DNA from: Salinigranum marinum
Lineage (GTDB): Archaea > Halobacteriota > Halobacteria > Halobacteriales > Haloferacaceae
Direction: 5' to 3'
Length of the DNA stretch: 64,000 bases
NCBI RefSeq assembly: GCF_024228675.1
Contig: NZ_CP100461.1
Coordinates: 1,612,001 to 1,676,000 of the forward strand
Part shown: positions 1-64,000 of the stretch, piece after piece
Layout: every line of letters begins with the position of its first letter
How positions within the stretch are numbered: the first letter of the stretch is position 1
The notes under the pieces: generated by a model
Databases searched by the model: none
What the model saw: only the letters and a program-made list of their open reading frames with translations
What the model was told of the DNA's origin: nothing
Translations under genes and position numbers: made by a program

Positions 1-1296
1 TTCCGGCTCTGCGTCGCCAATGCCGCCTCCGCGGAGGAACACGGCGCGCGCATCGAGACCCACTCGAAGGTCGTCGACGTGCTCGTCGAGGCGGGCGAGG
101 TCGTCGGCGTCGAGGTCGAACACGCCTCGGGGCAGGGCAAGCGCGTCCACGGCAAGACGGCCCAGCGCGAGAAGATCTACGCCGACTACGTGGTGAACGC
201 CACCGGCGCGTGGGCAGGGCGCGTCGGCGACATGGCAGGCGTCGACATCGAGGTCCGCCCGTCGAAGGGCGTCATGACGATAATGAACGTCCGGCAGGTC
301 GACACGGTCATCAACCGCTGTCAACCGAAGGGGAACGCGGACATCATCGTCCCGCACGAGACCACGGCCATCCTCGGAACGACCGACGAGGAGGTCGAAG
401 ACCCCGAGGATTACCCCGAGGAGGAGTGGGAGGTCGATCTCATGATCTCCGAACTGTCGAAGCTCGTGCCGATGCTCAAGGAGGCCCGGACCATCCGGTC
501 GTTCTGGGGCGTTCGGCCGCTGTACGAGCCGCCGGGGACGGGGACGACGGACCCGACCGACATCACGCGGGACTTCTTTCTCCTCGACCACGACGACCGC
601 GACGATCTGCCGGGGATGACGAGCATCGTCGGCGGGAAGTTCACGACGTACCGGATGATGGCCGAGAAGATCACGGACCACGTCTGCGAGAAGTTCGGCG
701 ACACCACCGAGTGTCGGACCGCGGACGTCCCGCTCCCCGGGAGCGAGGACTTCTCCGTGCTCCGTGACTACATGGACGAGTTCGGCCTCCGGTCGCCAAT
801 CGGTCGGCGCTCCGTCCAGCGGCTGGGGTCGCGCGCCGACGAGGTGCTGAAGACCGAGGGTCCGAACCCGACCGTCTGCGAGTGTGAGGGCGTCACCCGC
901 GCGGAGGTCAGAGACGGGATCAAGCAGGCCGGGTCGGACCTCAACGCCGTTCGCATCCGCACGCGGGCGTCGATGGGTAACTGCCAGGGGGCCTTTTGCT
1001 GTCACCGAATGGCGAACGAACTCGCCATGGAGTACCCCGAACCGGTCGCCCGCGAGGCGCTGGACGAACTCTACCAGGAGCGCTGGAAGGGCGAGCGACA
1101 CGCGCTCTGGGGCGAGCAGCTCTCGCAGGCAATGCTGAAACACCTGCTGCACGCGACGACCATGAACCGCGACGGCGACCCGGTCCGAACGGGCACCGAG
1201 GTTGACTTCGGCGCGTTCGACGGCGGGCCGGCGGTCGGAGAGGACTCGACGGCGGAGCGAGCGGCGGCTGACGGAGGCCGGCAGGATGCCGATTAG
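1..1296 (+). CDS. glpA: Anaerobic glycerol-3-phosphate dehydrogenase subunit A, 5'-truncated by window edge
   Basis: FAD subunit of the GlpABC complex, which oxidises sn-glycerol-3-phosphate to DHAP and passes electrons to the quinone pool at the membrane. The reading frame is open from base 1, so the N-terminal FAD-binding part lies outside the window; 431 residues remain. Visible are the DAO-type FAD/substrate fold ([27 protein letters not shown]) and a C-terminal BFD-like [2Fe-2S] domain with CEC near residue 297 and GNCQGAFCC near 330. Its stop codon lies 11 bp inside glpB, so the two are translationally coupled. Assignment to GlpA rather than aerobic GlpD rests on the BFD domain and on glpBC following directly. 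Confidence 0.95.
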
Positions 1297-2551
1297 CGAG
1301 GACGTCATCGTGGTCGGCGGCGGGATCGCGGGCTCCGTCGCGGCGCTATCGGCCGCGGAGACGGGAGTCAGCGTGCGGCTCATCTCCCACAAGAAGAGCA
1401 CGCTTCGACACGCCAGCGGGCTGATCGACGTGCTCGGCTACACGGCCGACGGCTCGGGGCCGCTCGCCGACCCCTACGAGGCGCTCGATTCGCTCCCCGA
1501 GGGTCACCCCTACCGCGTCGTCGGGAGCGACGCGGTCCGCGAGGGACTGGCGCTGTTCGATCAAATCGCCGGCGACGAGTACCTCGGTGGCCACACGGAC
1601 ACGAACGCGCTCGTCCCGACCCACGGCGGCGCGGTGAAGCCGACGGCGCGGTATCCGCGAGCGGCCGCCGGCGGGATCGCCTCCGACGACCGCGACATGC
1701 TGCTCGTTGGATTCGAGTCGATGACCGACTTCGAGGCGTCGCTGGCCGCGGACCACCTCGACGCCGCGGGCGTCCCGTTCGACGTCACCGGGGTGACCGT
1801 CGAGTTCCCGAAGACGTTCCGGGCGGACGCGAAGGTCACCCGCTTCGCGAAGGCGCTCGACACCGACGAGGATGTCGGGAGCCGTGGGACGCGCGAGGCG
1901 CTCGCGGCGGCCGTCGAACCCCACCTCGACGGGGCCGAACGCGTCGGCTTCCCCTCGCTCTTGGGCGACGACCACCGACACGAGGTGCGCGACGACCTCG
2001 AATCCTACCTCGGTGCCGAGGTGTTCGAGGTCCCGATGGGCCCGCCCTCGCTCCCGGGACTCAGACTGGAGGACCTGCTGTTCGACGCGCTCGACGAGGC
2101 CGGCGTCGGGATGTCGACGGGGAACAAGGCGGTGGGGTACGAGACCGACGGCGACGCGCTGTCGGCCGTCGTCGTCGACCGGCAAGGGAGGGAGATTCCC
2201 TACCACGCGGACGCGTTCGTCCTCGCGACTGGCGGGCTCGTCGGGAAGGGGATCGGTTCGTCGCGCGAGGGGGTACGCGAACCCCTCTTCGACTGTCACG
2301 TCCCCCACCCCGAGGACCGCTACGACTGGTTCGTCGACGACGCCTTCGGCGACCACCCCTTTGCGGCCTTCGGCGTCGCGCCCGACGACAGACTCCGTCC
2401 GCAGGACGCCGACGGAGACGCAGAGTTCGCGAACCTCTTCGCCGCCGGCGGTGTCGTCGGCGGCGCCGACGTCGCGGCCGAGAAGTCGGCCAGCGGCGTC
2501 TCGCTCGCGACCGGAGTGGTCGCGGGCCGCGAGGCAGGTGAATCCGCATGA
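1286..2551 (+). CDS. glpB: Anaerobic glycerol-3-phosphate dehydrogenase subunit B
   Basis: Second flavoprotein subunit of GlpABC, 421 residues, close to family length. It begins with a Rossmann dinucleotide motif ([16 protein letters not shown]) and ends with a second FAD-contact region ([26 protein letters not shown]). The frame is open upstream to 1202, but the ATG at 1286 puts the glycine-rich motif at residue 7, as in homologues, and overlaps the glpA stop. The gene overlaps glpC by ATGA at 2548-2551. GlpB is thought to relay electrons from GlpA to the iron-sulfur subunit. Confidence 0.93.
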
Positions 2552-3855
2552 GTGACGCACAATCCCCCCCAGAGTTCGACCCCAGCGCAGGCATCGACAG
2601 CATCGACGACTTCGAACCCGTACAGGTGTTCGACGACGGCATGGACCTCCGCCCTGGCGCGGACAACTGTTACAAATGTACGGCGTGTGATACGTCGTGT
2701 CCGGTCGCCGAGGTCGACGACGAGTTCCCCGGGCCGAAGTTCCAGGGTCCCGAACAGTGGCGGCTCAAGCGCAAGGACGACGTCGAGATCGACGACTCGA
2801 TCATGTCCTGCTCGAACTGTATGCGCTGTGACAACGCCTGTCCCTCCAGCGTGCCGCTGAGCCAGATGCACAACGAGGCACGTGGCGAGTACGTCGAGAA
2901 CCAGATGGACCACACCTCCCGGGAGTACATCCGTAACAGGATCCTCGCGAACTACCGGACGCTCGCCGAACTCGGGAGCAAGGTCCCCCGGATCACGAAC
3001 GCCGTGATGGGTAACTCCCTCGTGCAGAAGATCAACGAGAAGGTGCTCGGTATCACCGCGGAACGGGAGTTCCCCGAGTTCGCCACCCAGACGTTCCGCG
3101 AGTGGTGGCGCGAGCGCGGCGGCGCGCAGGTGCAGTCGGACGAAAAGCGCGTCGCGTACTTCCACGGCTGCTACTCGAACTACAACAGCCCCGAGGTGGG
3201 CAAGGCGCTCGTCAGGGTGTTCGAGGAGTTCGGCTATCAGGTGGCCGTCCCGCGGCAGCGCTGTTCCGGCACGCCGATGTTCGCGAACGGGATGTTAGAC
3301 GACGCCGAACGCGCGGCGAACGTGAACGTCCCCGAGTTCAAGGACCTCATCGACGAGGGGTACGACGTCATCGCCTCCTGTACCTCCTGTTCGATGTCGC
3401 TGAAGCAGGAGTACCCCGAACTGTTCCAGATCTCCGGGATCGAGGAGGTGTCGAACCACACCTACGAGTCGCTGGAGTACCTCCGCATCCACGAGGACAT
3501 CCAAGAGCGACTCGACGGCGCGACGGTCGACTACCCCGACCTGGCGTACCACGCGCCGTGTCACGCTCGCAGTCAGGGTCTCGACCGTCAGGCAGTCGAA
3601 CTGTTCAGAGACGTCGACGGCTTCGAGATCGAAGACGTCGGCTCCTCCTGTTCGGGTATCTCGGGCACCTACGGCTGGAAGACCGAGAAGTACGAGAAGT
3701 CGATGAAGATCGGCGAGGACATGTTCGACCACATGCACCACGCGAAAGGGAACGTCGGCATGACCGAGTGTCCGACGTGTTCCTCACAGATGGAACACGG
3801 TACCGGGTACGAGATCCGCCACCCTCTCCAGTTGCTCGAAGAAGCGGTCGTCTGA
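2548..3855 (+). CDS. glpC: Anaerobic glycerol-3-phosphate dehydrogenase subunit C (iron-sulfur, quinone-linked)
   Basis: Iron-sulfur subunit of 435 residues that anchors GlpAB and delivers electrons to quinone. Two ferredoxin-type [4Fe-4S] motifs are visible near residues 41-54 (CYKCTACDTSC) and 91-101 (CSNCMRCDNAC), followed by two CCG domains typical of heterodisulfide-reductase-like subunits (around YFHGCYSN...RCSG and YHAPCHAR...SSCSGISG). It is the last gene of the glpABC operon, joined to glpB by a 4-bp ATGA overlap. No downstream gene is on the same strand, so transcription probably ends between 3856 and 3903. Confidence 0.94.
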   Translation: MSDAQSPPEFDPSAGIDSIDDFEPVQVFDDGMDLRPGADNCYKCTACDTSCPVAEVDDEFPGPKFQGPEQWRLKRKDDVEIDDSIMSCSNCMRCDNACPSSVPLSQMHNEARGEYVENQMDHTSREYIRNRILANYRTLAELGSKVPRITNAVMGNSLVQKINEKVLGITAEREFPEFATQTFREWWRERGGAQVQSDEKRVAYFHGCYSNYNSPEVGKALVRVFEEFGYQVAVPRQRCSGTPMFANGMLDDAERAANVNVPEFKDLIDEGYDVIASCTSCSMSLKQEYPELFQISGIEEVSNHTYESLEYLRIHEDIQERLDGATVDYPDLAYHAPCHARSQGLDRQAVELFRDVDGFEIEDVGSSCSGISGTYGWKTEKYEKSMKIGEDMFDHMHHAKGNVGMTECPTCSSQMEHGTGYEIRHPLQLLEEAVV

Positions 3856-3903
3856 GACGGCAGTCGGCGGTCGAGCGCCGGCCCGCACGCCGCACGCTCG
3901 GGG

Positions 3904-4155
3904 TCACTCGGTCGGTATCGGAGAGACCCTGACGTGGCCGTCGGAGCCGACCTCCACCGCCACACGGAGTTCGTCGATCGAACACTCGACGCGGACGCCT
4001 CCGGAACTGTTCTCCAACAGGGCGTCGACGGATTCGAGATCGAGATACTCCGAGAGCGGGTCGAGTTCGACGGGATCGACCCCTTTCGCGGCGGCGACTT
4101 CGTTCACGACGCGCACGCTCGGTGACGTCGCGTGTGGGTCGTCACCGTTCATCAT
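3904..4155 (-). CDS. Small stand-alone HalOD1 output-domain protein
   Basis: An 83-residue acidic protein resembling the HalOD1 (halobacterial output domain 1) module, normally found at the end of haloarchaeal signalling proteins. Typical landmarks are the PSVRVVNEVAAAKGVDP start, the PLSEYLDLESVDALL centre and the V.V..DG.V.V end. There is no receiver or PAS domain and the molecular role is unknown. Start is ambiguous between adjacent ATGs at 4155 and 4152; a TATA box centred near 4180 fits a leaderless transcript from either. It sits between the glpABC operon and the second glpA-like gene, both oriented away from it or behind it, which suggests but does not prove a role in glycerol response. 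Confidence 0.75.
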   Translation of the reverse strand: MMNGDDPHATSPSVRVVNEVAAAKGVDPVELDPLSEYLDLESVDALLENSSGGVRVECSIDELRVAVEVGSDGHVRVSPIPTE

Positions 4156-4175
4156 GCATAGATCGTCGACCGGGT

Positions 4176-4185
4176 GGATAAATCC
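4176..4185 (-). promoter_or_regulatory. TATA box of the HalOD1 gene
   Basis: GGATTTATCC on the minus strand, itself near-palindromic, centred about 26 nt before the ATG at 4155. This is the spacing of an archaeal TATA box driving a leaderless mRNA. Confidence 0.55.
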
Positions 4186-4251
4186 ACGTCAGACTCGTGA
4201 CTGACGGAGAGCCCGGTCCCGGCTTGTGCTCCCGTGGACCGTCGGTCCCGG

Positions 4252-5520
4252 TCAGTCCCCGGCCACCACGTCCTCGTCGGTCGGCGACCGCGCGTCGTAC
4301 GTGGAGACGAACCGGTTCAGTTCGGTCGTATCGTCCACGCCCGGGAGGGGTTCGTCGGCGGTCCGGCACGGTTCGTCGACGCCCAGGCGGTCGGCGACGA
4401 GATCCGCGGTCTCCTCGGCCATCAGCCGGTAGCTCGTCAGCTTCCCGCCGACGATGCTCGCGAAGTTCCCGACGCCGTCGTCGTCGTGATCGAGGACGAA
4501 GAAGCCGCGGGAGATACCACGGCTCGCCCCCTTGCCCCCGCTTTGGCTCCCGCGGGCTTCCTCGTCGGGCGCGTAGAGCGGGCGGACGCCCCACCAGGTT
4601 CGGAGGACCTCCGCGTCGCGGACGGCCGGGAGCATCTCGCCACACTCGGCGAACATCCGTTCGACCTCCGCCTCGTCGGTGGGGTAGGCGTCGGGGTCGT
4701 CGACGACGTTGCTCGTCGTCCCCAAGACGGCCTGGTCGTCGTGTGGGATGACGATGTCGCCGTCGTCGGGGTCCCGACAGCGGTTGAGGACGGGCCCGAG
4801 GTCGGGGTAGTCGACCGACACCATCACGCCGCTGGTCGGGCGCATCTCGACCTCGACGCCCGCCATCGCCGCGAGTTTCCCGGCCCACGCGCCGGTGGCG
4901 TTCACCACGTACGACGCGGTGACGTCCGTGTCCGCCTCGCCGCCGAGGTGGACGGTCGCGACCCGACCGTCGTCGACGACGATCGACTCGACGGGCGCGT
5001 TCGTCAGGACGGTTCCCTCACGCCGTTCGACGTCGGCGGCGTTGGCCGCGACGAGCCGCGAGGGATAGACGACGCCGTCGGGGACGACCATCGCGCGCTC
5101 GACGTCGGGGGAGAGGTCGGGGACCCGCTCGTGGGCCTCGTCGCCCGAGATCACCTCGGCGTCGATGTCGTACTCGCGGCACGCCGCGAGCTTCTCGTCG
5201 AAGTACGCCGGGTCGTCGTCGGCGAGCTGGACGAACAGCCCTCCCGTGTCGCCGATGCAGTGGCCGGCGATGTCGCGCAGGATGCGGTTCTCCGCGATGC
5301 ACTCGCGGGCTCCGACCTCGTCGGCCTCGGCGTACCGGGCCCCGCTGTGCAGGAGGCCGTGCGAGCGACCCGTCGTGCCCGAGGAGAGCCCACCCCGGTC
5401 GGCCAGCGTCACCGTCAGTCCCCGCATCGCCAGGTCGCGGGCGACGCCTGCGCCGGTCGCACCCCCACCGATCACCAGTACGTCAGTCTCGTGTGTCATC
5501 ACACCACCTTGGTCTGACAT
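4252..5520 (-). CDS. FAD-dependent glycerol-3-phosphate dehydrogenase, GlpA/GlpD-like, without BFD domain
   Basis: A 422-residue DAO-family flavoprotein with an N-terminal FAD motif (VLVIGGGATGAGVARDLA), the GlpA/GlpD signature SSGTTGRSHGLLHSGARYA, and [11 protein letters not shown] and SIVGGKLTSYRLMAEE. It is clearly a paralogue of the glpA product at 1-1296, but stops before the [2Fe-2S] BFD domain that GlpA carries, and no glpB or glpC follows. It may therefore reduce quinone directly, as GlpD does. An ATG at 5499 preceded by an AAGGTGG Shine-Dalgarno-like stretch is a credible alternative start. Divergent from ptsH. Confidence 0.85.
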   Translation of the reverse strand: MSDQGGVMTHETDVLVIGGGATGAGVARDLAMRGLTVTLADRGGLSSGTTGRSHGLLHSGARYAEADEVGARECIAENRILRDIAGHCIGDTGGLFVQLADDDPAYFDEKLAACREYDIDAEVISGDEAHERVPDLSPDVERAMVVPDGVVYPSRLVAANAADVERREGTVLTNAPVESIVVDDGRVATVHLGGEADTDVTASYVVNATGAWAGKLAAMAGVEVEMRPTSGVMVSVDYPDLGPVLNRCRDPDDGDIVIPHDDQAVLGTTSNVVDDPDAYPTDEAEVERMFAECGEMLPAVRDAEVLRTWWGVRPLYAPDEEARGSQSGGKGASRGISRGFFVLDHDDDGVGNFASIVGGKLTSYRLMAEETADLVADRLGVDEPCRTADEPLPGVDDTTELNRFVSTYDARSPTDEDVVAGD

Positions 5521-5657
5521 GACTTGACTCTTCGGTCCGTCGCGGGCCCGTTCGGCGCCGCGGCCACGACCCGGGCGCGACGCCCGACCGACGGCACCGG
5601 ACGGCTCACGAAGCGAGCGATCGAAGCGGCTAACACTTCGTACACTCTCCGAGGGGT

Positions 5658-5924
5658 ATGGAACGACTCGTCACCGTCGTCCCGGAGGCGGGCCTCCACG
5701 CCCGTCCGGCGTCGAAGTTCGTCGAGACCGCGAACGAGTACGACTGCGAGCTACAGATCGGCCCCGAGGAGGGCACGCTCGTCAACGCGCGGAGCATGCT
5801 CGGGGTGACGGGACTCGGGGTGAAGTCGGGCGAGCGCGTGCGGTTGGTCGCCGAGGGGGAGGACAGCGAGGCCGCGCTGGACGCGCTCGAATCGGTACTG
5901 TCGACCGAGGAAGTCGAGGAGTAG
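5658..5924 (+). CDS. ptsH: Phosphocarrier protein HPr
   Basis: Full-length 88-residue HPr. The phosphorylated histidine is His14 in AGLHARPASKF, and Ser46 (NARSMLGV) occupies the position of the bacterial HPr kinase site, though no HPr kinase is seen here. HPr accepts phosphate from enzyme I and would hand it to the DhaM protein encoded just downstream on the opposite strand (convergent, 11-bp gap). A GAGGGG purine run precedes the ATG. Enzyme I is not in the window. Confidence 0.95.
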   Translation: MERLVTVVPEAGLHARPASKFVETANEYDCELQIGPEEGTLVNARSMLGVTGLGVKSGERVRLVAEGEDSEAALDALESVLSTEEVEE

Positions 5925-5935
5925 TCCTTGGTTCG

Positions 5936-6319
5936 TCAGTTCAGCTTCCGGTAGTCGCGCGCCTCCTCGGCGGCGGCGACCACGGAGTCGAGCGTCGCCT
6001 TCTTGCTGGTGGCTTCGACGGCGGCGTTGACCGCCGCTTCGAGGACGGGCGCGTCGGCGATCCGCACGTCCGCGTCGCTCGTCTCCACGGCGAGTTCGGC
6101 GTTCATCACCGCGCTCCCGAGGTCGACCAGGAGGACGACGCCGTCGCCGTCGTCGGCGGCGTCGATAGCCGCGGAGATGCGGTCGACCGACGTGCCCAGG
6201 CCGCCGTCTCCCTCGCCGCCGGCGGGTTCGATGTTGGCGTCGGTGGCCATCTGTGCCGCCACCTCACAGATCCCCTCGGCCGCCTTCGCCGAGTGCGAGA
6301 CGACGACGAGGCCGACCAT
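5936..6319 (-). CDS. dhaM: PTS-dependent dihydroxyacetone kinase phosphotransferase subunit DhaM
   Basis: A 127-residue EIIA-Man-like protein that takes phosphate from HPr and rephosphorylates the ADP held by DhaL. The active histidine is His9 in VVVSHSAKAAEG, and LLVDLGSAVMNAELA matches the second conserved loop. It contains only the EIIA-like domain; the HPr and truncated EI domains fused in E. coli DhaM are absent, so it depends on the separate HPr at 5658 and an EI elsewhere. Start codon abuts the dhaL stop (6319/6320), consistent with the operon order dhaK-dhaL-dhaM. Confidence 0.95.
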   Translation of the reverse strand: MVGLVVVSHSAKAAEGICEVAAQMATDANIEPAGGEGDGGLGTSVDRISAAIDAADDGDGVVLLVDLGSAVMNAELAVETSDADVRIADAPVLEAAVNAAVEATSKKATLDSVVAAAEEARDYRKLN

Positions 6320-7036
6320 CTACGCCTCCTCCGCGTCGTCGCCGTCGTCGGGGACCGTCGGCGAGGTGGCGTCGCGGTCGAGCGCCTCCTCGCCGTCGAG
6401 GTACTCGGTGGCGGTCTCCAGCAGTTCTTCGAGGATGATAAGCGTCGACGTCGCCCCGGGGTCTCGGTGGCCGACAGAGCGCCACCCCAGATACGAGGCG
6501 CGTCCCTTCGTCGCCCGGATGGGGACGGTGAAGTTCACGCCGCGCTCGGCGGCGTCGACCGTCTTCGCCAGCGCTTCGAGGGGTGGCAGGTCGTCCTCCT
6601 CGATCGACTTCTTGTACGTGTGGACCGCGGGCGTGACGGCGTCGACCATCGTCTTCTGGCCTATCTGCGCGCCGCCGCGGTCCTGGAGCTTCTCGAGGTA
6701 GGCCTCGGCGAACGCCACCGACGTCTCGGCCGTGATCCCCTCGTCGAGTTCCTGGCTGGCAGTCAGGATCGACCCCCCGTACAGCGGCCCCGCCGCGCCG
6801 CCGACCTCGCTCACGATCGCCATGCCCACCGCCTTGACGATCTCGGCCGGCTCCCCGTCCATCCCCTCCGTCTTCTCGAGGACGGTCTGAAAGCCGCGGT
6901 TCATGTTCGCGCCGTGGTCGGCGTCGCCGATGGCCGAGTCTAGCTCCGTCAGGTACGTCTTCTCCGCCGCGAGTCGGTCGGCGACGTTCGCGAGCGCCGC
7001 GTGCAGTGCCTCCACCTGAACGTCCGTGTCTGCCAT
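6320..7036 (-). CDS. dhaL: Dihydroxyacetone kinase subunit DhaL (ADP-binding)
   Basis: Nucleotide-binding subunit of PTS-type dihydroxyacetone kinase, 238 residues. The Mg-ADP aspartates are Asp33, Asp38 and Asp40 in the motif LDSAIGDADHGANMNRGF, equivalent to the three aspartates of E. coli DhaL. GGAAGPLYG and RASYLGWRSVGHRDPGA are further family signatures. A C-terminal acidic tail of about 20 residues is extra compared with bacterial forms and is in keeping with halophilic proteins. It lies 83 nt after dhaK and directly before dhaM. Confidence 0.95.
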   Translation of the reverse strand: MADTDVQVEALHAALANVADRLAAEKTYLTELDSAIGDADHGANMNRGFQTVLEKTEGMDGEPAEIVKAVGMAIVSEVGGAAGPLYGGSILTASQELDEGITAETSVAFAEAYLEKLQDRGGAQIGQKTMVDAVTPAVHTYKKSIEEDDLPPLEALAKTVDAAERGVNFTVPIRATKGRASYLGWRSVGHRDPGATSTLIILEELLETATEYLDGEEALDRDATSPTVPDDGDDAEEA

Positions 7037-7119
7037 GCATCGGAATCAGTTGGCACCGAAATAAGGGTAGGGGTAGGGCTCTCGCGGCGGCCCGTCGCGC
7101 TTCCGAGAGGCGTCGTCGG

Positions 7120-8121
7120 TCAGTCGCGGACGGTCAGCGCCGGCGTGTCGCAGGGGTGTGCGAGCAGTTCCTTCAGTTCGTCGTCGACCGCACACACGGT
7201 GATCGAACAGCCCATCATGTCGAGGGAGGTCATGTAGTCACCGACCCACGCGTCCCACGTCTCCAGCCCGTGATCGTCGACGATTTCCTGGAGCTTGCGG
7301 TTGACGATGAACAGCTCCGACAGCGGCGTGCCGCCCATCCCGTTGACGATGGTGACGATCTCCTGACCCTCATCGAGGTCGAGATCCGCGAGGACGCCCT
7401 CCGTGAGGTGTTCAGTGATCTCGTCCGCGCTCATCACGTCGGTCCGTTCTGTGCCCGGTTCGCCGTGGATACCGATGCCGAGTTCCATCTCCTCGTCGCC
7501 GAGGTCGAACGTCGGCTCGCCCTTCTCGGGGGTGACACAGGAGGTGAGCGCCATCCCCATCGTGCCGACGCTGTCGATGACTTTCTCGGCGACGGCCTTG
7601 ACTTCGCCGAGGTCGCCGCCCTGGTGGGCCTTCGCGCCCGCCGCCTTGTGGACGAGGATCGTGCCGCAGACGCCGCGCCGTCCCGACGTGTACAGCGAGT
7701 CCTCGACGGCGACGTCGTCGTTCACCACGACCTGTTCGACCTCGACGTCCTCCATCGCCGCGAGTTCCGCGGCGGTGTCGAAGTTCATCACGTCGCCCTC
7801 GTAGTTCTTCACGACGCAGAGGACGCCCGCGCCGCCGTCACAGGCCTGGATCATCTCTTGCAGTTGGTCCGCGGTGGGCGAGGTGAACACCTCCCCGGCC
7901 GCGGCCCCGTCGAGCATTCCCTCGCCGAGATAGCCCGCGTGGGTCGGCTCGTGCCCAGAGCCCCCGCCGGAGACGATGCCGACCTTGCCGTCGATCGGTG
8001 CGTCCTCCCGGACGAGCACCTCGATGTCGTCGAGCCGACGTACCTGGTCTGGGTACGCCGCGACCATCCCGTCGAGCATCTCGTCCACTACGTCCGCCGG
8101 TTCGTTGATGAGTTTCTTCAT
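7120..8121 (-). CDS. dhaK: Dihydroxyacetone kinase subunit DhaK
   Basis: Substrate-binding subunit, 333 residues. Residues 51-66 (SGGGSGHEPTHAGYLG) form the conserved DHA pocket, and His219 in GIGIHGEPG is the histidine that binds dihydroxyacetone covalently as a hemiaminal. With DhaL and DhaM it converts DHA to DHAP using PTS phosphate. First gene of dhaKLM; a TATA-like stretch lies about 30 nt upstream. The neighbouring glpABC genes feed the same DHAP pool. Confidence 0.96.
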   Translation of the reverse strand: MKKLINEPADVVDEMLDGMVAAYPDQVRRLDDIEVLVREDAPIDGKVGIVSGGGSGHEPTHAGYLGEGMLDGAAAGEVFTSPTADQLQEMIQACDGGAGVLCVVKNYEGDVMNFDTAAELAAMEDVEVEQVVVNDDVAVEDSLYTSGRRGVCGTILVHKAAGAKAHQGGDLGEVKAVAEKVIDSVGTMGMALTSCVTPEKGEPTFDLGDEEMELGIGIHGEPGTERTDVMSADEITEHLTEGVLADLDLDEGQEIVTIVNGMGGTPLSELFIVNRKLQEIVDDHGLETWDAWVGDYMTSLDMMGCSITVCAVDDELKELLAHPCDTPALTVRD

Positions 8122-8146
8122 ACGGCGGAGTGACAGACGGCGGTCT

Positions 8147-8157
8147 CTGTAAAAAGT
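8147..8157 (-). promoter_or_regulatory. TATA-like element of dhaKLM
   Basis: Minus-strand CTTTTTACAG centred about 30 nt before the dhaK ATG, in an 85-bp gap after ileS. It is the only A/T-rich run at the right distance. Confidence 0.45.
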
Positions 8158-8206
8158 GTTTGTCGGGATTAATTGGAAGGAATATCAGTTCGCCCGTGAC
8201 TGTCGC

Positions 8207-11200
8207 TCAGGCGGCCGGTTTGTCGGCCTCCAGCCGGTCGATGCCGATCGTGACCGAGACACCCTCGACGTCCCACTCTTCGACGAGGTCCATCTCGTCG
8301 GGTGAGTCGACGAACGACTCGGTGCGGGTCTCCTCGGCGATGAGCTCGCGGTGACGGTCGACGAGTTCCGAGATCCGGTCGTCGGCCACGTCGACCGACG
8401 TGTTGATCTCCTCGTCGACGGGCAGATCGAGCCGTTTGCGCATCTCCTGGATCCGGCGGACCACGTCGCGGGCGTACCCTTCGGCCTCGATCTCCTCAGT
8501 GAGTGCCGTGTCGACGTACACCGTCCCCGACTCGAAGTCGGCGGCCGAGACGTCCTCGGGCGGCTCGGCGTGCCACTCGACCATCTCCGAGGTGAGTTCG
8601 TACTCGTCGCCGTCGACCACGACGGCGAGGTCGCCGTCGCCGGCGAGGTCGTCACGGCTCGCCCCCTCGACCGCGCCCATGATCCGCTGGGCGTCCGCGC
8701 CGAAGGTGGGGCCGATGACGCCCATCTGCGGGTCGGCGTACTCGACGAGTTCGTCGAACGCTTCGACGACCTCGATCGCGCGGGCGTTGACCCGCTCGGC
8801 GAGGAGGTCGCTGAGCGAGTCGACCGCCGCGCGTACCTCGTCGTCGTCGCTCTCGACGACGACCCGCGGGACGGGCCAGCGGAGCTTCCGACCACCCTGC
8901 TGGCGGGCGTTCGCCGCGGCCTCCTCGACCCGCCGGAGGACCGCCATCTCGCCCTCCAGTTCGGGCCGGTGGAGCCCCTCGTCGGCCGTCGGTGCCGACA
9001 GCGCGTGAACGGTCGTCGCCGAGCCGTCGAGTCGCTGGTACATCCGCTCGGCGACGTAGGGCGTGAAGGGCGCGACGAGCCTGACGACCTCGTCGAGCAC
9101 CGTCGACAGCGTGGCGTACGCGCCGCGCTTCGACGCCGAATCCTCGTCCTCCCACATCCGCTCGCGGATCGCCTTCACGTAGAAGCGAGAGACGTCGCTC
9201 GTGACGAACTCCAACACGGCGGTGAGCGCGTCGTGGACGCGGTACTCCGCCCAGGCGTCGTCGACCTCGCGTTCGACCGACTGCAACCGGGACAGCACCC
9301 ACTCGTCGACGACCGTGAGGTCGCCGTCCGCGAGGTCGGCCGCGGCGGGGTCGTAGCCGTCGAGTTCCATGTACGACAGCGGGAACCGGAAGACGTTCCA
9401 GAAGATGTTGAGCGTCGACTGCACGTCGGCGAGGCCGTCCCACCCGAACGCGAGGTCCTCGCCGTGTTGGTTGTGCGAGAGCAGATAGGCACGAAGGGGG
9501 TCGCGGCCGAACCGATCGATCGCTTCCTCGGGCGTGACGATGTTGCCCAGCGACTTCGACATCTTCCGACCGTCGCTGTCGTTGGCGAAGCCGTGCATCA
9601 GCACGCGCTTGTAGGGTACCTCGCCCACGGCGGCGGTTCCCATCCCCAGCTGGGACCAGAACCACCCGCGAGTCTGGTCGTGGGCCTCGATGATGAGGTC
9701 GGCGGGCCAAGGGCCGTCGTCGCTCGACGAGGGGAAGTCGAGCGTCCCCCACGTCGCCACCGAGGAGTCGATCCAGACGTCGAAGACGTCCGGGACGCGC
9801 TCGTACGTCGTTCCCTCCTCGGTGATCGTCAGCGGGTCGACCGAGGGTCGGTGGAGGTCCAATTCGTCGGGGTCGACGTCCTGGTCGACGCGCTCGGAGA
9901 GTTCCTCGCGCGTGCCGACGACGAGGATGTCCTCCGTGGTGTACGCCTCGTCTTTCGGCACCCAGATCGGGAGGGGGATCCCCCAGTACCGCTGTCGGGA
10001 GACGTTCCAGTCGGGGGCGTCTTCCACGAAGTTGCGGAAGCGGTTGTCACGGGCCCACTGCGGGAACCACTCACTGTCCCCGATGTTGTCGAGGAGTTCC
10101 TCCTTGACGTCGGTGACCGTGATGAACCACTGGTCGGTCGCCAGGAAGACGATGTCCGTGTCGCAGCGCCAGCACTGCCCGTAGCGGTGGTGGTGGGTCC
10201 CCGAGTGCAGGAGTCGCCCGTGGGAGTCGAGATCCGAGATGATCTCGTCGTTGGCGTCGCGGACGAACGTACCGGCGTACTTCCCCGCCTCCGGGGTGAA
10301 CGTCCCGTCGCCCCGGACGGGCGAGAACACCTCGAGGCCGAGCTCCCGCCCGCGCTCGAAGTCCTCCTGCCCGTGGCCGGGCGCGGAGTGCACCAACCCG
10401 GTGCGGTCGGCCTCGACGTACTCGGCAGTGTACACCTCGCCCGCGCCCTCGAAGGCGGCGTGGTCCGGCACCTCAGCGGCGAGGGGGTGGTCGTACTGCC
10501 AGCCGACCATCTCCTCGCCCGTGAGTTCCTCGACGACCTCGTACTCCTCGTACCGGCCCTTCTTCAGCACCTCCTCGACGCAGGGTTCGGCGAGGTACAG
10601 CACCTCCGACTCGCCGTTCTTCTCGGCGCGGACGGCCTGGTACGTCATCTCGGCGTCGACGGCGACGAACGTGTTCGCGGGGATCGTCCACGGCGTCGTC
10701 GTCCAGATGACGAGGCTTCCTTCTCTCCCCCTCAGCGGGAACGTCACGTAGGTCGACGGCGACTCGATCTCGTGGTACTCGACCTCGTTGTCGGCGATCG
10801 CCGTCTCGCACCGGGGACACTGGTTGATCGCGCGCTTGCCGCGCTCGACGAGCCCGTTGTCGTGCACCCTCGAGAAGGCCCACCACGCCGCCTCCATGTA
10901 CTCCGGGGAGATCGTCTTGTAGGGGTTCTCCCAGTCCATCCACGTGCCGATCGACTGGAAGTCCTCGTCCATGTGTTCCCGATTCCGCTCGGCGAACGCC
11001 TTGCACTCCTCGATGAACGCCTCCATCCCGTACGCCTCGATGTCCTTCTTCGAGTCGAAACCGAGTTCCTCCTCGACTTTTACCTCGATCGGGAGGCCGT
11101 GCATGTCATAGCCGGGGCGGTCGGCGACGGCGTACCCCTCCATCCGCTTGCGGCGGATGACCGCGTCTTTCAGCGTTTTGTTCCACGCCGTGCCCAGGTG

Positions 11201-11365
11201 CATCTGTCCAGAGGTGTACGGCGGGCCGTCGACGAAAAAGAAGGCGGGGTCGTCGGCGTGTGCCGCCTTCGCCGCCTCGTACGCGTCGTGGTCGTCCCAG
11301 TACGTCTCGACCGCCGACTCGACGTCCGCGGGGGCGTACTGGTCGGAGACCTCGTCTGCGTCCAT
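8207..11365 (-). CDS. ileS: Isoleucine--tRNA ligase
   Basis: Cytosolic class I aminoacyl-tRNA synthetase of 1052 residues, normal length for the archaeal/eukaryal type. The first ATP motif is GPPYTSGQMHLGTAWNKTLKD (HLGT in place of HIGH) and the second is GRKMSKSLGN. The editing domain (VIWTTTPWTIPANT; HSAPGHGQEDFERG), the WxxxSQLGMG region and a C-terminal anticodon-binding part are present. The ATG at 11365 is supported by a TATA box 26 nt upstream. It is probably monocistronic: dhaK follows after 85 bp with its own promoter. Confidence 0.97.
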   Translation of the reverse strand: MDADEVSDQYAPADVESAVETYWDDHDAYEAAKAAHADDPAFFFVDGPPYTSGQMHLGTAWNKTLKDAVIRRKRMEGYAVADRPGYDMHGLPIEVKVEEELGFDSKKDIEAYGMEAFIEECKAFAERNREHMDEDFQSIGTWMDWENPYKTISPEYMEAAWWAFSRVHDNGLVERGKRAINQCPRCETAIADNEVEYHEIESPSTYVTFPLRGREGSLVIWTTTPWTIPANTFVAVDAEMTYQAVRAEKNGESEVLYLAEPCVEEVLKKGRYEEYEVVEELTGEEMVGWQYDHPLAAEVPDHAAFEGAGEVYTAEYVEADRTGLVHSAPGHGQEDFERGRELGLEVFSPVRGDGTFTPEAGKYAGTFVRDANDEIISDLDSHGRLLHSGTHHHRYGQCWRCDTDIVFLATDQWFITVTDVKEELLDNIGDSEWFPQWARDNRFRNFVEDAPDWNVSRQRYWGIPLPIWVPKDEAYTTEDILVVGTREELSERVDQDVDPDELDLHRPSVDPLTITEEGTTYERVPDVFDVWIDSSVATWGTLDFPSSSDDGPWPADLIIEAHDQTRGWFWSQLGMGTAAVGEVPYKRVLMHGFANDSDGRKMSKSLGNIVTPEEAIDRFGRDPLRAYLLSHNQHGEDLAFGWDGLADVQSTLNIFWNVFRFPLSYMELDGYDPAAADLADGDLTVVDEWVLSRLQSVEREVDDAWAEYRVHDALTAVLEFVTSDVSRFYVKAIRERMWEDEDSASKRGAYATLSTVLDEVVRLVAPFTPYVAERMYQRLDGSATTVHALSAPTADEGLHRPELEGEMAVLRRVEEAAANARQQGGRKLRWPVPRVVVESDDDEVRAAVDSLSDLLAERVNARAIEVVEAFDELVEYADPQMGVIGPTFGADAQRIMGAVEGASRDDLAGDGDLAVVVDGDEYELTSEMVEWHAEPPEDVSAADFESGTVYVDTALTEEIEAEGYARDVVRRIQEMRKRLDLPVDEEINTSVDVADDRISELVDRHRELIAEETRTESFVDSPDEMDLVEEWDVEGVSVTIGIDRLEADKPAA

Positions 11366-11384
11366 ACTCGTTTCTACCCGTGGA

Positions 11385-11396
11385 CGTATATCAAAA
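11385..11396 (-). promoter_or_regulatory. TATA box of ileS
   Basis: Minus-strand TTTTGATATACG centred about 26 nt before the ileS ATG, the spacing of a leaderless haloarchaeal transcript. Confidence 0.6.
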
Positions 11397-11500
11397 CGGT
11401 GGTGTTCACGCCGCAGGCGTCGGCCGGACGCGGGCGCGCTCTTCGGCCGCCGGCCACCGGGGACGGATCCGAAATCGAGGGGTGAGTCGGTCCGCGGTCG

Positions 11501-11818
11501 TCACTCTCCGACCGCGTCGTCGACGACGTCCCAGCACCGTCTGGCGCGGGCGGTCGGCACGTACACCGCGCCGTACCGGTCGCCACTGCGCGTGATCGCC
11601 TTGACCTTCTCTAAGACGCCGAGGTGGTGGCGGACGGTCTTGTAGTCGAGGTCCAGCGCCACGGCCAGTCGGTTGGCGTTCCGGGGGCGCTCGCCGAGCG
11701 CGCGGAGGATCCGGACGCGGTTCCCCCCGCCGCGCTCGGTGGAGAGGAGCCGCCGGATCGCGTCCGTGGCGTGGTCCGGTGCCCGGCGGACTCGAACGGC
11801 CCCCGTCGATGGTGGCAT
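11501..11818 (-). CDS. Small winged-helix (ArsR-like) transcriptional regulator
   Basis: A 105-residue protein with one winged-helix DNA-binding domain around residues 28-95: NRVRILRALGERPRNANRLAVALDLDYKTVRHHLGVLEK is a helix-turn-helix of the ArsR/HTH_20 type, followed by the wing (ITRSGDRYGAVYVPT). No effector or metal-binding domain is evident. Its ATG lies 5 nt after the stop of the DUF4397 lipoprotein gene, so the two are probably cotranscribed and this may control that operon. Targets are unknown. Confidence 0.8.
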   Translation of the reverse strand: MPPSTGAVRVRRAPDHATDAIRRLLSTERGGGNRVRILRALGERPRNANRLAVALDLDYKTVRHHLGVLEKVKAITRSGDRYGAVYVPTARARRCWDVVDDAVGE

Positions 11819-11823
11819 CGGCC

Positions 11824-13275
11824 TCAGTTGTCGGTGACGACGTTGAGGTCGAAGCCTTCGTCGACGGGTTCGTCGTCGGGCGAGAGGTAGCCCTGGGCGA
11901 ACGCGGTGTAGGCGGTGCCGCCCTCGACCGTCACGTCGAACGTGGTGACCACGTCGCCGTCGTTCGACTCCGTGTCGGGGCGGACCTCGAGTGTGTACGA
12001 GCCGGCGGGCACCTCGACGGTCGCGGCGTCGCCGAAGGCGGCCCCGTCCACGAGCGTGTCACCGGACGACTCGACGGTGACGTCGACCGCGGGCGCGTCG
12101 GGCGAGGCGTGGACGAGACGGACCCGCGCGGTGTCGTCGGCGGGGTCCGAGGTGTCGTCGGTCAGGAGTTCGACCGCGAAAGCGTTCTCCGCGCCGTCTT
12201 CGAGTTCGCCGATGGCGGCGGCGGTGTACGCCCCCGCGTCGAGGTCGAGCGACTGGTCGAAGACGACCGTGTCGGGGTCGCCCGCGGCCTGGACCGTCAC
12301 CTGGTACGAGCCCGCCGACAGCGAGAGGTAGTCGCTGACGGTGCCGAACGGGACGTCCTCCAGCACGGCGGAGCCGTCGACGAGCACGTCGACCGCGGGC
12401 GCGTCGGGCGACAGATGGGCGACGCGGAGCGAGACGTCCCCGTCCATCCCGCCCATCCCGCCGTCGTCCGAGCTCTCGACGAGCCCGCCGCCGCCGGCAC
12501 CGGCGTCGACCGCCGCGATGGGCTGGAACGCCGTGTCGGCCGGTTCGTCGTCGGGCGTGAGGTAGCCCGCAGCGAAGATCGTGTACACCGTGCCGCCGTT
12601 GAGTTCGGCGTCGAACGACGCGACGCTCTCGCCGTCGTTCGACTCCGTGTCGCCCCGGACGTTCAGCGTGTACGTGTTCGCGGGAACCTCGACGTAGCCC
12701 GACTCTCCGAAGGCGACGCCGTCGAACAGCGCGTCGCCGCCGGCCGTGATGTCGACCGCGGGCGCGTCGGGCGAGGCGTGGACGACGCGGACCCGTGCGG
12801 TGTCGTCGTCGGGGACGGTGTTGTCGTCCGAGAGGACGAGCGGCTCGAACGAGTCCTCGGCGAGTTCGCCCACGGCGGCGACGGTGAAGATGCCCTCCGT
12901 GACGTCGATGTCGCCCTCGAAGGCGACCGTCGAGGGGTCGTCGGCCGCGGCGATCGTCACCGTGCGCGTGCCGACGGGTACCTCGAGATACTCGCTGACG
13001 GCACCGAACGAGACGCCCTCGAGCACCGCAGAGCCGTCGACGGCGACGTCGACGGCCGGGGCGTCGGGCGAGAGGTGCGCCACGCGGAGCATCGCCGTCT
13101 CGGGGGCCGGTGTCGAGGTTTCCGTCTCGGTCGACATCGGCGTCTCAGTCGGTTCGGGCGTCGCCGTCTCCGTCTCCGTCGATCCACCCTGGTTCGACGA
13201 ACAGCCGGCAAGACCGCCGACGACCGCGACTCCTCCGAGCGTGCGAAGAACGTCTCTGCGTGACTTCTCTGTCAT
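11824..13275 (-). CDS. Secreted lipoprotein with four DUF4397-type modules
   Basis: A 483-residue exported protein. The N-terminus has a twin-arginine signal (SRRDVLRTLGG) ending in a lipobox (LAGC), so it is likely a Tat-exported lipoprotein on the cell surface. A Thr/Pro/Glu-rich linker follows, then four related modules, each opening with R(V/L)(V/A)H(L/A)SPDAPAVD, near residues 84, 161, 285 and 382. Modules 1 and 3 resemble each other (AHLSPDAPAVDV), as do 2 and 4 (VHASPDAPAVD, ending in GYL.PDDEP), giving an ABAB pattern. DUF4397 function is not established; an adhesive or cell-envelope role is a guess. Confidence 0.85.
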   Translation of the reverse strand: MTEKSRRDVLRTLGGVAVVGGLAGCSSNQGGSTETETATPEPTETPMSTETETSTPAPETAMLRVAHLSPDAPAVDVAVDGSAVLEGVSFGAVSEYLEVPVGTRTVTIAAADDPSTVAFEGDIDVTEGIFTVAAVGELAEDSFEPLVLSDDNTVPDDDTARVRVVHASPDAPAVDITAGGDALFDGVAFGESGYVEVPANTYTLNVRGDTESNDGESVASFDAELNGGTVYTIFAAGYLTPDDEPADTAFQPIAAVDAGAGGGGLVESSDDGGMGGMDGDVSLRVAHLSPDAPAVDVLVDGSAVLEDVPFGTVSDYLSLSAGSYQVTVQAAGDPDTVVFDQSLDLDAGAYTAAAIGELEDGAENAFAVELLTDDTSDPADDTARVRLVHASPDAPAVDVTVESSGDTLVDGAAFGDAATVEVPAGSYTLEVRPDTESNDGDVVTTFDVTVEGGTAYTAFAQGYLSPDDEPVDEGFDLNVVTDN

Positions 13276-13361
13276 GTCTCAGTCGGATCGGAGGACGATG
13301 TAATAAAGAGAGTTTTCCCAAATTCGACCCACCTGTCACCGTCATTGAATGACTCGTGGTA

Positions 13362-14009
13362 TCACAGCTGACGGGGGCGAGCGGCGGCGAGACCGGCCGT
13401 GGACGCCGATGGAGGCGTCCACGTGGCGGCCGTCGGCGTCGCGTTCGCCGCCGCACAGGAGTCCGCGGCCGGCGAGAGAAAGGGCACGGTCACCCGTCGT
13501 GGCGACTCGGTCGACTCCAGGTAGACGGCGACCGTCGAGACTACCTCCTCGGCGTCTGGCAGTTCGTCCGCCGACAGCGACGCGGGGTCGAGCCCCACCG
13601 GGACGCGCCCCCGACGCCACCCCGTCCAGCCGGGGTCACAGGAGAGCGAGAACGGAGAGAGCCGCGTCGCCTGCGACCGCTTCGTCCGCACCTGCGCGAG
13701 GACCACGAAGCCGGCGTCGTAGTTCTCGTTGTGGACCTCGTTGTCCCACTGCCGCTGGGTCTCCGCGCCGAGCGCATCGGTAAAGACGCTGACGTCGGCC
13801 GACGGCGGCGTCGAGAAGAGCCAGGCGGCGTACGGCGATTCGGGTGACGACCCGCCGAGCCCGCCGCGGACGAACGCGTCTGCGGCGTCGTGGACCCGTT
13901 CGGTCGCGTGACCGAACCGGATCGGACCGGAGACCTGACGGCGGCTGTCGGCGAGACAGCCGGTGGCGAGACCGAGGGCGGCGCTGGAGAGGAGGGCTCG
14001 GCGGCGCAT
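13362..14009 (-). CDS. Putative lipoprotein, function unknown
   Basis: A 215-residue protein with signal and lipobox at the N-terminus (RRRALLSSAALGLATGCLAD). The frame is open further upstream to 14129, but the ATG at 14009 places the lipobox at residue 17 and removes a low-quality leader. I recognise no domain. The central part (residues 40-170) is acidic and looks like ordinary protein; the last 35 residues become Ala/Pro/Thr-rich (ATPTAATWTPPSAST), which could be a linker-like tail or the result of a frameshift near 13460. Confidence 0.65.
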   Translation of the reverse strand: MRRRALLSSAALGLATGCLADSRRQVSGPIRFGHATERVHDAADAFVRGGLGGSSPESPYAAWLFSTPPSADVSVFTDALGAETQRQWDNEVHNENYDAGFVVLAQVRTKRSQATRLSPFSLSCDPGWTGWRRGRVPVGLDPASLSADELPDAEEVVSTVAVYLESTESPRRVTVPFLSPAADSCAAANATPTAATWTPPSASTAGLAAARPRQL

Positions 14010-14052
14010 CACTCGCCGCGTTCGCGGAGTCGACTCAAAACCCTGTCGCCGG

Positions 14053-14505
14053 TCAGGAGAAGTCCGGCAGGTCGTCGGGGGCTTCGTACTCGGACTCCCA
14101 GTCGACGTACTCCGCTTTGAGCACGTCACAGACGACCTGTCCGAGTTCGGTGAGCCCCGCGTTGATCCCCGACACCTCCCCCCACGAGCTCAGGTCGGGG
14201 TGGATCTCGCGCTCCTTCCAGTCTTCGGGCAGTCCGGGGGCGTGGTAGCCGACGCGGTCGGCGAAGGAGTCCCAGAAGAAGTCGAACCGCGAGACGAGGT
14301 CGAGGTCCTCGACGATGGCCCACTCGGCGGCCGAGAGGTCGCTCGTCTCGGCCCACCGTCCGAACGCCTCGTCCCACGCGCCCTCGTGGAGGAACCGTTC
14401 GAGGTCGGCGCGGTGGTAGTCGGTACCGCTCACCTCGGCGTCGTCGTACTCGTTGGGGTCGACCTCGTTCAGCGTCGGTGGCTCCGGCGTGGGGACGTCG
14501 AGCAT
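14053..14505 (-). CDS. Conserved-looking acidic protein of unknown function
   Basis: A 150-residue cytosolic protein. The ATG at 14505 is preferred to the open frame reaching 14598, because the extra residues overlap the divergent protease leader and are unlike the rest. It is rich in Trp and acidic residues (FLHEGAWDEAFGRWAETSDLSAAEWAIVEDLDL; FDFFWDSFADRVGYHAPGLPEDWKE), a pattern that looks selected rather than random. No motif is recognised. It is divergent from the HtrA-like protease gene with a 124-bp shared upstream region. Confidence 0.7.
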   Translation of the reverse strand: MLDVPTPEPPTLNEVDPNEYDDAEVSGTDYHRADLERFLHEGAWDEAFGRWAETSDLSAAEWAIVEDLDLVSRFDFFWDSFADRVGYHAPGLPEDWKEREIHPDLSSWGEVSGINAGLTELGQVVCDVLKAEYVDWESEYEAPDDLPDFS

Positions 14506-14629
14506 AGTGGGAGTGAGACGGCTCGACAGTAAAGCGTGTCCCCCCGGGAACGGTGGAACCGGGTCGAAGCCATCCGGGTCCGACTCCCACGTCCCCAAGG
14601 CTCATCGCCGTGCCGATGCTCGAGACGCT

Positions 14630-15790
14630 ATGGATTCGCGCGATCACGCCGTCCGGTCCCGGCGCGAACTGCTCGCACTGGTCGCCGCGGCGGGAACCGT
14701 CGTCGCGGGCTGTTCGGCCCCCACGAGCACGGCCCCCAGCACGGACGACGCCGACACACGGCGTGGGACACCCGCCGGGGCGGCGAGCGAGGCGTCGCCG
14801 GAGCAGGTGGCCGTCGACGGTGACACCGACACCGAAGTCGCTGCTGACGAGGGGACGTACACGGCGGTGTACCGAGAGACCATCCCGTCGGTCGTCCTCG
14901 TCCGCGTCTACGGTGCCGGTGGTCCGCTCGGGCAGGGCTCGGGGTTCGTCCACCCCGACGGCTCGCACGTCGTGACGAACCAGCACGTCGTCGACGGCGC
15001 ACGGAGCGTCCGGGTGCGGTTCGACGACGGGACGTGGCGGGCGGCGGCGATTCGCGGCACGGACGTGTACAGCGACCTGGCCGTCCTCGCGGTAGACGCA
15101 CCGGACGCGGCCCGGCCACTGGAACTCGTCGACGCCGAACCGCCGGTCGGGACGCAGGTCGTCGCGCTGGGCGCGCCGTTCAGTTTCGGGGGGTCGGTGT
15201 CGGCGGGGATCGTCAGCGGCGTCGACCGCTCGCTCCCGAGCCAGACCGGCTTCAGCATCCCCGACGCGGTCCAGACCGACGCCGCGGTGAACCCCGGCAA
15301 CTCGGGCGGCCCGCTGGTGACGCTCGACGGGCGCGTCGTCGCCGTCATCAACTCCGGCCAGGGCGAGAACGTCAACTTCGGGATCTCGGCGGCTCTCACC
15401 CGGCGCGTCGTCCCCGCACTCGTCGAAAGGGGCGCGTACGACCACGCGTTCATGGGCGTCCGTCTGCTCGACGTCACGCCGGCGGTCGCGGCCGCGAACG
15501 ACCTCAACGCCGTCCGCGGCGTGCTCGTCGTCGACGTCGTCCCCGACGGGCCGGCCGCGGGAGCCCTGCGCGGGAGCGACCGCGAGAGGCGGGCGCTCAG
15601 CCAGTCGGTTCCGGTCGGCGGGGACGTGATCCTCGCGCTCGACGGCACACCGACGCCGACGCAGGCGGCGCTCGCGACCCATCTGGCGATCCGGACGGCC
15701 CCCGGCGACGTCGTGGAGACGACCGTCCGCCGGGACGGGCGCGAGCAGACAGTGCCGGTCGAGGTCGGCGCACGGCCGCCGCCGGAGTGA
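14630..15790 (+). CDS. HtrA/DegP-type trypsin-like serine protease, lipoprotein-anchored, with PDZ domain
   Basis: A 386-residue envelope protease. The N-terminus has a twin-arginine motif (RSRRELLAL) and a lipobox ending in Cys28, so it is probably Tat-exported and membrane-anchored outside the cell. The catalytic triad is His119 (TNQHVVDG), Asp149 (YSDLAVL) and Ser225 (NPGNSGGPL), all intact. A single C-terminal PDZ domain (about 280-380) carries VRGVLVVDVVPDGPAA and GGDVILALDGTPT. Family members degrade or refold damaged exported proteins. The ATG at 14630 is chosen over an upstream start because it directly precedes the signal. Confidence 0.92.
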   Translation: MDSRDHAVRSRRELLALVAAAGTVVAGCSAPTSTAPSTDDADTRRGTPAGAASEASPEQVAVDGDTDTEVAADEGTYTAVYRETIPSVVLVRVYGAGGPLGQGSGFVHPDGSHVVTNQHVVDGARSVRVRFDDGTWRAAAIRGTDVYSDLAVLAVDAPDAARPLELVDAEPPVGTQVVALGAPFSFGGSVSAGIVSGVDRSLPSQTGFSIPDAVQTDAAVNPGNSGGPLVTLDGRVVAVINSGQGENVNFGISAALTRRVVPALVERGAYDHAFMGVRLLDVTPAVAAANDLNAVRGVLVVDVVPDGPAAGALRGSDRERRALSQSVPVGGDVILALDGTPTPTQAALATHLAIRTAPGDVVETTVRRDGREQTVPVEVGARPPPE

Positions 15791-15793
15791 GCC

Positions 15794-16279
15794 TCAGCCG
15801 TCCAGCCGCTCGACGATCGCCTCCAACTGCGCCTGGCGCTCGGCGCGGGCGGCCGTCCGGAGCTCCGTCTCCGCCTCCGTCGGGCAGTCGAGGCGGGGGA
15901 CCGCCGTGGGGGTGCCCGACTCGTCGAGCGCGACGAACGTGAAAAAGGAGGTGGTCGTCTGCCGCTCGTCGTCGGTCCGGGGGTTCTCCGCGCGGACGTC
16001 GACCTTCACGTCGATGCTGGTCCGGCCGACGTCGAACACGTACCCCTCGACGACGGCGACCTCGCCGAGGTCGATCGGCGAAATGAAGTCGACGTGGTCC
16101 ATCGAGGCGGTGACGACCTGCCGGTTCGCAAAGCGCATCGCCGCGATCGCGCCGCAGATGTCCATCCAGTGGAGGACCACGCCCCCGAGCGCCCGTCCGA
16201 GGTTGTTCGTGTCGTTCGGGAGCAGGTACTCGGTCATCTCGGTGTGTGACTCCGCGAGCGTCGCGGTTTCGGCTGCCAT
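15794..16279 (-). CDS. Acyl-CoA thioesterase, hotdog fold (YciA/BFIT type)
   Basis: A 161-residue single hotdog domain. Characteristic features are NNLGRALGGVVLHWMDICGAIAA, carrying the catalytic-site Asn/Asp region of YciA-like enzymes, and VTASMDHVDFISPIDLGEVAVVEGYV. It would hydrolyse acyl-CoA to free acid and CoA; the chain-length preference cannot be told from sequence. Its stop is 3 bp from the end of the convergent protease gene, and it has no obvious operon partner. Confidence 0.88.
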   Translation of the reverse strand: MAAETATLAESHTEMTEYLLPNDTNNLGRALGGVVLHWMDICGAIAAMRFANRQVVTASMDHVDFISPIDLGEVAVVEGYVFDVGRTSIDVKVDVRAENPRTDDERQTTTSFFTFVALDESGTPTAVPRLDCPTEAETELRTAARAERQAQLEAIVERLDG

Positions 16280-16340
16280 GCAACGGGCCAGGCGCGCGTC
16301 GCTCTTGAAACGTGTCGTCGGCTGCGGTCGGCCGTCGAGG

Positions 16341-16874
16341 TCAGCGCCCGCCGAGTGCGCGCTCGAGTCGGTCGTGGTCGTGCGCTCGGAGGGGCTCTCC
16401 TGCGCGGGCGAGCGCGTCGAGCGTCCAGAACCGCGCCGCGGTGGCGTCGCTTCCGGGCGTCGGATCGCCGGTCGTCCGGTCGCGCGAGACGACGTACGCG
16501 ACCGTCACGAGATGGCGACCGGTCGGATGGTCGAACTCGTCGACGGCGAATAGGTCCAGCGCGTCGGCGGCGACCCGCAGCCCGGTCTCCTCGCGGAGTT
16601 CGCGCGCCGCGGCTTCCGCGGCCCCCTCGTCGTGTTCGAGAAAGCCCGCAGGGATCCCCCACTCGCCGGCGTCGGGGTCGCGGGCGCGGCGGACGAGTAG
16701 CACCGCGGACTCGTCGCCACGACGGTCGACGACGGCGACGCCGGCCGTCGGAACCGGGTTGCGCCAGACGATCGTCTCGCAGTCGGGGCAGTACGGGCGG
16801 TCGCGTCCCTCGGCGCGGCGGCGGCCGAGCGACGTGCCGCAGGTCGGGCAGAAGGAGGGGTCGACGGCGACCAC
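16341..16874 (-). CDS. NUDIX hydrolase with N-terminal zinc ribbon
   Basis: A 177-residue protein starting at GTG (16874). Cys9/Cys12 (CPTC) and Cys29/Cys32 (CPDC) make a zinc ribbon, followed by a NUDIX domain with the complete box (GFLEHDEGAAEAAARELREE then TGL), which binds metal and cleaves a nucleoside diphosphate linked to some X. The zinc-ribbon plus NUDIX layout resembles NudC/ADP-ribose-type enzymes, but the substrate is not determinable. The GTG lies 3 nt after the DUF151 gene stop, next to a GAGG, so translation is probably coupled to that gene. Confidence 0.88.
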   Translation of the reverse strand: MVAVDPSFCPTCGTSLGRRRAEGRDRPYCPDCETIVWRNPVPTAGVAVVDRRGDESAVLLVRRARDPDAGEWGIPAGFLEHDEGAAEAAARELREETGLRVAADALDLFAVDEFDHPTGRHLVTVAYVVSRDRTTGDPTPGSDATAARFWTLDALARAGEPLRAHDHDRLERALGGR

Positions 16875-16877
16875 GCC

Positions 16878-17336
16878 TCAGCGGGCGAAGTCGTCCTCGT
16901 CGTCCTCGACGTCGAACCGCGACGGCGGCTGGCCGGCCATGTCGAGCACGGAGTCGGAGACGAGAATCGGGCAGTCGACGCGAACGGACAAGGCGATGGC
17001 GTCGGAGGGGCGCGCGTCGAAGACGAACTTGTGCGGCTCGCCGCTGTCGTACTGTTCGGTGTCGATTTTCGCGTAGAACGTGCCGTCGGCGAGGTCGTCG
17101 ATGCGGACGGAGTCGATGGCACCGCCGAACTCGGTGACCATGTCGACGAGGAGATCGTGTGTGAGCGGCCGCTCGAACGGTTCGCCGGAGAGCGCGAGCT
17201 GGATCGCCTGTGCCTGATCGCCCGTGATGACGATCGGAAGGAACTCCTCGCGCGCAGAGAGAATAACCGCCGGAACGTTCGACCCGTCGTCGCTCATCCC
17301 GACGCCGATCCCCCGCACTTCGGCCTCGTGGTTCAT
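16878..17336 (-). CDS. Bifunctional nuclease (BFN/DUF151) family protein
   Basis: A 152-residue DUF151 protein with the usual core: PAVILSAREEFLPIVITGDQAQAIQLAL, then RPLTHDLLVDMV and KFVFDARPSDAIALSVRVDCPILVSDSVL. DUF151 proteins are reported as having RNase and DNase activity in plants; the archaeal role is not established. It is the first gene of a two-gene unit with the NUDIX hydrolase. Its own TATA box overlaps the 3' end of the upstream HTH gene, so it is expressed independently of that gene. Confidence 0.88.
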   Translation of the reverse strand: MNHEAEVRGIGVGMSDDGSNVPAVILSAREEFLPIVITGDQAQAIQLALSGEPFERPLTHDLLVDMVTEFGGAIDSVRIDDLADGTFYAKIDTEQYDSGEPHKFVFDARPSDAIALSVRVDCPILVSDSVLDMAGQPPSRFDVEDDEDDFAR

Positions 17337-17356
17337 GCCGCTCCCTTTGATGTGTA

Positions 17357-17370
17357 GGTATGAATAGCTA
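17357..17370 (-). promoter_or_regulatory. TATA box of the DUF151-NUDIX unit
   Basis: Minus-strand TAGCTATTCATACC, centred about 28 nt before the ATG at 17336. It overlaps the stop codon of the preceding gene, and the spacing implies a leaderless mRNA. Confidence 0.55.
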
Positions 17371-17994
17371 CTCCCCCGCCCGCCGCGCTCGGAGCGCCCG
17401 AACGCCGAACCAGGCGACGAGGACGGCCAGCCCCCCGCAGAAGAAGACCAGTCCGGGCGGGAGGCCCGTCGTCGCGGCCGCCGCGGTCGTCCCGGCGGCG
17501 ATCCGGCTGGCTTCGGCGCTGTCCGCGCTCGTGGCGGCCCCCGCGGCGGTCGTCGTCCGCCCGAGGAGGAACTGCACGAGCGCGCTCACCAGCGCGAGGA
17601 CGCCGACGGCCCCGAGGAGGCGGGTCAGGACGGACCGGAGCCCGTCGGTATCGGAGTCGTCCCCCGCGACGACGACGAGCGGCCGGTCGGTTGGGGCGTA
17701 CAGTTTCATCTCCCGACCCTTCTCGGAGTACACCGTGTCGACCACCTCGACGAGACCGGCGTCGTGCATGCGGCCGAGGTGGTACTGGACGTTCTGCAGG
17801 GAGGTTTCGACCCCCTCGGCGACTTCGGAGGCCGAGGCGGGTTCCTCGTGGAGCGTCGCGAGGATCCGACGGGCGGTCCGCGAGGAGAGTACGCCGAGGA
17901 GGTCGTCGGCGTCGGCGGAGTCCAGGCCGATGACCCGCGGGGCGGGGTCGTCGGCCGCGGCGGTGTCGCCGAGGGAGGGTAACAGACGGGCCAT
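17368..17994 (-). CDS. Membrane-associated winged-helix transcriptional regulator
   Basis: A 208-residue protein with an N-terminal winged helix (about 25-100: LLGVLSSRTARRILATLHEEPASASEVAEGVETSLQNVQYHLGRMHDAGLV and wing VVDTVYSEKGREMKLYAPT), then two hydrophobic segments (about 124-143 and 180-200) separated by an Ala/Thr-rich linker. DNA-binding head plus two-helix membrane tail is a common haloarchaeal regulator design, suggesting it senses an envelope state. The start at 17994 is the first ATG before the HTH. Target genes are unknown. Confidence 0.85.
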   Translation of the reverse strand: MARLLPSLGDTAAADDPAPRVIGLDSADADDLLGVLSSRTARRILATLHEEPASASEVAEGVETSLQNVQYHLGRMHDAGLVEVVDTVYSEKGREMKLYAPTDRPLVVVAGDDSDTDGLRSVLTRLLGAVGVLALVSALVQFLLGRTTTAAGAATSADSAEASRIAAGTTAAAATTGLPPGLVFFCGGLAVLVAWFGVRALRARRAGE

Positions 17995-18164
17995 GCGCGC
18001 GTGTTCAACACGGACGGCTACAACCTTGTTGGTCACACAGTCACCGCCCGTGACAGCTGTGTGACGCTTCACTCCCGGGCCCCTCTCCCGTCGCGTCGCG
18101 CGGTCGGCGGCGGACGGCCCGGCGCGACGGTCACGACCTGCGGTGGGAGCGAACCGACCGACAG

Positions 18165-18174
18165 CATACTTACC
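18165..18174 (+). promoter_or_regulatory. TATA box of the cupin gene
   Basis: CATACTTACC, centred about 29 nt before the cupin ATG at 18199. It supports that start over the longer frame opening at 18001. Confidence 0.5.
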
Positions 18175-18198
18175 GCTGGCGTGTCTGATTTCGAACGC

Positions 18199-18519
18199 AT
18201 GTCCTACACCAAGGTCAACTACCGCGACGTCGACCCGAAGGCGGAGGGAATGTACTTCCTCCGCGACGCGCTCGGCTGTGAGAACCTCGGCCTGACCGTT
18301 GTCGACTGCGAGGCGAACTGGACCGGCATGGAACACGACCACGCCGACAGGGACCACGAGGAGGTGTACTACCTCGTCGACGGCGAGGCAACGCTGTACG
18401 TCGACGGCGACGAGGTGGCGCTGGACCCCGGCGACGCCGTCCGCGTCGCCCCCGAGGCGAGCCGACAGATCGAGAACGGGCCGCGAGAGAGCACGTTCGT
18501 CGTCGTCGGCGCCCCCTGA
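18199..18519 (+). CDS. Single-domain cupin protein
   Basis: A 106-residue cupin. The first motif is seen as WTGMEHDHADRDHEEVYYLVDGEATLYVDG, with metal-ligand candidates His, His and Glu, and the second as LDPGDAVRVAPEASRQIENGP. Cupins of this size bind metals or small molecules and may act as isomerases or sensors; nothing here decides between them. It is followed 87 nt later by a CobW-type metal chaperone on the same strand, so a metal-related role is possible but is inference. Confidence 0.85.
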   Translation: MSYTKVNYRDVDPKAEGMYFLRDALGCENLGLTVVDCEANWTGMEHDHADRDHEEVYYLVDGEATLYVDGDEVALDPGDAVRVAPEASRQIENGPRESTFVVVGAP

Positions 18520-18606
18520 GAGCCGGACGCCGACGCGCGGCCGAGTGACTGATCGGTCGGGGGGCTCCGCGATGAGGTTAATGTCGTTCGGATACACAGT
18601 TCGAAC

Positions 18607-19716
18607 ATGAGTGGGGGATCCGACGACCGCGTTCCAGTGACGGTGCTGAGCGGCGCGCTCGGTGCCGGCAAGACGACGCTCGTGAACCGTCTGCTGGCGA
18701 ACCCGGGCGGGCGAACGATCGCCGTCGTCGTCAACGACGTCGGCGACGTGAACGTCGACGCGGAACTCATCGAAGCGGAGAACGAGGAGACGGGCATCGT
18801 CGACCTCTCGAACGGCTGTATCTGCTGTGGCCTGCAGGGCGACCTCCTGACCGAGGTGTCCCGCCTCGCCGACGAGCGGACGTTCGACTCCCTCGTCGTC
18901 GAGGCGTCGGGCGTCTCCGAGCCCGTCCCGATCGCGCAGGCGTTCACCCTGGGGACCGACGCCTCGGACGTCGACCCGACCGAGCGGTTCCGCCTCGACA
19001 CGATGGTCTCCGTCGTGGACGCCTACGGCTTCTGGAAGGAGTTCGACCCCGAGACGAGCCGGGAGGTCAGCGAGGGCGGCCGGGCGCTCTCGGCGGTGTT
19101 CGTCGACCAGATCGAGTTCTGTGACGTGCTCCTGTTGAACAAGTGCGACACCGTCCCCGACGACGCCCTCGACGAGGTGGCGGCGCTGGTGCGCGAACTC
19201 CAGCCGCGGGCGGTCCTGTACCGAACCGAGTACGCCGACGTGTCCTCCGAGGCCGTCCTCGGCACCGGTCTGTTCGACTTCGAGGAGGCACGCCGCGCCG
19301 CGGGGTGGAAGCGTCACCTCTCGGGCGAGGGCGGGGAGGAACACGGACGGGGGCACGGAGACCACCGCCACGCCGGGGCCGCCCACGCGGTGTCGACGTT
19401 CACCTACGAGACCGACCGGCCGTTCCACCCCGAACGCTTCCGAGAGTGGCTCGACGACTGGCGTGGTGACGTGGTGCGAGCGAAGGGGTTTTTCAAACTC
19501 GCCGGGCGTCCCGGCACGGTCATGGGGCTGAGCCAGGCCGGGCCGTCGGTCCGGGCCGGCCCGCTGGGAGAGTGGAAGCCCGACGACGACCGTCGAACCC
19601 GGCTGGTGTTCATCGGGACGGAGATGGACGAGGCCGAGGTCAGACGGGAACTCGACGACTGTCTCCTCCGGGACTCGGAACCGCTCGACCGCCTCAGCGA
19701 CCCGTTCCCGGCGTGA
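18607..19716 (+). CDS. CobW/COG0523-family GTP-dependent metallochaperone
   Basis: A 369-residue G3E GTPase. Residues 16-24 (GALGAGKTT) are the P-loop, Cys71-Cys74 (CICC) is the diagnostic metal-binding motif and NKCD at 178-181 is the guanine-specificity motif. A His-rich loop at residues 246-260 (HGRGHGDHRH) separates the GTPase from the CobW C-terminal domain. The family loads Zn, Co or other metals into client proteins; which metal is not shown. The last 23 bp overlap the 3' end of a small convergent gene. GTTCGAAC lies immediately before the ATG and may be part of an operator. Confidence 0.92.
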   Translation: MSGGSDDRVPVTVLSGALGAGKTTLVNRLLANPGGRTIAVVVNDVGDVNVDAELIEAENEETGIVDLSNGCICCGLQGDLLTEVSRLADERTFDSLVVEASGVSEPVPIAQAFTLGTDASDVDPTERFRLDTMVSVVDAYGFWKEFDPETSREVSEGGRALSAVFVDQIEFCDVLLLNKCDTVPDDALDEVAALVRELQPRAVLYRTEYADVSSEAVLGTGLFDFEEARRAAGWKRHLSGEGGEEHGRGHGDHRHAGAAHAVSTFTYETDRPFHPERFREWLDDWRGDVVRAKGFFKLAGRPGTVMGLSQAGPSVRAGPLGEWKPDDDRRTRLVFIGTEMDEAEVRRELDDCLLRDSEPLDRLSDPFPA

Positions 19717-19888
19717 CCTGCTCGCGGAGGTCGTCCCACTCCTCGTAGAACCCGTAGTTGGTCTCCCGCGCCCGCTGGGCGTCGATCGCCTCCTGATACA
19801 CCTCGTCGTAGTCGAGGAGGGCCGTCCAGCCGTCCTCACGGAAGGTGCAGTACATGCACATGGGGGTCGATTCGGCTGGCATCGTCAA
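19694..19888 (-). CDS. Small CxxC protein of unknown function
   Basis: A 64-residue protein whose N-terminus carries MCMYC (CxxC), followed by an acidic, aromatic-rich helix region (LLDYDEVYQEAIDAQRARETNYGFYEEWDDLREQV). One CxxC pair alone could bind metal only as a dimer or form a disulfide. Its 3' end overlaps the 3' end of the CobW gene by 23 bp, convergent. An internal ATG at 19882 is possible. Composition is that of a real haloarchaeal protein, but the family is not recognised. Confidence 0.6.
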   Translation of the reverse strand: MTMPAESTPMCMYCTFREDGWTALLDYDEVYQEAIDAQRARETNYGFYEEWDDLREQVTPGTGR

Positions 19889-19981
19889 GACGTTGTCCCC
19901 GCGCGCGACTCGGCACGGGATCGTTCTCAGCGGTGAGAGCCGAGTCGATAGATAGATACGGGAGATTGGGAATGACCTGGT

Positions 19982-20137
19982 ATGTGTAACATCCCCTCAC
20001 ATCGACAGGGCGGCCTGTTGACCGGCCGGTGCGACCACTGCGAGTGGCAGGCGCTCACGACGTCGTACGCGGAGATGGTGAAAACCTACCAGGACCACCT
20101 CCGGGCCGACCACCCGGGCGTCTGGCTCCGCACCTAA
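19982..20137 (+). CDS. 51-residue zinc-finger microprotein
   Basis: A short gene with ATG at 19982 and TAA at 20135-20137. The predicted protein has Cys17-x2-Cys20 (CDHCEW) and His39-x4-His44 (HLRADHPGVW) separated by an 18-residue helix-forming stretch (TTSYAEMVKTYQDHL), the spacing of a C2H2-like zinc finger. Haloarchaea are known to encode many such one-domain zinc-finger microproteins with roles in stress adaptation or biofilm formation; no function is assigned here. It stands alone, divergent from the CxxC gene at 19888. Confidence 0.75.
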   Translation: MCNIPSHRQGGLLTGRCDHCEWQALTTSYAEMVKTYQDHLRADHPGVWLRT

Positions 20138-20217
20138 GTCGGGTCGACCGGCCGCGGCGTGCGACTGGATCGACCGGAAGATCGGAAGGCAGGAAGATCG
20201 GAAAGAGGCCGAGACGG

Positions 20218-21384
20218 TTACGGTTCGAGCAGGACCTTCGTGACGCCCTCGTCGCGCCTGTCGAACGCCTGGTACATCTCGGGCGCTTCGTCGAGGTTGA
20301 CGCGGTGGGAGACGACCCACGAGGGGTCCGCCCGACCCTGGATGATGAGGTCGCGGAGTTCGCGGTTGTAGCTCTTGACGTTACACTGACCGGTGCCGAG
20401 CTTCTGTCCTTTCTCGAACAGCTTTCCGAAGTCGATCCCGAGGCGACCCTGCGCGGCCATCTCGTCCGGCGCGCCCGGGTCGGAGGGGACGTAGAGTCCC
20501 GGGATGCCGAGCTGGCCCGTCGGCCGGACGACCTGGATCAGTTGGTTCAGGACCACGGCGGGGTTCTCCCGCGCCGGGTCGTACGCGTCCGACCCTGGGT
20601 CGGTCTCGGGATCGATCGCCTGGTAGCCGACGGCGTCGACGCCCTTGTCGACTTCGCCGCCGTGTGCGTCCTTGATCTGCTCGATCGGGTCGCCCTCCTC
20701 GAAGTTGATCGCCGTCGCGTCACAGTGCTTCTCGGCGAGCTCCAGTCGGCTGGGGACGCGGTCGACCGAGTAGATCTCGGATGCGCCCTTGATCTTCGCG
20801 CTGTAGGCGGCCATCAGACCGACCGGGCCCGCACCGAAGATGGCGATGGATTCGCCGGGCTGGAGGTTCGCGAGTTCGGTCCCGTGCCAGCCCGTCGGGA
20901 AGATGTCGGCGAGGAGCGCGAAGGCGTCCTCGTTCGCGCCGCCCTCGGGGAGTTTGAGCGCGTTGAAGTCGGCGTAGGGAATGCGGAGTTTCTCCGCCTG
21001 CCCGCCCTTGTACGGCCCCATCGCGACGTAGCCGTAAGCCCCGCCGGCGAAGCCCGGGTTCACGTTCGTACAGAACCCCGTGTAGCCGTTCTCACAGTTC
21101 TTACAGAAGCCGCAGGCGACGTTGAACGGCGCGACCACGCGGTCGCCCTCTTCGAGCGTCGACACGCCCTCTCCGACCTCGGTGACGATCCCCATGTTCT
21201 CGTGCCCGAAGACGATCCCCTCCTCGGCGGACGTCCGCCCTTCGTACATGTGGAGGTCGGAGCCACAGATACACGACGTCGTGATGTCGATCATGACGTC
21301 GTTCGGGTGTTCGAGTTCGGGCTCGTCGACCTCTTCGACGGCCACTTCTTTCGGTCCCTTGTACACGACTGCTCTCATTGACAT
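20218..21384 (-). CDS. Zinc-dependent dehydrogenase, glutathione-independent formaldehyde dehydrogenase type
   Basis: A 388-residue medium-chain dehydrogenase. The catalytic zinc site is Cys40 (SCICGSDLHMYEG), His61-Glu62 (FGHEN) and a later Asp/Glu; the structural zinc lobe is visible as CGFCKNCENGYTGFC. The Rossmann motif is GAGPVGLMAAYSA. Sequence and length match the glutathione-independent formaldehyde dehydrogenase branch rather than simple alcohol dehydrogenases. It would oxidise an aldehyde or alcohol with NAD+. An ATG two codons in (21378) is an alternative start. Monocistronic, with a TATA element near 21426. Confidence 0.85.
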   Translation of the reverse strand: MSMRAVVYKGPKEVAVEEVDEPELEHPNDVMIDITTSCICGSDLHMYEGRTSAEEGIVFGHENMGIVTEVGEGVSTLEEGDRVVAPFNVACGFCKNCENGYTGFCTNVNPGFAGGAYGYVAMGPYKGGQAEKLRIPYADFNALKLPEGGANEDAFALLADIFPTGWHGTELANLQPGESIAIFGAGPVGLMAAYSAKIKGASEIYSVDRVPSRLELAEKHCDATAINFEEGDPIEQIKDAHGGEVDKGVDAVGYQAIDPETDPGSDAYDPARENPAVVLNQLIQVVRPTGQLGIPGLYVPSDPGAPDEMAAQGRLGIDFGKLFEKGQKLGTGQCNVKSYNRELRDLIIQGRADPSWVVSHRVNLDEAPEMYQAFDRRDEGVTKVLLEP

Positions 21385-21420
21385 CGGTGAGACACCTCAT
21401 AGGGAACTCAACGCAACGAC

Positions 21421-21430
21421 TATTATATTT
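21421..21430 (-). promoter_or_regulatory. TATA box of the formaldehyde-type dehydrogenase
   Basis: Minus-strand AAATATAATA, the strongest A/T run in a 169-bp gap, centred about 42 nt before the ATG. It implies a short 5' leader rather than a leaderless mRNA. Confidence 0.5.
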
Positions 21431-21553
21431 ACTGGCTGACATTTTATCACGCGTGTTTCGGAAACAACAAACGAATAACATGAGTCGTGACACGATCCGG
21501 GTGGCGACGAACCGAACCGCTCGACCTATGGGATCGAAGCCGCTACGAGGCCC

Positions 21554-22291
21554 ATGGACGTCCTCGGAGACCTCGTCGCCCGCGAACGGCGGAGCGGCCG
21601 GCCGGCGGTTCACGTCGTCGAGACCGACCGGTCGATCTCGTACCGCGACTTCTGCACGACGGCGTACAAGGCCGGGAACGTGCTCCGGTATCTCGGTGTC
21701 CGCGAGGAGTCGACCATCGCCGTCGGCGGGACGGTCGGTTCGCATCCGCTGTGGGGCTTTTACGGGGCGGCACAGCTCGGTGCCGTGACTCGGTTCGTTA
21801 ACCCGGACGACTGGTCGCCCGCGAACGCTCCGCGCGTGCTCTTACTGCCGGTCGACCACGAGGGCGTGGCCGACCCCCCGCCGGGGACGAAGCTCGCGAC
21901 GTACGGCGGCGCGCCCGCACGGGCGACGACGCTCCACTGGGAGAAGGAACTCTGGAGCGAGAACCCAGCGGTCCACCCGACGGAGGTAACCCCGTCGGAT
22001 CCCCTCCTGGTCGCGGGGACGGAGACGTACACCCACGAAGCGATGCTCGACGCCGCGGCCGCCACAGTCGAGCGGTTCGGCCTCGACGCCCAAGGCCGTG
22101 TCGCGGTCCGCGGGCCGCTGTCCGATCCCCACGTGGTCGCCGCCGGCCTCGTCGCGCCGATCCTGGCCGGCGGAACCGTCGTCGTCCCGGACGACGGCGA
22201 CTCGGCCGATGTCGCGGTCGTCGGCACGGACGTGGACACGGACGACGTTCCCGAACCACGGAGCTGCCGACCCGCGGACGTGCCGCTCTGA
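21554..22291 (+). CDS. Stand-alone, apparently inactive acyl-adenylate (AMP-binding) N-terminal domain
   Basis: A 245-residue protein that aligns by eye to the first part of AMP-forming acyl-CoA synthetases: VHVVETDRSISYRDFCTTAYKAGNVLRYLGV and WGFYGAAQLGAVTRFVNP are the usual opening landmarks. At the place of the ATP-binding loop (normally SSGTTGKPKG) it has LLVAGTETYTHEAML, so the loop is lost. The second half of the enzyme, including the C-terminal lid, is missing. It is convergent with the full-length synthetase at 22310 (18-bp gap). It may bind a nucleotide or partner rather than catalyse. Confidence 0.65.
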   Translation: MDVLGDLVARERRSGRPAVHVVETDRSISYRDFCTTAYKAGNVLRYLGVREESTIAVGGTVGSHPLWGFYGAAQLGAVTRFVNPDDWSPANAPRVLLLPVDHEGVADPPPGTKLATYGGAPARATTLHWEKELWSENPAVHPTEVTPSDPLLVAGTETYTHEAMLDAAAATVERFGLDAQGRVAVRGPLSDPHVVAAGLVAPILAGGTVVVPDDGDSADVAVVGTDVDTDDVPEPRSCRPADVPL

Positions 22292-22309
22292 GCCGGGTGA
22301 CTCCCCGAC

Positions 22310-24340
<2,031 letters not shown>

Positions 24341-24570
24341 ACATGAGAGTCGACGGTGGTTTACCCTAATCTTTCGGGAGGTATTCTCGATGCCTCGGAT
24401 CGACGGAGCCACGCTCGGGAACGACAGGAGGAGCGCGCGGCTCCCGACCCCCGCAGACGGGTGTCAGAAACGGTCGTGCGGGCGGAGAGATCGCCGGTGC
24501 TCGATCCCGACCGGAACGGCCCGATGGCCGGCGATAAACCCTTTTACGACGCCGTCGTCTACATGCGGGC

Positions 24571-25155
24571 ATGTACGTCCGGGATGCCAAAAACAGAGAG
24601 GAGGTCTGGTTGCTCGACCACATCGAGGCGATGGGCCTGGACGACGCAGCGTTCCGCTCCCGTGACTACGTGGTCGCGCTCGACGAGGAGACGAACGAGA
24701 AAGCCGGGTTCGGCCGGGTTCGCGTCCACAAGACCGACGAGGGCGACTACTGCGAACTCACGGGGATGGGCGTCCTCGAAGCCTGGCGCGGGCAGGGGGT
24801 CGGCGCGCACGTCGTGGAACGGCTGATCGAGAAAGCCGGCGACGACGGCTTCGACGAGGTGTACTCGTTCGCGCTCGAACCGACCTACCTCGCACAGTTC
24901 GGCTTCGAACCGGCCTCGGCGTCGGAACTGCCGGAGCCGTTGGGCGAGCGCCTCGACGCGAAACGCCGGACGATGGACGACGAGATCGTCGCGATGCGGC
25001 TCCCCGTCGACGCCTTCGAGATGCCCGCCCGTCTCCGCGAGGCGTTCAAGATGGCGGTCCCGGTCGAGGGCGGCGAGTCCGAACCCGAAGAACAGCCCGA
25101 GGATTTCGGGATCGACCCCGAGAGCGCAACGTACAAGTACGACACTGGCCAGTGA
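24571..25155 (+). CDS. GNAT-family N-acetyltransferase
   Basis: A 194-residue GNAT protein. Motif A is visible as LTGMGVLEAWRGQGVGAHVVERLIEKAGDDG, with the Q/RxxGxG/A acetyl-CoA loop, followed by EVYSFALEPTYLAQFGFEPA (motif B). The C-terminal 60 residues (KMAVPVEGGESEPEEQ and on) are an acidic tail. The acceptor is unknown; the shape resembles general amino-acid or small-molecule acetyltransferases. A run of A/T (GATAAACCCTTTTACG) near 24532-24548 is a likely promoter. Confidence 0.85.
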   Translation: MYVRDAKNREEVWLLDHIEAMGLDDAAFRSRDYVVALDEETNEKAGFGRVRVHKTDEGDYCELTGMGVLEAWRGQGVGAHVVERLIEKAGDDGFDEVYSFALEPTYLAQFGFEPASASELPEPLGERLDAKRRTMDDEIVAMRLPVDAFEMPARLREAFKMAVPVEGGESEPEEQPEDFGIDPESATYKYDTGQ

Positions 25156-25173
25156 CGGCGCGTCTGTGGGGTA

Positions 25174-25389
25174 TCAGGTCCGGTCTTCGAGGAAGTCGGT
25201 GCTGAAGACGATCCACGCGAGCACCGAACAGAAGAGGATGGGCGGGAGAATGGCCAGTCCCCAGAGCGGTTCGATCCCCCAAAAGAGGAGGAGTACCACG
25301 TCCGCGAGCCCGATACCGAGGAACGGCAGGACTGCCAGCGCCGCACGCTTGCGGTTCTTCCCCGTCTCGCCGACGAGCGTGGTGGACAT
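25174..25389 (-). CDS. Small two-helix membrane protein, unknown function
   Basis: A 71-residue protein with a short positively charged N-terminus and two hydrophobic helices (about 17-36 and 42-63: ALAVLPFLGIGLADVVLLLFW and LAILPPILFCSVLAWIVF). It ends close to the GNAT gene (convergent, 18 bp). No family is recognised. Confidence 0.65.
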   Translation of the reverse strand: MSTTLVGETGKNRKRAALAVLPFLGIGLADVVLLLFWGIEPLWGLAILPPILFCSVLAWIVFSTDFLEDRT

Positions 25390-25452
25390 ACGGATACTGA
25401 GGGGGCGAGGGACAAAAACGGTCCGCTATCGGGGGAACGCGTCGGGACGGCC

Positions 25453-25710
25453 TCAGTCAACCTCGTCGAACCGCGAGGCGAGCGTGACGAGGCCGAAGAG
25501 CCCGCCGAGCGAGAGCACCGCGATCGCCATTCCGTACAGCGTCATCGTCACGGGAGTCGTTGGGAGGGCGATCCCCCCGACTACCTGGATCGCGGGGGCG
25601 ACCGTCGCCCCGTTCGACCCGACAAAAAAGCCGATGACCCCCGCGAGGAGAACGACGGTCACCGCGATCACGACGAAGATTGGGCGTCCGTCGGTACTGT
25701 CGTCTGTCAC
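25453..25710 (-). CDS. Small two-helix membrane protein
   Basis: An 85-residue protein with two transmembrane helices (about 10-31 and 53-76). The middle segment (VGGIALPTTPVTMTLYGMAIAVLSLGGLFGLV) resembles small haloarchaeal proteins often listed as cytochrome-oxidase-cluster proteins, but no oxidase gene is nearby, so I leave the function open. A TATA-like GTCTATAGCG about 27 nt upstream supports the start at 25710. Divergent from cdd. Confidence 0.65.
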   Translation of the reverse strand: MTDDSTDGRPIFVVIAVTVVLLAGVIGFFVGSNGATVAPAIQVVGGIALPTTPVTMTLYGMAIAVLSLGGLFGLVTLASRFDEVD

Positions 25711-25770
25711 GCCCGACGGTAAGGACCCGACGCTATAGACCCTTTTCGTCGGCGGGTTGCCGCGCCCGAC

Positions 25771-25780
25771 AGTATATCAA
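25771..25780 (+). promoter_or_regulatory. TATA box of cytidine deaminase
   Basis: AGTATATCAA, centred about 27 nt before the ATG at 25803. It indicates a leaderless mRNA and confirms that start. Confidence 0.6.
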
Positions 25781-25802
25781 CCCCACCGACGAACTCCAGC
25801 GT

Positions 25803-26231
25803 ATGTCCGACGGACCGACCGACGCGGAGCTCGTCGAAACCGCCCGTGACGCCCTCGCCGACGCGTACGTCCCCTACTCGGAGTACCGCGTGGGGGCGGC
25901 GCTCGTGACCGCCGACGGAACGGTGTACACCGGCTGCAACATCGAGAACGCGAACTACTCGAACAGCCTCCACGCCGAGGAAGTCGCCATCGCCGCCGCG
26001 GTGAAAGACGCCCACGCCAGCTTCGACCGCATCGCCGTCTCGTCGGGCGTCCGCGACGGCGTCACGCCCTGCGGGATGTGCCGCCAGACACTCGCGGAGT
26101 TCTGTGACGACGACTTCGTGGTGCTCTGTGACGAGGGCGACGCCGTGACTCGGTACACCCTCGGCGAACTGCTCCCGAACACGATCTCGCTGGACACGCT
26201 GGACGCCGCCGAACGCGTCGACCGCGAGTAG
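25803..26231 (+). CDS. cdd: Cytidine deaminase
   Basis: A 142-residue single-domain enzyme converting (deoxy)cytidine to (deoxy)uridine in pyrimidine salvage. The zinc site is His57-Ala-Glu59 (NSLHAEEVA), with Glu59 the proton shuttle, and Cys90/Cys93 (PCGMCRQ). The short tetrameric enzymes usually have Cys where His57 stands, so the ligand set is that of the larger E. coli-type enzyme in a short chain. The product uridine is the substrate of the phosphorylase at 26803, which fits a salvage pair, although each has its own promoter. Confidence 0.95.
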   Translation: MSDGPTDAELVETARDALADAYVPYSEYRVGAALVTADGTVYTGCNIENANYSNSLHAEEVAIAAAVKDAHASFDRIAVSSGVRDGVTPCGMCRQTLAEFCDDDFVVLCDEGDAVTRYTLGELLPNTISLDTLDAAERVDRE

Positions 26232-26278
26232 GGATCCGTAACCGCCACTGGTCGCCCGTCGGCCGTCGGCGACCCGGC

Positions 26279-26608
26279 TCACCCGGTCGTCGAGAGGAGA
26301 CGCTTGCCCTGTGTCGTCCACCACGCGAGCAGGTGCCGCTGGACCGTCCAGGAGAAGTCGACGGGCGCGACGGCCGCGCCGAGGAACGACGCGGGACCGA
26401 TCGGGGGGTCCGACCGACCGGACGGATCCACCGCTCGGGGGCGGTCGTCGATGCAGGTGCCGCAGTCCGGGCAGTCGGTCGTGATCCGCTCGGCGGTGGT
26501 GCGGACGACCCACTCACCCGTGACGTGACTCTCGTGACCGCAGTCCGGGCAGAACAGGGTCGCCTTCAGCCGTTGCTGTGAGCGGGGTGCCCGCCGTGAC
26601 GGGGACAT
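26279..26608 (-). CDS. Zinc-ribbon protein, unknown function
   Basis: A 109-residue protein with two CPDCG knuckles (FCPDCGHES near residue 20 and DCPDCGTC near 46) that form one zinc ribbon, followed by a Trp-rich helical tail (WTVQRHLLAWWTTQGKRLL). ATG at 26608 is supported by a minus-strand TATA-like CTTATG near 26635; an ATG 27 nt further upstream is possible. Lies between cdd and udp, which point the other way. Confidence 0.75.
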   Translation of the reverse strand: MSPSRRAPRSQQRLKATLFCPDCGHESHVTGEWVVRTTAERITTDCPDCGTCIDDRPRAVDPSGRSDPPIGPASFLGAAVAPVDFSWTVQRHLLAWWTTQGKRLLSTTG

Positions 26609-26661
26609 ATCTGAACTGAAGGGGACGGCAGGCATAAGCCTTCGGCACGATGGTCTGGAAC

Positions 26662-26690
26662 CCCATTAAACGGCTTCAAGACCCATTAAA
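26662..26690. repeat. Direct repeat CCCATTAAA, two copies 20 bp apart
   Basis: CCCATTAAA at 26662-26670 and 26682-26690, start to start 20 bp, i.e. about two helical turns. The second extends to CCATTAAATGG, an inverted repeat with a single central base. It sits between two divergent genes, so it could be an operator for either. Confidence 0.5.
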
Positions 26691-26770
26691 TGGATAGCGC
26701 GCGGATGACGGCGAGCGTCCGTCTCCGACGGACGGTAGTCACCTACGTCTGTCCGGGAGATGGAGGGCGA

Positions 26771-26780
26771 GTTATTTATT
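26771..26780 (+). promoter_or_regulatory. TATA box of uridine phosphorylase
   Basis: GTTATTTATT, centred about 27 nt before the ATG at 26803: a textbook leaderless haloarchaeal promoter. Confidence 0.65.
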
Positions 26781-26802
26781 CTCACCCGCCCGACCGGGGG
26801 CC

Positions 26803-27621
26803 ATGCCCGGTGACGCGGAAGACCCGAACGCCGAACGCCAGTACCACGTCGAACTCGCTCCCAGCGACGTCGCCGCGTCCGTGTTGCTCCCCGGCAACCC
26901 AGAACGTGTCGACGTCATCACCGACCTGTGGGACGACTGGGAGGAGGAAGCACACCACCGCGAGTACCGCACGGCCACGGGCACGTACGACGACACGCCG
27001 ATCTCGGTCACCTCGACGGGAATCGGGTCACCCTCGGCGGCCATCGCCGTCGAGGAACTCGCGCGCGTCGGCGCTGACACGTTCATCCGCGTCGGCTCCT
27101 GTGGAGCAATCCAGCCGGGGATGGCCGTCGGCGACCTCGTCATCACGTCGGGCGCGGTCCGACAGGAGGGGACGAGCCGCGAGTACGTTCGCGACGACTA
27201 CCCGGCCGTGGCCTCCCACGAGGTCGTCTCGGCGCTCGTCGCCGCGGCCGAGCGGCTGGGACACGACTACCACGTCGGCCTCACGATGAGCGCCGACGCC
27301 TTCTACGCCGGGCAGGGCCGCGAGGGGTTCGGGGGGTTCGAGGCCGCCGGCTCGGAGGCGCTCGTCGAGGAGTTACAGGAGGCGAACGTGGCGAACATCG
27401 AGATGGAGGCCGCGGCGATCCTCACGCTGGCGAACCTCTACGGTCTCCGGGCGGGGGTCGTCTGCTCCGTCTTCGCGAACCGCGTCACCGGCGAGTTCCT
27501 GACCGAGGGCGAGTCGAAGGCGGCCGAGACGGCGAGCCTCGCCGTGGCGCTCCTCGCACGGATGGACGAGGTGAAGCGAGAGGCGGGTGTCACTGAGTGG
27601 CACGCTGGACTGTCGATATAG
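26803..27621 (+). CDS. udp: Uridine phosphorylase family nucleoside phosphorylase
   Basis: A 272-residue PNP/UDP-family enzyme that cleaves uridine with phosphate to uracil and ribose-1-phosphate. Motifs are VLLPGNPERVDVI (phosphate loop), TGIGSPSAAIAVEEL, RVGSCGAIQPGMAVGDLVI and NIEMEAAAILTLANLYG, where Met-Glu contacts the ribose. The sequence is nearer uridine than purine phosphorylases, but I cannot exclude a wider specificity. It forms a salvage step after cytidine deaminase. An inverted repeat begins 10 nt after its stop. Confidence 0.9.
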   Translation: MPGDAEDPNAERQYHVELAPSDVAASVLLPGNPERVDVITDLWDDWEEEAHHREYRTATGTYDDTPISVTSTGIGSPSAAIAVEELARVGADTFIRVGSCGAIQPGMAVGDLVITSGAVRQEGTSREYVRDDYPAVASHEVVSALVAAAERLGHDYHVGLTMSADAFYAGQGREGFGGFEAAGSEALVEELQEANVANIEMEAAAILTLANLYGLRAGVVCSVFANRVTGEFLTEGESKAAETASLAVALLARMDEVKREAGVTEWHAGLSI

Positions 27622-27630
27622 GTTCTCTAA

Positions 27631-27646
27631 CGGTCGTTTACGACCG
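27631..27646. promoter_or_regulatory. Perfect inverted repeat CGGTCGT-TT-ACGACCG between udp and NDH-II
   Basis: Seven-base arms with a 2-base centre. It lies 10 nt after the udp stop and about 28 nt upstream of the NDH-II TATA box (TCTTATC near 27674). It could be an upstream operator of the dehydrogenase gene or a 3' hairpin of udp; no T-tract follows, which favours the operator reading. Confidence 0.5.
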
Positions 27647-27703
27647 AGTCCCACGAGCATTTCAACACCCTCTTATCGGATGAATCCTCACCACGAGACA
27701 GAT

Positions 27704-28882
27704 ATGAGTACGCAGGTCGTCGTTCTCGGCTCGGGGTACGCGGGGACGGGCGCGATACAACGGCTCGAGAAGGAACTCGACGGTGAGGCGGAGATCACCT
27801 GGATCTCGGACCACGACTACCACCTCGTCTTGCACGAGGCGCACCGCTGTATCAGCGACCCGAGCGTCGAGTCGAAGGTCGCGATCCCGATCGACGAGGT
27901 CAAGTCGCCGTCGACGGAGTTCGTCGAGGCGCGGGTCACCGGCGTCGACGTGGACGAGCGCGCGGTCGAACTCGACGGCGGCGAGTCGGTCGCGTACGAC
28001 TACCTGCTCGTCGCGATCGGCAGCTCGACCGCCTTCTACGGGATCGACGGGCTCGAGGAGTACTCGCTCGAACTGAAAGGACTCGACGACGCCCGCGAGA
28101 TCCACGAGCGGGTCGCGAACGCCGCGGGGGACGCGACGGCGTCGGAGCCGGCGACGGTCGTCATCGGCGGGGCCGGACTCTCGGGCATCCAGACCGCCGG
28201 CGAGGTCGCCGAGTACCGCGACGACCACGACGCGCCCATCGACGTCGTCCTCGTCGAGGGCCTCGACCAGGTGTTCCCGAACAACGACCCCGAACTGCAG
28301 GGAGCCCTGCGCCGCCGGCTCGAAGACCGCGGCATCGAGATCAAATGCGGCGAGTTCGTCTCGAAGGTCGACGAGGAGACCATCTACATCGGCGGCGGCG
28401 AGGACGAAGCGCCCGAGGAGCTCCCGTACGACGTCTTCGTCTGGACCGGCGGCATCACCGGCCAGAAGGAGATCGCCGACTGCGCCGTCGACAAGGACGA
28501 GCGATCGAACCGCATCCACGCCGCCTCGGACTTCCAGACGAGCGACGATCGGGTGTTCGCCCTCGGCGACTCGGCGCTCGTCGAACAGGGCCCCGACGCG
28601 CTCGCCCCACCGACCGCACAGGCCGCCTGGCAGGCCGCCGACGTCGCCGGCGAGAACGTCGCACGCGCGCTCCGGGGGCAGCCGCTGAAGACGTGGACGC
28701 ACAAGGACAAGGGGACGGTCGTCTCGATCGGCGAGGACGCCGTCGCACACGACGTCGACGGCGTCCCGATCAACGTCTTCGGCGGCACGCCAGCCCGGAT
28801 GCTCAAGAAGGCCATCGCGGCCCGCTGGATCGCCGACGTCGCCTCGGTCTCCCGCGCGATCGACGCGTGGGGGGACATGTAA
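27704..28882 (+). CDS. Type II NADH dehydrogenase (NDH-2), FAD-dependent
   Basis: A 392-residue pyridine nucleotide-disulfide oxidoreductase family protein. The FAD motif is VVVLGSGYAGTGAIQRL at the N-terminus, the NAD(P)H motif VVIGGAGLSGIQTAGEVAEY near 152, and the second FAD site VFALGDSALVEQ. Members oxidise NADH and reduce quinone without pumping protons. No transmembrane helix is seen, so membrane attachment would be peripheral. The ATG at 27704, rather than one at 27680, places the FAD motif at residue 4 and sits about 30 nt after a TATA-like TCTTATC. Confidence 0.88.
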   Translation: MSTQVVVLGSGYAGTGAIQRLEKELDGEAEITWISDHDYHLVLHEAHRCISDPSVESKVAIPIDEVKSPSTEFVEARVTGVDVDERAVELDGGESVAYDYLLVAIGSSTAFYGIDGLEEYSLELKGLDDAREIHERVANAAGDATASEPATVVIGGAGLSGIQTAGEVAEYRDDHDAPIDVVLVEGLDQVFPNNDPELQGALRRRLEDRGIEIKCGEFVSKVDEETIYIGGGEDEAPEELPYDVFVWTGGITGQKEIADCAVDKDERSNRIHAASDFQTSDDRVFALGDSALVEQGPDALAPPTAQAAWQAADVAGENVARALRGQPLKTWTHKDKGTVVSIGEDAVAHDVDGVPINVFGGTPARMLKKAIAARWIADVASVSRAIDAWGDM

Positions 28883-29175
28883 CGTCGGGTCCGTCACCGC
28901 CCACGAGATCGTCACACCCGGTGCTCCGTGCCGCGTCGCCGGGTGAGAGCCTACTCGATCAGCGTCGGCTTCTGTGTCTCCGATCGGTCGGTGGCCCGGG
29001 TTCCGGGCCGGCCACAGTGGGCACCAGTCGGTCGGTCAACCGGAGAGTTCACTCCGAGACGGGTCCGCGAGCGACGCGGCTCCCGGAGTGAGGTCGACGA
29101 GAAGAGACAGAACGAGGAACGTCGCGGAGGCGAGACACCGCTCGCGCCGCGCGGACGATCGGGATCAGCGCCGAC

Positions 29176-29709
29176 TCAGTGGGCGGGGTCGCCGACCGGA
29201 GCCTCCATCCCCTCGATCCGGAGGATGAGGATGTTGTTCGTGTCGTCCTTGCCGTCGACGGAGCCGCGGATGACGAGCTTCGACAGGGGTGTCGGCCCGA
29301 CCTGGACGGCATCGCCCTCGTGGAAGTCGCGGACCGAGCCCTGGACGTGGATCTCCGCCCGGCAGAGCTCCGGATGGTGGACGCTCGAGAGGTCGATCTC
29401 GTCGACGTTGACGTTCTCGACCTCCTCGTCGTTGTGGAACAGCGGCACCGCCGCGGGTTCGTCCATCTGATCGACATCGAGCGCCTCGTACGCGTTCGCC
29501 GTCGGTTTGTAGCCGCCTTTCGGCCCCGGTACGCCCTCGACCAACTGGAGGGCTTTCAGGCTCTGCATCTGGTTCCGGATCGTTCCCGGGTTCCGGTTTA
29601 CCTCCTCGGCGATGTCCTCGCCTTTCACCGCGCTCTCGGACTCGCGGTAGAGGTTGATGAGTGCGGTCAGAATCGTCTTCTGACTCGACGTAAGTTCGAT
29701 TGATGACAT
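29176..29709 (-). CDS. Winged-helix regulator with C-terminal beta domain
   Basis: A 177-residue protein. Residues 1-75 form a winged helix (SSQKTILTALINLYRESESAVKGEDIAEEVNRNPGTIRNQMQSLKALQLVEGVPGPKGGYKPT). Residues 95-170 form a separate beta-rich domain (CRAEIHVQGSVRDFHEGDAVQVGPTPLSKLVIRG), which may bind a ligand. Such proteins are widespread in haloarchaea and are often listed as Rrf2-like, although no [Fe-S] cysteine cluster is present. The start at 29709 fits a TATA box 27 nt upstream. Targets are unknown. Confidence 0.82.
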   Translation of the reverse strand: MSSIELTSSQKTILTALINLYRESESAVKGEDIAEEVNRNPGTIRNQMQSLKALQLVEGVPGPKGGYKPTANAYEALDVDQMDEPAAVPLFHNDEEVENVNVDEIDLSSVHHPELCRAEIHVQGSVRDFHEGDAVQVGPTPLSKLVIRGSVDGKDDTNNILILRIEGMEAPVGDPAH

Positions 29710-29730
29710 AGGGCGTTGTTGGTCCGTGGG

Positions 29731-29740
29731 CTTATTAAAT
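29731..29740 (-). promoter_or_regulatory. TATA box of the winged-helix regulator
   Basis: Minus-strand ATTTAATAAG, centred about 27 nt before the ATG at 29709, excluding the longer frame that opens at 29754. Confidence 0.6.
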
Positions 29741-29973
29741 GCGATGGATGACACAGGACACGATCCGGGGAAACAGCGTCACTGCGGGTAGTTTTCACAC
29801 CTCACGAGACCGATTCTATGCCACCGATCGAACCCGGATCTGTTCATCTTGCGTCCCGCATCGGTACCGGGTCACCTCGCCACGAGTCACGGACCGTGCC
29901 ACCAGACCGGCGGCGTGCGTTATCGCGAGCGCCGACCGGAACGGCTAACGGGACGCTCTGTCACGTCTCGACC

Positions 29974-30888
29974 ATGACTCGACGCGTCCAGCTCATCGGT
30001 GCGCCGACCGACTACGGAGCGAACCGTCGTGGCGTCGACATGGGACCGTCAGCCATCCGCTACGCCGGACTCGCGGACGAAATCGAAGCCGCCGGTGTCG
30101 CCTGCCGCGACGGCGGCGATCTCTCCGTCCCGCGGATGGAAGAGCGGATCCCCGACGCCGAGGAACCCCCCGCCGGCACCGCCCGGTTCCTCCGCGAGAC
30201 CCGGGAGGTCTGCACGGCCCTCGCCGACCGCGTCGCCGGGAGCATCGACGACGGTGCCACCCCGCTGGCGCTCGGAGGCGACCACTCCATCGCGATCGGT
30301 TCCCTGGCCGGGTCGGCACGCGACGCCGCCGTCGGCGCGATCTGGTTCGACGCCCACGGGGATTTCAACACCCCGACGACGTCGCCGAGCGGAAACGTCC
30401 ACGGGATGCCGCTCGCGGCGGCTCTCGGCGTCGGCGACTTCACCGCCGCGGAGTACGGCTGGGCGCGTGCACAGGGGCTCGATCCCGCTCACGTCGCGCT
30501 GGTCGGCCTCCGCTCGCTCGACGACGACGAGCGCGACGCGATCCGCGACTCGGCGGTCACCGCGTACACGATGTCCGACATCGACCAGCGGGGAATCGCG
30601 ACCGTCGTCGACGACGCGCTCACCGTCGCCGCCGACGGAACCGACGGCATCCACGTCTCGCTCGACCTCGACTGGCTCGATCCGACGGTCGCCCCCGGCG
30701 TCGGGACGCCCGTCCGCGGCGGTGTCACCTACCGCGAGGCGCACTTGGCGATGGAGGCAGTCGCCCGCAGCGGCTCGCTCCGGTCGATGGAACTCGTCGA
30801 GGTGAACCCGGTCCTCGACGAACACAACGAGACCGCGGCGCTCGCGGTCGAACTCGCCGCGAGCGCGTTCGGCAAGCGCGTCCTCTGA
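29974..30888 (+). CDS. rocF: Arginase
   Basis: A 304-residue ureohydrolase that converts arginine to ornithine and urea. The binuclear manganese ligands are visible: His104 (GGDHSI), Asp126, His128 and Asp130 (FDAHGDFN), and Asp231/Asp233 (SLDLDWLDP). NVHGMPLA favours arginase over agmatinase. The ATG at 29974 begins directly with the family's VQLIGAPTDYGANRRGVDMGP; the upstream open frame has no such similarity. No urease or other arginine genes lie nearby. Confidence 0.92.
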   Translation: MTRRVQLIGAPTDYGANRRGVDMGPSAIRYAGLADEIEAAGVACRDGGDLSVPRMEERIPDAEEPPAGTARFLRETREVCTALADRVAGSIDDGATPLALGGDHSIAIGSLAGSARDAAVGAIWFDAHGDFNTPTTSPSGNVHGMPLAAALGVGDFTAAEYGWARAQGLDPAHVALVGLRSLDDDERDAIRDSAVTAYTMSDIDQRGIATVVDDALTVAADGTDGIHVSLDLDWLDPTVAPGVGTPVRGGVTYREAHLAMEAVARSGSLRSMELVEVNPVLDEHNETAALAVELAASAFGKRVL

Positions 30889-30957
30889 GCGAGAGGCCGG
30901 CACTGTCCGACCGGGGGAACGCGCGAGAAAGTACGCGAGGGAGTCGGAGGGGGCGGC

Positions 30958-33548
30958 CTACTCCGTCCCGTCGGTGTCGGCCGTCACGTCTTCGCCCTCG
31001 TCCTCGTCTTCCGCGTCCGTCCCGTCCGCTTCGTCCGATCGGTTCTCGTCGGCGACAGCCGCGGGGACGACCGTGACAGAGCCGACGATGTCGCCGTCGT
31101 CGATGTCCATCACGCGGACGCCTTTGGTGTTGCGTCCGATGATCGAGACGCCGTCGACGGGCGTGCGGATGATCTGGCCGCCTTCGGTCATCACGACGAC
31201 GTGGTCGCCCGACCCGACCGTCTCGATCGTGCAGACGGGGCCGTTGCGGTCGTCGGTCTTGATGTCGATGAGCCCCTTGCCGTTGCGCGACTGTCTCCGG
31301 TAGTCCGCGATCGCCGTCCGCTTGCCGTAGCCGTTCTCCGTGACCGTGAGCGTCCAGTCGTGGCGCTCCTCGTCGACGGCGGCGATACCCGCGACGCGAT
31401 CGCCGTCTTCGAGCCGGATCCCGCCGACGCCGCGGGCGCTCCGTCCCATCGCGCGGACCTCGCTTTCGTCGAAGCGGATGCTCATCCCGCCCGCCGTGGC
31501 GACGATGAGGTCGTGTCTCCCGTCCGTGACCTCGACGTCCGCGAGTTCGTCGTCACCCTCGAGGGTGATCGCACGGATCCCCGTCGAGAGGATGTTCTGG
31601 AACCGGTCGACGTTGGTGCGCTTGACTCGCCCGTTCCGGGTCACCATCGTCAGATACCGCTCGTCGACCTTCTCGTCGTCGCTGTCGACCTCCAGGGCGT
31701 CGCAGTTCACGACGGCCTGGATCCCCTCGCCCCGGTCGAGGTCGAGGTAGTTCACGAGGGCACTCCCCTTCGTGTACCGCGTTTCGGGGCGTGGGAGCTG
31801 GTAGGTCTTCAGCTTGTACACCTGTCCCTGATCGGTGAAACAGAGCAGGTAGTCGTGGGTATTGGCGACGAAGACGCTGGCGACCCGGTCGCTCTCTTTC
31901 AGTTCGCTCCCGATGATTCCCTTGCCGCCGCGCCGCTGGGCGCGGAACCACGACAGCGGCATCTGCTTCACGTAGTCGTCCTCGGTGACGACGACGACGA
32001 CGTCCTCCTCGGGCACGAGGTCCTCCCTCGTCACCTCGCCGTCGTCCGCGACGAACCCCGTCCGGCGGTCGTCGCCGTACTCGGCTTTGATCGCCAGGAG
32101 CTCCTCCTCGATGACGCCGAGGAGCTCTGACTCGTCGGCGAGGATCTCTTCCAGCCGGGCGATGCGCGCTTGGACCTCCTCGTACTCCGCCTCGATCGCG
32201 TCGGTCTCCATCGACGTCAGCGAGCCGAGTTGCATCGAGACGATGTGGTCGACCTGCGCCTCCGAGAAGTCGTACGTCCCCCGCAAGACGGCTTTCGCCG
32301 CGTCTCTGTCCTCTGCGCCCCGGATGAGGTCGACGACCTCGTCGACGTGTTCGAGCGCCGTGAGCCGCCCCTCGAGGATGTGTGCGCGGTCTTCGGCCTC
32401 GCCCAGGTCGTACTCCGAACGCCGACGGACGACCTCCTTGCGGTGGTCGAGATACGCCGTCAGCGTCTGCTTCAGATCCAAGATACGGGGCTCGCCGCCG
32501 ACGAGCGCGAGGTTGATGACGCCGAACGTCGATTCGAGATGCGACGACAGCAGCTGGTTCTTCACCAGCTGGGGGTCGGCGTTGCGCTTGAGTTCGATGA
32601 CGACGCGGATACCGTCTCGATCCGATTCGTCACGGATGTCGCGGATCCCCTCCAGGGAACCGTCGTTGACGTCGTCGGCGATGCGCTTGATGAGCCGGGC
32701 CTTGTTCTCCTGGTACGGCAGCTCGTCGATGACGATGCGGTCGTCGGAGACGTCGAACTTCGCTCGGACCCGGATCCGGCCACGACCGGTCGTGTACGCC
32801 TTGTAGACGGCGTTCTTGCCGACGATGTTCGCTCCGGTCGGGAAGTCGGGCCCCGTGATCGGGCCGTCGGAGCCGTTGCCCTGGCCGTCGCGGGTGTCGA
32901 TGAGGTCCTCGACGGTGCTGTCGGGTTCGTGGATGAGTTCGACGGTGGCGTCGATCACCTCGCCGAGGTTGTGCGGCGGGATGTTCGTCGACATCCCGAC
33001 GGCAATCCCCGACGATCCGTTTACCAAGAGATTCGGGAACGCCGCCGGGAGGACGGTCGGCTCGGTCGTGCGGTCGTCGTAGTTCGACTGGAAGTCGACG
33101 GTGTCCTTGTCGATATCCGCTAGGAGTTCCTCGGCGATAGAGGCCATCCGCGCCTCCGTGTAGCGCATCGCGGCCGCCGGGTCGCCGTCGACCGAGCCGA
33201 AGTTCCCCTGTCCGTCGACGAGGGGGTACCGCATCGAGAAGTCCTGCGCCATCCGGGTCAAAGTATCGTAGATCGCGGAGTCGCCGTGCGGGTGGTAGTC
33301 GCCCATCGTCTCGCCGACGATCGACGAGGACTTGCGGTGTGAGGAGCCCGAGGAGATCCCCGCAGTGTGCATCGCGTAGAGGATGCGCCGGTGGACGGGC
33401 TTGAGGCCGTCGCGGACGTCGGGGAGGGCCCGCCCCGCGATGACGGACATGGCGTAGTCGATGTACGACTGCTCCATCTCCTGCTCGATGCGGGCGTTCT
33501 CGATCTGTGCGGCGATCTTTGGCTTGCTGGGGTCCGAGTCGGAGCTCA

Positions 33549-33549
<1 letters not shown>
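30958..33549 (-). CDS. gyrA: DNA gyrase subunit A
   Basis: A 863-residue GyrA, the DNA-cleaving subunit of the negative-supercoiling topoisomerase. The catalytic tyrosine is Tyr130 ([11 protein letters not shown]). Ser91 and Asp95 stand at the two classical quinolone-resistance positions and are unmutated. The GyrA-box (QRRGGKG) that lets the C-terminal pinwheel wrap DNA is present, followed by six-bladed repeats and a strongly acidic tail of about 30 residues. The ATG at 33549 overlaps the gyrB stop (TGATG), so translation is coupled. Confidence 0.97.
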
Positions 33550-35480
<1,931 letters not shown>

Positions 35481-35494
35481 CTAGGGTACGGCGT

Positions 35495-35522
35495 GTCTTA
35501 AACCCTCTCACGCGCGCGTGCG
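35495..35522 (-). promoter_or_regulatory. gyrBA promoter: TATA box next to an alternating purine-pyrimidine tract
   Basis: The minus strand has a TATA-like GGGTTTAAGACA at 35495-35506. Directly upstream, 35509-35522 is 14 bases of strictly alternating pyrimidine-purine containing the 12-bp palindrome CACGCGCGCGTG. Such RY tracts near TATA boxes make promoters sensitive to supercoiling in Halobacterium bop, so gyrase self-control is plausible. Confidence 0.5.
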
Positions 35523-35761
35523 AGTACCTGAAAAGGGACTTCGCAATCCGCTAACGTTCGCTCCGATCGGGACAAGATTTGTTCGCACCCTGCCAGTAAC
35601 CCCGTTCGATTCGGTGCCCGACGCCGTGTACGAAGGAGCCGTCCGACGCGCGCGCGACGCACGGCCTACAACCCCAGCATGACGGCGTGAATCCGTCGAT
35701 TTCACTTCCACCACGCCAACGGAGAGTTCTTAAGCGTCGCTACGGAAGAGGCTGACAGACG

Positions 35762-38212
35762 ATGACCTCGATTCAGTCGACCCTCGGCGAGGGAGACGAG
35801 GATATCGCCGAGGAGCTGGCCAAGGGCCAGCGTGAGATCTCCATCGCCGAGTTCTTCGAGAAGAACAAACACATGCTCGGGTTCGACTCGGGTGCCAGAG
35901 GGCTCGTCACCGCCGTCAAGGAGGCGGTCGACAACGCCCTCGACGCGACCGAGGAGGCCGAGATCCTGCCCGACATCTACGTCGAGATCCGGGAGGTCGA
36001 CGACTACCTCCGGCTCGTCGTCGAGGACAACGGCCCCGGGATCACGAAAGAACAGGTCCCCAAGGTGTTCGGCAAACTCCTCTACGGGTCGCGGTTTCAC
36101 GCCCGCGAACAGTCCCGCGGACAGCAGGGGATCGGCATCTCCGCGGCGGTGTTGTACTCACAGCTCACCTCCGGGAAACCCGCACGCATCACGAGCCGCA
36201 CGCAAGGAAGGCCCGAAGCGCAGTACTTCGAGCTGATCATCGACACGGACACGAACGAACCGGAGATCAAGGCGTCGCGGGAGACGTCGTGGGACCGCTC
36301 GCACGGGACGCGCATCGAACTGGAGATGGAGGCGAATATGCGCGCCCGGACGCAACTGCACGACTACATCAGACACACCGCCGTCGTCAACCCCCACGCC
36401 CGTCTGGAGCTGCGCGAACCCGGGCTGGACGAGCCGATGAAGTTCGAGCGTGCGACCGACCAACTCCCCGACTCCACGGAGGAGATCCGGCCGCACCCCC
36501 ACGGCGTCGAACTCGGCACCCTACGGAAGATGCTCACGGCGACCGAGTCGTACTCGGTCTCGGGCTTCCTCCAAGGGGAGTTCACCAGGGTGGGCAAGAA
36601 GACCGCCGACAAGGTGCTCGACAACTTCCGCGACCGCCACTTCGGGCGTGAACTGTCGTGGACGCCTCCCCAGGCACACGAGACGGTCGACCTCGCGAGC
36701 GTGATCGACGGCGCCGTCGCGAACAAGGGCGCGTCGGCGACCGCCGACTTCGCCGAGCGGGTCGCGTCGACGCTCGCAAACCGCGAGCGGGTGACCCACC
36801 ACGACGTACGCGCGGTCGTCGACACCTGTGCGGACGAGGTCGAAGACGAGTCTGGGACACGGTTCGGGGCGACAGTCCGGGAGAACACGGTTGAGGCCGT
36901 CTGGGCCGCGGTGACGGGCACCGGCGACGCGGAGCCGACCGACGACGACGGCGACGACGACACCGAGCCCCGACTGACGACCGACCTCTACACCCTCGTC
37001 GACGACGCGACGTCGAAGCGGAAAGACGACGCGACGAAGCGCGGCATCGCGGAGCGACTGGCGCGGAAGGTCGCGGCGCTCGACGACGGTCGCCACCGGC
37101 TCACCCACCGGGCGCTCGTCGATCTCGTCGACGGCGCGGCCGACGACACCGTCGAGTACGACGACGTCACCTTCGGCGACACGGCCCGAGAGAACGTCAC
37201 GGAGGCGATCTGGAGCCGCGCCCGGACGGTCCCCGACGACCCCCCAGACGTGAGTGCGATCGTCGACGACCGCGACAGCGCACAGGCGCTCTTGGAGGCG
37301 ATGCGCGAGACGGACATCCTCGCGCCGCCGACGACGTGTCTCTCGCCGATCTCCGCCGAACTGATCGAGGCCGGGCTTCGGGAGGTGTTCGACGCCGACT
37401 TCTACGCTGCCGCGACGCGCGACGCCGAGGTCCACGCCGGCGATCCGTTCGTCGTCGAGGCCGGCATCGCCTACGGGGGCGAACTCGCTTCTGAAGGCTC
37501 GGTCGACCTCCTGCGCTTCGCCAACCGGGTCCCGCTGGTGTATCAGCAGGGTGCCTGTGCGATCACGGGCGTCGTCAAGGGCATCGGGTGGCGGAACTAC
37601 GGACTGGACCAGCCCGGCGGGTCGGGCATCCCGAAGGGACCCGCGGTCGTCATGGTCCACGTCGCCTCGACGAACGTCCCCTTCACCAGCGAATCGAAGG
37701 ACGCCGTCGCGAACGTCCCCGACATCGAGGACGAGGTCGAACTCGCGATCCGCGAGGCCGCCCGGGAGTTGAAGTCGTATCTCAACCGCCGGCGGTCGAT
37801 GCAGAAACGCCGGAAGAAACAGGAAGTCCTCGGCAAGATCCTCCCGGAGATGGCCGACAAGCTCTCCGAGGTGACGGGTCGGGAGCGGCCGAACATCGAC
37901 GGCGCGCTCGCCCGCATCATGAACAACGTCAGCGTCGAACGCGTCGTCGAGGGTGAGACGGTGACGCTCGTCGTCGAGAACCACTCGAGTCGGGCGGAAG
38001 CGCCCGAGATCACGGACATCCTCTCGGCCGAGCCCGGCGACGTCAACGGCGACGCGCAGGTGATCGACCTCGATGGCGAGTGGTTCGTGAAGTGGTCCCC
38101 GTCCGTCCCGGCGGGCGAGACAGCGGAGTTGCGCTACACCCTCCCCGAGGACACCGACTTCGACATCGACGTCGACGGCATCGAGCGGGAGAAACTCACG
38201 GTGAACACGTAA
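35762..38212 (+). CDS. top6B: DNA topoisomerase VI subunit B
   Basis: An 816-residue ATPase subunit of the type IIB topoisomerase. GHKL motifs are [42 protein letters not shown] and [11 protein letters not shown]. The H2TH region and transducer ([19 protein letters not shown]) follow, then an immunoglobulin-like C-terminal domain. Many archaeal Top6B chains are 530-630 residues; here an acidic insertion at about residues 305-505 carries two copies of an FGxTxREN-TEA(V/I)W unit. The stop TAA is followed at once by the top6A ATG. The promoter TTCTTAAG lies near 35730. Confidence 0.97.
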
Positions 38213-39310
38213 ATGTCTCAGACGAAACTCGAAGACGAGCTGGCGCGCGAGCGCCTCATCGACCTGGCGGCGGAGTTTTACGACCAGTTCGCGGGCGGGG
38301 AGGTCCCCGAGATGACCCTCCCCACGCGGACGAAGAGCAACATCCAGTACGACGAGGCGTCGAAGGTGTGGACGTACGGCGACCGCACCTCGACGCGGTC
38401 GGCCAACTCCGTCCGGGGCGCGCGCAAGCTCCTCAAGGCGGCGTACACCATCGAGTTCCTCGCCCGGCAGCTCGAGGAGGGCCGCTCGTCGACCCTGCGT
38501 GAGCTGTACTACCTCTCGGAGTCGTGGGACTCCGAGGAGGCACACTTCTCCGACCAAGACGAGTCCAACCAGCTGGTCGAAGACCTCGAGATCGTCTCGC
38601 ACGTCACCCGTGAGGACTTCCACATGCGGCCCGAGGAGTCGGGGGCGACGCTGATGGGGCCGCTTCGACTGCGAGAACAGACCCGTCGCGGCGAGCGCGA
38701 GATCCACTGCCAGGAGGACGTCGGCGAGGGTGGCTACCAGATCCCCAACAACCCCGACACGATCGAGTTCCTCGACCACGACATCGACTTCGTCCTCTGT
38801 GTGGAGACCGGTGGGATGCGCGACCGCCTGGTCGAGAACGGCTTCGACGAGGCGTACAACGTCATGGTGGTCCACCTCAAGGGACAGCCAGCGCGGGCGA
38901 CCCGGCGCATCACCAAGCGGCTCCACGACGAACTCGGCCTCCCAGTCGTGGTGTTCACTGACGGCGATCCGTGGAGCTACCGCATCTTCGGTTCCGTCGC
39001 CTACGGCTCGATCAAGTCCGCGCACCTCTCGGAGTACCTCGCCACCCCCGAGGCCGAGTTCGTCGGCATCCAGCCGCAGGACATCGTCGACTACGACCTC
39101 CCCACCGATCCCCTCTCCGACTCAGACGTCAACGCCCTCCAGTCCGAACTCGATGACCCCCGGTTCATGACCGACTACTGGGTCGAACAGATCGAACTCC
39201 AGCTGGAGATCGAGAAGAAGGCCGAACAGCAGGCGCTGGCCTCCCGGGGGCTGGACTTCGTGACGGACACCTACCTCCCCGAGCGACTCGACGAGATGGG
39301 CGTCATCTAA
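38213..39310 (+). CDS. top6A: DNA topoisomerase VI subunit A (Spo11-like)
   Basis: A 365-residue DNA-cleaving subunit. The catalytic tyrosine is most likely Tyr100, the second of [12 protein letters not shown], and the TOPRIM metal-binding residues are in [12 protein letters not shown]. It is the archaeal relative of Spo11, and with Top6B it decatenates and relaxes DNA. Start codon touches the top6B stop (zero spacing), an obvious operon. Its stop overlaps the stop of the convergent CDGSH gene by 3 bp. Confidence 0.97.
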
Positions 39311-39654
39311 CGGTCCTCGCCCGTCCGGTCGAGTTCCATCCCCTCTGTCGAGGCCGAATCGTCCGTTTCTTCCGCGCCGTCCACGTCGTCGGTGAGCACC
39401 GAGACGACCTCCCGGGCGCCGTCGCCGTCGACCGCGACCACCGCGCTGATCTCGTGGCGCTCGGTGTCGTCGCCGTCGTACCGGTACAGCGTCCTCTCGG
39501 CCTCGTCGTGAGTCGCCTCGTGAGAGCCGTCACAGAACGGATACGCCGCCGAGAGCCCGCACCGACAGAGCAAAACGGAGCCACCGTTCGCTGCGAGGGC
39601 TGCCTCGTCGAGTCGGAGCGGTCCGGTCGCCTCGTGCGTCGTCTCACGAGCCAT
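39307..39654 (-). CDS. CDGSH-type iron-sulfur protein
   Basis: A 115-residue protein whose CDGSH motif is complete: [18 protein letters not shown] supplies three cysteines and one histidine for a [2Fe-2S] cluster. The remainder is an acidic, beta-rich tail. CDGSH proteins in prokaryotes are electron carriers or redox sensors of uncertain partner. An upstream ATG at 39669 in the same frame is possible. It is convergent with top6A, overlapping by 4 bp. Confidence 0.85.
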
Positions 39655-39769
39655 CCCCTCACTCCTCACGCCCGGGCCGCTTACGCCTGTCGGCTCCGCC
39701 GGTTCGCCTGGAGCCGCCCGACCGTTTCGTGACAGGTATTCTCAAGCACGTCGCGGTCGATATCCCCGT

Positions 39770-40327
39770 ATGTCTCGAGACAGCCCCCGGCTCGGAACCG
39801 ACCCCGGACGGATCAAGGCCGTCCCGCAGGTCGCCGAACAGCTCCTCCGGTCGTACTGGTGGCTCCGCAAGACCGTCTTCACCCACGAGAAGACTGACAA
39901 CCCGTATCTCGTGGTGGAACTGACGAAGGCGGCGGCCCAGCGCTTCTTCGGCGAGCGCAACTTCGAGCCCGGGTGGGAAATGTCCTACAGCTTCCGCGGC
40001 GAGATCCTCAACCTCCGGCGGGTCGAGTGGGCGCACGTCCCAGCGTACCCTGATCTCCAGTGGTGGCAGGTCCACATCCGCGGCTACCGCCACGACGACC
40101 CGCCGGGGCTCGAACTGACCGCACACTTCGAGGCCGAACCCGCCGAGCACCCGAAAGAACACATCGATCACGTCGGCATCGATGTCCCGCGGGGGAACGG
40201 CGTCCTCCGGCGACTGCTCGACGAGGGCGGCGTCGAGTACACGCTGTCGGACGACTGGTCCGAGCGCGGAGCGGAGTCGAGTGCGTGGGGGACGGACGGC
40301 TCGTCCGTCGGCGTCGAGGTCGAGTGA
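39770..40327 (+). CDS. Conserved-looking protein of unknown function
   Basis: A 185-residue soluble protein rich in Trp, Tyr and charged residues (LLRSYWWLRKTVFTHEKTDNPYLVVEL; PDLQWWQVHIRGYRHDDPPGLELTAHFEAEP; EHIDHVGIDVPRGNGVLRRLLDEGGVEY). The pattern suggests a compact alpha/beta fold, but no catalytic motif is recognised. Convergent with the MBL-fold gene that ends 16 bp after it. I cannot assign a function. Confidence 0.75.
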   Translation: MSRDSPRLGTDPGRIKAVPQVAEQLLRSYWWLRKTVFTHEKTDNPYLVVELTKAAAQRFFGERNFEPGWEMSYSFRGEILNLRRVEWAHVPAYPDLQWWQVHIRGYRHDDPPGLELTAHFEAEPAEHPKEHIDHVGIDVPRGNGVLRRLLDEGGVEYTLSDDWSERGAESSAWGTDGSSVGVEVE

Positions 40328-40342
40328 CTCGGACGACTCGTC

Positions 40343-41110
40343 TCAGCGCTCGTCCAGGACGATCGGAATCCCGCGTTTCGCCACGTCCGTCGCGAACGCG
40401 GCGGAGTCGGCTTCGAGGAAGTCGAGCGTGTTGTAGTGGACCGGCAGGACGAGGTCTGGGTCCAGCGTCTCGGCGAGGTCCGCCGCGTCGTGGCGGTCCA
40501 TACAGACGGACCCCGAGATGTTGGCGAGGAAGAGCGAGACGGACAGCCGCGAGAAGTCGTCGTGGGCGTCCGAGTCGCCCGGCCAGAACACCGTCGTCCC
40601 GTCGAGCGACAGGAGATAGCCACAGCCCTCACCCCGCGGGTGGACCACGGAGTCGTCGGGGCGCGCGTACGGCCCCTCGGGCTCGTTGTAGGCCGCGACG
40701 GTCCAGACGTCGACCTCCCCGCCCGGCCCCGTGACGACCCGGTGGTCGTCGTCGTTCACACGGACGACCTCGTAGGGGAGCTCCTCGGGCGGGACCACGT
40801 CGCGGTCGATCTCGTCCGCGTCGACCGCCTCGTGGACGACGAGCGTCGCGTCCTCGCCCGCGACGCGCTCGACGCCGTCGGAGTCGTAGTGGTGGCCGTG
40901 AGTGACACAGACGAGGTCGGCGTCGCGGGCGTGGTAGTCGATCGGGGCGGGATGGGCCCCCTCGGCAGACGCCGAGGGGGCCGTCCACTCACCTGTGAGA
41001 ACGCCGTACCGCCCGGGGTCGAGGTAGGCGACGAACCCGTCCGGCGTCTCGATCCTGACCGTCGCGTAGCCGAACCACTCCACGGCGAGACCGTCGTGAC
41101 GAACGCTCAT
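40343..41110 (-). CDS. Metallo-beta-lactamase-fold hydrolase, UlaG-like
   Basis: A 255-residue MBL-fold protein. The metal motif appears as THGHHYDSDGVE, a variant HxHxxxD in which the usual HxHxDH is shifted; further ligands are likely in WPGDSDAHDDF and LPVHYNTLD. The N-terminal WFGYATVRIETPDGFVAYLDPG is typical of the UlaG/L-ascorbate-6-phosphate lactonase branch. The substrate is unknown; family members include lactonases and phosphodiesterases. It is divergent from gshA (98-bp gap). Confidence 0.82.
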   Translation of the reverse strand: MSVRHDGLAVEWFGYATVRIETPDGFVAYLDPGRYGVLTGEWTAPSASAEGAHPAPIDYHARDADLVCVTHGHHYDSDGVERVAGEDATLVVHEAVDADEIDRDVVPPEELPYEVVRVNDDDHRVVTGPGGEVDVWTVAAYNEPEGPYARPDDSVVHPRGEGCGYLLSLDGTTVFWPGDSDAHDDFSRLSVSLFLANISGSVCMDRHDAADLAETLDPDLVLPVHYNTLDFLEADSAAFATDVAKRGIPIVLDER

Positions 41111-41208
41111 ACGCGAGCGAAGACGGGCCGACGGCTTAATGGGTCGGGCTGTCCGCCACGGGTCCTGGATGCGGCGCGTTCAAGGGGTATGAGTGGGAAC
41201 GGAGGGGT

Positions 41209-42738
41209 ATGACTGCCGACCTCGCGGATCGCGTCAGGGACGTCCTCGACGTGGACGCCGAGGCGTTCGAGGCACAGGCCCGCGCCGACGCCGAGGTGGT
41301 GAAGGAGGGACTGCACGACGGCTCCTTCGACAACCAGCAGGCGATCGTCGGACTCGAGTACGAGTTCTACGCCGTCGCTGACGGCCGCTGGCGTGCCGAC
41401 GACGGCGCGTACGCGCTCAGTCGAGTTCCCCGTCGGCTCCTCGAACTCATCGGCTTCGAGAAGGAACTCGGCCTCCACAACGCCGAGATGACGACGTCGC
41501 CACAGCCCTTTTCGGCGTACGGGCTGCGAGCACAGGAGTCGGAGGTGAAAGCCCGCCTCGCCGCCGCGCTCGACTGCGCCCGCTCGGAGGGGATGCGGCT
41601 CGTGAGCGACGCGCTGTGGACGATCCCGCCGGCCGGTGAGACCGCACGCGGCTACCTCGCGGACGCCATCGAGGTCGACGGCGTGCGGCTGGCGACGAAC
41701 ATGAGCGACGCGGTCCGCTACCACGCGATGGCCAACGGGCCGAACGCGCCCGACGCGATGGAGATCGACGCCCCGCACGTCTCCTTCGACGCGCCGACCG
41801 TGATGCCCGAGAGTCTCATCACCTCGATCCAGCCGCATTTCCAGGTCGCCCACGCCGCGGACCTCCCGCAGTACTTCTCGTACGCGCTCCGGGTGGCCGG
41901 GCCGCTGCTCGCGCTCGGGGCCAACTCGCCCTTCTTCCCGCCGGACCTCTACGAGCCCGGGGCGACGGCCGAGGAGATCCTGGCCGACGGCTGGGACGAG
42001 AGCCGGATCACCGTGTTCGAGTCCGTGCTCAACGCCGAGAACTCCGAAAAAGTCCGGTTCCCCTGCGACATCGAGACCGTCGAGGAGGCGGTCGACCGCG
42101 TGGCGCAGGACCCCAGCGTCGTCCCGATGGCCGTCTCCCGCGGCGACCGCTACGACGACCGCTTCGCGACCCTCCGACGGAAGCACGGCACTTTCTGGCG
42201 GTGGGTCCGGCCGGTGTTCGACGGGGCCACCCGGTCGGACGCGAACGCCCGGATCGAGTTCCGGCCAATCGCCGCCCAGCCGACCGTCAGGGACTCCATC
42301 GCCTTTCAGGCCACCTTCGCCGGGCTGATGGAGAGCCTGCCGCGGCGGGCCCACCCGGTCGAGGGGCTGTCGTGGGGGACCGCGAAGGAGAACTTCTACG
42401 CCGCCGCGCGCGACGGGCTCGACGCCGACCTGACGTGGGTGACGAACGCTGGCGAGGCCACGACGAACACCGGCGAACTGTACGACGACCTCCTCGACCA
42501 CGCGGCCGACGGCCTCGAATCCGCGGGCTTCACCGCCGAGGAGGCCGCCTACTACGTCGAACCGCTCCGGCGGCGAGTGGAGACCGCGACGACGCCCGCC
42601 GCGTGGAAGCGCAGCGAGGTACGGACGAGACTCGACGACGGCGACTCCTTCGAGACGGCGGTGTCCGGGATGCAGCGGACGTACGTCGAGCGGCAGAAGG
42701 AGACGCTGTTGGAGGGCTGTTTCACCGGCTGGATCTGA
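41209..42738 (+). CDS. gshA: Glutamate--cysteine ligase
   Basis: A 509-residue ligase that joins glutamate and cysteine to gamma-glutamylcysteine, the main low-molecular-weight thiol of haloarchaea, which lack glutathione. Recognisable segments include IVGLEYEFYAVADGRW (glutamate/ATP-binding Glu pair), LGLHNAEMTTSPQPFS and ANARIEFRPIAAQPTVRDSIAFQA. The family is a distinct archaeal and bacterial branch of carboxylate-amine ligases. Monocistronic; there is no glutathione synthetase next to it, as expected. Confidence 0.85.
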   Translation: MTADLADRVRDVLDVDAEAFEAQARADAEVVKEGLHDGSFDNQQAIVGLEYEFYAVADGRWRADDGAYALSRVPRRLLELIGFEKELGLHNAEMTTSPQPFSAYGLRAQESEVKARLAAALDCARSEGMRLVSDALWTIPPAGETARGYLADAIEVDGVRLATNMSDAVRYHAMANGPNAPDAMEIDAPHVSFDAPTVMPESLITSIQPHFQVAHAADLPQYFSYALRVAGPLLALGANSPFFPPDLYEPGATAEEILADGWDESRITVFESVLNAENSEKVRFPCDIETVEEAVDRVAQDPSVVPMAVSRGDRYDDRFATLRRKHGTFWRWVRPVFDGATRSDANARIEFRPIAAQPTVRDSIAFQATFAGLMESLPRRAHPVEGLSWGTAKENFYAAARDGLDADLTWVTNAGEATTNTGELYDDLLDHAADGLESAGFTAEEAAYYVEPLRRRVETATTPAAWKRSEVRTRLDDGDSFETAVSGMQRTYVERQKETLLEGCFTGWI

Positions 42739-42893
42739 ACGCCCGGTCGGGGGCGGTCCCAGCCGGACGCCGCTCGCACGGTCGGTCCGGCGTCGGCCCG
42801 CTCTCGATCCGCCGCGGTGCTCGGTACGAGAACGAGACTCGAGCGACAACGCGGAGAACGGGTGAGACGGACCCGACGGGACGGTACCGCGGC

Positions 42894-43634
42894 TTACAGA
42901 ACCTCGGCGAAGTCCTTGTGTCGGGTGATCTCGACGCCTTCGTCGGTGACGACAGCGACGTTGATTCCGTTGCCGGAGGCGAGGTCGCGCTCGACGGCGC
43001 TCTCAATCGCACGGGCGGCGACGGTCTTGGCCTCCTCGACCGACAGTTCCTCGTCGTACTCCTGTTCGAGCACACCCAGCGCGTACTGGCTGCCCGAGCC
43101 GGTGACCGTGTACTCCTCCTCGGTGGTGCCGCCGAGGGGGTCGATGCTGTAGATGTGTGGGCCGTCGTCGTCGACGCCACCGAGGATGGGCTGGACGATG
43201 AGGAACGCGCCCGACCGGAGGAAGTTCGCGGTCAACGTCGACAACGCCTGCATCGACATGTCCTCGCCGCGGCGGGACTCGTAGAGGCTCACCTCGGCCT
43301 TCAGCGACCGGATGAGCGACTGCGCCGCCGACACCGAGCCGGCGATGGTGAGTGCGCCCGTCGGGTGGATCTCCTCGACCTTCTGGACGTCCTTCGAGGC
43401 GACCATGTAGCCCGCGCTCGCGCGCATGTCCGTCGCGAGCACGACGCCGTCGTCGGTCTTGAGACCGACCGTCGTCGTCCCGGTCTTCATCTCGTTCGTG
43501 TCGCCCTCGCCCGCCGACTGGCGGCGCTGGTCCGCGTCGGGGAACTCGCCGAGTTCCGGGCCGAACACGGGACGGTTTCCGCGAAGTCGCGAGTCGTGCC
43601 CGTCGGAGAATCCGTCGTGAGTGGGGGTACGCAT
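42894..43634 (-). CDS. psmB: 20S proteasome beta subunit
   Basis: A 246-residue precursor of the catalytic subunit of the archaeal proteasome. The propeptide covers residues 1-52 and self-cleavage would expose Thr53 (KTG then TTTVG) as the nucleophile; Lys, Asp and Ser partners are in LATDMRASAGYM and GSGSQYALG. The start MRTPTHDGFS matches the N-terminus expected for haloarchaeal PsmB, and a TATA box lies 27 nt upstream. Alpha subunits and the PAN ATPase are not here; a PAC2-type protein is encoded at 57096. Confidence 0.96.
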   Translation of the reverse strand: MRTPTHDGFSDGHDSRLRGNRPVFGPELGEFPDADQRRQSAGEGDTNEMKTGTTTVGLKTDDGVVLATDMRASAGYMVASKDVQKVEEIHPTGALTIAGSVSAAQSLIRSLKAEVSLYESRRGEDMSMQALSTLTANFLRSGAFLIVQPILGGVDDDGPHIYSIDPLGGTTEEEYTVTGSGSQYALGVLEQEYDEELSVEEAKTVAARAIESAVERDLASGNGINVAVVTDEGVEITRHKDFAEVL

Positions 43635-43655
43635 CGTGGGTTCTTGCAGTCCGGT

Positions 43656-43667
43656 GCTGATAAATGC
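43656..43667 (-). promoter_or_regulatory. TATA box of psmB
   Basis: Minus-strand GCATTTATCAGC centred about 27 nt before the psmB ATG, so the mRNA is leaderless and the much longer open frame reaching 44123 is not used. Confidence 0.65.
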
Positions 43668-43813
43668 AACCCTTCCCCCCGCCGTTGCCGCCTCGATCGC
43701 TCGCCGCGTCGAAAAACCGGCGATGGGGCGACAGCGGCCGCTCCGAGTGGATGGGTCGACGACGGACCGCGGCACTCGGGACGGGAGTCGCGTCGAGAAG
43801 GTCCGGGTACCGA

Positions 43814-43999
43814 TTACCGTGCGTCGGCGTCGCCAGCGGCGTCGGTGTAGGCGGTGTCGAGCGTTCGGACGAGGCGGCCGACCGGGAGGGTCACGCCCAC
43901 CTGGCGGGCGAGCAGTGCGAGGGGCATCATCAGGATGCCAAGGAAGACGGCGAACTGGTAGGCGACCAGCAGGCCGACACGGTACGTGGTTTCGATCAT
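43814..43999 (-). CDS. Small membrane protein, unknown function
   Basis: A 61-residue protein with one strong hydrophobic helix (VGLLVAYQFAVFLGILMMPLALLA) and a polar C-terminal tail. An in-frame ATG at 44032 exists, but it is embedded in the sequence GCTTATGTAC that has the spacing of a TATA box for the ATG at 43999, so I choose the shorter form, giving a leaderless mRNA. No family is recognised. It lies upstream of psmB with its own promoter. Confidence 0.65.
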   Translation of the reverse strand: MIETTYRVGLLVAYQFAVFLGILMMPLALLARQVGVTLPVGRLVRTLDTAYTDAAGDADAR

Positions 44000-44318
44000 C
44001 TTCGTACCAGCGACGCAGGCGTTCCAGTACATAAGCTTTCTCCTTCGGAGGATCGAGTGACACCGCCGCTGTCGTGCGGTTTTCTGTCTCGTCGGGGGAC
44101 CGTCCCGTCGGGTAGATTATCACGTGTGAGTCGAGTAGCGGTGAAGTGCCTCACGGCGAATTTACTCATAAGTTACGAGCGTAATCGGGAGGACGTGCGC
44201 CTCTCTCACGCCACGACGAACGCCGGGGAGAACCGCCGAGCGGGAGCCGTGACTGTCAACGACTGCCACTCGACGCGCGAACCGCAAGAGACGAAAGCCC
44301 GACTCCCGTGAAGGTGGT

Positions 44319-44678
44319 ATGAGCAACTATCTCGTCGCCCTCGAAGCCGCGTGGCTCGTGCGCGACGTCGACGGCGTCGACGACGCCATCGGGGTCGCCG
44401 TCAGCGAGGCCGGCAAGCGGCTGAACGAACAGAACAAGGAGTTCGTCGACGTGAACGTCGGCCTCACCGGCTGTCCCTTCTGCGGGGAGGGGTTCGACTC
44501 GGCGTTCATCGCCGCGAACACGGCGCTCGTCGGCCTCGACCTCGAGATCGAGGTGTTCAACGCCGACAGCGAGAAACACGCCGCCCGCATCGCCAAGAGC
44601 GAGGTCGGCGGGGCCCTCCGTGACGTCCCGCTGTCGGTCATCGAGATCGTCGAGACCGAGGCCGAAGACGAGTCGTAA
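44319..44678 (+). CDS. DUF555 (UPF0212) family protein
   Basis: A 119-residue protein of the archaea-specific DUF555 family: NYLVALEAAWLVRDVDGVDDAIGVAVSEAGKRLN, VGLTGCPFCGEGFDSAFIAANTALVGL and RIAKSEVGGALRDVPLSVIEI. The CPFC pair may bind a metal or be redox-active. Function is unknown, and its wide conservation among archaea argues for a core role. It is followed after 38 bp by an XRE-CBS regulator that seems to have its own promoter. Confidence 0.88.
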   Translation: MSNYLVALEAAWLVRDVDGVDDAIGVAVSEAGKRLNEQNKEFVDVNVGLTGCPFCGEGFDSAFIAANTALVGLDLEIEVFNADSEKHAARIAKSEVGGALRDVPLSVIEIVETEAEDES

Positions 44679-44696
44679 CCAAACCTTTTAGTCATT

Positions 44697-44716
44697 ACCT
44701 TGGGTTATACCGAGGT
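44697..44716. promoter_or_regulatory. Imperfect inverted repeat abutting the start of the XRE-CBS regulator
   Basis: ACCTTGG and CCGAGGT (six of seven bases complementary) flank GTTATA and end exactly at the ATG (44717). The site would overlap the transcription start if the TATA-like CTTTTAG at 44684-44690 is used. Placement suggests autoregulation by the HTH protein. Confidence 0.5.
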
Positions 44717-45259
44717 ATGGAACTCCCGACACCGCAGGAACTGAAAGACCGCCGGGAGTCACTCGATCTGACGCAGAGCACACTCGCGGAGATGGCCGAC
44801 GTCTCCCAGCCGCTCATCGCCCGGATCGAGGGAGACGACGTCGACCCCCGCCTCTCAACGCTCCGGCGCATCGTCAACGCGCTCAACGAGGCCGAGGGGG
44901 AGGTGGTCCGGGCGATGGACGTGATGAACGGACACGTCGTCTCGGTCTCTCCCGATGACTCCGTCCGCGAGGCGCGTGACCGGATGCTGAAGGAGGGGTT
45001 CTCACAGTTACCCGTCATTCGCGACGGCCAGCCGCGGGGGTTTATTTCGAACAGCGACATCCGGCACGTCCACGAGGACAACGTGGCCGACCTGCCGGTC
45101 GCCGAGGTGATGCGGGAGTCGTTCACCACTGTGGAGCCGGACGCCACCCTCGAAGAGGTCGACAGCTACCTCGACCGCCACGACGCCGTCCTCGTGATGA
45201 AGGACGGGACGACGGTCGGGATCATCACCGACGCCGACATCGCGGCACAGATGCCCTGA
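44717..45259 (+). CDS. XRE-type HTH and double-CBS transcriptional regulator
   Basis: A 180-residue protein with an XRE helix-turn-helix at 5-60 (LKDRRESLDLTQSTLAEMADVSQPLIARIEGDDVDPRLSTLRRI) and a pair of CBS domains at 66-180 (VMNGHVVSVSPDDSVREARDRM; VMRESFTTVEPDATLEEVDSYL). CBS pairs typically bind adenosine nucleotides, so it probably couples DNA binding to energy or cofactor state. It matches the archaeal COG3620 architecture. A candidate operator lies against its start codon. Regulated genes are unknown. Confidence 0.9.
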   Translation: MELPTPQELKDRRESLDLTQSTLAEMADVSQPLIARIEGDDVDPRLSTLRRIVNALNEAEGEVVRAMDVMNGHVVSVSPDDSVREARDRMLKEGFSQLPVIRDGQPRGFISNSDIRHVHEDNVADLPVAEVMRESFTTVEPDATLEEVDSYLDRHDAVLVMKDGTTVGIITDADIAAQMP

Positions 45260-45312
45260 TCGGGGGTCGACGTCGCGACCGAGCCACGAGCCCGCTGTCC
45301 GCGCGCCCCGTT

Positions 45313-46674
45313 CTACTCGACCGCCGTCCCAATCCGCATCCGCACCTCTTCCTTGGGTTGCGTCGTCATCGCTGGCGCGAGTTCGAGATCCCCGTCGCCG
45401 ACCCAGTCGAGCCGGTATCGCCGAGCGATGGATGCGACGGCGAGGGTCGCCTCGGTCAGCGCGAACTGCTGGCCGATACAGCGCCGCGGGCCACCGCCGA
45501 ACGGGAAGTACGCGAACGCAGGTCGGTCGTCGCCGTCGGCCCATCGCTCGGGCCTGAACGCGAGCGGGTCGTCGAAGAAGCGCGGGTCGCGCTGGATCAG
45601 GAAGCTCGGAAGGTGGACCTCCGCACCGGCCGGCAGCCGGTAGCCACCGACCACGACCTCCCGATCCGTCCGCCGTGGGAGGGTGTGTACGGGCGGGTAC
45701 AGGCGCATCGATTCCCGGACGACACGGGCGGTCGTCGAAAGGGAGTCGAGGTGACTGGCCGCGGGCCGGTCGTCGCCCACGACCGCGCCGACTTCCTCAC
45801 GGACGCGCGAGGCGACGTCGGGGTGGCGTGCGAGGAGGTACCACGTGTACGTGAGCGTCAGTGCAGTCGTCTCGTGACCCGCGAACACCATCGTGACGAG
45901 TTGGTCCTCGATCGCCTTCTCGCTGCTGGGGTAGCCGTCGGTCGACCGGGCCGTCGCCAGCATCGACAGCAGATCGTTCCCAGCGCCGGGTTCGCCGCCG
46001 CTCCGTTCTCGGAGCAGACGCTGGACCTCCGCGCGGAGCGTCGCTTTCGACGCTTCGAACCGGCGTCTGCTCGGCGTCGGCACCCACTCGGGGAGTACCC
46101 ACGACGTCGGGACGAACCGCGCGTTGAGGCCGGCGGCGGCCGCCCGGAGCCGGGCAGCGTCGCTTCCCTCGTCGGGCGCTACCGGGAGTTCGCGCCCGAA
46201 CAGCGTGGCGAACAGCACGTCGAGCGCGAGCGCCTGCATCTCCGTCTCGATGGCGCGTGTCTCGCCCGGCTTCCAGCGGTCGATTCGCCGTTCGATCTGC
46301 TCGACCATTGTGTCGGCGTAGCCGCGGATGGCGTCGCCGTAGAACAGTGGCTGCAGGAACTCGCGCTGTTGGGCCCACTCGTCAGCCTCGACGGCGACGA
46401 GTCCCTCGCCGAACGCTTCGGCGAAGTCCGCCGTCTTGGCGAACGCCTCGCGGTCGTCGACGAGCGCCCGTTCGACGTGGTCCGGATGTGCCAGCACGTA
46501 CGGACCGTCGGTCCCGAGCGCGTCGAGGTCGACGACGTCCCCGTGCGCGTCGACGGCTCGCTCGGCGAAGCCGAACGGGTCACGAGCGTACGCAATCGTG
46601 TTGCCGAGGAGCGGAAGCCCCGCCGGCGACGGCGGTCTCTCGGTCACGTCCCTCCGTCTCGGAGCGCCCCTCAA
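45313..46674 (-). CDS. Cytochrome P450
   Basis: A 453-residue P450. The heme-ligand loop FPFGGGPRRCIGQQFALTE contains Cys399, the I-helix oxygen-activation motif is FAGHETTALTLTYTWYL, the K-helix ExxR is in RVVRESMRLYPP, and the PERF region is FRPERWADGD. It is soluble, with no N-terminal anchor. The substrate is unknown, and no ferredoxin or reductase gene lies nearby. A GTG at 46647 is an alternative start. It is close to CYP102/CYP4-like fatty-acid or carotenoid hydroxylases by overall look only. Confidence 0.93.
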   Translation of the reverse strand: MRGAPRRRDVTERPPSPAGLPLLGNTIAYARDPFGFAERAVDAHGDVVDLDALGTDGPYVLAHPDHVERALVDDREAFAKTADFAEAFGEGLVAVEADEWAQQREFLQPLFYGDAIRGYADTMVEQIERRIDRWKPGETRAIETEMQALALDVLFATLFGRELPVAPDEGSDAARLRAAAAGLNARFVPTSWVLPEWVPTPSRRRFEASKATLRAEVQRLLRERSGGEPGAGNDLLSMLATARSTDGYPSSEKAIEDQLVTMVFAGHETTALTLTYTWYLLARHPDVASRVREEVGAVVGDDRPAASHLDSLSTTARVVRESMRLYPPVHTLPRRTDREVVVGGYRLPAGAEVHLPSFLIQRDPRFFDDPLAFRPERWADGDDRPAFAYFPFGGGPRRCIGQQFALTEATLAVASIARRYRLDWVGDGDLELAPAMTTQPKEEVRMRIGTAVE

Positions 46675-46694
46675 GAAAGTGTCCGTCCGTCGGT

Positions 46695-47753
46695 TCAGAG
46701 GTCGAGCCCACGGATCGAAACCCCCGCGTCGCCGTCGTCACAGGCCTCGACGTGGCCGACGATCCGTCCCTCCGTCGCGTCGGCCAGCGCCGCGGCGTCT
46801 TCGGGCGGGAGCGTGCAGACGAACCCCGTCCCCATGTTGAACGTGCGGTGCATCTCCTCGTCGGAGACGTTCCCCTCCGCCTGGACGAACGCGAACACCG
46901 AGTGGGCGTCGAACGGGTCGTCGATGGCGTAGCGGAACGGGCCCATCCTCGTCAGATTGGTCCATCCGCCGCCGGTGACGTGCGCCGCGGCGTGGACGCC
47001 GTGGGCCCGCATCGGATCCAGTAGATGAGAGTAGATTCGCGTCGGTTCGAGCAGCGCCGCGCCGACGCTGTCGTAGTCGGGTTCGTCTTCGTAGTCGTTC
47101 GCGTTCGAGAAGGGGTACGGATCGGTGTACGCGTGCCGGCGCGTGACGGCCGACCGGGCCAGCGTGAGGCCGTTCGAGTGGATGCCCGACGATCGGAAGC
47201 CGACGACGGCGTCGCCCGCCTGCGCCTCGCCGGGGAAGAGCGCGTCCTTGCCGGCCAGCCCCGCACAGGTCCCCGCGAGGTCGAGCCCCCGGACGACTTC
47301 GGGCATCACCGCGGTCTCCCCGCCGACGAGTTCGATGTCGGCCGCCTCGGCCCCGGCGCTGAGCCCCTCGCCGACCTGCGCCGAGAACGTCTCGTTCGGC
47401 TCGTCGACGGCGAGATAGTCGACGAACGCCACCGGCCGAACCCCGGCGGCGACCATGTCGTTGACGTTCATCGCGACGCAGTCGATCCCCACGGTCGAGT
47501 AGTCGCCGAGCGCCTCGGCGACGAGGAGCTTCGTGCCGACGCCGTCGGTCGCGAGCGCGAGGTAGCGGTCGCCGATGTCGAGTAACCCGGCGTAGTCGCC
47601 CGACCCGGCGTCGCCCGCCGCGGCGACGAGCGCCGCCGTCGCCGCCTCGCTCGCGTCGATGTCGACGCCCGTCTCGGCGTACGTCAGTTCCTCCGCGTCG
47701 TCCGCGTCCGGGTCCGCGCCGCCGTCGGTCCGGAGCGTAGAGCCAGTAGTCAT
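46695..47753 (-). CDS. purM: Phosphoribosylformylglycinamidine cyclo-ligase (AIR synthetase)
   Basis: A 352-residue PurM that forms aminoimidazole ribotide in purine synthesis, step five. Motifs include LALATDGVGTKLLVAEALGDYSTVGIDCVAMNVND, the Gly-rich VGGETAVMPEVV, and HVTGGGWTNL. The start ATG at 47753 is chosen over the upstream frame because it directly precedes the conserved LTYAETGVDID start. It stands alone, convergent in orientation to nothing, and is followed by P450 on the same strand 20 bp downstream. Confidence 0.95.
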   Translation of the reverse strand: MTTGSTLRTDGGADPDADDAEELTYAETGVDIDASEAATAALVAAAGDAGSGDYAGLLDIGDRYLALATDGVGTKLLVAEALGDYSTVGIDCVAMNVNDMVAAGVRPVAFVDYLAVDEPNETFSAQVGEGLSAGAEAADIELVGGETAVMPEVVRGLDLAGTCAGLAGKDALFPGEAQAGDAVVGFRSSGIHSNGLTLARSAVTRRHAYTDPYPFSNANDYEDEPDYDSVGAALLEPTRIYSHLLDPMRAHGVHAAAHVTGGGWTNLTRMGPFRYAIDDPFDAHSVFAFVQAEGNVSDEEMHRTFNMGTGFVCTLPPEDAAALADATEGRIVGHVEACDDGDAGVSIRGLDL

Positions 47754-47850
47754 GTCCGAACGCCCGCACGGCCCGGGCAAGAACCCCTCGGTTGCCGCCG
47801 CGCGAGCGTCAGGTTCTCTGCCGACCTCGGTTCGGTCGAAACGGCCTGAG

Positions 47851-47945
47851 AAACGTTCGTAAAACTTCTCGAAGCGAGAGAAACAGTCGTGAAACGTCGT
47901 CACGACGACCAGAACGGTCTCACACGGTCGTAAACAGTTCGTAAC
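47851..47945. repeat. Cluster of four degenerate (A)AC-GTTCGTAA-like motifs
   Basis: AAACGTTCGTAAAAC at 47851-47865, AAACAGTCGTGAAAC at 47881-47895, ACGGTCGTAAAC at 47924-47935 and AAACAGTTCGTAAC at 47932-47945. The repeated core is about GTYCGTRAA. All four lie in the intergenic region between purM and the small membrane gene, upstream of the latter's TATA box (TCTATTTATA near 47976). Confidence 0.5.
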
Positions 47946-48011
47946 TGGGGCGAAGACGAGACAACGCTCTTCTATTTATATGCGGGTCCCGGTCCATACG
48001 TTCAGGTGCCC

Positions 48012-48254
48012 ATGTCCGGTGCACACTCTCAGTCCCCGCGTCTCGGCCGCGTCGGCACGAACACCCTCGCGACGCTCGCCGAACGGACGGCCGCGACAGT
48101 CCGGGCCGTCGCCTTCTGGCTCGCGGTCGTCCTCCCCGTGGCGTACCTCCCCCTCGTCGCCGACGGCGTCGCCGGGAGCGAACTGGTCCCCTTCGTCACC
48201 CTCCTCGCGGCGAACGTCGTCGCCCTGACGGTCGGTCACGACCACCGCCGGTAG
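48012..48254 (+). CDS. Small two-helix membrane protein, unknown function
   Basis: An 80-residue protein with two hydrophobic helices (AVAFWLAVVLPVAYLPLVA and VPFVTLLAANVVALTVG) and a basic N-terminus. The ATG at 48012 is 35 nt after a TATA-like TCTATTTATA, giving a leader of about 9 nt. No family is recognised. Confidence 0.6.
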   Translation: MSGAHSQSPRLGRVGTNTLATLAERTAATVRAVAFWLAVVLPVAYLPLVADGVAGSELVPFVTLLAANVVALTVGHDHRR

Positions 48255-48836
48255 CTCCCACTCGTCCACGACCCACGCACACGCAACCCGGTCCTCCGTT
48301 TCGGCCCTCCACCCGCGCACGCCCTCCGCGCCATCATGGGTTCTCCTCGTGCTGTGAGGTTTCGAACCACTCTCGGCTCACCTGACGAGCGTCCCTGCAG
48401 CACCGAGCGACCGTGGGGGTGTATCGACGGTTCGGCAGCCAGGGCGGTGACGCCACCACCTCCTCAGCCGACTTACTCCTTCGCTTCGTCTGCGGCGCGG
48501 CCACGGGGGCCGCGCCAGCACGCGCCGCCGCAGTGCGGTCGAAACGAGACGAGCGGCGCGCGAGGAACGAGCGTCAGCGAGTGACCGCGCGAGGGGCCGC
48601 GAGCGCCTCCGTGCGCGAGCACCCGGCTGGGGAGGCGTGAGGCATTATGTCGCCCCAGCGGCCGCGCATCCCGTCGACTGTCATGCCCGGAGAACGCACC
48701 GTCTCGTCCCCAGAAAACCCGCCGTTTCCTCCCCGGAAAACCCGCCGTCTCCCTCCCCGAAGCACACGCCGAAACGACACGGACGGGCGAGCGGGATCGA
48801 TCGCGTCATGGAAATCGAAACGGAACCCGGTCCGAA
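48255..48836. other. Gene-free region of 582 bp
   Basis: No convincing reading frame on either strand: the open frames here are short, Arg/Pro/Ala-rich and unlike haloarchaeal proteins. It holds a G+C-rich stretch with several CGAGCG-type runs (48540-48600) and a 23-bp tandem repeat (48707-48752). No tRNA fold or insertion-sequence ends are seen. A noncoding RNA or decayed gene cannot be excluded. Confidence 0.6.
48707..48752. repeat. Two tandem copies of a 23-bp unit
   Basis: Unit TCCCC(A/G)GAAAACCCGCCGT(T/C)TCC repeated head-to-tail with two mismatches, about 85 bp downstream of the M50 protease stop. Possible binding site or transcript end structure. Confidence 0.7.
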
Positions 48837-49484
48837 TCAAAAGCCCACGCCGAAGACGAACACCACGACGATGGCGACGACGAGGCTCGGGACGAAGACG
48901 GCGAGGAACACGGGCGTGCTCCAGTCGAGCACTGTCCGGCCGTCGAGCGAGCCGAACGGGATCATGTTGAACGCCGCGAGGAAGAGGTTGATCGCGAGGC
49001 CACGTGCGCCGAGGAGTTCGACGAAGCCCGACCCGAGGAGGCTCCCCACGGCGAGGATCGGCAGGAACAGGAGCGAGAGCCCGATGTTCGCGGCGGGGCC
49101 CGCCAGTGCAATGAGGCCGTGCTCGCGGTCCGAGAGGACGCCGCGGTGGTACACCGCCCCCGGCGCGGCGAAGATGAAGCCCGCGAGCGCGCTCATTACC
49201 GCGAGGAAGAGCATCCCGTAGTCGGCGCGGAACTCCGCGACCTGCCCGAAGCGGACCGCGGCGACCTTGTGGGCGAGTTCGTGCAGGAGGAAGCCGATCC
49301 CCGCCGTGAGGAGGCTCACGACGACCGCGGCGACGAAGCCCCCCTGGGACAACAGCGTGAGCAGGCCGCGGCCGCCGCCGGCGAAGAAGACCGCGAAGGC
49401 GACGCCGAGGGCGACCCACGCGACCGCGAGGTCGCGCAGTTCGCGGTCCGAAAACCGGAGCGCCCGGTCGACGGTCCGGCTCAC
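48837..49484 (-). CDS. Site-2-protease-type zinc metalloprotease (M50)
   Basis: A 215-residue intramembrane protease with about six hydrophobic segments. The zinc site is His68-Glu69-x2-His72 (FLLHELAHK) plus Asp181 (NMIPFGSLDGRTV), both intact. There is no PDZ or CBS domain, so it belongs to the minimal M50 group found in archaea. Site-2 proteases cut transmembrane helices of anti-sigma factors or signal-peptide remnants in other organisms. Its ATG overlaps the stop of the upstream TraB/PrgY-like gene (ATGA), which implies coupled synthesis. Confidence 0.9.
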   Translation of the reverse strand: MSRTVDRALRFSDRELRDLAVAWVALGVAFAVFFAGGGRGLLTLLSQGGFVAAVVVSLLTAGIGFLLHELAHKVAAVRFGQVAEFRADYGMLFLAVMSALAGFIFAAPGAVYHRGVLSDREHGLIALAGPAANIGLSLLFLPILAVGSLLGSGFVELLGARGLAINLFLAAFNMIPFGSLDGRTVLDWSTPVFLAVFVPSLVVAIVVVFVFGVGF

Positions 49485-51154
49485 GTGACGGCCCTCCAGA
49501 CGAGGTCGGCGCTGTTGGCCGCCCCGTCGAGCATCAGCCGGGTGACGGCGTCTACCCCGCCGAGGTCGGCCGCGAACAGCGGCAGGACGTACGCGACGAA
49601 CAGCAGGCTAGCGACGATGCTCCCGATGTTGGTCATCGCGACGACCATGATGAGCCGGAAGAGCGGGACGTCGAACATGTCGGAGACAATCGCGCGGAGC
49701 GGGCGTTCCTCGTCCGAGAGGAGTTCGTTCAGGCGTCCGATGTCGGTCACGTTCACGGGTGTGTGCCGGAGCTCCATGTAGCCGGTGAACCAGCCCGGCG
49801 CGAGCAGGGGGTTCACGGACGTGAGCCACGCGACCGCGCCGCCGACGAGCGCCGACGGCCACCGCGCGCCAGCCGCCTTGGCGAGGCCAGCGGCGAAGAC
49901 GCCGTTGATGAGGAACCAGGCGGCGAACACCCGGAGCAGGAAGCCGTTCCGGACGCCGGCCATCGCCAGGAGGACGAAGAAGCCGACGAACACGACGGAG
50001 AGACCGCCGCCGACGATCTTCCCCCACGGGATGCCACGTTTCGACGACTGCCCGATGAGCGACGCCATCGGCGGGAGCGTCTCCGGTCGTTCCAAGTAGG
50101 CCTCGATGCCCGCGCGGTGACCCGCGCCGACGACGGCGACGACGTGTGCACCCTGGTCCCGCAGCGCGACGAGTTTGTGCGCGATGTACGCGTCGCGCTC
50201 GTCGATGAGCGCCTCCGCGCCGCCGGGCGAGAAGGCGCGGAACTCCTCCATCATGACGCTCACCACGTCGGCGTCGGTTAGCTCCTCGATGTCGAACTCG
50301 TCGACCTCCTCGTACGAGCCGACGCCGAGGCCGTGGGCGAGGAGGCCGCCGAACCCACCGACGGCGACCCCGAGGCCGACACCGATCGCGAGGCTTCCGA
50401 CGGCCTGGACGACGAACGTGCTCAGGCGATCGACCAGCGGGGCGGCGAGGCCCAGGCCGACGCCGGCGACGAGGCCGACCGCGAGGCCGCCGCCGAGGCC
50501 GAGGTAGAGGGCGTCGTCGCCGTCGAGGAACGCGTCGCCGAGCGTTCGGAGCGCGAGGCCGGCCGCGAGTGCGAGGACGACCCCGCCGGTCACGCGCCCG
50601 AGGACGAACGGCGTGACGCCGACGCTCCCGCCGAACAGTCCCACGATGGGGCCGACGAGCACGCCCGCGAGCACGCCGACGACGATCCCCACGGCGCGGG
50701 CGTCGGAGACGCCGAAGACGAGCCCCCCGGCCATCCGGAACTTCTCGACGAGCGACATCCGCGCCCAGAAGCGCTGGATCGTGGTCTGGATGTCGCGGTC
50801 GACGAGCGCCACGTCGATCCCCGCCTCCTCGGCGGTGTCGACCGCGGCGAGCATGTCCGCACCCGGCGAGATGTCGAACTTCTCCCCCAGGCGCGCCTGC
50901 ACGTACGAGAGCATCCAGTACGCGATGAACTGGAAGACGGTATTCCCTTCGAGGAGGTCGCCGGGCTCGATGTCGTCGGGCGTTCCCCCCTTCAGCTGGC
51001 GGTAGCGCCCCTCGTCGAGTTCGACGGCCACGACGTCGGGACGCTCGCGTCGGATCGTCTCTTCGACTTCGGTCACGCTGTCAGCGGAGACGTGGGCGGT
51101 CCCCACGACCTGCACCCGTCCCCGAGCCGGTGACGGGGCCGCGTCCTGACTCAT
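49481..51154 (-). CDS. TraB/PrgY-like membrane protein
   Basis: A 557-residue protein of the TraB/PrgY (pheromone shutdown) family. Landmarks are VVGTAHVSADS at 16-26, ELDEGRY, ERDAYIAHKLV at 319-329 and AVVGAGHRAGI at 340-350. Between them residues 150-280 form an inserted block of about six Gly/Ala-rich helices, and four or five further transmembrane helices follow after 380. ATG at 51154 is preferred to 51181. Family proteins are thought to be metal-dependent and to degrade or block peptides. It is cotranscribed with the M50 protease. Confidence 0.85.
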   Translation of the reverse strand: MSQDAAPSPARGRVQVVGTAHVSADSVTEVEETIRRERPDVVAVELDEGRYRQLKGGTPDDIEPGDLLEGNTVFQFIAYWMLSYVQARLGEKFDISPGADMLAAVDTAEEAGIDVALVDRDIQTTIQRFWARMSLVEKFRMAGGLVFGVSDARAVGIVVGVLAGVLVGPIVGLFGGSVGVTPFVLGRVTGGVVLALAAGLALRTLGDAFLDGDDALYLGLGGGLAVGLVAGVGLGLAAPLVDRLSTFVVQAVGSLAIGVGLGVAVGGFGGLLAHGLGVGSYEEVDEFDIEELTDADVVSVMMEEFRAFSPGGAEALIDERDAYIAHKLVALRDQGAHVVAVVGAGHRAGIEAYLERPETLPPMASLIGQSSKRGIPWGKIVGGGLSVVFVGFFVLLAMAGVRNGFLLRVFAAWFLINGVFAAGLAKAAGARWPSALVGGAVAWLTSVNPLLAPGWFTGYMELRHTPVNVTDIGRLNELLSDEERPLRAIVSDMFDVPLFRLIMVVAMTNIGSIVASLLFVAYVLPLFAADLGGVDAVTRLMLDGAANSADLVWRAVT

Positions 51155-51224
51155 TGCCGGGTTTTTCAGGCGGCCCCTCATACGCTTGTCGGTGCTTTAT
51201 TACTCGTCCGGTCGACCCGGGGAC

Positions 51225-52565
51225 ATGAACGTGACCCTCGACGCGGACGCCCCGACCGAGAGACACGAGACGGCGTTCGCCTGTCTCCGGGCGGGGATCG
51301 AGGCCGCCCATCCCGAGCGCGTCCTCGAGTCGACGGTCCGGGTCGACGACGGCCGTCTCCACGTCGCCGACGCCGCCTACGACCTGGCCAGGTTCGACCG
51401 CGTGGTCGTCGGCGGCGGTGGCAAGGCCGCCGCCGGGGTCGCCGCGGCGCTCGAACGCGTGCTCGGCGACCGGATCGACGCCGGCGCGGTCGTCACCTAC
51501 GACCCCGGCGACGGAGAACGGATCGACCACCTCCCCGGCGACCACCCGGTCCCCTCCGAACGGGGCGTCGAGAGCACCCGCCGTGTCGTCAGCCTGCTCA
51601 GAGAGGCCACCGACCGGACGCTCGTCCTCGCCGTCGTCACGGGCGGGGCCAGTGCACTCTTGCCCGCGCCGGCCGACGGCGTCTCCCTGGTCGACCTCCA
51701 GCGGACGACGGAGGGACTGCTCGACAGCGGCGCGGAGATCGCCGAGATCAACGCCGTGCGCAAACACCTCTCGACGCTGAAAGGCGGCGGCCTCGCTCGC
51801 GCCGCCGCCCCCGCGACGGTCGTCTCGCTCGTCTTCTCGGACGTCGTCGGCAACGACCTTGGCGTGGTCGCCTCGGGCCCGACGGTGCCCGACGAGACGA
51901 CGTACGCCGACGCGCTCGCCGTGGTCGACCGCTACGGGCTGTCGGTCCCCGGGTCGGTTCGAGAGCGACTGGAGCGCGGCTCGGCGGGCGACCTCGCCGA
52001 GACGCCGAAACCGGGCGACCCGGTGTTCGACCGGGTCGACACCCACGTCCTCGCCGACGGCTTCACCGCGCTCGACGCGGCGCGGGCGGAAGCCGACGCC
52101 CACGGCTACGACCCCTGTGTGCTCTCCTCGCGGGTCCGCGGCGAGGCGCGCGAGGCGGCCAAGAGCCACGTGGCCGTCGGCGAGGAGGTGCTGGCGACGG
52201 GGAACCCGGTCGAGCCGCCCGCGGTCGTGCTCTCGGGCGGCGAGACGACCGTGACGGTCCGCGGCGACGGCGTCGGTGGGCCCAACCTGGAGTACGCGCT
52301 CTCGGCGGCGGTCGAACTCGCCGGCGAGACGCGTGCGGTACTCGCGAGCGTCGACACGGACGGGAAGGACGGCGGGACCGACGTGGCGGGTGCCGTCGTC
52401 GACGGGACGACGCTCGAAGAACGCGAGAGCCGTGCGGCGGCGCGGGAGGCCCTCGCGCGGAACGACGCGCTCCCGTTGCTCGACGAGTGCGACTGCGTGA
52501 TCCGGACGGGCCCGACCGGGACGAACGTCAACGACCTGCGGGTGCTGGTGATCGACCGGACGTGA
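51225..52565 (+). CDS. Glycerate 2-kinase (MOFRL family)
   Basis: A 446-residue kinase that phosphorylates D-glycerate to 2-phosphoglycerate in the haloarchaeal semi-phosphorylative sugar pathway. Residues near 60 (VVGGGGKAAAGVAAAL), LAVVTGGASALLPAPADG, INAVRKHLSTLKGGGLARAA and VLASVDTDGKDGGTDVAGAVVD are the DUF4147/MOFRL signatures. ATG at 51225 follows a TATA-like CTTTATTAC by about 27 nt. It is divergent from the TraB-like gene (70-bp gap). Confidence 0.9.
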   Translation: MNVTLDADAPTERHETAFACLRAGIEAAHPERVLESTVRVDDGRLHVADAAYDLARFDRVVVGGGGKAAAGVAAALERVLGDRIDAGAVVTYDPGDGERIDHLPGDHPVPSERGVESTRRVVSLLREATDRTLVLAVVTGGASALLPAPADGVSLVDLQRTTEGLLDSGAEIAEINAVRKHLSTLKGGGLARAAAPATVVSLVFSDVVGNDLGVVASGPTVPDETTYADALAVVDRYGLSVPGSVRERLERGSAGDLAETPKPGDPVFDRVDTHVLADGFTALDAARAEADAHGYDPCVLSSRVRGEAREAAKSHVAVGEEVLATGNPVEPPAVVLSGGETTVTVRGDGVGGPNLEYALSAAVELAGETRAVLASVDTDGKDGGTDVAGAVVDGTTLEERESRAAAREALARNDALPLLDECDCVIRTGPTGTNVNDLRVLVIDRT

Positions 52566-52601
52566 GCCGTTCCCCCACCCCGACGGTCGGGGGTGCGGCG
52601 G

Positions 52602-52730
52602 TCACGGCGCGACGAACGTCCGGTCGCACGCGCGACAGCCGTAGACGCGCTCCCGATCGCGGTCCGACTCTCGCGCCGTCTCCGTGCTCCCACAGTACGG
52701 ACAGAGCAGGGCGTCGCCGTTCAGGAACAT
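52602..52730 (-). CDS. 42-residue zinc-ribbon microprotein
   Basis: Encoded on the minus strand, ATG at 52728-52730 and TGA at 52602-52604. Two CxxC knuckles, CPYCGS at residues 10-15 and CRACDRTF at 32-39, separated by a charged loop, form a minimal zinc ribbon. It is too short for ordinary gene calling. It lies in the gap after the glycerate kinase gene, next to dnaJ on the same strand. Confidence 0.72.
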   Translation of the reverse strand: MFLNGDALLCPYCGSTETARESDRDRERVYGCRACDRTFVAP

Positions 52731-52847
52731 CCCGTGTGGTCGTCTTACACAGAGCGACTCCAGCTGCCTGTAGCTACGGACGTTCCATCACGAACGAACG
52801 TCGAGTGGCGGACCGGCCGCGCGGGGGCGGACGGCCCGAGCCCGGAG

Positions 52848-54020
52848 TTAAAACGAGTTCTTGATGCGCTCGAAGAAACCTTCCTTGACGTCGACCTCGT
52901 CGCCGCCGGCCTCGGCGAACCGCTCCAGCGCCTTCCGCTGCTCCTTGTTGAGGTTGTCGGGCGTGACGACCTGCACCTGGACGTACAGGTCGCCGTAGCG
53001 CTGTCGCCCCCGACGCCGACGCTGCTGGAGTTTCGGCATCCCCTTGCCTTTCAGACGAAAGGTCTCGCCGCTCTGAGTCCCGTCGGGGACGTCCATCTCG
53101 ACGGTGCCGTCGAGCGTCGGCACCTCGACCGTCGTCCCGAAGACGGCCTGCGGGAACGAGATGGCGTGCTGGTGGAAGAGATCGTCGCCGTCGCGCTCGA
53201 AGTCGGGATGGTCGCGGACCTCGACCTCGATGAGCAGGTCGCCGTTCGGCCCGCGGTTCTCCCCCGGCGCGCCCTCGCCGTCCATCCGGAGCGTCTGCCC
53301 CGACTGGATCCCCGCCGGGATGTCGACCGAGAGGTCGGCCTCGCGGCGGACCTGTCCTTCCCCGCCACACTCCGCGCACGTCTCGGAGTAGAGTTCGCCC
53401 TCGCCACCACAGCGCCGGCAGGCCTGGGTCTGCTGTACCCTGCCGAAGGGCGTCTGGCTCACGGTCGTGGTCTGTCCCTGGCCGTCGCACTCGGGACAGG
53501 TCTCGACGTCCGCGTCGGGGGGATGCCCGCTCCCGTCGCACTCGGGACACCGCTCGGGTCGGCGGATGGTGAACTGCTTGGTCGGCCCCTCGTACGCCTC
53601 CTCGAGGTCGAGCGTGATGCCCGTCCGGATGTTCTTCCCCTGACGGGGCCCGTTCTGCCGCTGGCCCCCGCCCCCACCACCGAAGAACTGGTTGAAGATG
53701 TCCTCGAAGCCGCCCATGCCGCCGGCCCCGCCCATGCCGCCGAAGGGGTCTCCCTGGCCGCCGCGGCCGCCCCCGCCGACGCCGCCCTGCTTTTGGGCCT
53801 GCTGGAAGCGGTCGTGGCCGAGCTGGTCGTACATCTGGCGCTTCTCGTCGTCGGTGAGCACCTCCTTGGCCTTCTGGACCTTCTTGAACTTCTCCTCGGC
53901 GTCGGGGTCGTCACTCACGTCCGGGTGGTACTCCGAGGCCTTCTTCCGGTAGGCTTTCTTGATCTCGTCTTCCGAGGCGTCACGCGACACCCCGAGCACG
54001 TCGTAGAAGTCCTCGCTCAT
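52848..54020 (-). CDS. dnaJ: Chaperone DnaJ (Hsp40)
   Basis: A 390-residue type I Hsp40. The J domain (1-70) holds His32-Pro33-Asp34 (YHPDVSDD), followed by a Gly/Phe-rich linker (about 78-125) and four CxxCxGxG zinc repeats (CPECDGSG, CPECDGQG, CRRCGGEG, CAECGGEG). The substrate-binding C-terminal domains are complete. It stimulates DnaK ATPase. Start codon is 188 nt after the dnaK stop, with a TATA-like run near 54050, so it can be expressed separately. Confidence 0.97.
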   Translation of the reverse strand: MSEDFYDVLGVSRDASEDEIKKAYRKKASEYHPDVSDDPDAEEKFKKVQKAKEVLTDDEKRQMYDQLGHDRFQQAQKQGGVGGGGRGGQGDPFGGMGGAGGMGGFEDIFNQFFGGGGGGQRQNGPRQGKNIRTGITLDLEEAYEGPTKQFTIRRPERCPECDGSGHPPDADVETCPECDGQGQTTTVSQTPFGRVQQTQACRRCGGEGELYSETCAECGGEGQVRREADLSVDIPAGIQSGQTLRMDGEGAPGENRGPNGDLLIEVEVRDHPDFERDGDDLFHQHAISFPQAVFGTTVEVPTLDGTVEMDVPDGTQSGETFRLKGKGMPKLQQRRRRGRQRYGDLYVQVQVVTPDNLNKEQRKALERFAEAGGDEVDVKEGFFERIKNSF

Positions 54021-54173
54021 CCGTTACTCACCCGTACTCGACCGAACTACTTGAAAAACGCGCCTTCCGAACGAGGGTGGGATTCGGCCGTTCAAGCACA
54101 CACCACGCCGATTCCAGTCGCAGCAGGAACGCTGGCTGGGTCGTTGACGACTACTCGTCGTCTTTGTCTACGT

Positions 54174-54192
54174 CGCCGGACTGCGTCCGGCG
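54174..54192 (-). terminator. Hairpin downstream of dnaK
   Basis: Perfect 8-bp stem CGCCGGAC / GTCCGGCG with a 3-nt loop, 17 nt after the dnaK stop. There is no T-run behind it, so it may instead protect the mRNA 3' end. Confidence 0.4.
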
Positions 54193-54208
54193 GGCTGACG
54201 ACGACTCG

Positions 54209-56125
54209 CTACTGCTCGTCGTCGTCAACGTCCTCGAAGTCGGCGTCGACGTACTCGTCGTCGCCGGCCTCGCCGTCGGGACCCGCACCGCCCATGTCGC
54301 CCATACCACCCATGCCACCGGCACCGCCCATTCCGGCACCGCCGGCGGCCTGCTGTTGGGCCTGCTGTTCGTACATCTGCTTGCCGATCTCCTGGAGCGC
54401 CGCGGCGAGTTCCTCGACCGCCTCTTCGATCTCCTCGGTCGCGGCCTCGATGTCGTCGGCCTCTTCGTTCTCCGCGAGGACGTCCTCGACGTTTTCGAGT
54501 TCGCCTTCGATCTCCTCGCGGAGTTCGTCGGAGACGTTCTCCTCGTTCTCCTCTAGGAGGGTCTCGGCGCGCTGGATCGTGCTCTCAGCCTCGTTACGCG
54601 CCTCGACGAACTCGCGGCGGATCTCGTCTTCCTCGGCGTGCTCTTCGGCCTCCTGTTGCATCTGCTCGATCTGGTCGTCGGAGAGCCCCGCGCCGCCCTC
54701 GATCGTGATGTCCTCCTTGTTGCCGGAGCCTTTGTCCTCAGCGGAGACGTTGACGATCCCGTTCTCGTCGATGTTGAACGAGACCTCGATCTGCGGCGTT
54801 CCGGCCGGCGCTGGCGGGATGCCCGACAGCTGGAACTCGCCGAGCAGTTCGTTCTTCTCCGCGATCTCGCGCTCGCCCTGGAACACGCGTACCTGAACCC
54901 TCGTCTGGCTGTCGGCGGCGGTCGTGAAGATCTTCGACTCCTCGGTCGGGATGGTGGTGTTCTTCTCGATGAGGCGCTCGAAGAGGCCGCCCTTGACCTC
55001 GATCCCGAGCGACAGCGGCGTGACGTCGAGCAGGACGATGTCGTCGACGTCGCCGGAGAGGACGCCGCCCTGGATGGCCGCGCCGAGCGCGACTGCCTCG
55101 TCGGGGTTGACGCTCTTTTTCGGCTCAACGCCGAGGATCTCCTCGACCTGGTCGCGGACCTGCGGCATCCGGGTCGACCCGCCGACGAGTATGACCTCGT
55201 CGATGTCGTCTTTGTCGTAGCCCGCGTCTTCGAGCGCCTGCTTCGTCGGGCCGACGGTCCGCTCGATGAGATCGGCGGTAAGGGACTCGAACTTCGCCCG
55301 GGTGAGCTTCTGTTCGAGGTGGACCGGACCCGAATCCGTGGCCGTGATGAACGGGAGGTTGATCGTCGTCTCTTTCCTGCTACTCAGTTCGATCTTCGCC
55401 TCCTCGGCGGCGTCCTTCAGCCGCTGGAGCGCCTGGCGGTCCTCGCGGAGGTCGATCCCGTGGTCGTTCTGGAACTCGGTGGCGAGGTGCTCGATGACCG
55501 CCTCGTCCCAGTCGTCGCCCCCGAGGGAGTTGTCGCCGTTCGTCGCCACGACCTCGTAGACGCCGCCACCGAGGTCGAGGATGGAGACGTCGAACGTGCC
55601 GCCGCCGAGGTCGTACACGAGGACGGTCTGGTCGGACTCGTCGTCGAGCCCGTACGCCATCGACGCCGCTGTCGGCTCGTTGATGATGCGTTCGACCTCG
55701 AAGCCGGCGATCTCGCCGGCGTCCTTCGTGGCCTGGCGCTGTCGGTCGTTGAAGTACGCCGGAACGGTGATGACAGCCTTCTCGACGTCGTCGCCGAGGT
55801 ACTCTTCGGCGTCGCGCTTGATCTTCTGGAGGATCATCGCCGAGATCTGCTCGGGCGTGTAGTCGTCGTCACCCACCTCGACGGTGTAGCCGTCCTCTCC
55901 CATGTGCCGCTTGATCGAGCGGATGGTGCGGTCGGGGTTCTGGATGGCCTGGTTCTTGGCGGGTTTGCCGATGAGTCGTTCGCCGTCATCGGAGAACGCG
56001 ACGACCGAGGGCGTCGTTCGATCGCCCTCGCCGTTCACGATGATCTCGGGGTCGCCACCCTCCATCACCGCGAAGGCGCTGTTGGTGGTACCGAGGTCGA
56101 TACCGAGAATCTTGTTGCTCGCCAT
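54209..56125 (-). CDS. dnaK: Chaperone DnaK (Hsp70)
   Basis: A 638-residue Hsp70. The ATPase domain has [31 protein letters not shown] and [16 protein letters not shown]; the peptide-binding domain and lid follow, ending in a Gly/Met-rich then acidic tail ending DDDEQ. ATG at 56125 is the only start placing the ATP motif near residue 8. GGTGGAG eight nt before the ATG is a Shine-Dalgarno candidate. It belongs to a grpE-dnaK-dnaJ row on the minus strand. Confidence 0.98.
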
Positions 56126-56244
56126 CTTGACTCCACCTACCGGCTTGCGTCGGTTAAAGGTTACTAGATAAGGCTCCTCATACCCGGATCGGAAGTCGCC
56201 GCAGTCATGCGTTTTTCTCGATCCGGCGGGTCGCCGAGGCGGGA

Positions 56245-56279
56245 CGTTTATATCGAACCGCCCACACCGCCTCAGGCGG
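56245..56279 (-). promoter_or_regulatory. dnaK upstream promoter region with palindrome
   Basis: A TATA-like CGATATAAAC (about 56247-56257) is preceded on the minus strand by a palindrome CCGCCTGAGGCGG (56267-56279) at the BRE position. A second TATA-like CTTTAACC near 56150 lies closer to dnaK, so two starts are possible. The palindrome could also be the 3' hairpin of grpE. Confidence 0.4.
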
Positions 56280-56369
56280 ATCGAGATGGGTGCCGTCTCG
56301 CCGCGCCACGGCGGGCCGGACGAGCGTCGGCGGCCCGCCGAGCACACGGATCGGTCGACGCGCTGTCGC

Positions 56370-57035
56370 TCACTCGGCCGCGTCGCCGCCCTCGCCGGTG
56401 CTCACCGTGACCTGCGCCGGACGGAGCACCTTGTCGGCCATCTCGTAGCCGGGCTGGTAGATGTCGACGACGGTTCCCGCCGGCTGGTCGGCGTCAACCC
56501 GGAGCATCACCTCGTGTCGGTGGGGGTCGACCTCGTCGCCCGAGTCGGGCTCGATGATGTCGACGTTTTCGTCCTCGAGCACCCGGTCGAGTTCCGTGAG
56601 AGTGGACTCGACGCCCGGACGGATGTCGGCCCCCTCGTCCTGGTCGAGGGCGCGCAGGAGGTTGTCCCGGACCGGGACGAGTCGCTCGACAAGGTCCTCG
56701 GCCGCGCGGTCTTTGATCTGCTCCTGCTTGCGCTTCGTGCGCTGTTTGTAGTTCTGGAAGTCCGCCTGTTTCCGTTTCAGCTTCGAACGGAGGTCCGCGA
56801 CCTCCGAGTCGAGTTCGTCGGCGCGGGCCGCCAGTTCGGCGACCTCCGCGGCGAGTTCCTCGTCGACGGCGGCGACACGGGCCGCGAGGTCCGTTTCGGT
56901 TGCCGTTTCCGCCGACTCGGCGTCGGTCGCTTCGCCCCCGGCTCCGGGGTCGGCCGCCGCGTCGGTGGCGTCGGCGTCCGAGACACCGTCCGCGTCGGGC
57001 GTGGACTCGAAGTCCGCCTCCGCGTCGTCACTCAT
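56370..57035 (-). CDS. grpE: Nucleotide exchange factor GrpE
   Basis: A 221-residue GrpE, exchanging ADP for ATP on DnaK. After an acidic, low-complexity N-terminus (about 45 residues of Ala/Asp/Glu) comes a long coiled coil (residues 50-120: [36 protein letters not shown]) and the beta domain with [42 protein letters not shown]. The family signature at the end is complete. It precedes dnaK by 244 bp. Confidence 0.96.
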
Positions 57036-57095
57036 ATGCGGGGGAAGTGGCCGACGACTCTTAAGAGTGTAGAAACGCCGACGCTCCCGGGGCGA

Positions 57096-57833
57096 TCACT
57101 GGTACATGCCCAGCGGCCGCGCCTGCGTGCTCTCGTCGCCCGCCTCCTGCATCCGCTTTGCGAGTCGCTCCTTCGCCGCCCGGATCTCCTCGGCGTGGTC
57201 GACCAGGTCGTCGACGGCCACCTCGACGTCCGCCAGCGGCTCGATCCCACCCGTGATGAGCGCCCGCGCCGCCTCGGGGTCGGGAAAGCGCGGGTCGGAT
57301 TCGACGACGAGACCGACCGCGGGACGGCCGTGTTCGACCGCGTCGCTCAACAGCGCTCCCGTCGGCCCCGACACCAGCCCGGTCTCCGGTGGGACCGCGA
57401 TTCCGGCACCGTCGAGGCGGTCGACGCCCTCGTCGACGCCGACACCGTACACCGACGGCGGGGCGTCGGTCTTTTCGCGTCCGATGCCCGAGAGGTAGAT
57501 CGGGAAGACCCCGTCGTCGTCGAACCAGTCGCCGATACAGCCGGCGAACTCCTGGGCCGCGTCGGGCGTGACCGGGACGTCGCTCTGCAGGACGAGGAGG
57601 TCGCGGTCGGCGTCGGCGTACAGTCGGACGGGCGGGTGGAGGGTCGCGTCGTCCTCCTGGTAGACGGCGACTTTCGGGATCGCCGTACAGTGGACGTTCG
57701 CGTAGTGTGTCATCCCGAACTCGTCGACGAGGTGGTCGGCGGCGATCTTCCCCACGAGACCCACACCCGGCAACCCTTCGATCATCGTCGGGGCGTCCAG
57801 TTCGACGGCGTCGAGGACGTCAACGTGTGCCAT
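57096..57833 (-). CDS. PAC2-family protein (proteasome assembly chaperone-like)
   Basis: A 245-residue PAC2-domain protein (COG2047): MIEGLPGVGLVGKIAADHLVDEFG, TGPTGALLSDAVEHGRPAVGLVVESDPRFPDPEAARAL. Eukaryotic PAC2 assists proteasome assembly; the archaeal role is not certain. The start at 57833 is fixed by a TATA box 27 nt upstream; the longer open frame reaching 58643 is antisense to the methyltransferase. Location next to grpE-dnaK-dnaJ fits protein quality control. Confidence 0.9.
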   Translation of the reverse strand: MAHVDVLDAVELDAPTMIEGLPGVGLVGKIAADHLVDEFGMTHYANVHCTAIPKVAVYQEDDATLHPPVRLYADADRDLLVLQSDVPVTPDAAQEFAGCIGDWFDDDGVFPIYLSGIGREKTDAPPSVYGVGVDEGVDRLDGAGIAVPPETGLVSGPTGALLSDAVEHGRPAVGLVVESDPRFPDPEAARALITGGIEPLADVEVAVDDLVDHAEEIRAAKERLAKRMQEAGDESTQARPLGMYQ

Positions 57834-57854
57834 ACCTGACGTACTCCCGGGAGT

Positions 57855-57864
57855 CGTATAACGG
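57855..57864 (-). promoter_or_regulatory. TATA box of the PAC2 gene
   Basis: Minus-strand CCGTTATACG centred about 27 nt before the ATG at 57833: a leaderless transcript. Confidence 0.6.
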
Positions 57865-58026
57865 TGCGGGCGGTGTGTGCTGGACCGACAACTCGAGAGA
57901 TGGGTCGCGTCCGAGACACCCCTCGTCAGCACTCCGAAACCCACAAACGCGCCCCCATCGAACCCCGGCCATGAACTCGGTCGCGGCCCGACCACACCGC
58001 GCGCGTCGTCGACGGCGGAGGCACCG

Positions 58027-58932
58027 ATGAACCCCATCGATCGGTACGAGCCGCTCGTCGACGACCGCGAGGCGTTCCGCGAGGCGTGTGCGCGGCCGTT
58101 GCCGTACGCCGTCCGGGTGAACACGATCAAGGCGACCGCCGACCGCGTGACCGGAGCGTTCGACGACGAAGGCGTCTCGTACGCGCCCGTCGACTGGCAC
58201 CCCGAACTCTTCACGCTCGACGGGAAGGCCGGCCGGACGTGGCCGTACTTCCTCGGCTGGGTCCACGGCCAGGAGGAGGTGTCGGCGCTGCCGGCCGCGG
58301 TGCTCGACCCACAGCCCGGCGACCGGGTGTGGGACGCCTGCGCCGCGCCCGGGTCGAAGACGACCCAGCTCGCCGCGTTGATGCGAGACGAGGGGACGCT
58401 CGTCGGCAACGACAACAGCCTGGGGCGGCTGTCCGCGCTCCGCCACAACGCCGAACGGCTGGGCGTGACGAACCTCGTCGTCACGAACCAGGACGCGCGG
58501 AACTTCTCGCTCCGCGAACTGGGGTTCGACGAGTTCGACCGCGCCGTCGTCGACGCCCCCTGCTCCTGTGAGGGCACCTGCCGGAAGAACCCGACAGTAC
58601 TGGACGAGTGGACGCTCGACCACGTCCGGCAGGTCGCCGGCATCCAGAAGGGGATCCTCCGGCGGGCGATCCAGGCGACGCGCCCCGGCGGGAGCGTCGT
58701 CTACTCCACCTGCACGTTCGCCCCCGAGGAGAACGAGGCGGTGCTCGACCACGTCCTGGGCGAGGAGCCGTGCCGGCTCGCCGGGTTCGAGCCACCGTTG
58801 AAAACGTCGCCGGGCGTCACTGAGTGGGAGGGGGAGACGTTCGATCCCTCGGTCGAGAAGGCCCACCGCGTCTATCCCCATCAGAACGACACGGGTGGGT
58901 TCTTCTGTGCGAAGCTGGAGGTGACGGGATGA
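58027..58932 (+). CDS. RsmB/NOP-type RNA m5C methyltransferase
   Basis: A 301-residue SAM-dependent enzyme making 5-methylcytosine in tRNA or rRNA. The SAM motif is WDACAAPGSKTTQLA (103-112), motif IV has the Pro-Cys179-Ser pair (DAPCSCEGTC) and motif VI the catalytic Cys229 (YSTCTFAPEEN). The N-terminal region carries the RNA-binding NOL1 part (PYAVRVNTIKATADRV). ATG at 58027 is preferred because it begins the family homology. The next gene overlaps it by ATGA. Confidence 0.93.
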   Translation: MNPIDRYEPLVDDREAFREACARPLPYAVRVNTIKATADRVTGAFDDEGVSYAPVDWHPELFTLDGKAGRTWPYFLGWVHGQEEVSALPAAVLDPQPGDRVWDACAAPGSKTTQLAALMRDEGTLVGNDNSLGRLSALRHNAERLGVTNLVVTNQDARNFSLRELGFDEFDRAVVDAPCSCEGTCRKNPTVLDEWTLDHVRQVAGIQKGILRRAIQATRPGGSVVYSTCTFAPEENEAVLDHVLGEEPCRLAGFEPPLKTSPGVTEWEGETFDPSVEKAHRVYPHQNDTGGFFCAKLEVTG

Positions 58933-59453
58933 GCGGGGACGAGAAAAGCGAAAACGACGGCCAGCGGTTCGACCGGCTCCCGGCGACACCTTCGGAGAGA
59001 TCGGTTCCGGGACGGGCCTCCCGCGCGGAGGTGCTTGAGTGGTGGGACGACCGGTTCGGCATCGGCCCCGAGACGTTCGCCGACGTCACGTTCTGGGAGA
59101 AAGGTGCGGGCAAGATCTGGGTGTTCGCCGGCGACGCACCCGACCCGAACCGCGTCGAGGGGCTCGGGATGACGTTCCTGCGGACGCGGCAGGAACACTG
59201 GAAGCCGACGACCGTCGCCGTCCAGCGGTTCGGTCACCTCGCGACGCGGAACGTCGTCGACCTCTCTCGGAAGGAGGCGAAGCGGTTCGCCGCCGGCGAG
59301 GACCAGGAACTGGCGTGGGACGGCGACTGGGGCTACCTCATCGCCACGCGGGTCGTCGCGGGGCAGCGAGCGCCGCTCGGCGTGGGGCTCTTCCTCCACG
59401 GCGAACTCCGTTCGGTGGTGCCGAAGGGGACACAGGAGACGCTTCCGGAGTAG
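58929..59453 (+). CDS. RsmB-coupled protein of unknown function
   Basis: A 174-residue protein whose ATG overlaps the methyltransferase stop (ATGA), so the two are made together. It holds SRAEVLEWWDDRFGIGPETFADVTFWEKGAGKIWVF and KRFAAGEDQELAWDGDWGYLIATRVVAGQRAPLGVGLFLHGELRSVVPKGTQ, which resembles the pre-PUA/PUA-like accessory region that in other archaea is fused to RsmB-type enzymes. I infer an RNA-binding partner. A stand-alone annotation in haloarchaea would be a DUF of unknown role. Confidence 0.7.
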   Translation: MSGDEKSENDGQRFDRLPATPSERSVPGRASRAEVLEWWDDRFGIGPETFADVTFWEKGAGKIWVFAGDAPDPNRVEGLGMTFLRTRQEHWKPTTVAVQRFGHLATRNVVDLSRKEAKRFAAGEDQELAWDGDWGYLIATRVVAGQRAPLGVGLFLHGELRSVVPKGTQETLPE

Positions 59454-59480
59454 TCGGTCTCGTCCGAGCCCCGGCGCGTC

Positions 59481-61016
59481 TCACTTCGCCCTGAGCACGC
59501 CACCACCGAGTCCCTCCCACTCGACGCGGTAGCCCAGCCGGGACAAGAGAGCGCTGGCGTCGTCGATGCCGTGTGTACCCAGCACCGCCTCGGCGTCGGC
59601 GAGCGACAGCCCGGTCTCGAGTTCGTCGCCGAGGCGGTCGAGTACGGCCGGTCGGACGAGCGTTCGGCCCACGCGCTCGTGTTCGGGCGTCGCCACGTCG
59701 TCGAGGACGGCCTCGCTCACGCCGTGGCGTTCGGCGAGCGTCGACAGCGACACCGCGTCGTCGTCCGGGCGGAGTTCGCCGGGGAGCGACGCCGCTGCCG
59801 CGGCCTCGAGGTCCGCTTCGTACTCCCGGAGCACGTCGACGACGTCCTTCACGCGGACCTGCCCCGAGTAGGTGACGACCCGATGGTCGCGGGCGGCGAT
59901 CTCCTCGCCGACGCCCAGCGACTCGTCGACCGCGACGAGCAGTTCGACGTCCTCGACCGCCTCGAGTTGGGCGAGTTTCTTCGCGACGTACTCCGGGGTC
60001 CAAAAACCCATGATCTCGAAGTAGACGCGGAACGCGCTCTCGCCGCCCGTGTCGTTCGGCCCCGCAGAGCCCGCGGGTCGGTAGTCGAAGGCGAAGTCGG
60101 GGACCATCGCTCGGGTTCCGGTCGCCAGCAGTTCGGGCTCCCGGACGAGGTCCCAGTCGAGATCCAGGTTGGAGACGCGGGCGGCGAAGTCGGCCTCGAC
60201 GCCGCTGTCGAACGACGGCTCGGCGATCGGGTCGCCGTCGGGGGGCGAGAGGTCGGCCTCCGTGAGCACGAGTTCGCGGTCGGTGCCGCGGTCGTCGATC
60301 GTCGCTTCGAGCCGCCACTCAGGCGCGTCGACGAGCGTTCGGAGCAGGCGGGCAAAGGCCGTCCCGTACCGTCTCGTCCGCCTGAACAGCGCGTCGGGAC
60401 CCGTGACGACGACGACTCGGCCGTCGTCTGTCGTCCGGATCTCGTACATCAGCCGGAGCCGTTTGACCGCGGAGACGAGCGCCCGCGGATCCGCGGAGCG
60501 GACCCGGACCTCGCGCGCGTCGAACAGCGCGGTCTGTGCGAGCGAGAGGTCGTACCGGGCCAGGAGGTCGTCGAGATCCCACGGCGAGTCGAACGCGGCG
60601 AGTACCTGGTTCACCTCGCGGTCGGCGTACAGCGACGCCGCGACCGCGTCGGCGTCGACGCCGAGTCGCTCAGCCGCCCGGTCGAGCGCCGTTCGGCGTT
60701 CGGCCTCGCTTGCGACGCCCACGGCCTCGCTCGCCTCGAACGCGGCCCGCCGCGCCCGGGTCGGCGGCAGGGGCGCGCGCGTCTCGAACGTCGCTTCTCG
60801 ATCCACGAGCGCCGCGAAGCCGCGGACGAGCTTGAAGTCGTCGGCGTCGTGTTCGAGCGTCTCCAGTGCCTCCTCCAGCGCGGCACGCGACTCGCCGACG
60901 TGGCCCTGGTACGTCCCCAGCACTCGCGCGGCGAGCGGCCGTGCCGCGCGGTCGACGAACTGCGGGTGGTAGCCGCCACCGCGTCGGGAGACGCGGAGGA
61001 GGTCTTTCGTGAGCAC
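59481..61016 (-). CDS. bax1: Bax1 nuclease (DUF790), XPB helicase partner
   Basis: A 511-residue DUF790 protein. The N-terminus LTKDLLRVSRRGGGYHPQF is the DUF790 start; the nuclease core is visible as MVPDFAFDYR (metal Asp) and FRVYFEIMGFWTPEYVAKKLAQL (Glu and Lys catalytic), a restriction-endonuclease-like fold. Bax1 binds XPB and cuts 3' of DNA bubbles. Both candidate starts are GTG: 61016 has a TATA-like GCGTTTTTACCG 27 nt upstream and matches homologues; 61124 overlaps the kinase stop (GTGA). I prefer 61016. Confidence 0.88.
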   Translation of the reverse strand: MLTKDLLRVSRRGGGYHPQFVDRAARPLAARVLGTYQGHVGESRAALEEALETLEHDADDFKLVRGFAALVDREATFETRAPLPPTRARRAAFEASEAVGVASEAERRTALDRAAERLGVDADAVAASLYADREVNQVLAAFDSPWDLDDLLARYDLSLAQTALFDAREVRVRSADPRALVSAVKRLRLMYEIRTTDDGRVVVVTGPDALFRRTRRYGTAFARLLRTLVDAPEWRLEATIDDRGTDRELVLTEADLSPPDGDPIAEPSFDSGVEADFAARVSNLDLDWDLVREPELLATGTRAMVPDFAFDYRPAGSAGPNDTGGESAFRVYFEIMGFWTPEYVAKKLAQLEAVEDVELLVAVDESLGVGEEIAARDHRVVTYSGQVRVKDVVDVLREYEADLEAAAAASLPGELRPDDDAVSLSTLAERHGVSEAVLDDVATPEHERVGRTLVRPAVLDRLGDELETGLSLADAEAVLGTHGIDDASALLSRLGYRVEWEGLGGGVLRAK

Positions 61017-61120
61017 GGCCGGACGAACGGGGCTCGGCGGTAAAAACGCGCTGGAGGACGCGAGGGCGGACGACGACCCCGAACGGTCAGCGGCCGTCGG
61101 CTCGGCGGCGGCCCCGTCGG

Positions 61121-63499
61121 TCACTCCACCCGCGTGACGCCCGTGATCTCGAACCGCGCGCCGCCGTCGCTGCCCTCCACGACGGTGACGTCCCAGCCGT
61201 GGGCGTCGGCGATCTCCCTGACGATGTGGAGCCCGAAGCCGGTACCGTCGGCGGCCGTCGAGTACCCCTCGTCGAACACCCGGTCGCGCTCGGCGGGCGG
61301 GACGCCCGGACCGTCGTCTTCGACGTAGAACCCTCCACGAGCGTCCCGTTCGCTCGCGTCCCCCGCCTCGCTCGCGTGTTCATCGTCGAGGGGGCCGACA
61401 GTGATCCGGACGCCTTTCCCGCCGTTGGCGACGACGCCGTCGTGCCGTGTCGCGTCCGTGGAGCCGCCCTCGGCGGCGTCGTCGGACTGCCGTGCAGTCC
61501 GGTTGCTCGTGGAGCCGTGCTCTACGGCGTCCTCGCGAGTCCCCGAGCGAGGGCTCGTCGAACCGTGTTCGACGGCGTCCCCGTGAGTCTGCGAACGGGG
61601 GCCCGTGGAGCCGTGCTCCACGGCGTTCGAGAGGAGGTTCTCGAGCAGTTGCCGGAGGCGGCTCTCGTCGGCCCGGAGGACGCAATCGCCCTCGACGGCG
61701 AGCGTGGCGTCGGCCGTCTGGACGGTCTCCCAGCACCGCTCTGTGAGGTCGGTCAGGCTGAGCGGTTCGGTCTCGACCAGCGTTCCGTCGCCCCGCGCCA
61801 GCGTCAGCAGGTCCTCGACGAGCGCCCGCATCCGCTCGTGTGCACGCGCGACCGCGTCGAACTGCTCGGTGTCGCAGTCGCAGTCGTCGCGGGCCAGTTC
61901 GAGCGCACCGATCGCCACGTTCAGCGGGTTTCGGAGGTCGTGGGAGGCGACACTGACGAACTCGTCGAGCCGTTCGTTCCGGCGTTCGAGTTCCCGCTCG
62001 CGGCGCTTCAGGCGGGTGACGTCGGTCGCCAACCCGATGAGGGTCTGCGGGTCGCCGGTCGGGCCGGCGTGGACGTACGCCTCGGACCGGATCCAGCGGA
62101 TCGCGCCGGCGTCGGGGTGGGTCCGGTACTCGTACTCGACGCGTTCGTTCGGACTGCGCTGGAACGTTCGCCGGGCGGCCTCGACCGCGTCGCGGTCGTC
62201 GGGGTGGATCGCGCGGTCGTAGAACGCCTCGGTCGTCGGCACGTCCGTCGACGGCATGCCATACAGCCGCTCGAAGGGCCCGTGTCTCGTCTGCACCCCC
62301 GTCCCGATGTCCACCTCGTAGATGATCGAGTCGGTCGCCTCCAGCGCGAACTCCATCCGGTCGCGGACCGCCTCCAGTTCCGTCTCGTACGCCACCCGGT
62401 CGGTGACGTCGCGGACGGTGCCGACCGTGTGGACGCCGGCGTCGCTCGGGAAGACGGTGAAGCGGAACTCGCAGTGGACCGGGTCGCCGCCCGTCGCCCG
62501 GAGTTCGGCCTCGACGGTCTCGACCGCGCGGTCGCCCGTCAACAACGCCTCCCTGGCCTCCCGTCCCGCGGGGGTGCTCTCCGTGTCGACGATCCGCGAG
62601 AGCGTCGAACCGAGGAGTTCCTCGCGGTCGACCCCCGTCAGTTCGGTCATGGCGCGGTTGACGAAGATGAACTGCAGGTCGTCGTCGAGGACGTACACCC
62701 CCTCGCCGACGGTCTCGACGACCCGTTTGTAGCGCTCCAGTTCGCGCTCGCGTCGTTTGGCGTCGCTGATGTCACGCAGGATGCGGACGTGCCCGCCGTC
62801 GTCGAGCAGCGACAGCGAGAGCGCTTCGTCGACCGCCGTCCCGTCGGCGCGCCGGCCGACCGCCTCGCCGCTCCACTCCCCGTCCCGGCGGAGCCGAGGG
62901 ACGATCTCGGACGCGAACCGTTCGGCCTCGTCGTCGTCGTAGCGCTCGCGCCAGTCGGTCCCGACGAGATCGACCGGTGACGCGCCGTACACCTCGGCGT
63001 ACGCGTCGTTCATCTGGAGATACCGGCCCGTCGGATCGACGATCGCGATCCCCTCGGTGGCGGTGTCGATGGCCTGCTTCCACCGGCGGAGTTCGCGGTT
63101 GCTGGCGTGCCGGGAGACCGCGTTCTCGATCCGGTTCGCCAGGATGGTGTACTGCTCTCGCCCCTGTCCCTTCTGGAGGTAGTCGGTGACGCCGGCCGAG
63201 ATCGCCCGACTCGCGATCTCCTCGCTCCCCTTCGACGTGAACAGGACGAACGGCAGGTTCGGGCGCGTCCGCCGGACGCGTTCGAGGAGTTCGATCCCGT
63301 TCCGCCCGGGCATGTCGTAGTCGGAGACGACGCAGTCGACGTCCTCGTCGGCGAGGACGGCAAGCGCCTCGTCGGCGCTGGCGGCCGTGACGACGTCGAT
63401 TCGGTCGAGTTCGCGAGCGAGGAACGTCGCTGTCAGCTCCGCGAAGTCGCGCTCGTCGTCCACGTGGAGGACGCGAATCGAATCGGTGCTGTTCGTCAT
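61121..63499 (-). CDS. Hybrid sensor: receiver, three PAS domains and histidine kinase
   Basis: A 792-residue soluble signal-transduction protein. Receiver domain at 8-125 with phospho-acceptor Asp60 (VVSDYDMPG); PAS domains near 136-250, 255-370 and 380-500; HisKA with His520 (SVASHDLRNPLN); HATPase with N-box Asn625, G1 (DDGPGVP) and G2 (GTGFGLHIVRE). No transmembrane segment, so it senses an internal cue. A TATA-like CATTTATAC near 63543 gives a leader of about 15 nt with GGAG before the ATG. It lies between XPB and Bax1. A tandem repeat enlarges the ATPase domain. Confidence 0.95.
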   Translation of the reverse strand: MTNSTDSIRVLHVDDERDFAELTATFLARELDRIDVVTAASADEALAVLADEDVDCVVSDYDMPGRNGIELLERVRRTRPNLPFVLFTSKGSEEIASRAISAGVTDYLQKGQGREQYTILANRIENAVSRHASNRELRRWKQAIDTATEGIAIVDPTGRYLQMNDAYAEVYGASPVDLVGTDWRERYDDDEAERFASEIVPRLRRDGEWSGEAVGRRADGTAVDEALSLSLLDDGGHVRILRDISDAKRRERELERYKRVVETVGEGVYVLDDDLQFIFVNRAMTELTGVDREELLGSTLSRIVDTESTPAGREAREALLTGDRAVETVEAELRATGGDPVHCEFRFTVFPSDAGVHTVGTVRDVTDRVAYETELEAVRDRMEFALEATDSIIYEVDIGTGVQTRHGPFERLYGMPSTDVPTTEAFYDRAIHPDDRDAVEAARRTFQRSPNERVEYEYRTHPDAGAIRWIRSEAYVHAGPTGDPQTLIGLATDVTRLKRRERELERRNERLDEFVSVASHDLRNPLNVAIGALELARDDCDCDTEQFDAVARAHERMRALVEDLLTLARGDGTLVETEPLSLTDLTERCWETVQTADATLAVEGDCVLRADESRLRQLLENLLSNAVEHGSTGPRSQTHGDAVEHGSTSPRSGTREDAVEHGSTSNRTARQSDDAAEGGSTDATRHDGVVANGGKGVRITVGPLDDEHASEAGDASERDARGGFYVEDDGPGVPPAERDRVFDEGYSTAADGTGFGLHIVREIADAHGWDVTVVEGSDGGARFEITGVTRVE
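61436..61627. repeat. 48-bp tandem repeat in the kinase ATPase domain
   Basis: Encodes a 16-residue unit, (N/D)AVEHGSTxxRSxxxx, at residues 625, 641 and 657, with a decayed fourth copy (DAAEGGST) near 674. The unit is built from the kinase's own N-box sequence NAVEHG. Length is a multiple of three, so copy number can change without breaking the frame. Confidence 0.9.
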
Positions 63500-63647
63500 C
63501 TCCGTCCCGTCGGACGAGCGCTACGTTATCCGTATGTGTGTATAAATGTTGGTTCCGTGGCATCAGTCGTGAGACCGGCCGCGGCGGCTCAGTTGCTCGA
63601 CGGTTCCGCGACCCGACCGTCCGCCGCCACGACCCCAGGGCGCGGCG

Positions 63648-64000
63648 CTACCCCCGCCGTCTCTCCGCGACGTCCTCCTCGGTCGTCTCCCGCGTGACGA
63701 GCTCGTACAGCAACGCCCGCCCGCCGTCCGACTTGGGGCGGAGGATCCGTCCCAACCGCTGGGTGAACTCCCGTTCGGAGCCCGACCCCGAGAGCACGAC
63801 CGCCACGTTCGCGTCGGGCACGTCGACCCCCTCGTCGAGGACGTTCGCCGTCACCACCCGGGAGTAGCTCCCCTCGCGGAAGCGGTCGAGGATCTCGCGC
63901 CGCTCGCTCGTCCCGGTCTCGTTCGTGATCGCCGGGAGGAGAAAGCGCTCGGAGAGCCGGTAGACGAGATCCGTGTGGGCGGTGAAGACGATGACGCGGT
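63648..64000 (-). CDS. DNA repair helicase XPB (Rad25), 5'-truncated by window edge
   Basis: C-terminal 116 codons of an SF2 helicase related to XPB/Rad25. The frame is open to the end of the window. Helicase motifs in the second RecA domain are seen: VIVFTAHTDLVYRLSERF (motif IV), RVVTANVLDEGVDVP (V) and the arginine-finger motif VI, QRLGRILRPKSDG. Archaeal XPB normally lies beside Bax1; here the sensor kinase intervenes, starting 148 bp downstream. The N-terminal damage-recognition and ATP-binding parts are outside the window. Confidence 0.9.
   Translation of the reverse strand, partial: RVIVFTAHTDLVYRLSERFLLPAITNETGTSERREILDRFREGSYSRVVTANVLDEGVDVPDANVAVVLSGSGSEREFTQRLGRILRPKSDGGRALLYELVTRETTEEDVAERRRG

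Follow-up and report, generated by a model that had tools for sequence, protein, structure and literature searches.

What does a TraB/PrgY-like membrane protein do beside a site-2 protease (S2P) in the chromosome of a haloarchaeon? The question is raised by a gene pair of Salinigranum marinum that lies in the window analysed here, the whole stretch of 64,000 nucleotides at positions 1,612,001 to 1,676,000 of contig NZ_CP100461.1; all positions below count from its first letter. The original prediction described a 557-residue TraB protein whose gene overlaps that of an intact M50 protease, and both reading frames are present at this place on the minus strand. The overlap itself had been read as ATGA and is in fact GTGA, the M50 start codon being GTG. 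The genes and their immediate signals are as follows.

49481..51154, minus strand: traB, TraB/PrgY/GumN-family membrane protein of 557 aa; ATG at 51154, stop at 49481; matches TIGR00261 and PF01963
48837..49484, minus strand: compact M50 S2P of 215 aa without PDZ or CBS domain; GTG at 49484, stop at 48837; HELAH, FNMIPxGxLDG and six hydrophobic segments; profile match to MjS2P 3b4r
49481..49484, minus strand: four-base stop/start overlap GTGA of traB and the compact S2P gene, read directly from the sequence
51195..51202, minus strand: TATA-like box TAATAAAG 5' of traB, near a divergent glycerate-kinase-like gene, found by eye

An alternative upstream ATG at 51181 would lengthen TraB to 566 aa; the TATA-like box near 51202-51195 favours the start at 51154.

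Catalytic motifs of the two proteins

TraB matches TIGR00261 with E=5.1e-76 (256 bits, against a curated cut-off of 178), in two stretches that flank an insertion, and PF01963 with E=6.5e-29. Its motifs, in the numbering of the 557-aa protein, are GTAH (18-21), VEL (44-46), VDRDI (118-122), IDERDAY (317-323) and GAGH (343-346). They had been placed at residues 26 and 319; these positions were wrong as motif positions, but E319 is an invariant residue. The conserved motifs of both proteins map to the window as follows.

51092..51103, minus strand: TraB GTAH (H21), first TIKI-type catalytic motif; G18, T19 and H21 do not vary among the 53 TraB proteins aligned
51017..51025, minus strand: TraB VEL (E45), invariant in 53 aligned TraB proteins
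50192..50203, minus strand: TraB DERD, residues 318-321; E319, R320 and D321 invariant in 53 aligned TraB proteins
50117..50128, minus strand: TraB GAGH with H346, the second catalytic motif of TIKI type; the same in all 53 TraB proteins aligned
49269..49283, minus strand: M50 zinc motif HELAH, residues 68-72; H68, E69 and H72 do not vary across an alignment of 20 compact S2Ps
48939..48947, minus strand: LDG of the M50 protein (residues 180-182), motif of its third zinc ligand; the same in all 20 compact S2Ps aligned

A TIKI fold alone does not make a protein a protease. In TraB the TIKI catalytic set, two GxxH motifs and the VEL glutamate, is present, with H21, E45 and H346 invariant in all 53 sequences. 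These residues are consistent with the 2His/2Glu active site of TIKI peptidases (PMC6254334), a comparison that covers both histidines and one of the glutamates, E45. Peptidases of the TIKI superfamily (Tiki, RRSP, Ere-type) carry GxxH motifs and a glutamate in matching order and belong to the same sequence family, with a weak structural match; unlike them, archaeal TraB has a multi-helix membrane block and is coupled by its gene to an S2P. The AlphaFold model of TraB shows the TraB/TIKI fold: its core pLDDT is mostly 90-98, and its top Foldseek match is a Tetrahymena TraB protein (probability 1.00, E=4.5e-3), at a TM-score of only 0.24-0.34 when the full chain, disordered insertion included, is counted. 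The closest solved fold is chain E of 7w5z, from Tetrahymena mitochondrial complex IV (E=7e-5 in a second comparison). This subunit and human TRABD share the TraB domain with the archaeal protein; no S2P partner is described for these mitochondrial proteins, and protease activity of TRABD is unproven (PMC12329661). Besides 7w5z chain E, the TraB-family subunit of Tetrahymena complex IV is seen in 8b6h and 8bqs.

The M50 protease is intact, as had been claimed: HELAH lies inside a predicted helix (residues 47-78), and in the (F)N..P...LDG motif N173, P176, D181 and G182 are invariant among the 20 aligned sequences. Searched alone, the compact S2P matches PF02163 with E=1.4e-5 and 24.9 bits, slightly below the curated cut-off of 27.2. 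Its profile matches the structure of MjS2P, 3b4r, with E=3.7e-6 and the profile of S2Ps with CBS domains (CBS-S2P) with a probability of 98.4% in hhalign; searches of the PDB with the single sequence of either TraB or the compact S2P returned nothing useful, so that profiles were needed. No Foldseek match to the model of the compact S2P reached a significant E-value, and a high probability was confined to the 3b4r rows (0.97, at E=0.23). The compact S2P thus shares the HExxH/DG catalytic core of the MjS2P type (MJ0392), yet is without CBS domains and forms a separate, compact group.

Linkage of TraB and site-2 proteases across the phylum

In haloarchaea the pairing is a rule rather than an accident of one genome. 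The compact S2P gene lies directly 3' of traB on the same strand in 30/30 loci of the same family (at L027 about 257 nt separate the genes) and in 17 of the 21 loci from other haloarchaeal families, each represented by one or two genomes, so that adjacency is found in 12 of the 15 families sampled; families f2, f9 and f11 show none in the loci examined. A reverse survey starting from the compact S2P found TraB directly 5' in 30/30 loci, a biased choice in that the 30 best-scoring loci were taken. Neighbourhood in other haloarchaea, on which the original prediction had staked the pairing, is therefore kept. The compact S2P is single-copy in 44/44 near-complete genomes drawn evenly from the order Halobacteriales. 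As the 4.9 Mb genome of Salinigranum marinum holds just five further M50 genes by Pfam, a repeated neighbourhood of TraB and S2P by chance is not credible. The CBS-S2P gene is unlinked to traB in haloarchaea; in Salinigranum marinum the two are about 1.16 Mb apart on one contig. Some haloarchaea also encode another TraB paralogue, shorter at about 280-300 aa (G043:C15, G058:C30, G041:C17, G057:C1).

The pairing had been proposed as a haloarchaeal one, and this scope proved too narrow. TIGR00261 TraB occurs in 119 of the 120 genomes sampled over the phylum, and in many of the non-halophiles sampled traB lies directly 3' of the gene for a second S2P, which is about 370 aa long, carries CBS domains and is a member of the MjS2P family (3b4r, E=6e-68). 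Three arrangements occur: traB directly 3' of the CBS-S2P gene, directly 5' of the compact S2P gene, or between both. The full row CBS-S2P, TraB, compact S2P is found at L084, L090, L093, L095, L098, L099, L103, L104, L106 and L167, where L098 and L103 stem from one genome. Among 80 named loci, CBS-S2P lies 5' of TraB in 47, four of which also have the compact S2P, and one more locus has the compact S2P only; the other 32 include loci truncated by contig ends. Every strong S2P neighbour in a scan of 180 loci follows one of these arrangements, on the same strand as traB. When all neighbours within about 6 kb were compared with one another, the two S2Ps proved to be the most widely shared real genes, far ahead of purM with 17 loci and aspartokinase with 10. 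No TraB-M50 fusion protein occurs among the open reading frames of the loci fetched, and the TraB of Cytobacillus has no adjoining M50 gene; the adjacency surveys themselves covered one archaeal phylum.

Like families f2, f9 and f11, genomes of the Methanomicrobiales and ANME-1 types have no adjacency of TraB and S2P, the genes lying apart or the S2P not being found; genomes without a compact S2P beside TraB often carry it at another place. We infer from these arrangements an ancestral cluster of CBS-S2P, TraB and compact S2P, of which different lineages would have retained different S2P neighbours. Part of the linkage is probably old synteny, since purM, and aspartokinase in the three-gene loci, also stay nearby in some lineages; the placement of purM close to these genes, both in many haloarchaea and at three-gene loci, suggests as much.

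Several neighbours deserve mention in their own right. In the window purM (46695-47903, minus strand) lies a few kb 3' of the pair, as it does in 17 related loci. Aspartokinase follows the compact S2P gene in nearly all three-gene rows, and also at L105, whose contig lacks the upstream side. In ANME-1-type genomes traB lies 3' of a gene resembling, by eye, the archaeal release factor aRF1 (L088, L089, L146, L148-L150, L152, L154, L160, L161, L165, L170). At L159, on a contig titled Candidatus Nitrosotalea, TraB and the upstream genes cluster with Methanophagales loci, possibly through mis-binning or a mislabel.

Membrane segments and predicted topology

TraB of Salinigranum marinum has two hydrophobic regions of different standing.

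50300..50707, minus strand: lineage-specific glycine-rich insertion, residues 150-285, with four predicted membrane helices; absent in many haloarchaea; AlphaFold pLDDT <50 at 162-284
49565..50026, minus strand: C-terminal membrane block (residues 377-530), conserved; NPLLAPGW separates two half-helices in the alignment and the AlphaFold model; lost in families f24 and f26

The large multi-helix insertion that had been described is real: about 130 residues (roughly 150-285) fall between TIGR00261 positions 137 and 142, and the spacing from DRD to GAGH is about 220 residues with the insertion and about 90 without. The further claim, that this membrane segment is part of the function, found no support. 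Many haloarchaeal TraB proteins lack the insertion, as do nearly all of those sampled from non-halophiles, and families f5, f6 and f12 include TraB both with and without it. Where it occurs, its predicted helices vary, numbering about 0, 2 or 4 across TraB proteins, with a crude hydropathy scan calling 3 or 5 in a few. Given this absence and variability and a pLDDT below 50 (residues 162-284, modelled on an alignment without homologues of the insertion), it is dispensable for the general function of TraB; as the functional core of the protein it is ruled out by its absence in many relatives and the low model confidence. The helix counts look like gain and loss of membrane hairpins.

The C-terminal membrane block is better conserved than the insertion. 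It too is lost in families f24 and f26, where TraB measures about 250 aa and has no membrane block at all (L091 5538-6272, L093 5576-6331, G068). In f26 this membrane-free TraB still lies between both S2Ps (also G068 and G077); in f24, at the one locus examined (L091), no S2P adjoins it.

Lysine and arginine cluster directly ahead of the first C-terminal helix of TraB, between its later helices, and after HELAH in the S2P. By the positive-inside rule both active sites are predicted to face the cytosol, and the membrane-free TraB of f24 and f26 agrees with this. The exposure of human TRABD on the outer mitochondrial face (PMC12329661) likewise speaks for a cytosolic TraB domain. For PrgY an extracellular action is described (PMC7117660), at odds with the topology predicted here.

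A candidate proteolysis module and its alternatives

The genome evidence supports well a partnership of TraB and S2P, and points to one that is widespread, uncharacterised and concerned with membrane proteolysis. The open-licence full texts searched for TraB with a site-2 protease, for archaeal TraB and for arCOG02142 yielded no description of the pairing, and the partners and substrates of haloarchaeal S2Ps are not established (PMC9263693). We propose that the two proteins form one membrane-proteolysis module. The S2P would cut within the membrane near its cytosolic face, and TraB, as a TIKI-fold peptidase whose predicted cytosolic catalytic domain is held to the membrane by the C-terminal helices, would most likely cleave or clear the peptide or stub so freed, such as membrane-protein fragments or signal-peptide remnants. 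To this reading as a whole we give a probability of about 0.5. It is highly probable that TraB and S2P serve one pathway, although linkage proves neither interaction nor order of action, and either S2P alone, CBS or compact, can be the neighbour that TraB retains. That TraB acts after the S2P is a little less than an even call; we place it there mainly because the connection of TraB and S2P recurs in two distant settings, the archaea and Enterococcus. We infer physical contact, the order of cleavage, the cytosolic topology and the substrates alike.

The Enterococcus analogy, as first drawn, turned out to be true homology over the full length. With the insertion-free archaeal TraB of L098 as query, matches to TraB/GumN proteins of E. 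faecalis plasmids reach 94-98% coverage at about 29-33% identity, with E-values as low as 1e-41, and 431 Enterococcus plasmid records match; the Salinigranum marinum protein itself gives 36% over residues 11-153. Enterococcal TraB (pAD1, pPD1) and PrgY (pCF10) thus belong to the same subfamily near full length, membrane block included, and both they and the archaeal protein are tied to an S2P, functionally or genomically: PrgY is regarded as a peptidase that eliminates cCF10, and Eep, an S2P, is required to release that peptide (PMC7117660). Could the archaeal pair then produce and shut down a peptide pheromone? The homology and the nature of Eep as an S2P (PMC7117660, PMC10202637) would fit. 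However, enterococcal TraB/PrgY are plasmid genes facing a chromosomal eep and one narrow substrate class, and pheromone shutdown involves a specific secreted pheromone and plasmid conjugation, whereas archaeal traB is a chromosomal gene in nearly every genome. Both genes belong to the single-copy core of the phylum or the order, which argues against a dedicated pheromone system, and no conjugation, pheromone, receptor, exporter or regulator gene recurs beside the pair in the neighbour survey. A pheromone pair is thus very improbable, and the peptide signalling once suggested is unlikely to be the main role; clearing of signal-peptide remnants, the other half of that suggestion, may be a role of the pair.

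The order of action could also be reversed, with TraB making a first, site-1-like cut on the cytosolic side and the S2P the second, so that TraB would be the missing first protease of an archaeal pathway of regulated intramembrane proteolysis (RIP). RIP usually requires a trimming first cut (PMC10202637), haloarchaeal S2Ps are without an established S1P partner (PMC9263693), and the conserved gene coupling would suit such a pair. Yet descriptions of site-1 cuts place them on the outer face (PMC10202637), and TraB is predicted to be cytosolic; moreover, the compact S2P is without PDZ or CBS domain. We regard this order as unlikely. The module proposed here shares with RIP systems (RseP, Eep or RasP with a site-1 protease) an S2P-centred sequential proteolysis, which in our case is a proposal, and differs in having no PDZ domain, no anti-sigma factor, and TraB as partner in place of DegS or PrsW. 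It is rather improbable that TraB is a non-catalytic subunit, a membrane adaptor that gates or inhibits the S2P: translational coupling in Salinigranum marinum suits a fixed stoichiometry and the membrane block has a conserved NPxLAPGW motif, but the catalytic residues of TraB are invariant, and the f26 protein keeps its place between both S2Ps after losing the block. Finally, the genes may be functionally unrelated relics of an ancestral housekeeping cluster (CBS-S2P, traB, compact S2P, aspartokinase, purM), in which purM and aspartokinase hold similar positions in some lineages. Such a cluster leaves it hard to see why an S2P stayed beside TraB after break-up in most lineages, and why different S2Ps were kept in different lineages with order and strand constant; we hold it to be improbable.

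On the preferred reading of a joint module, TraB may tentatively be seen as a dedicated partner peptidase of S2Ps, ancestral to the phylum within one operon, and PrgY as a plasmid-borne member turned to signalling. The link between TraB and S2P gives a testable context to haloarchaeal S2Ps and to a near-universal gene of the phylum, offers a reason for enterococcal PrgY acting on S2P products, and may bear on the TraB-domain proteins of eukaryotic mitochondria. Among the Enterococcus matches, one on a plasmid (NZ_CP110051.1, 1103-1522; H51) lies under a feature annotated lgt, likely a misannotation.
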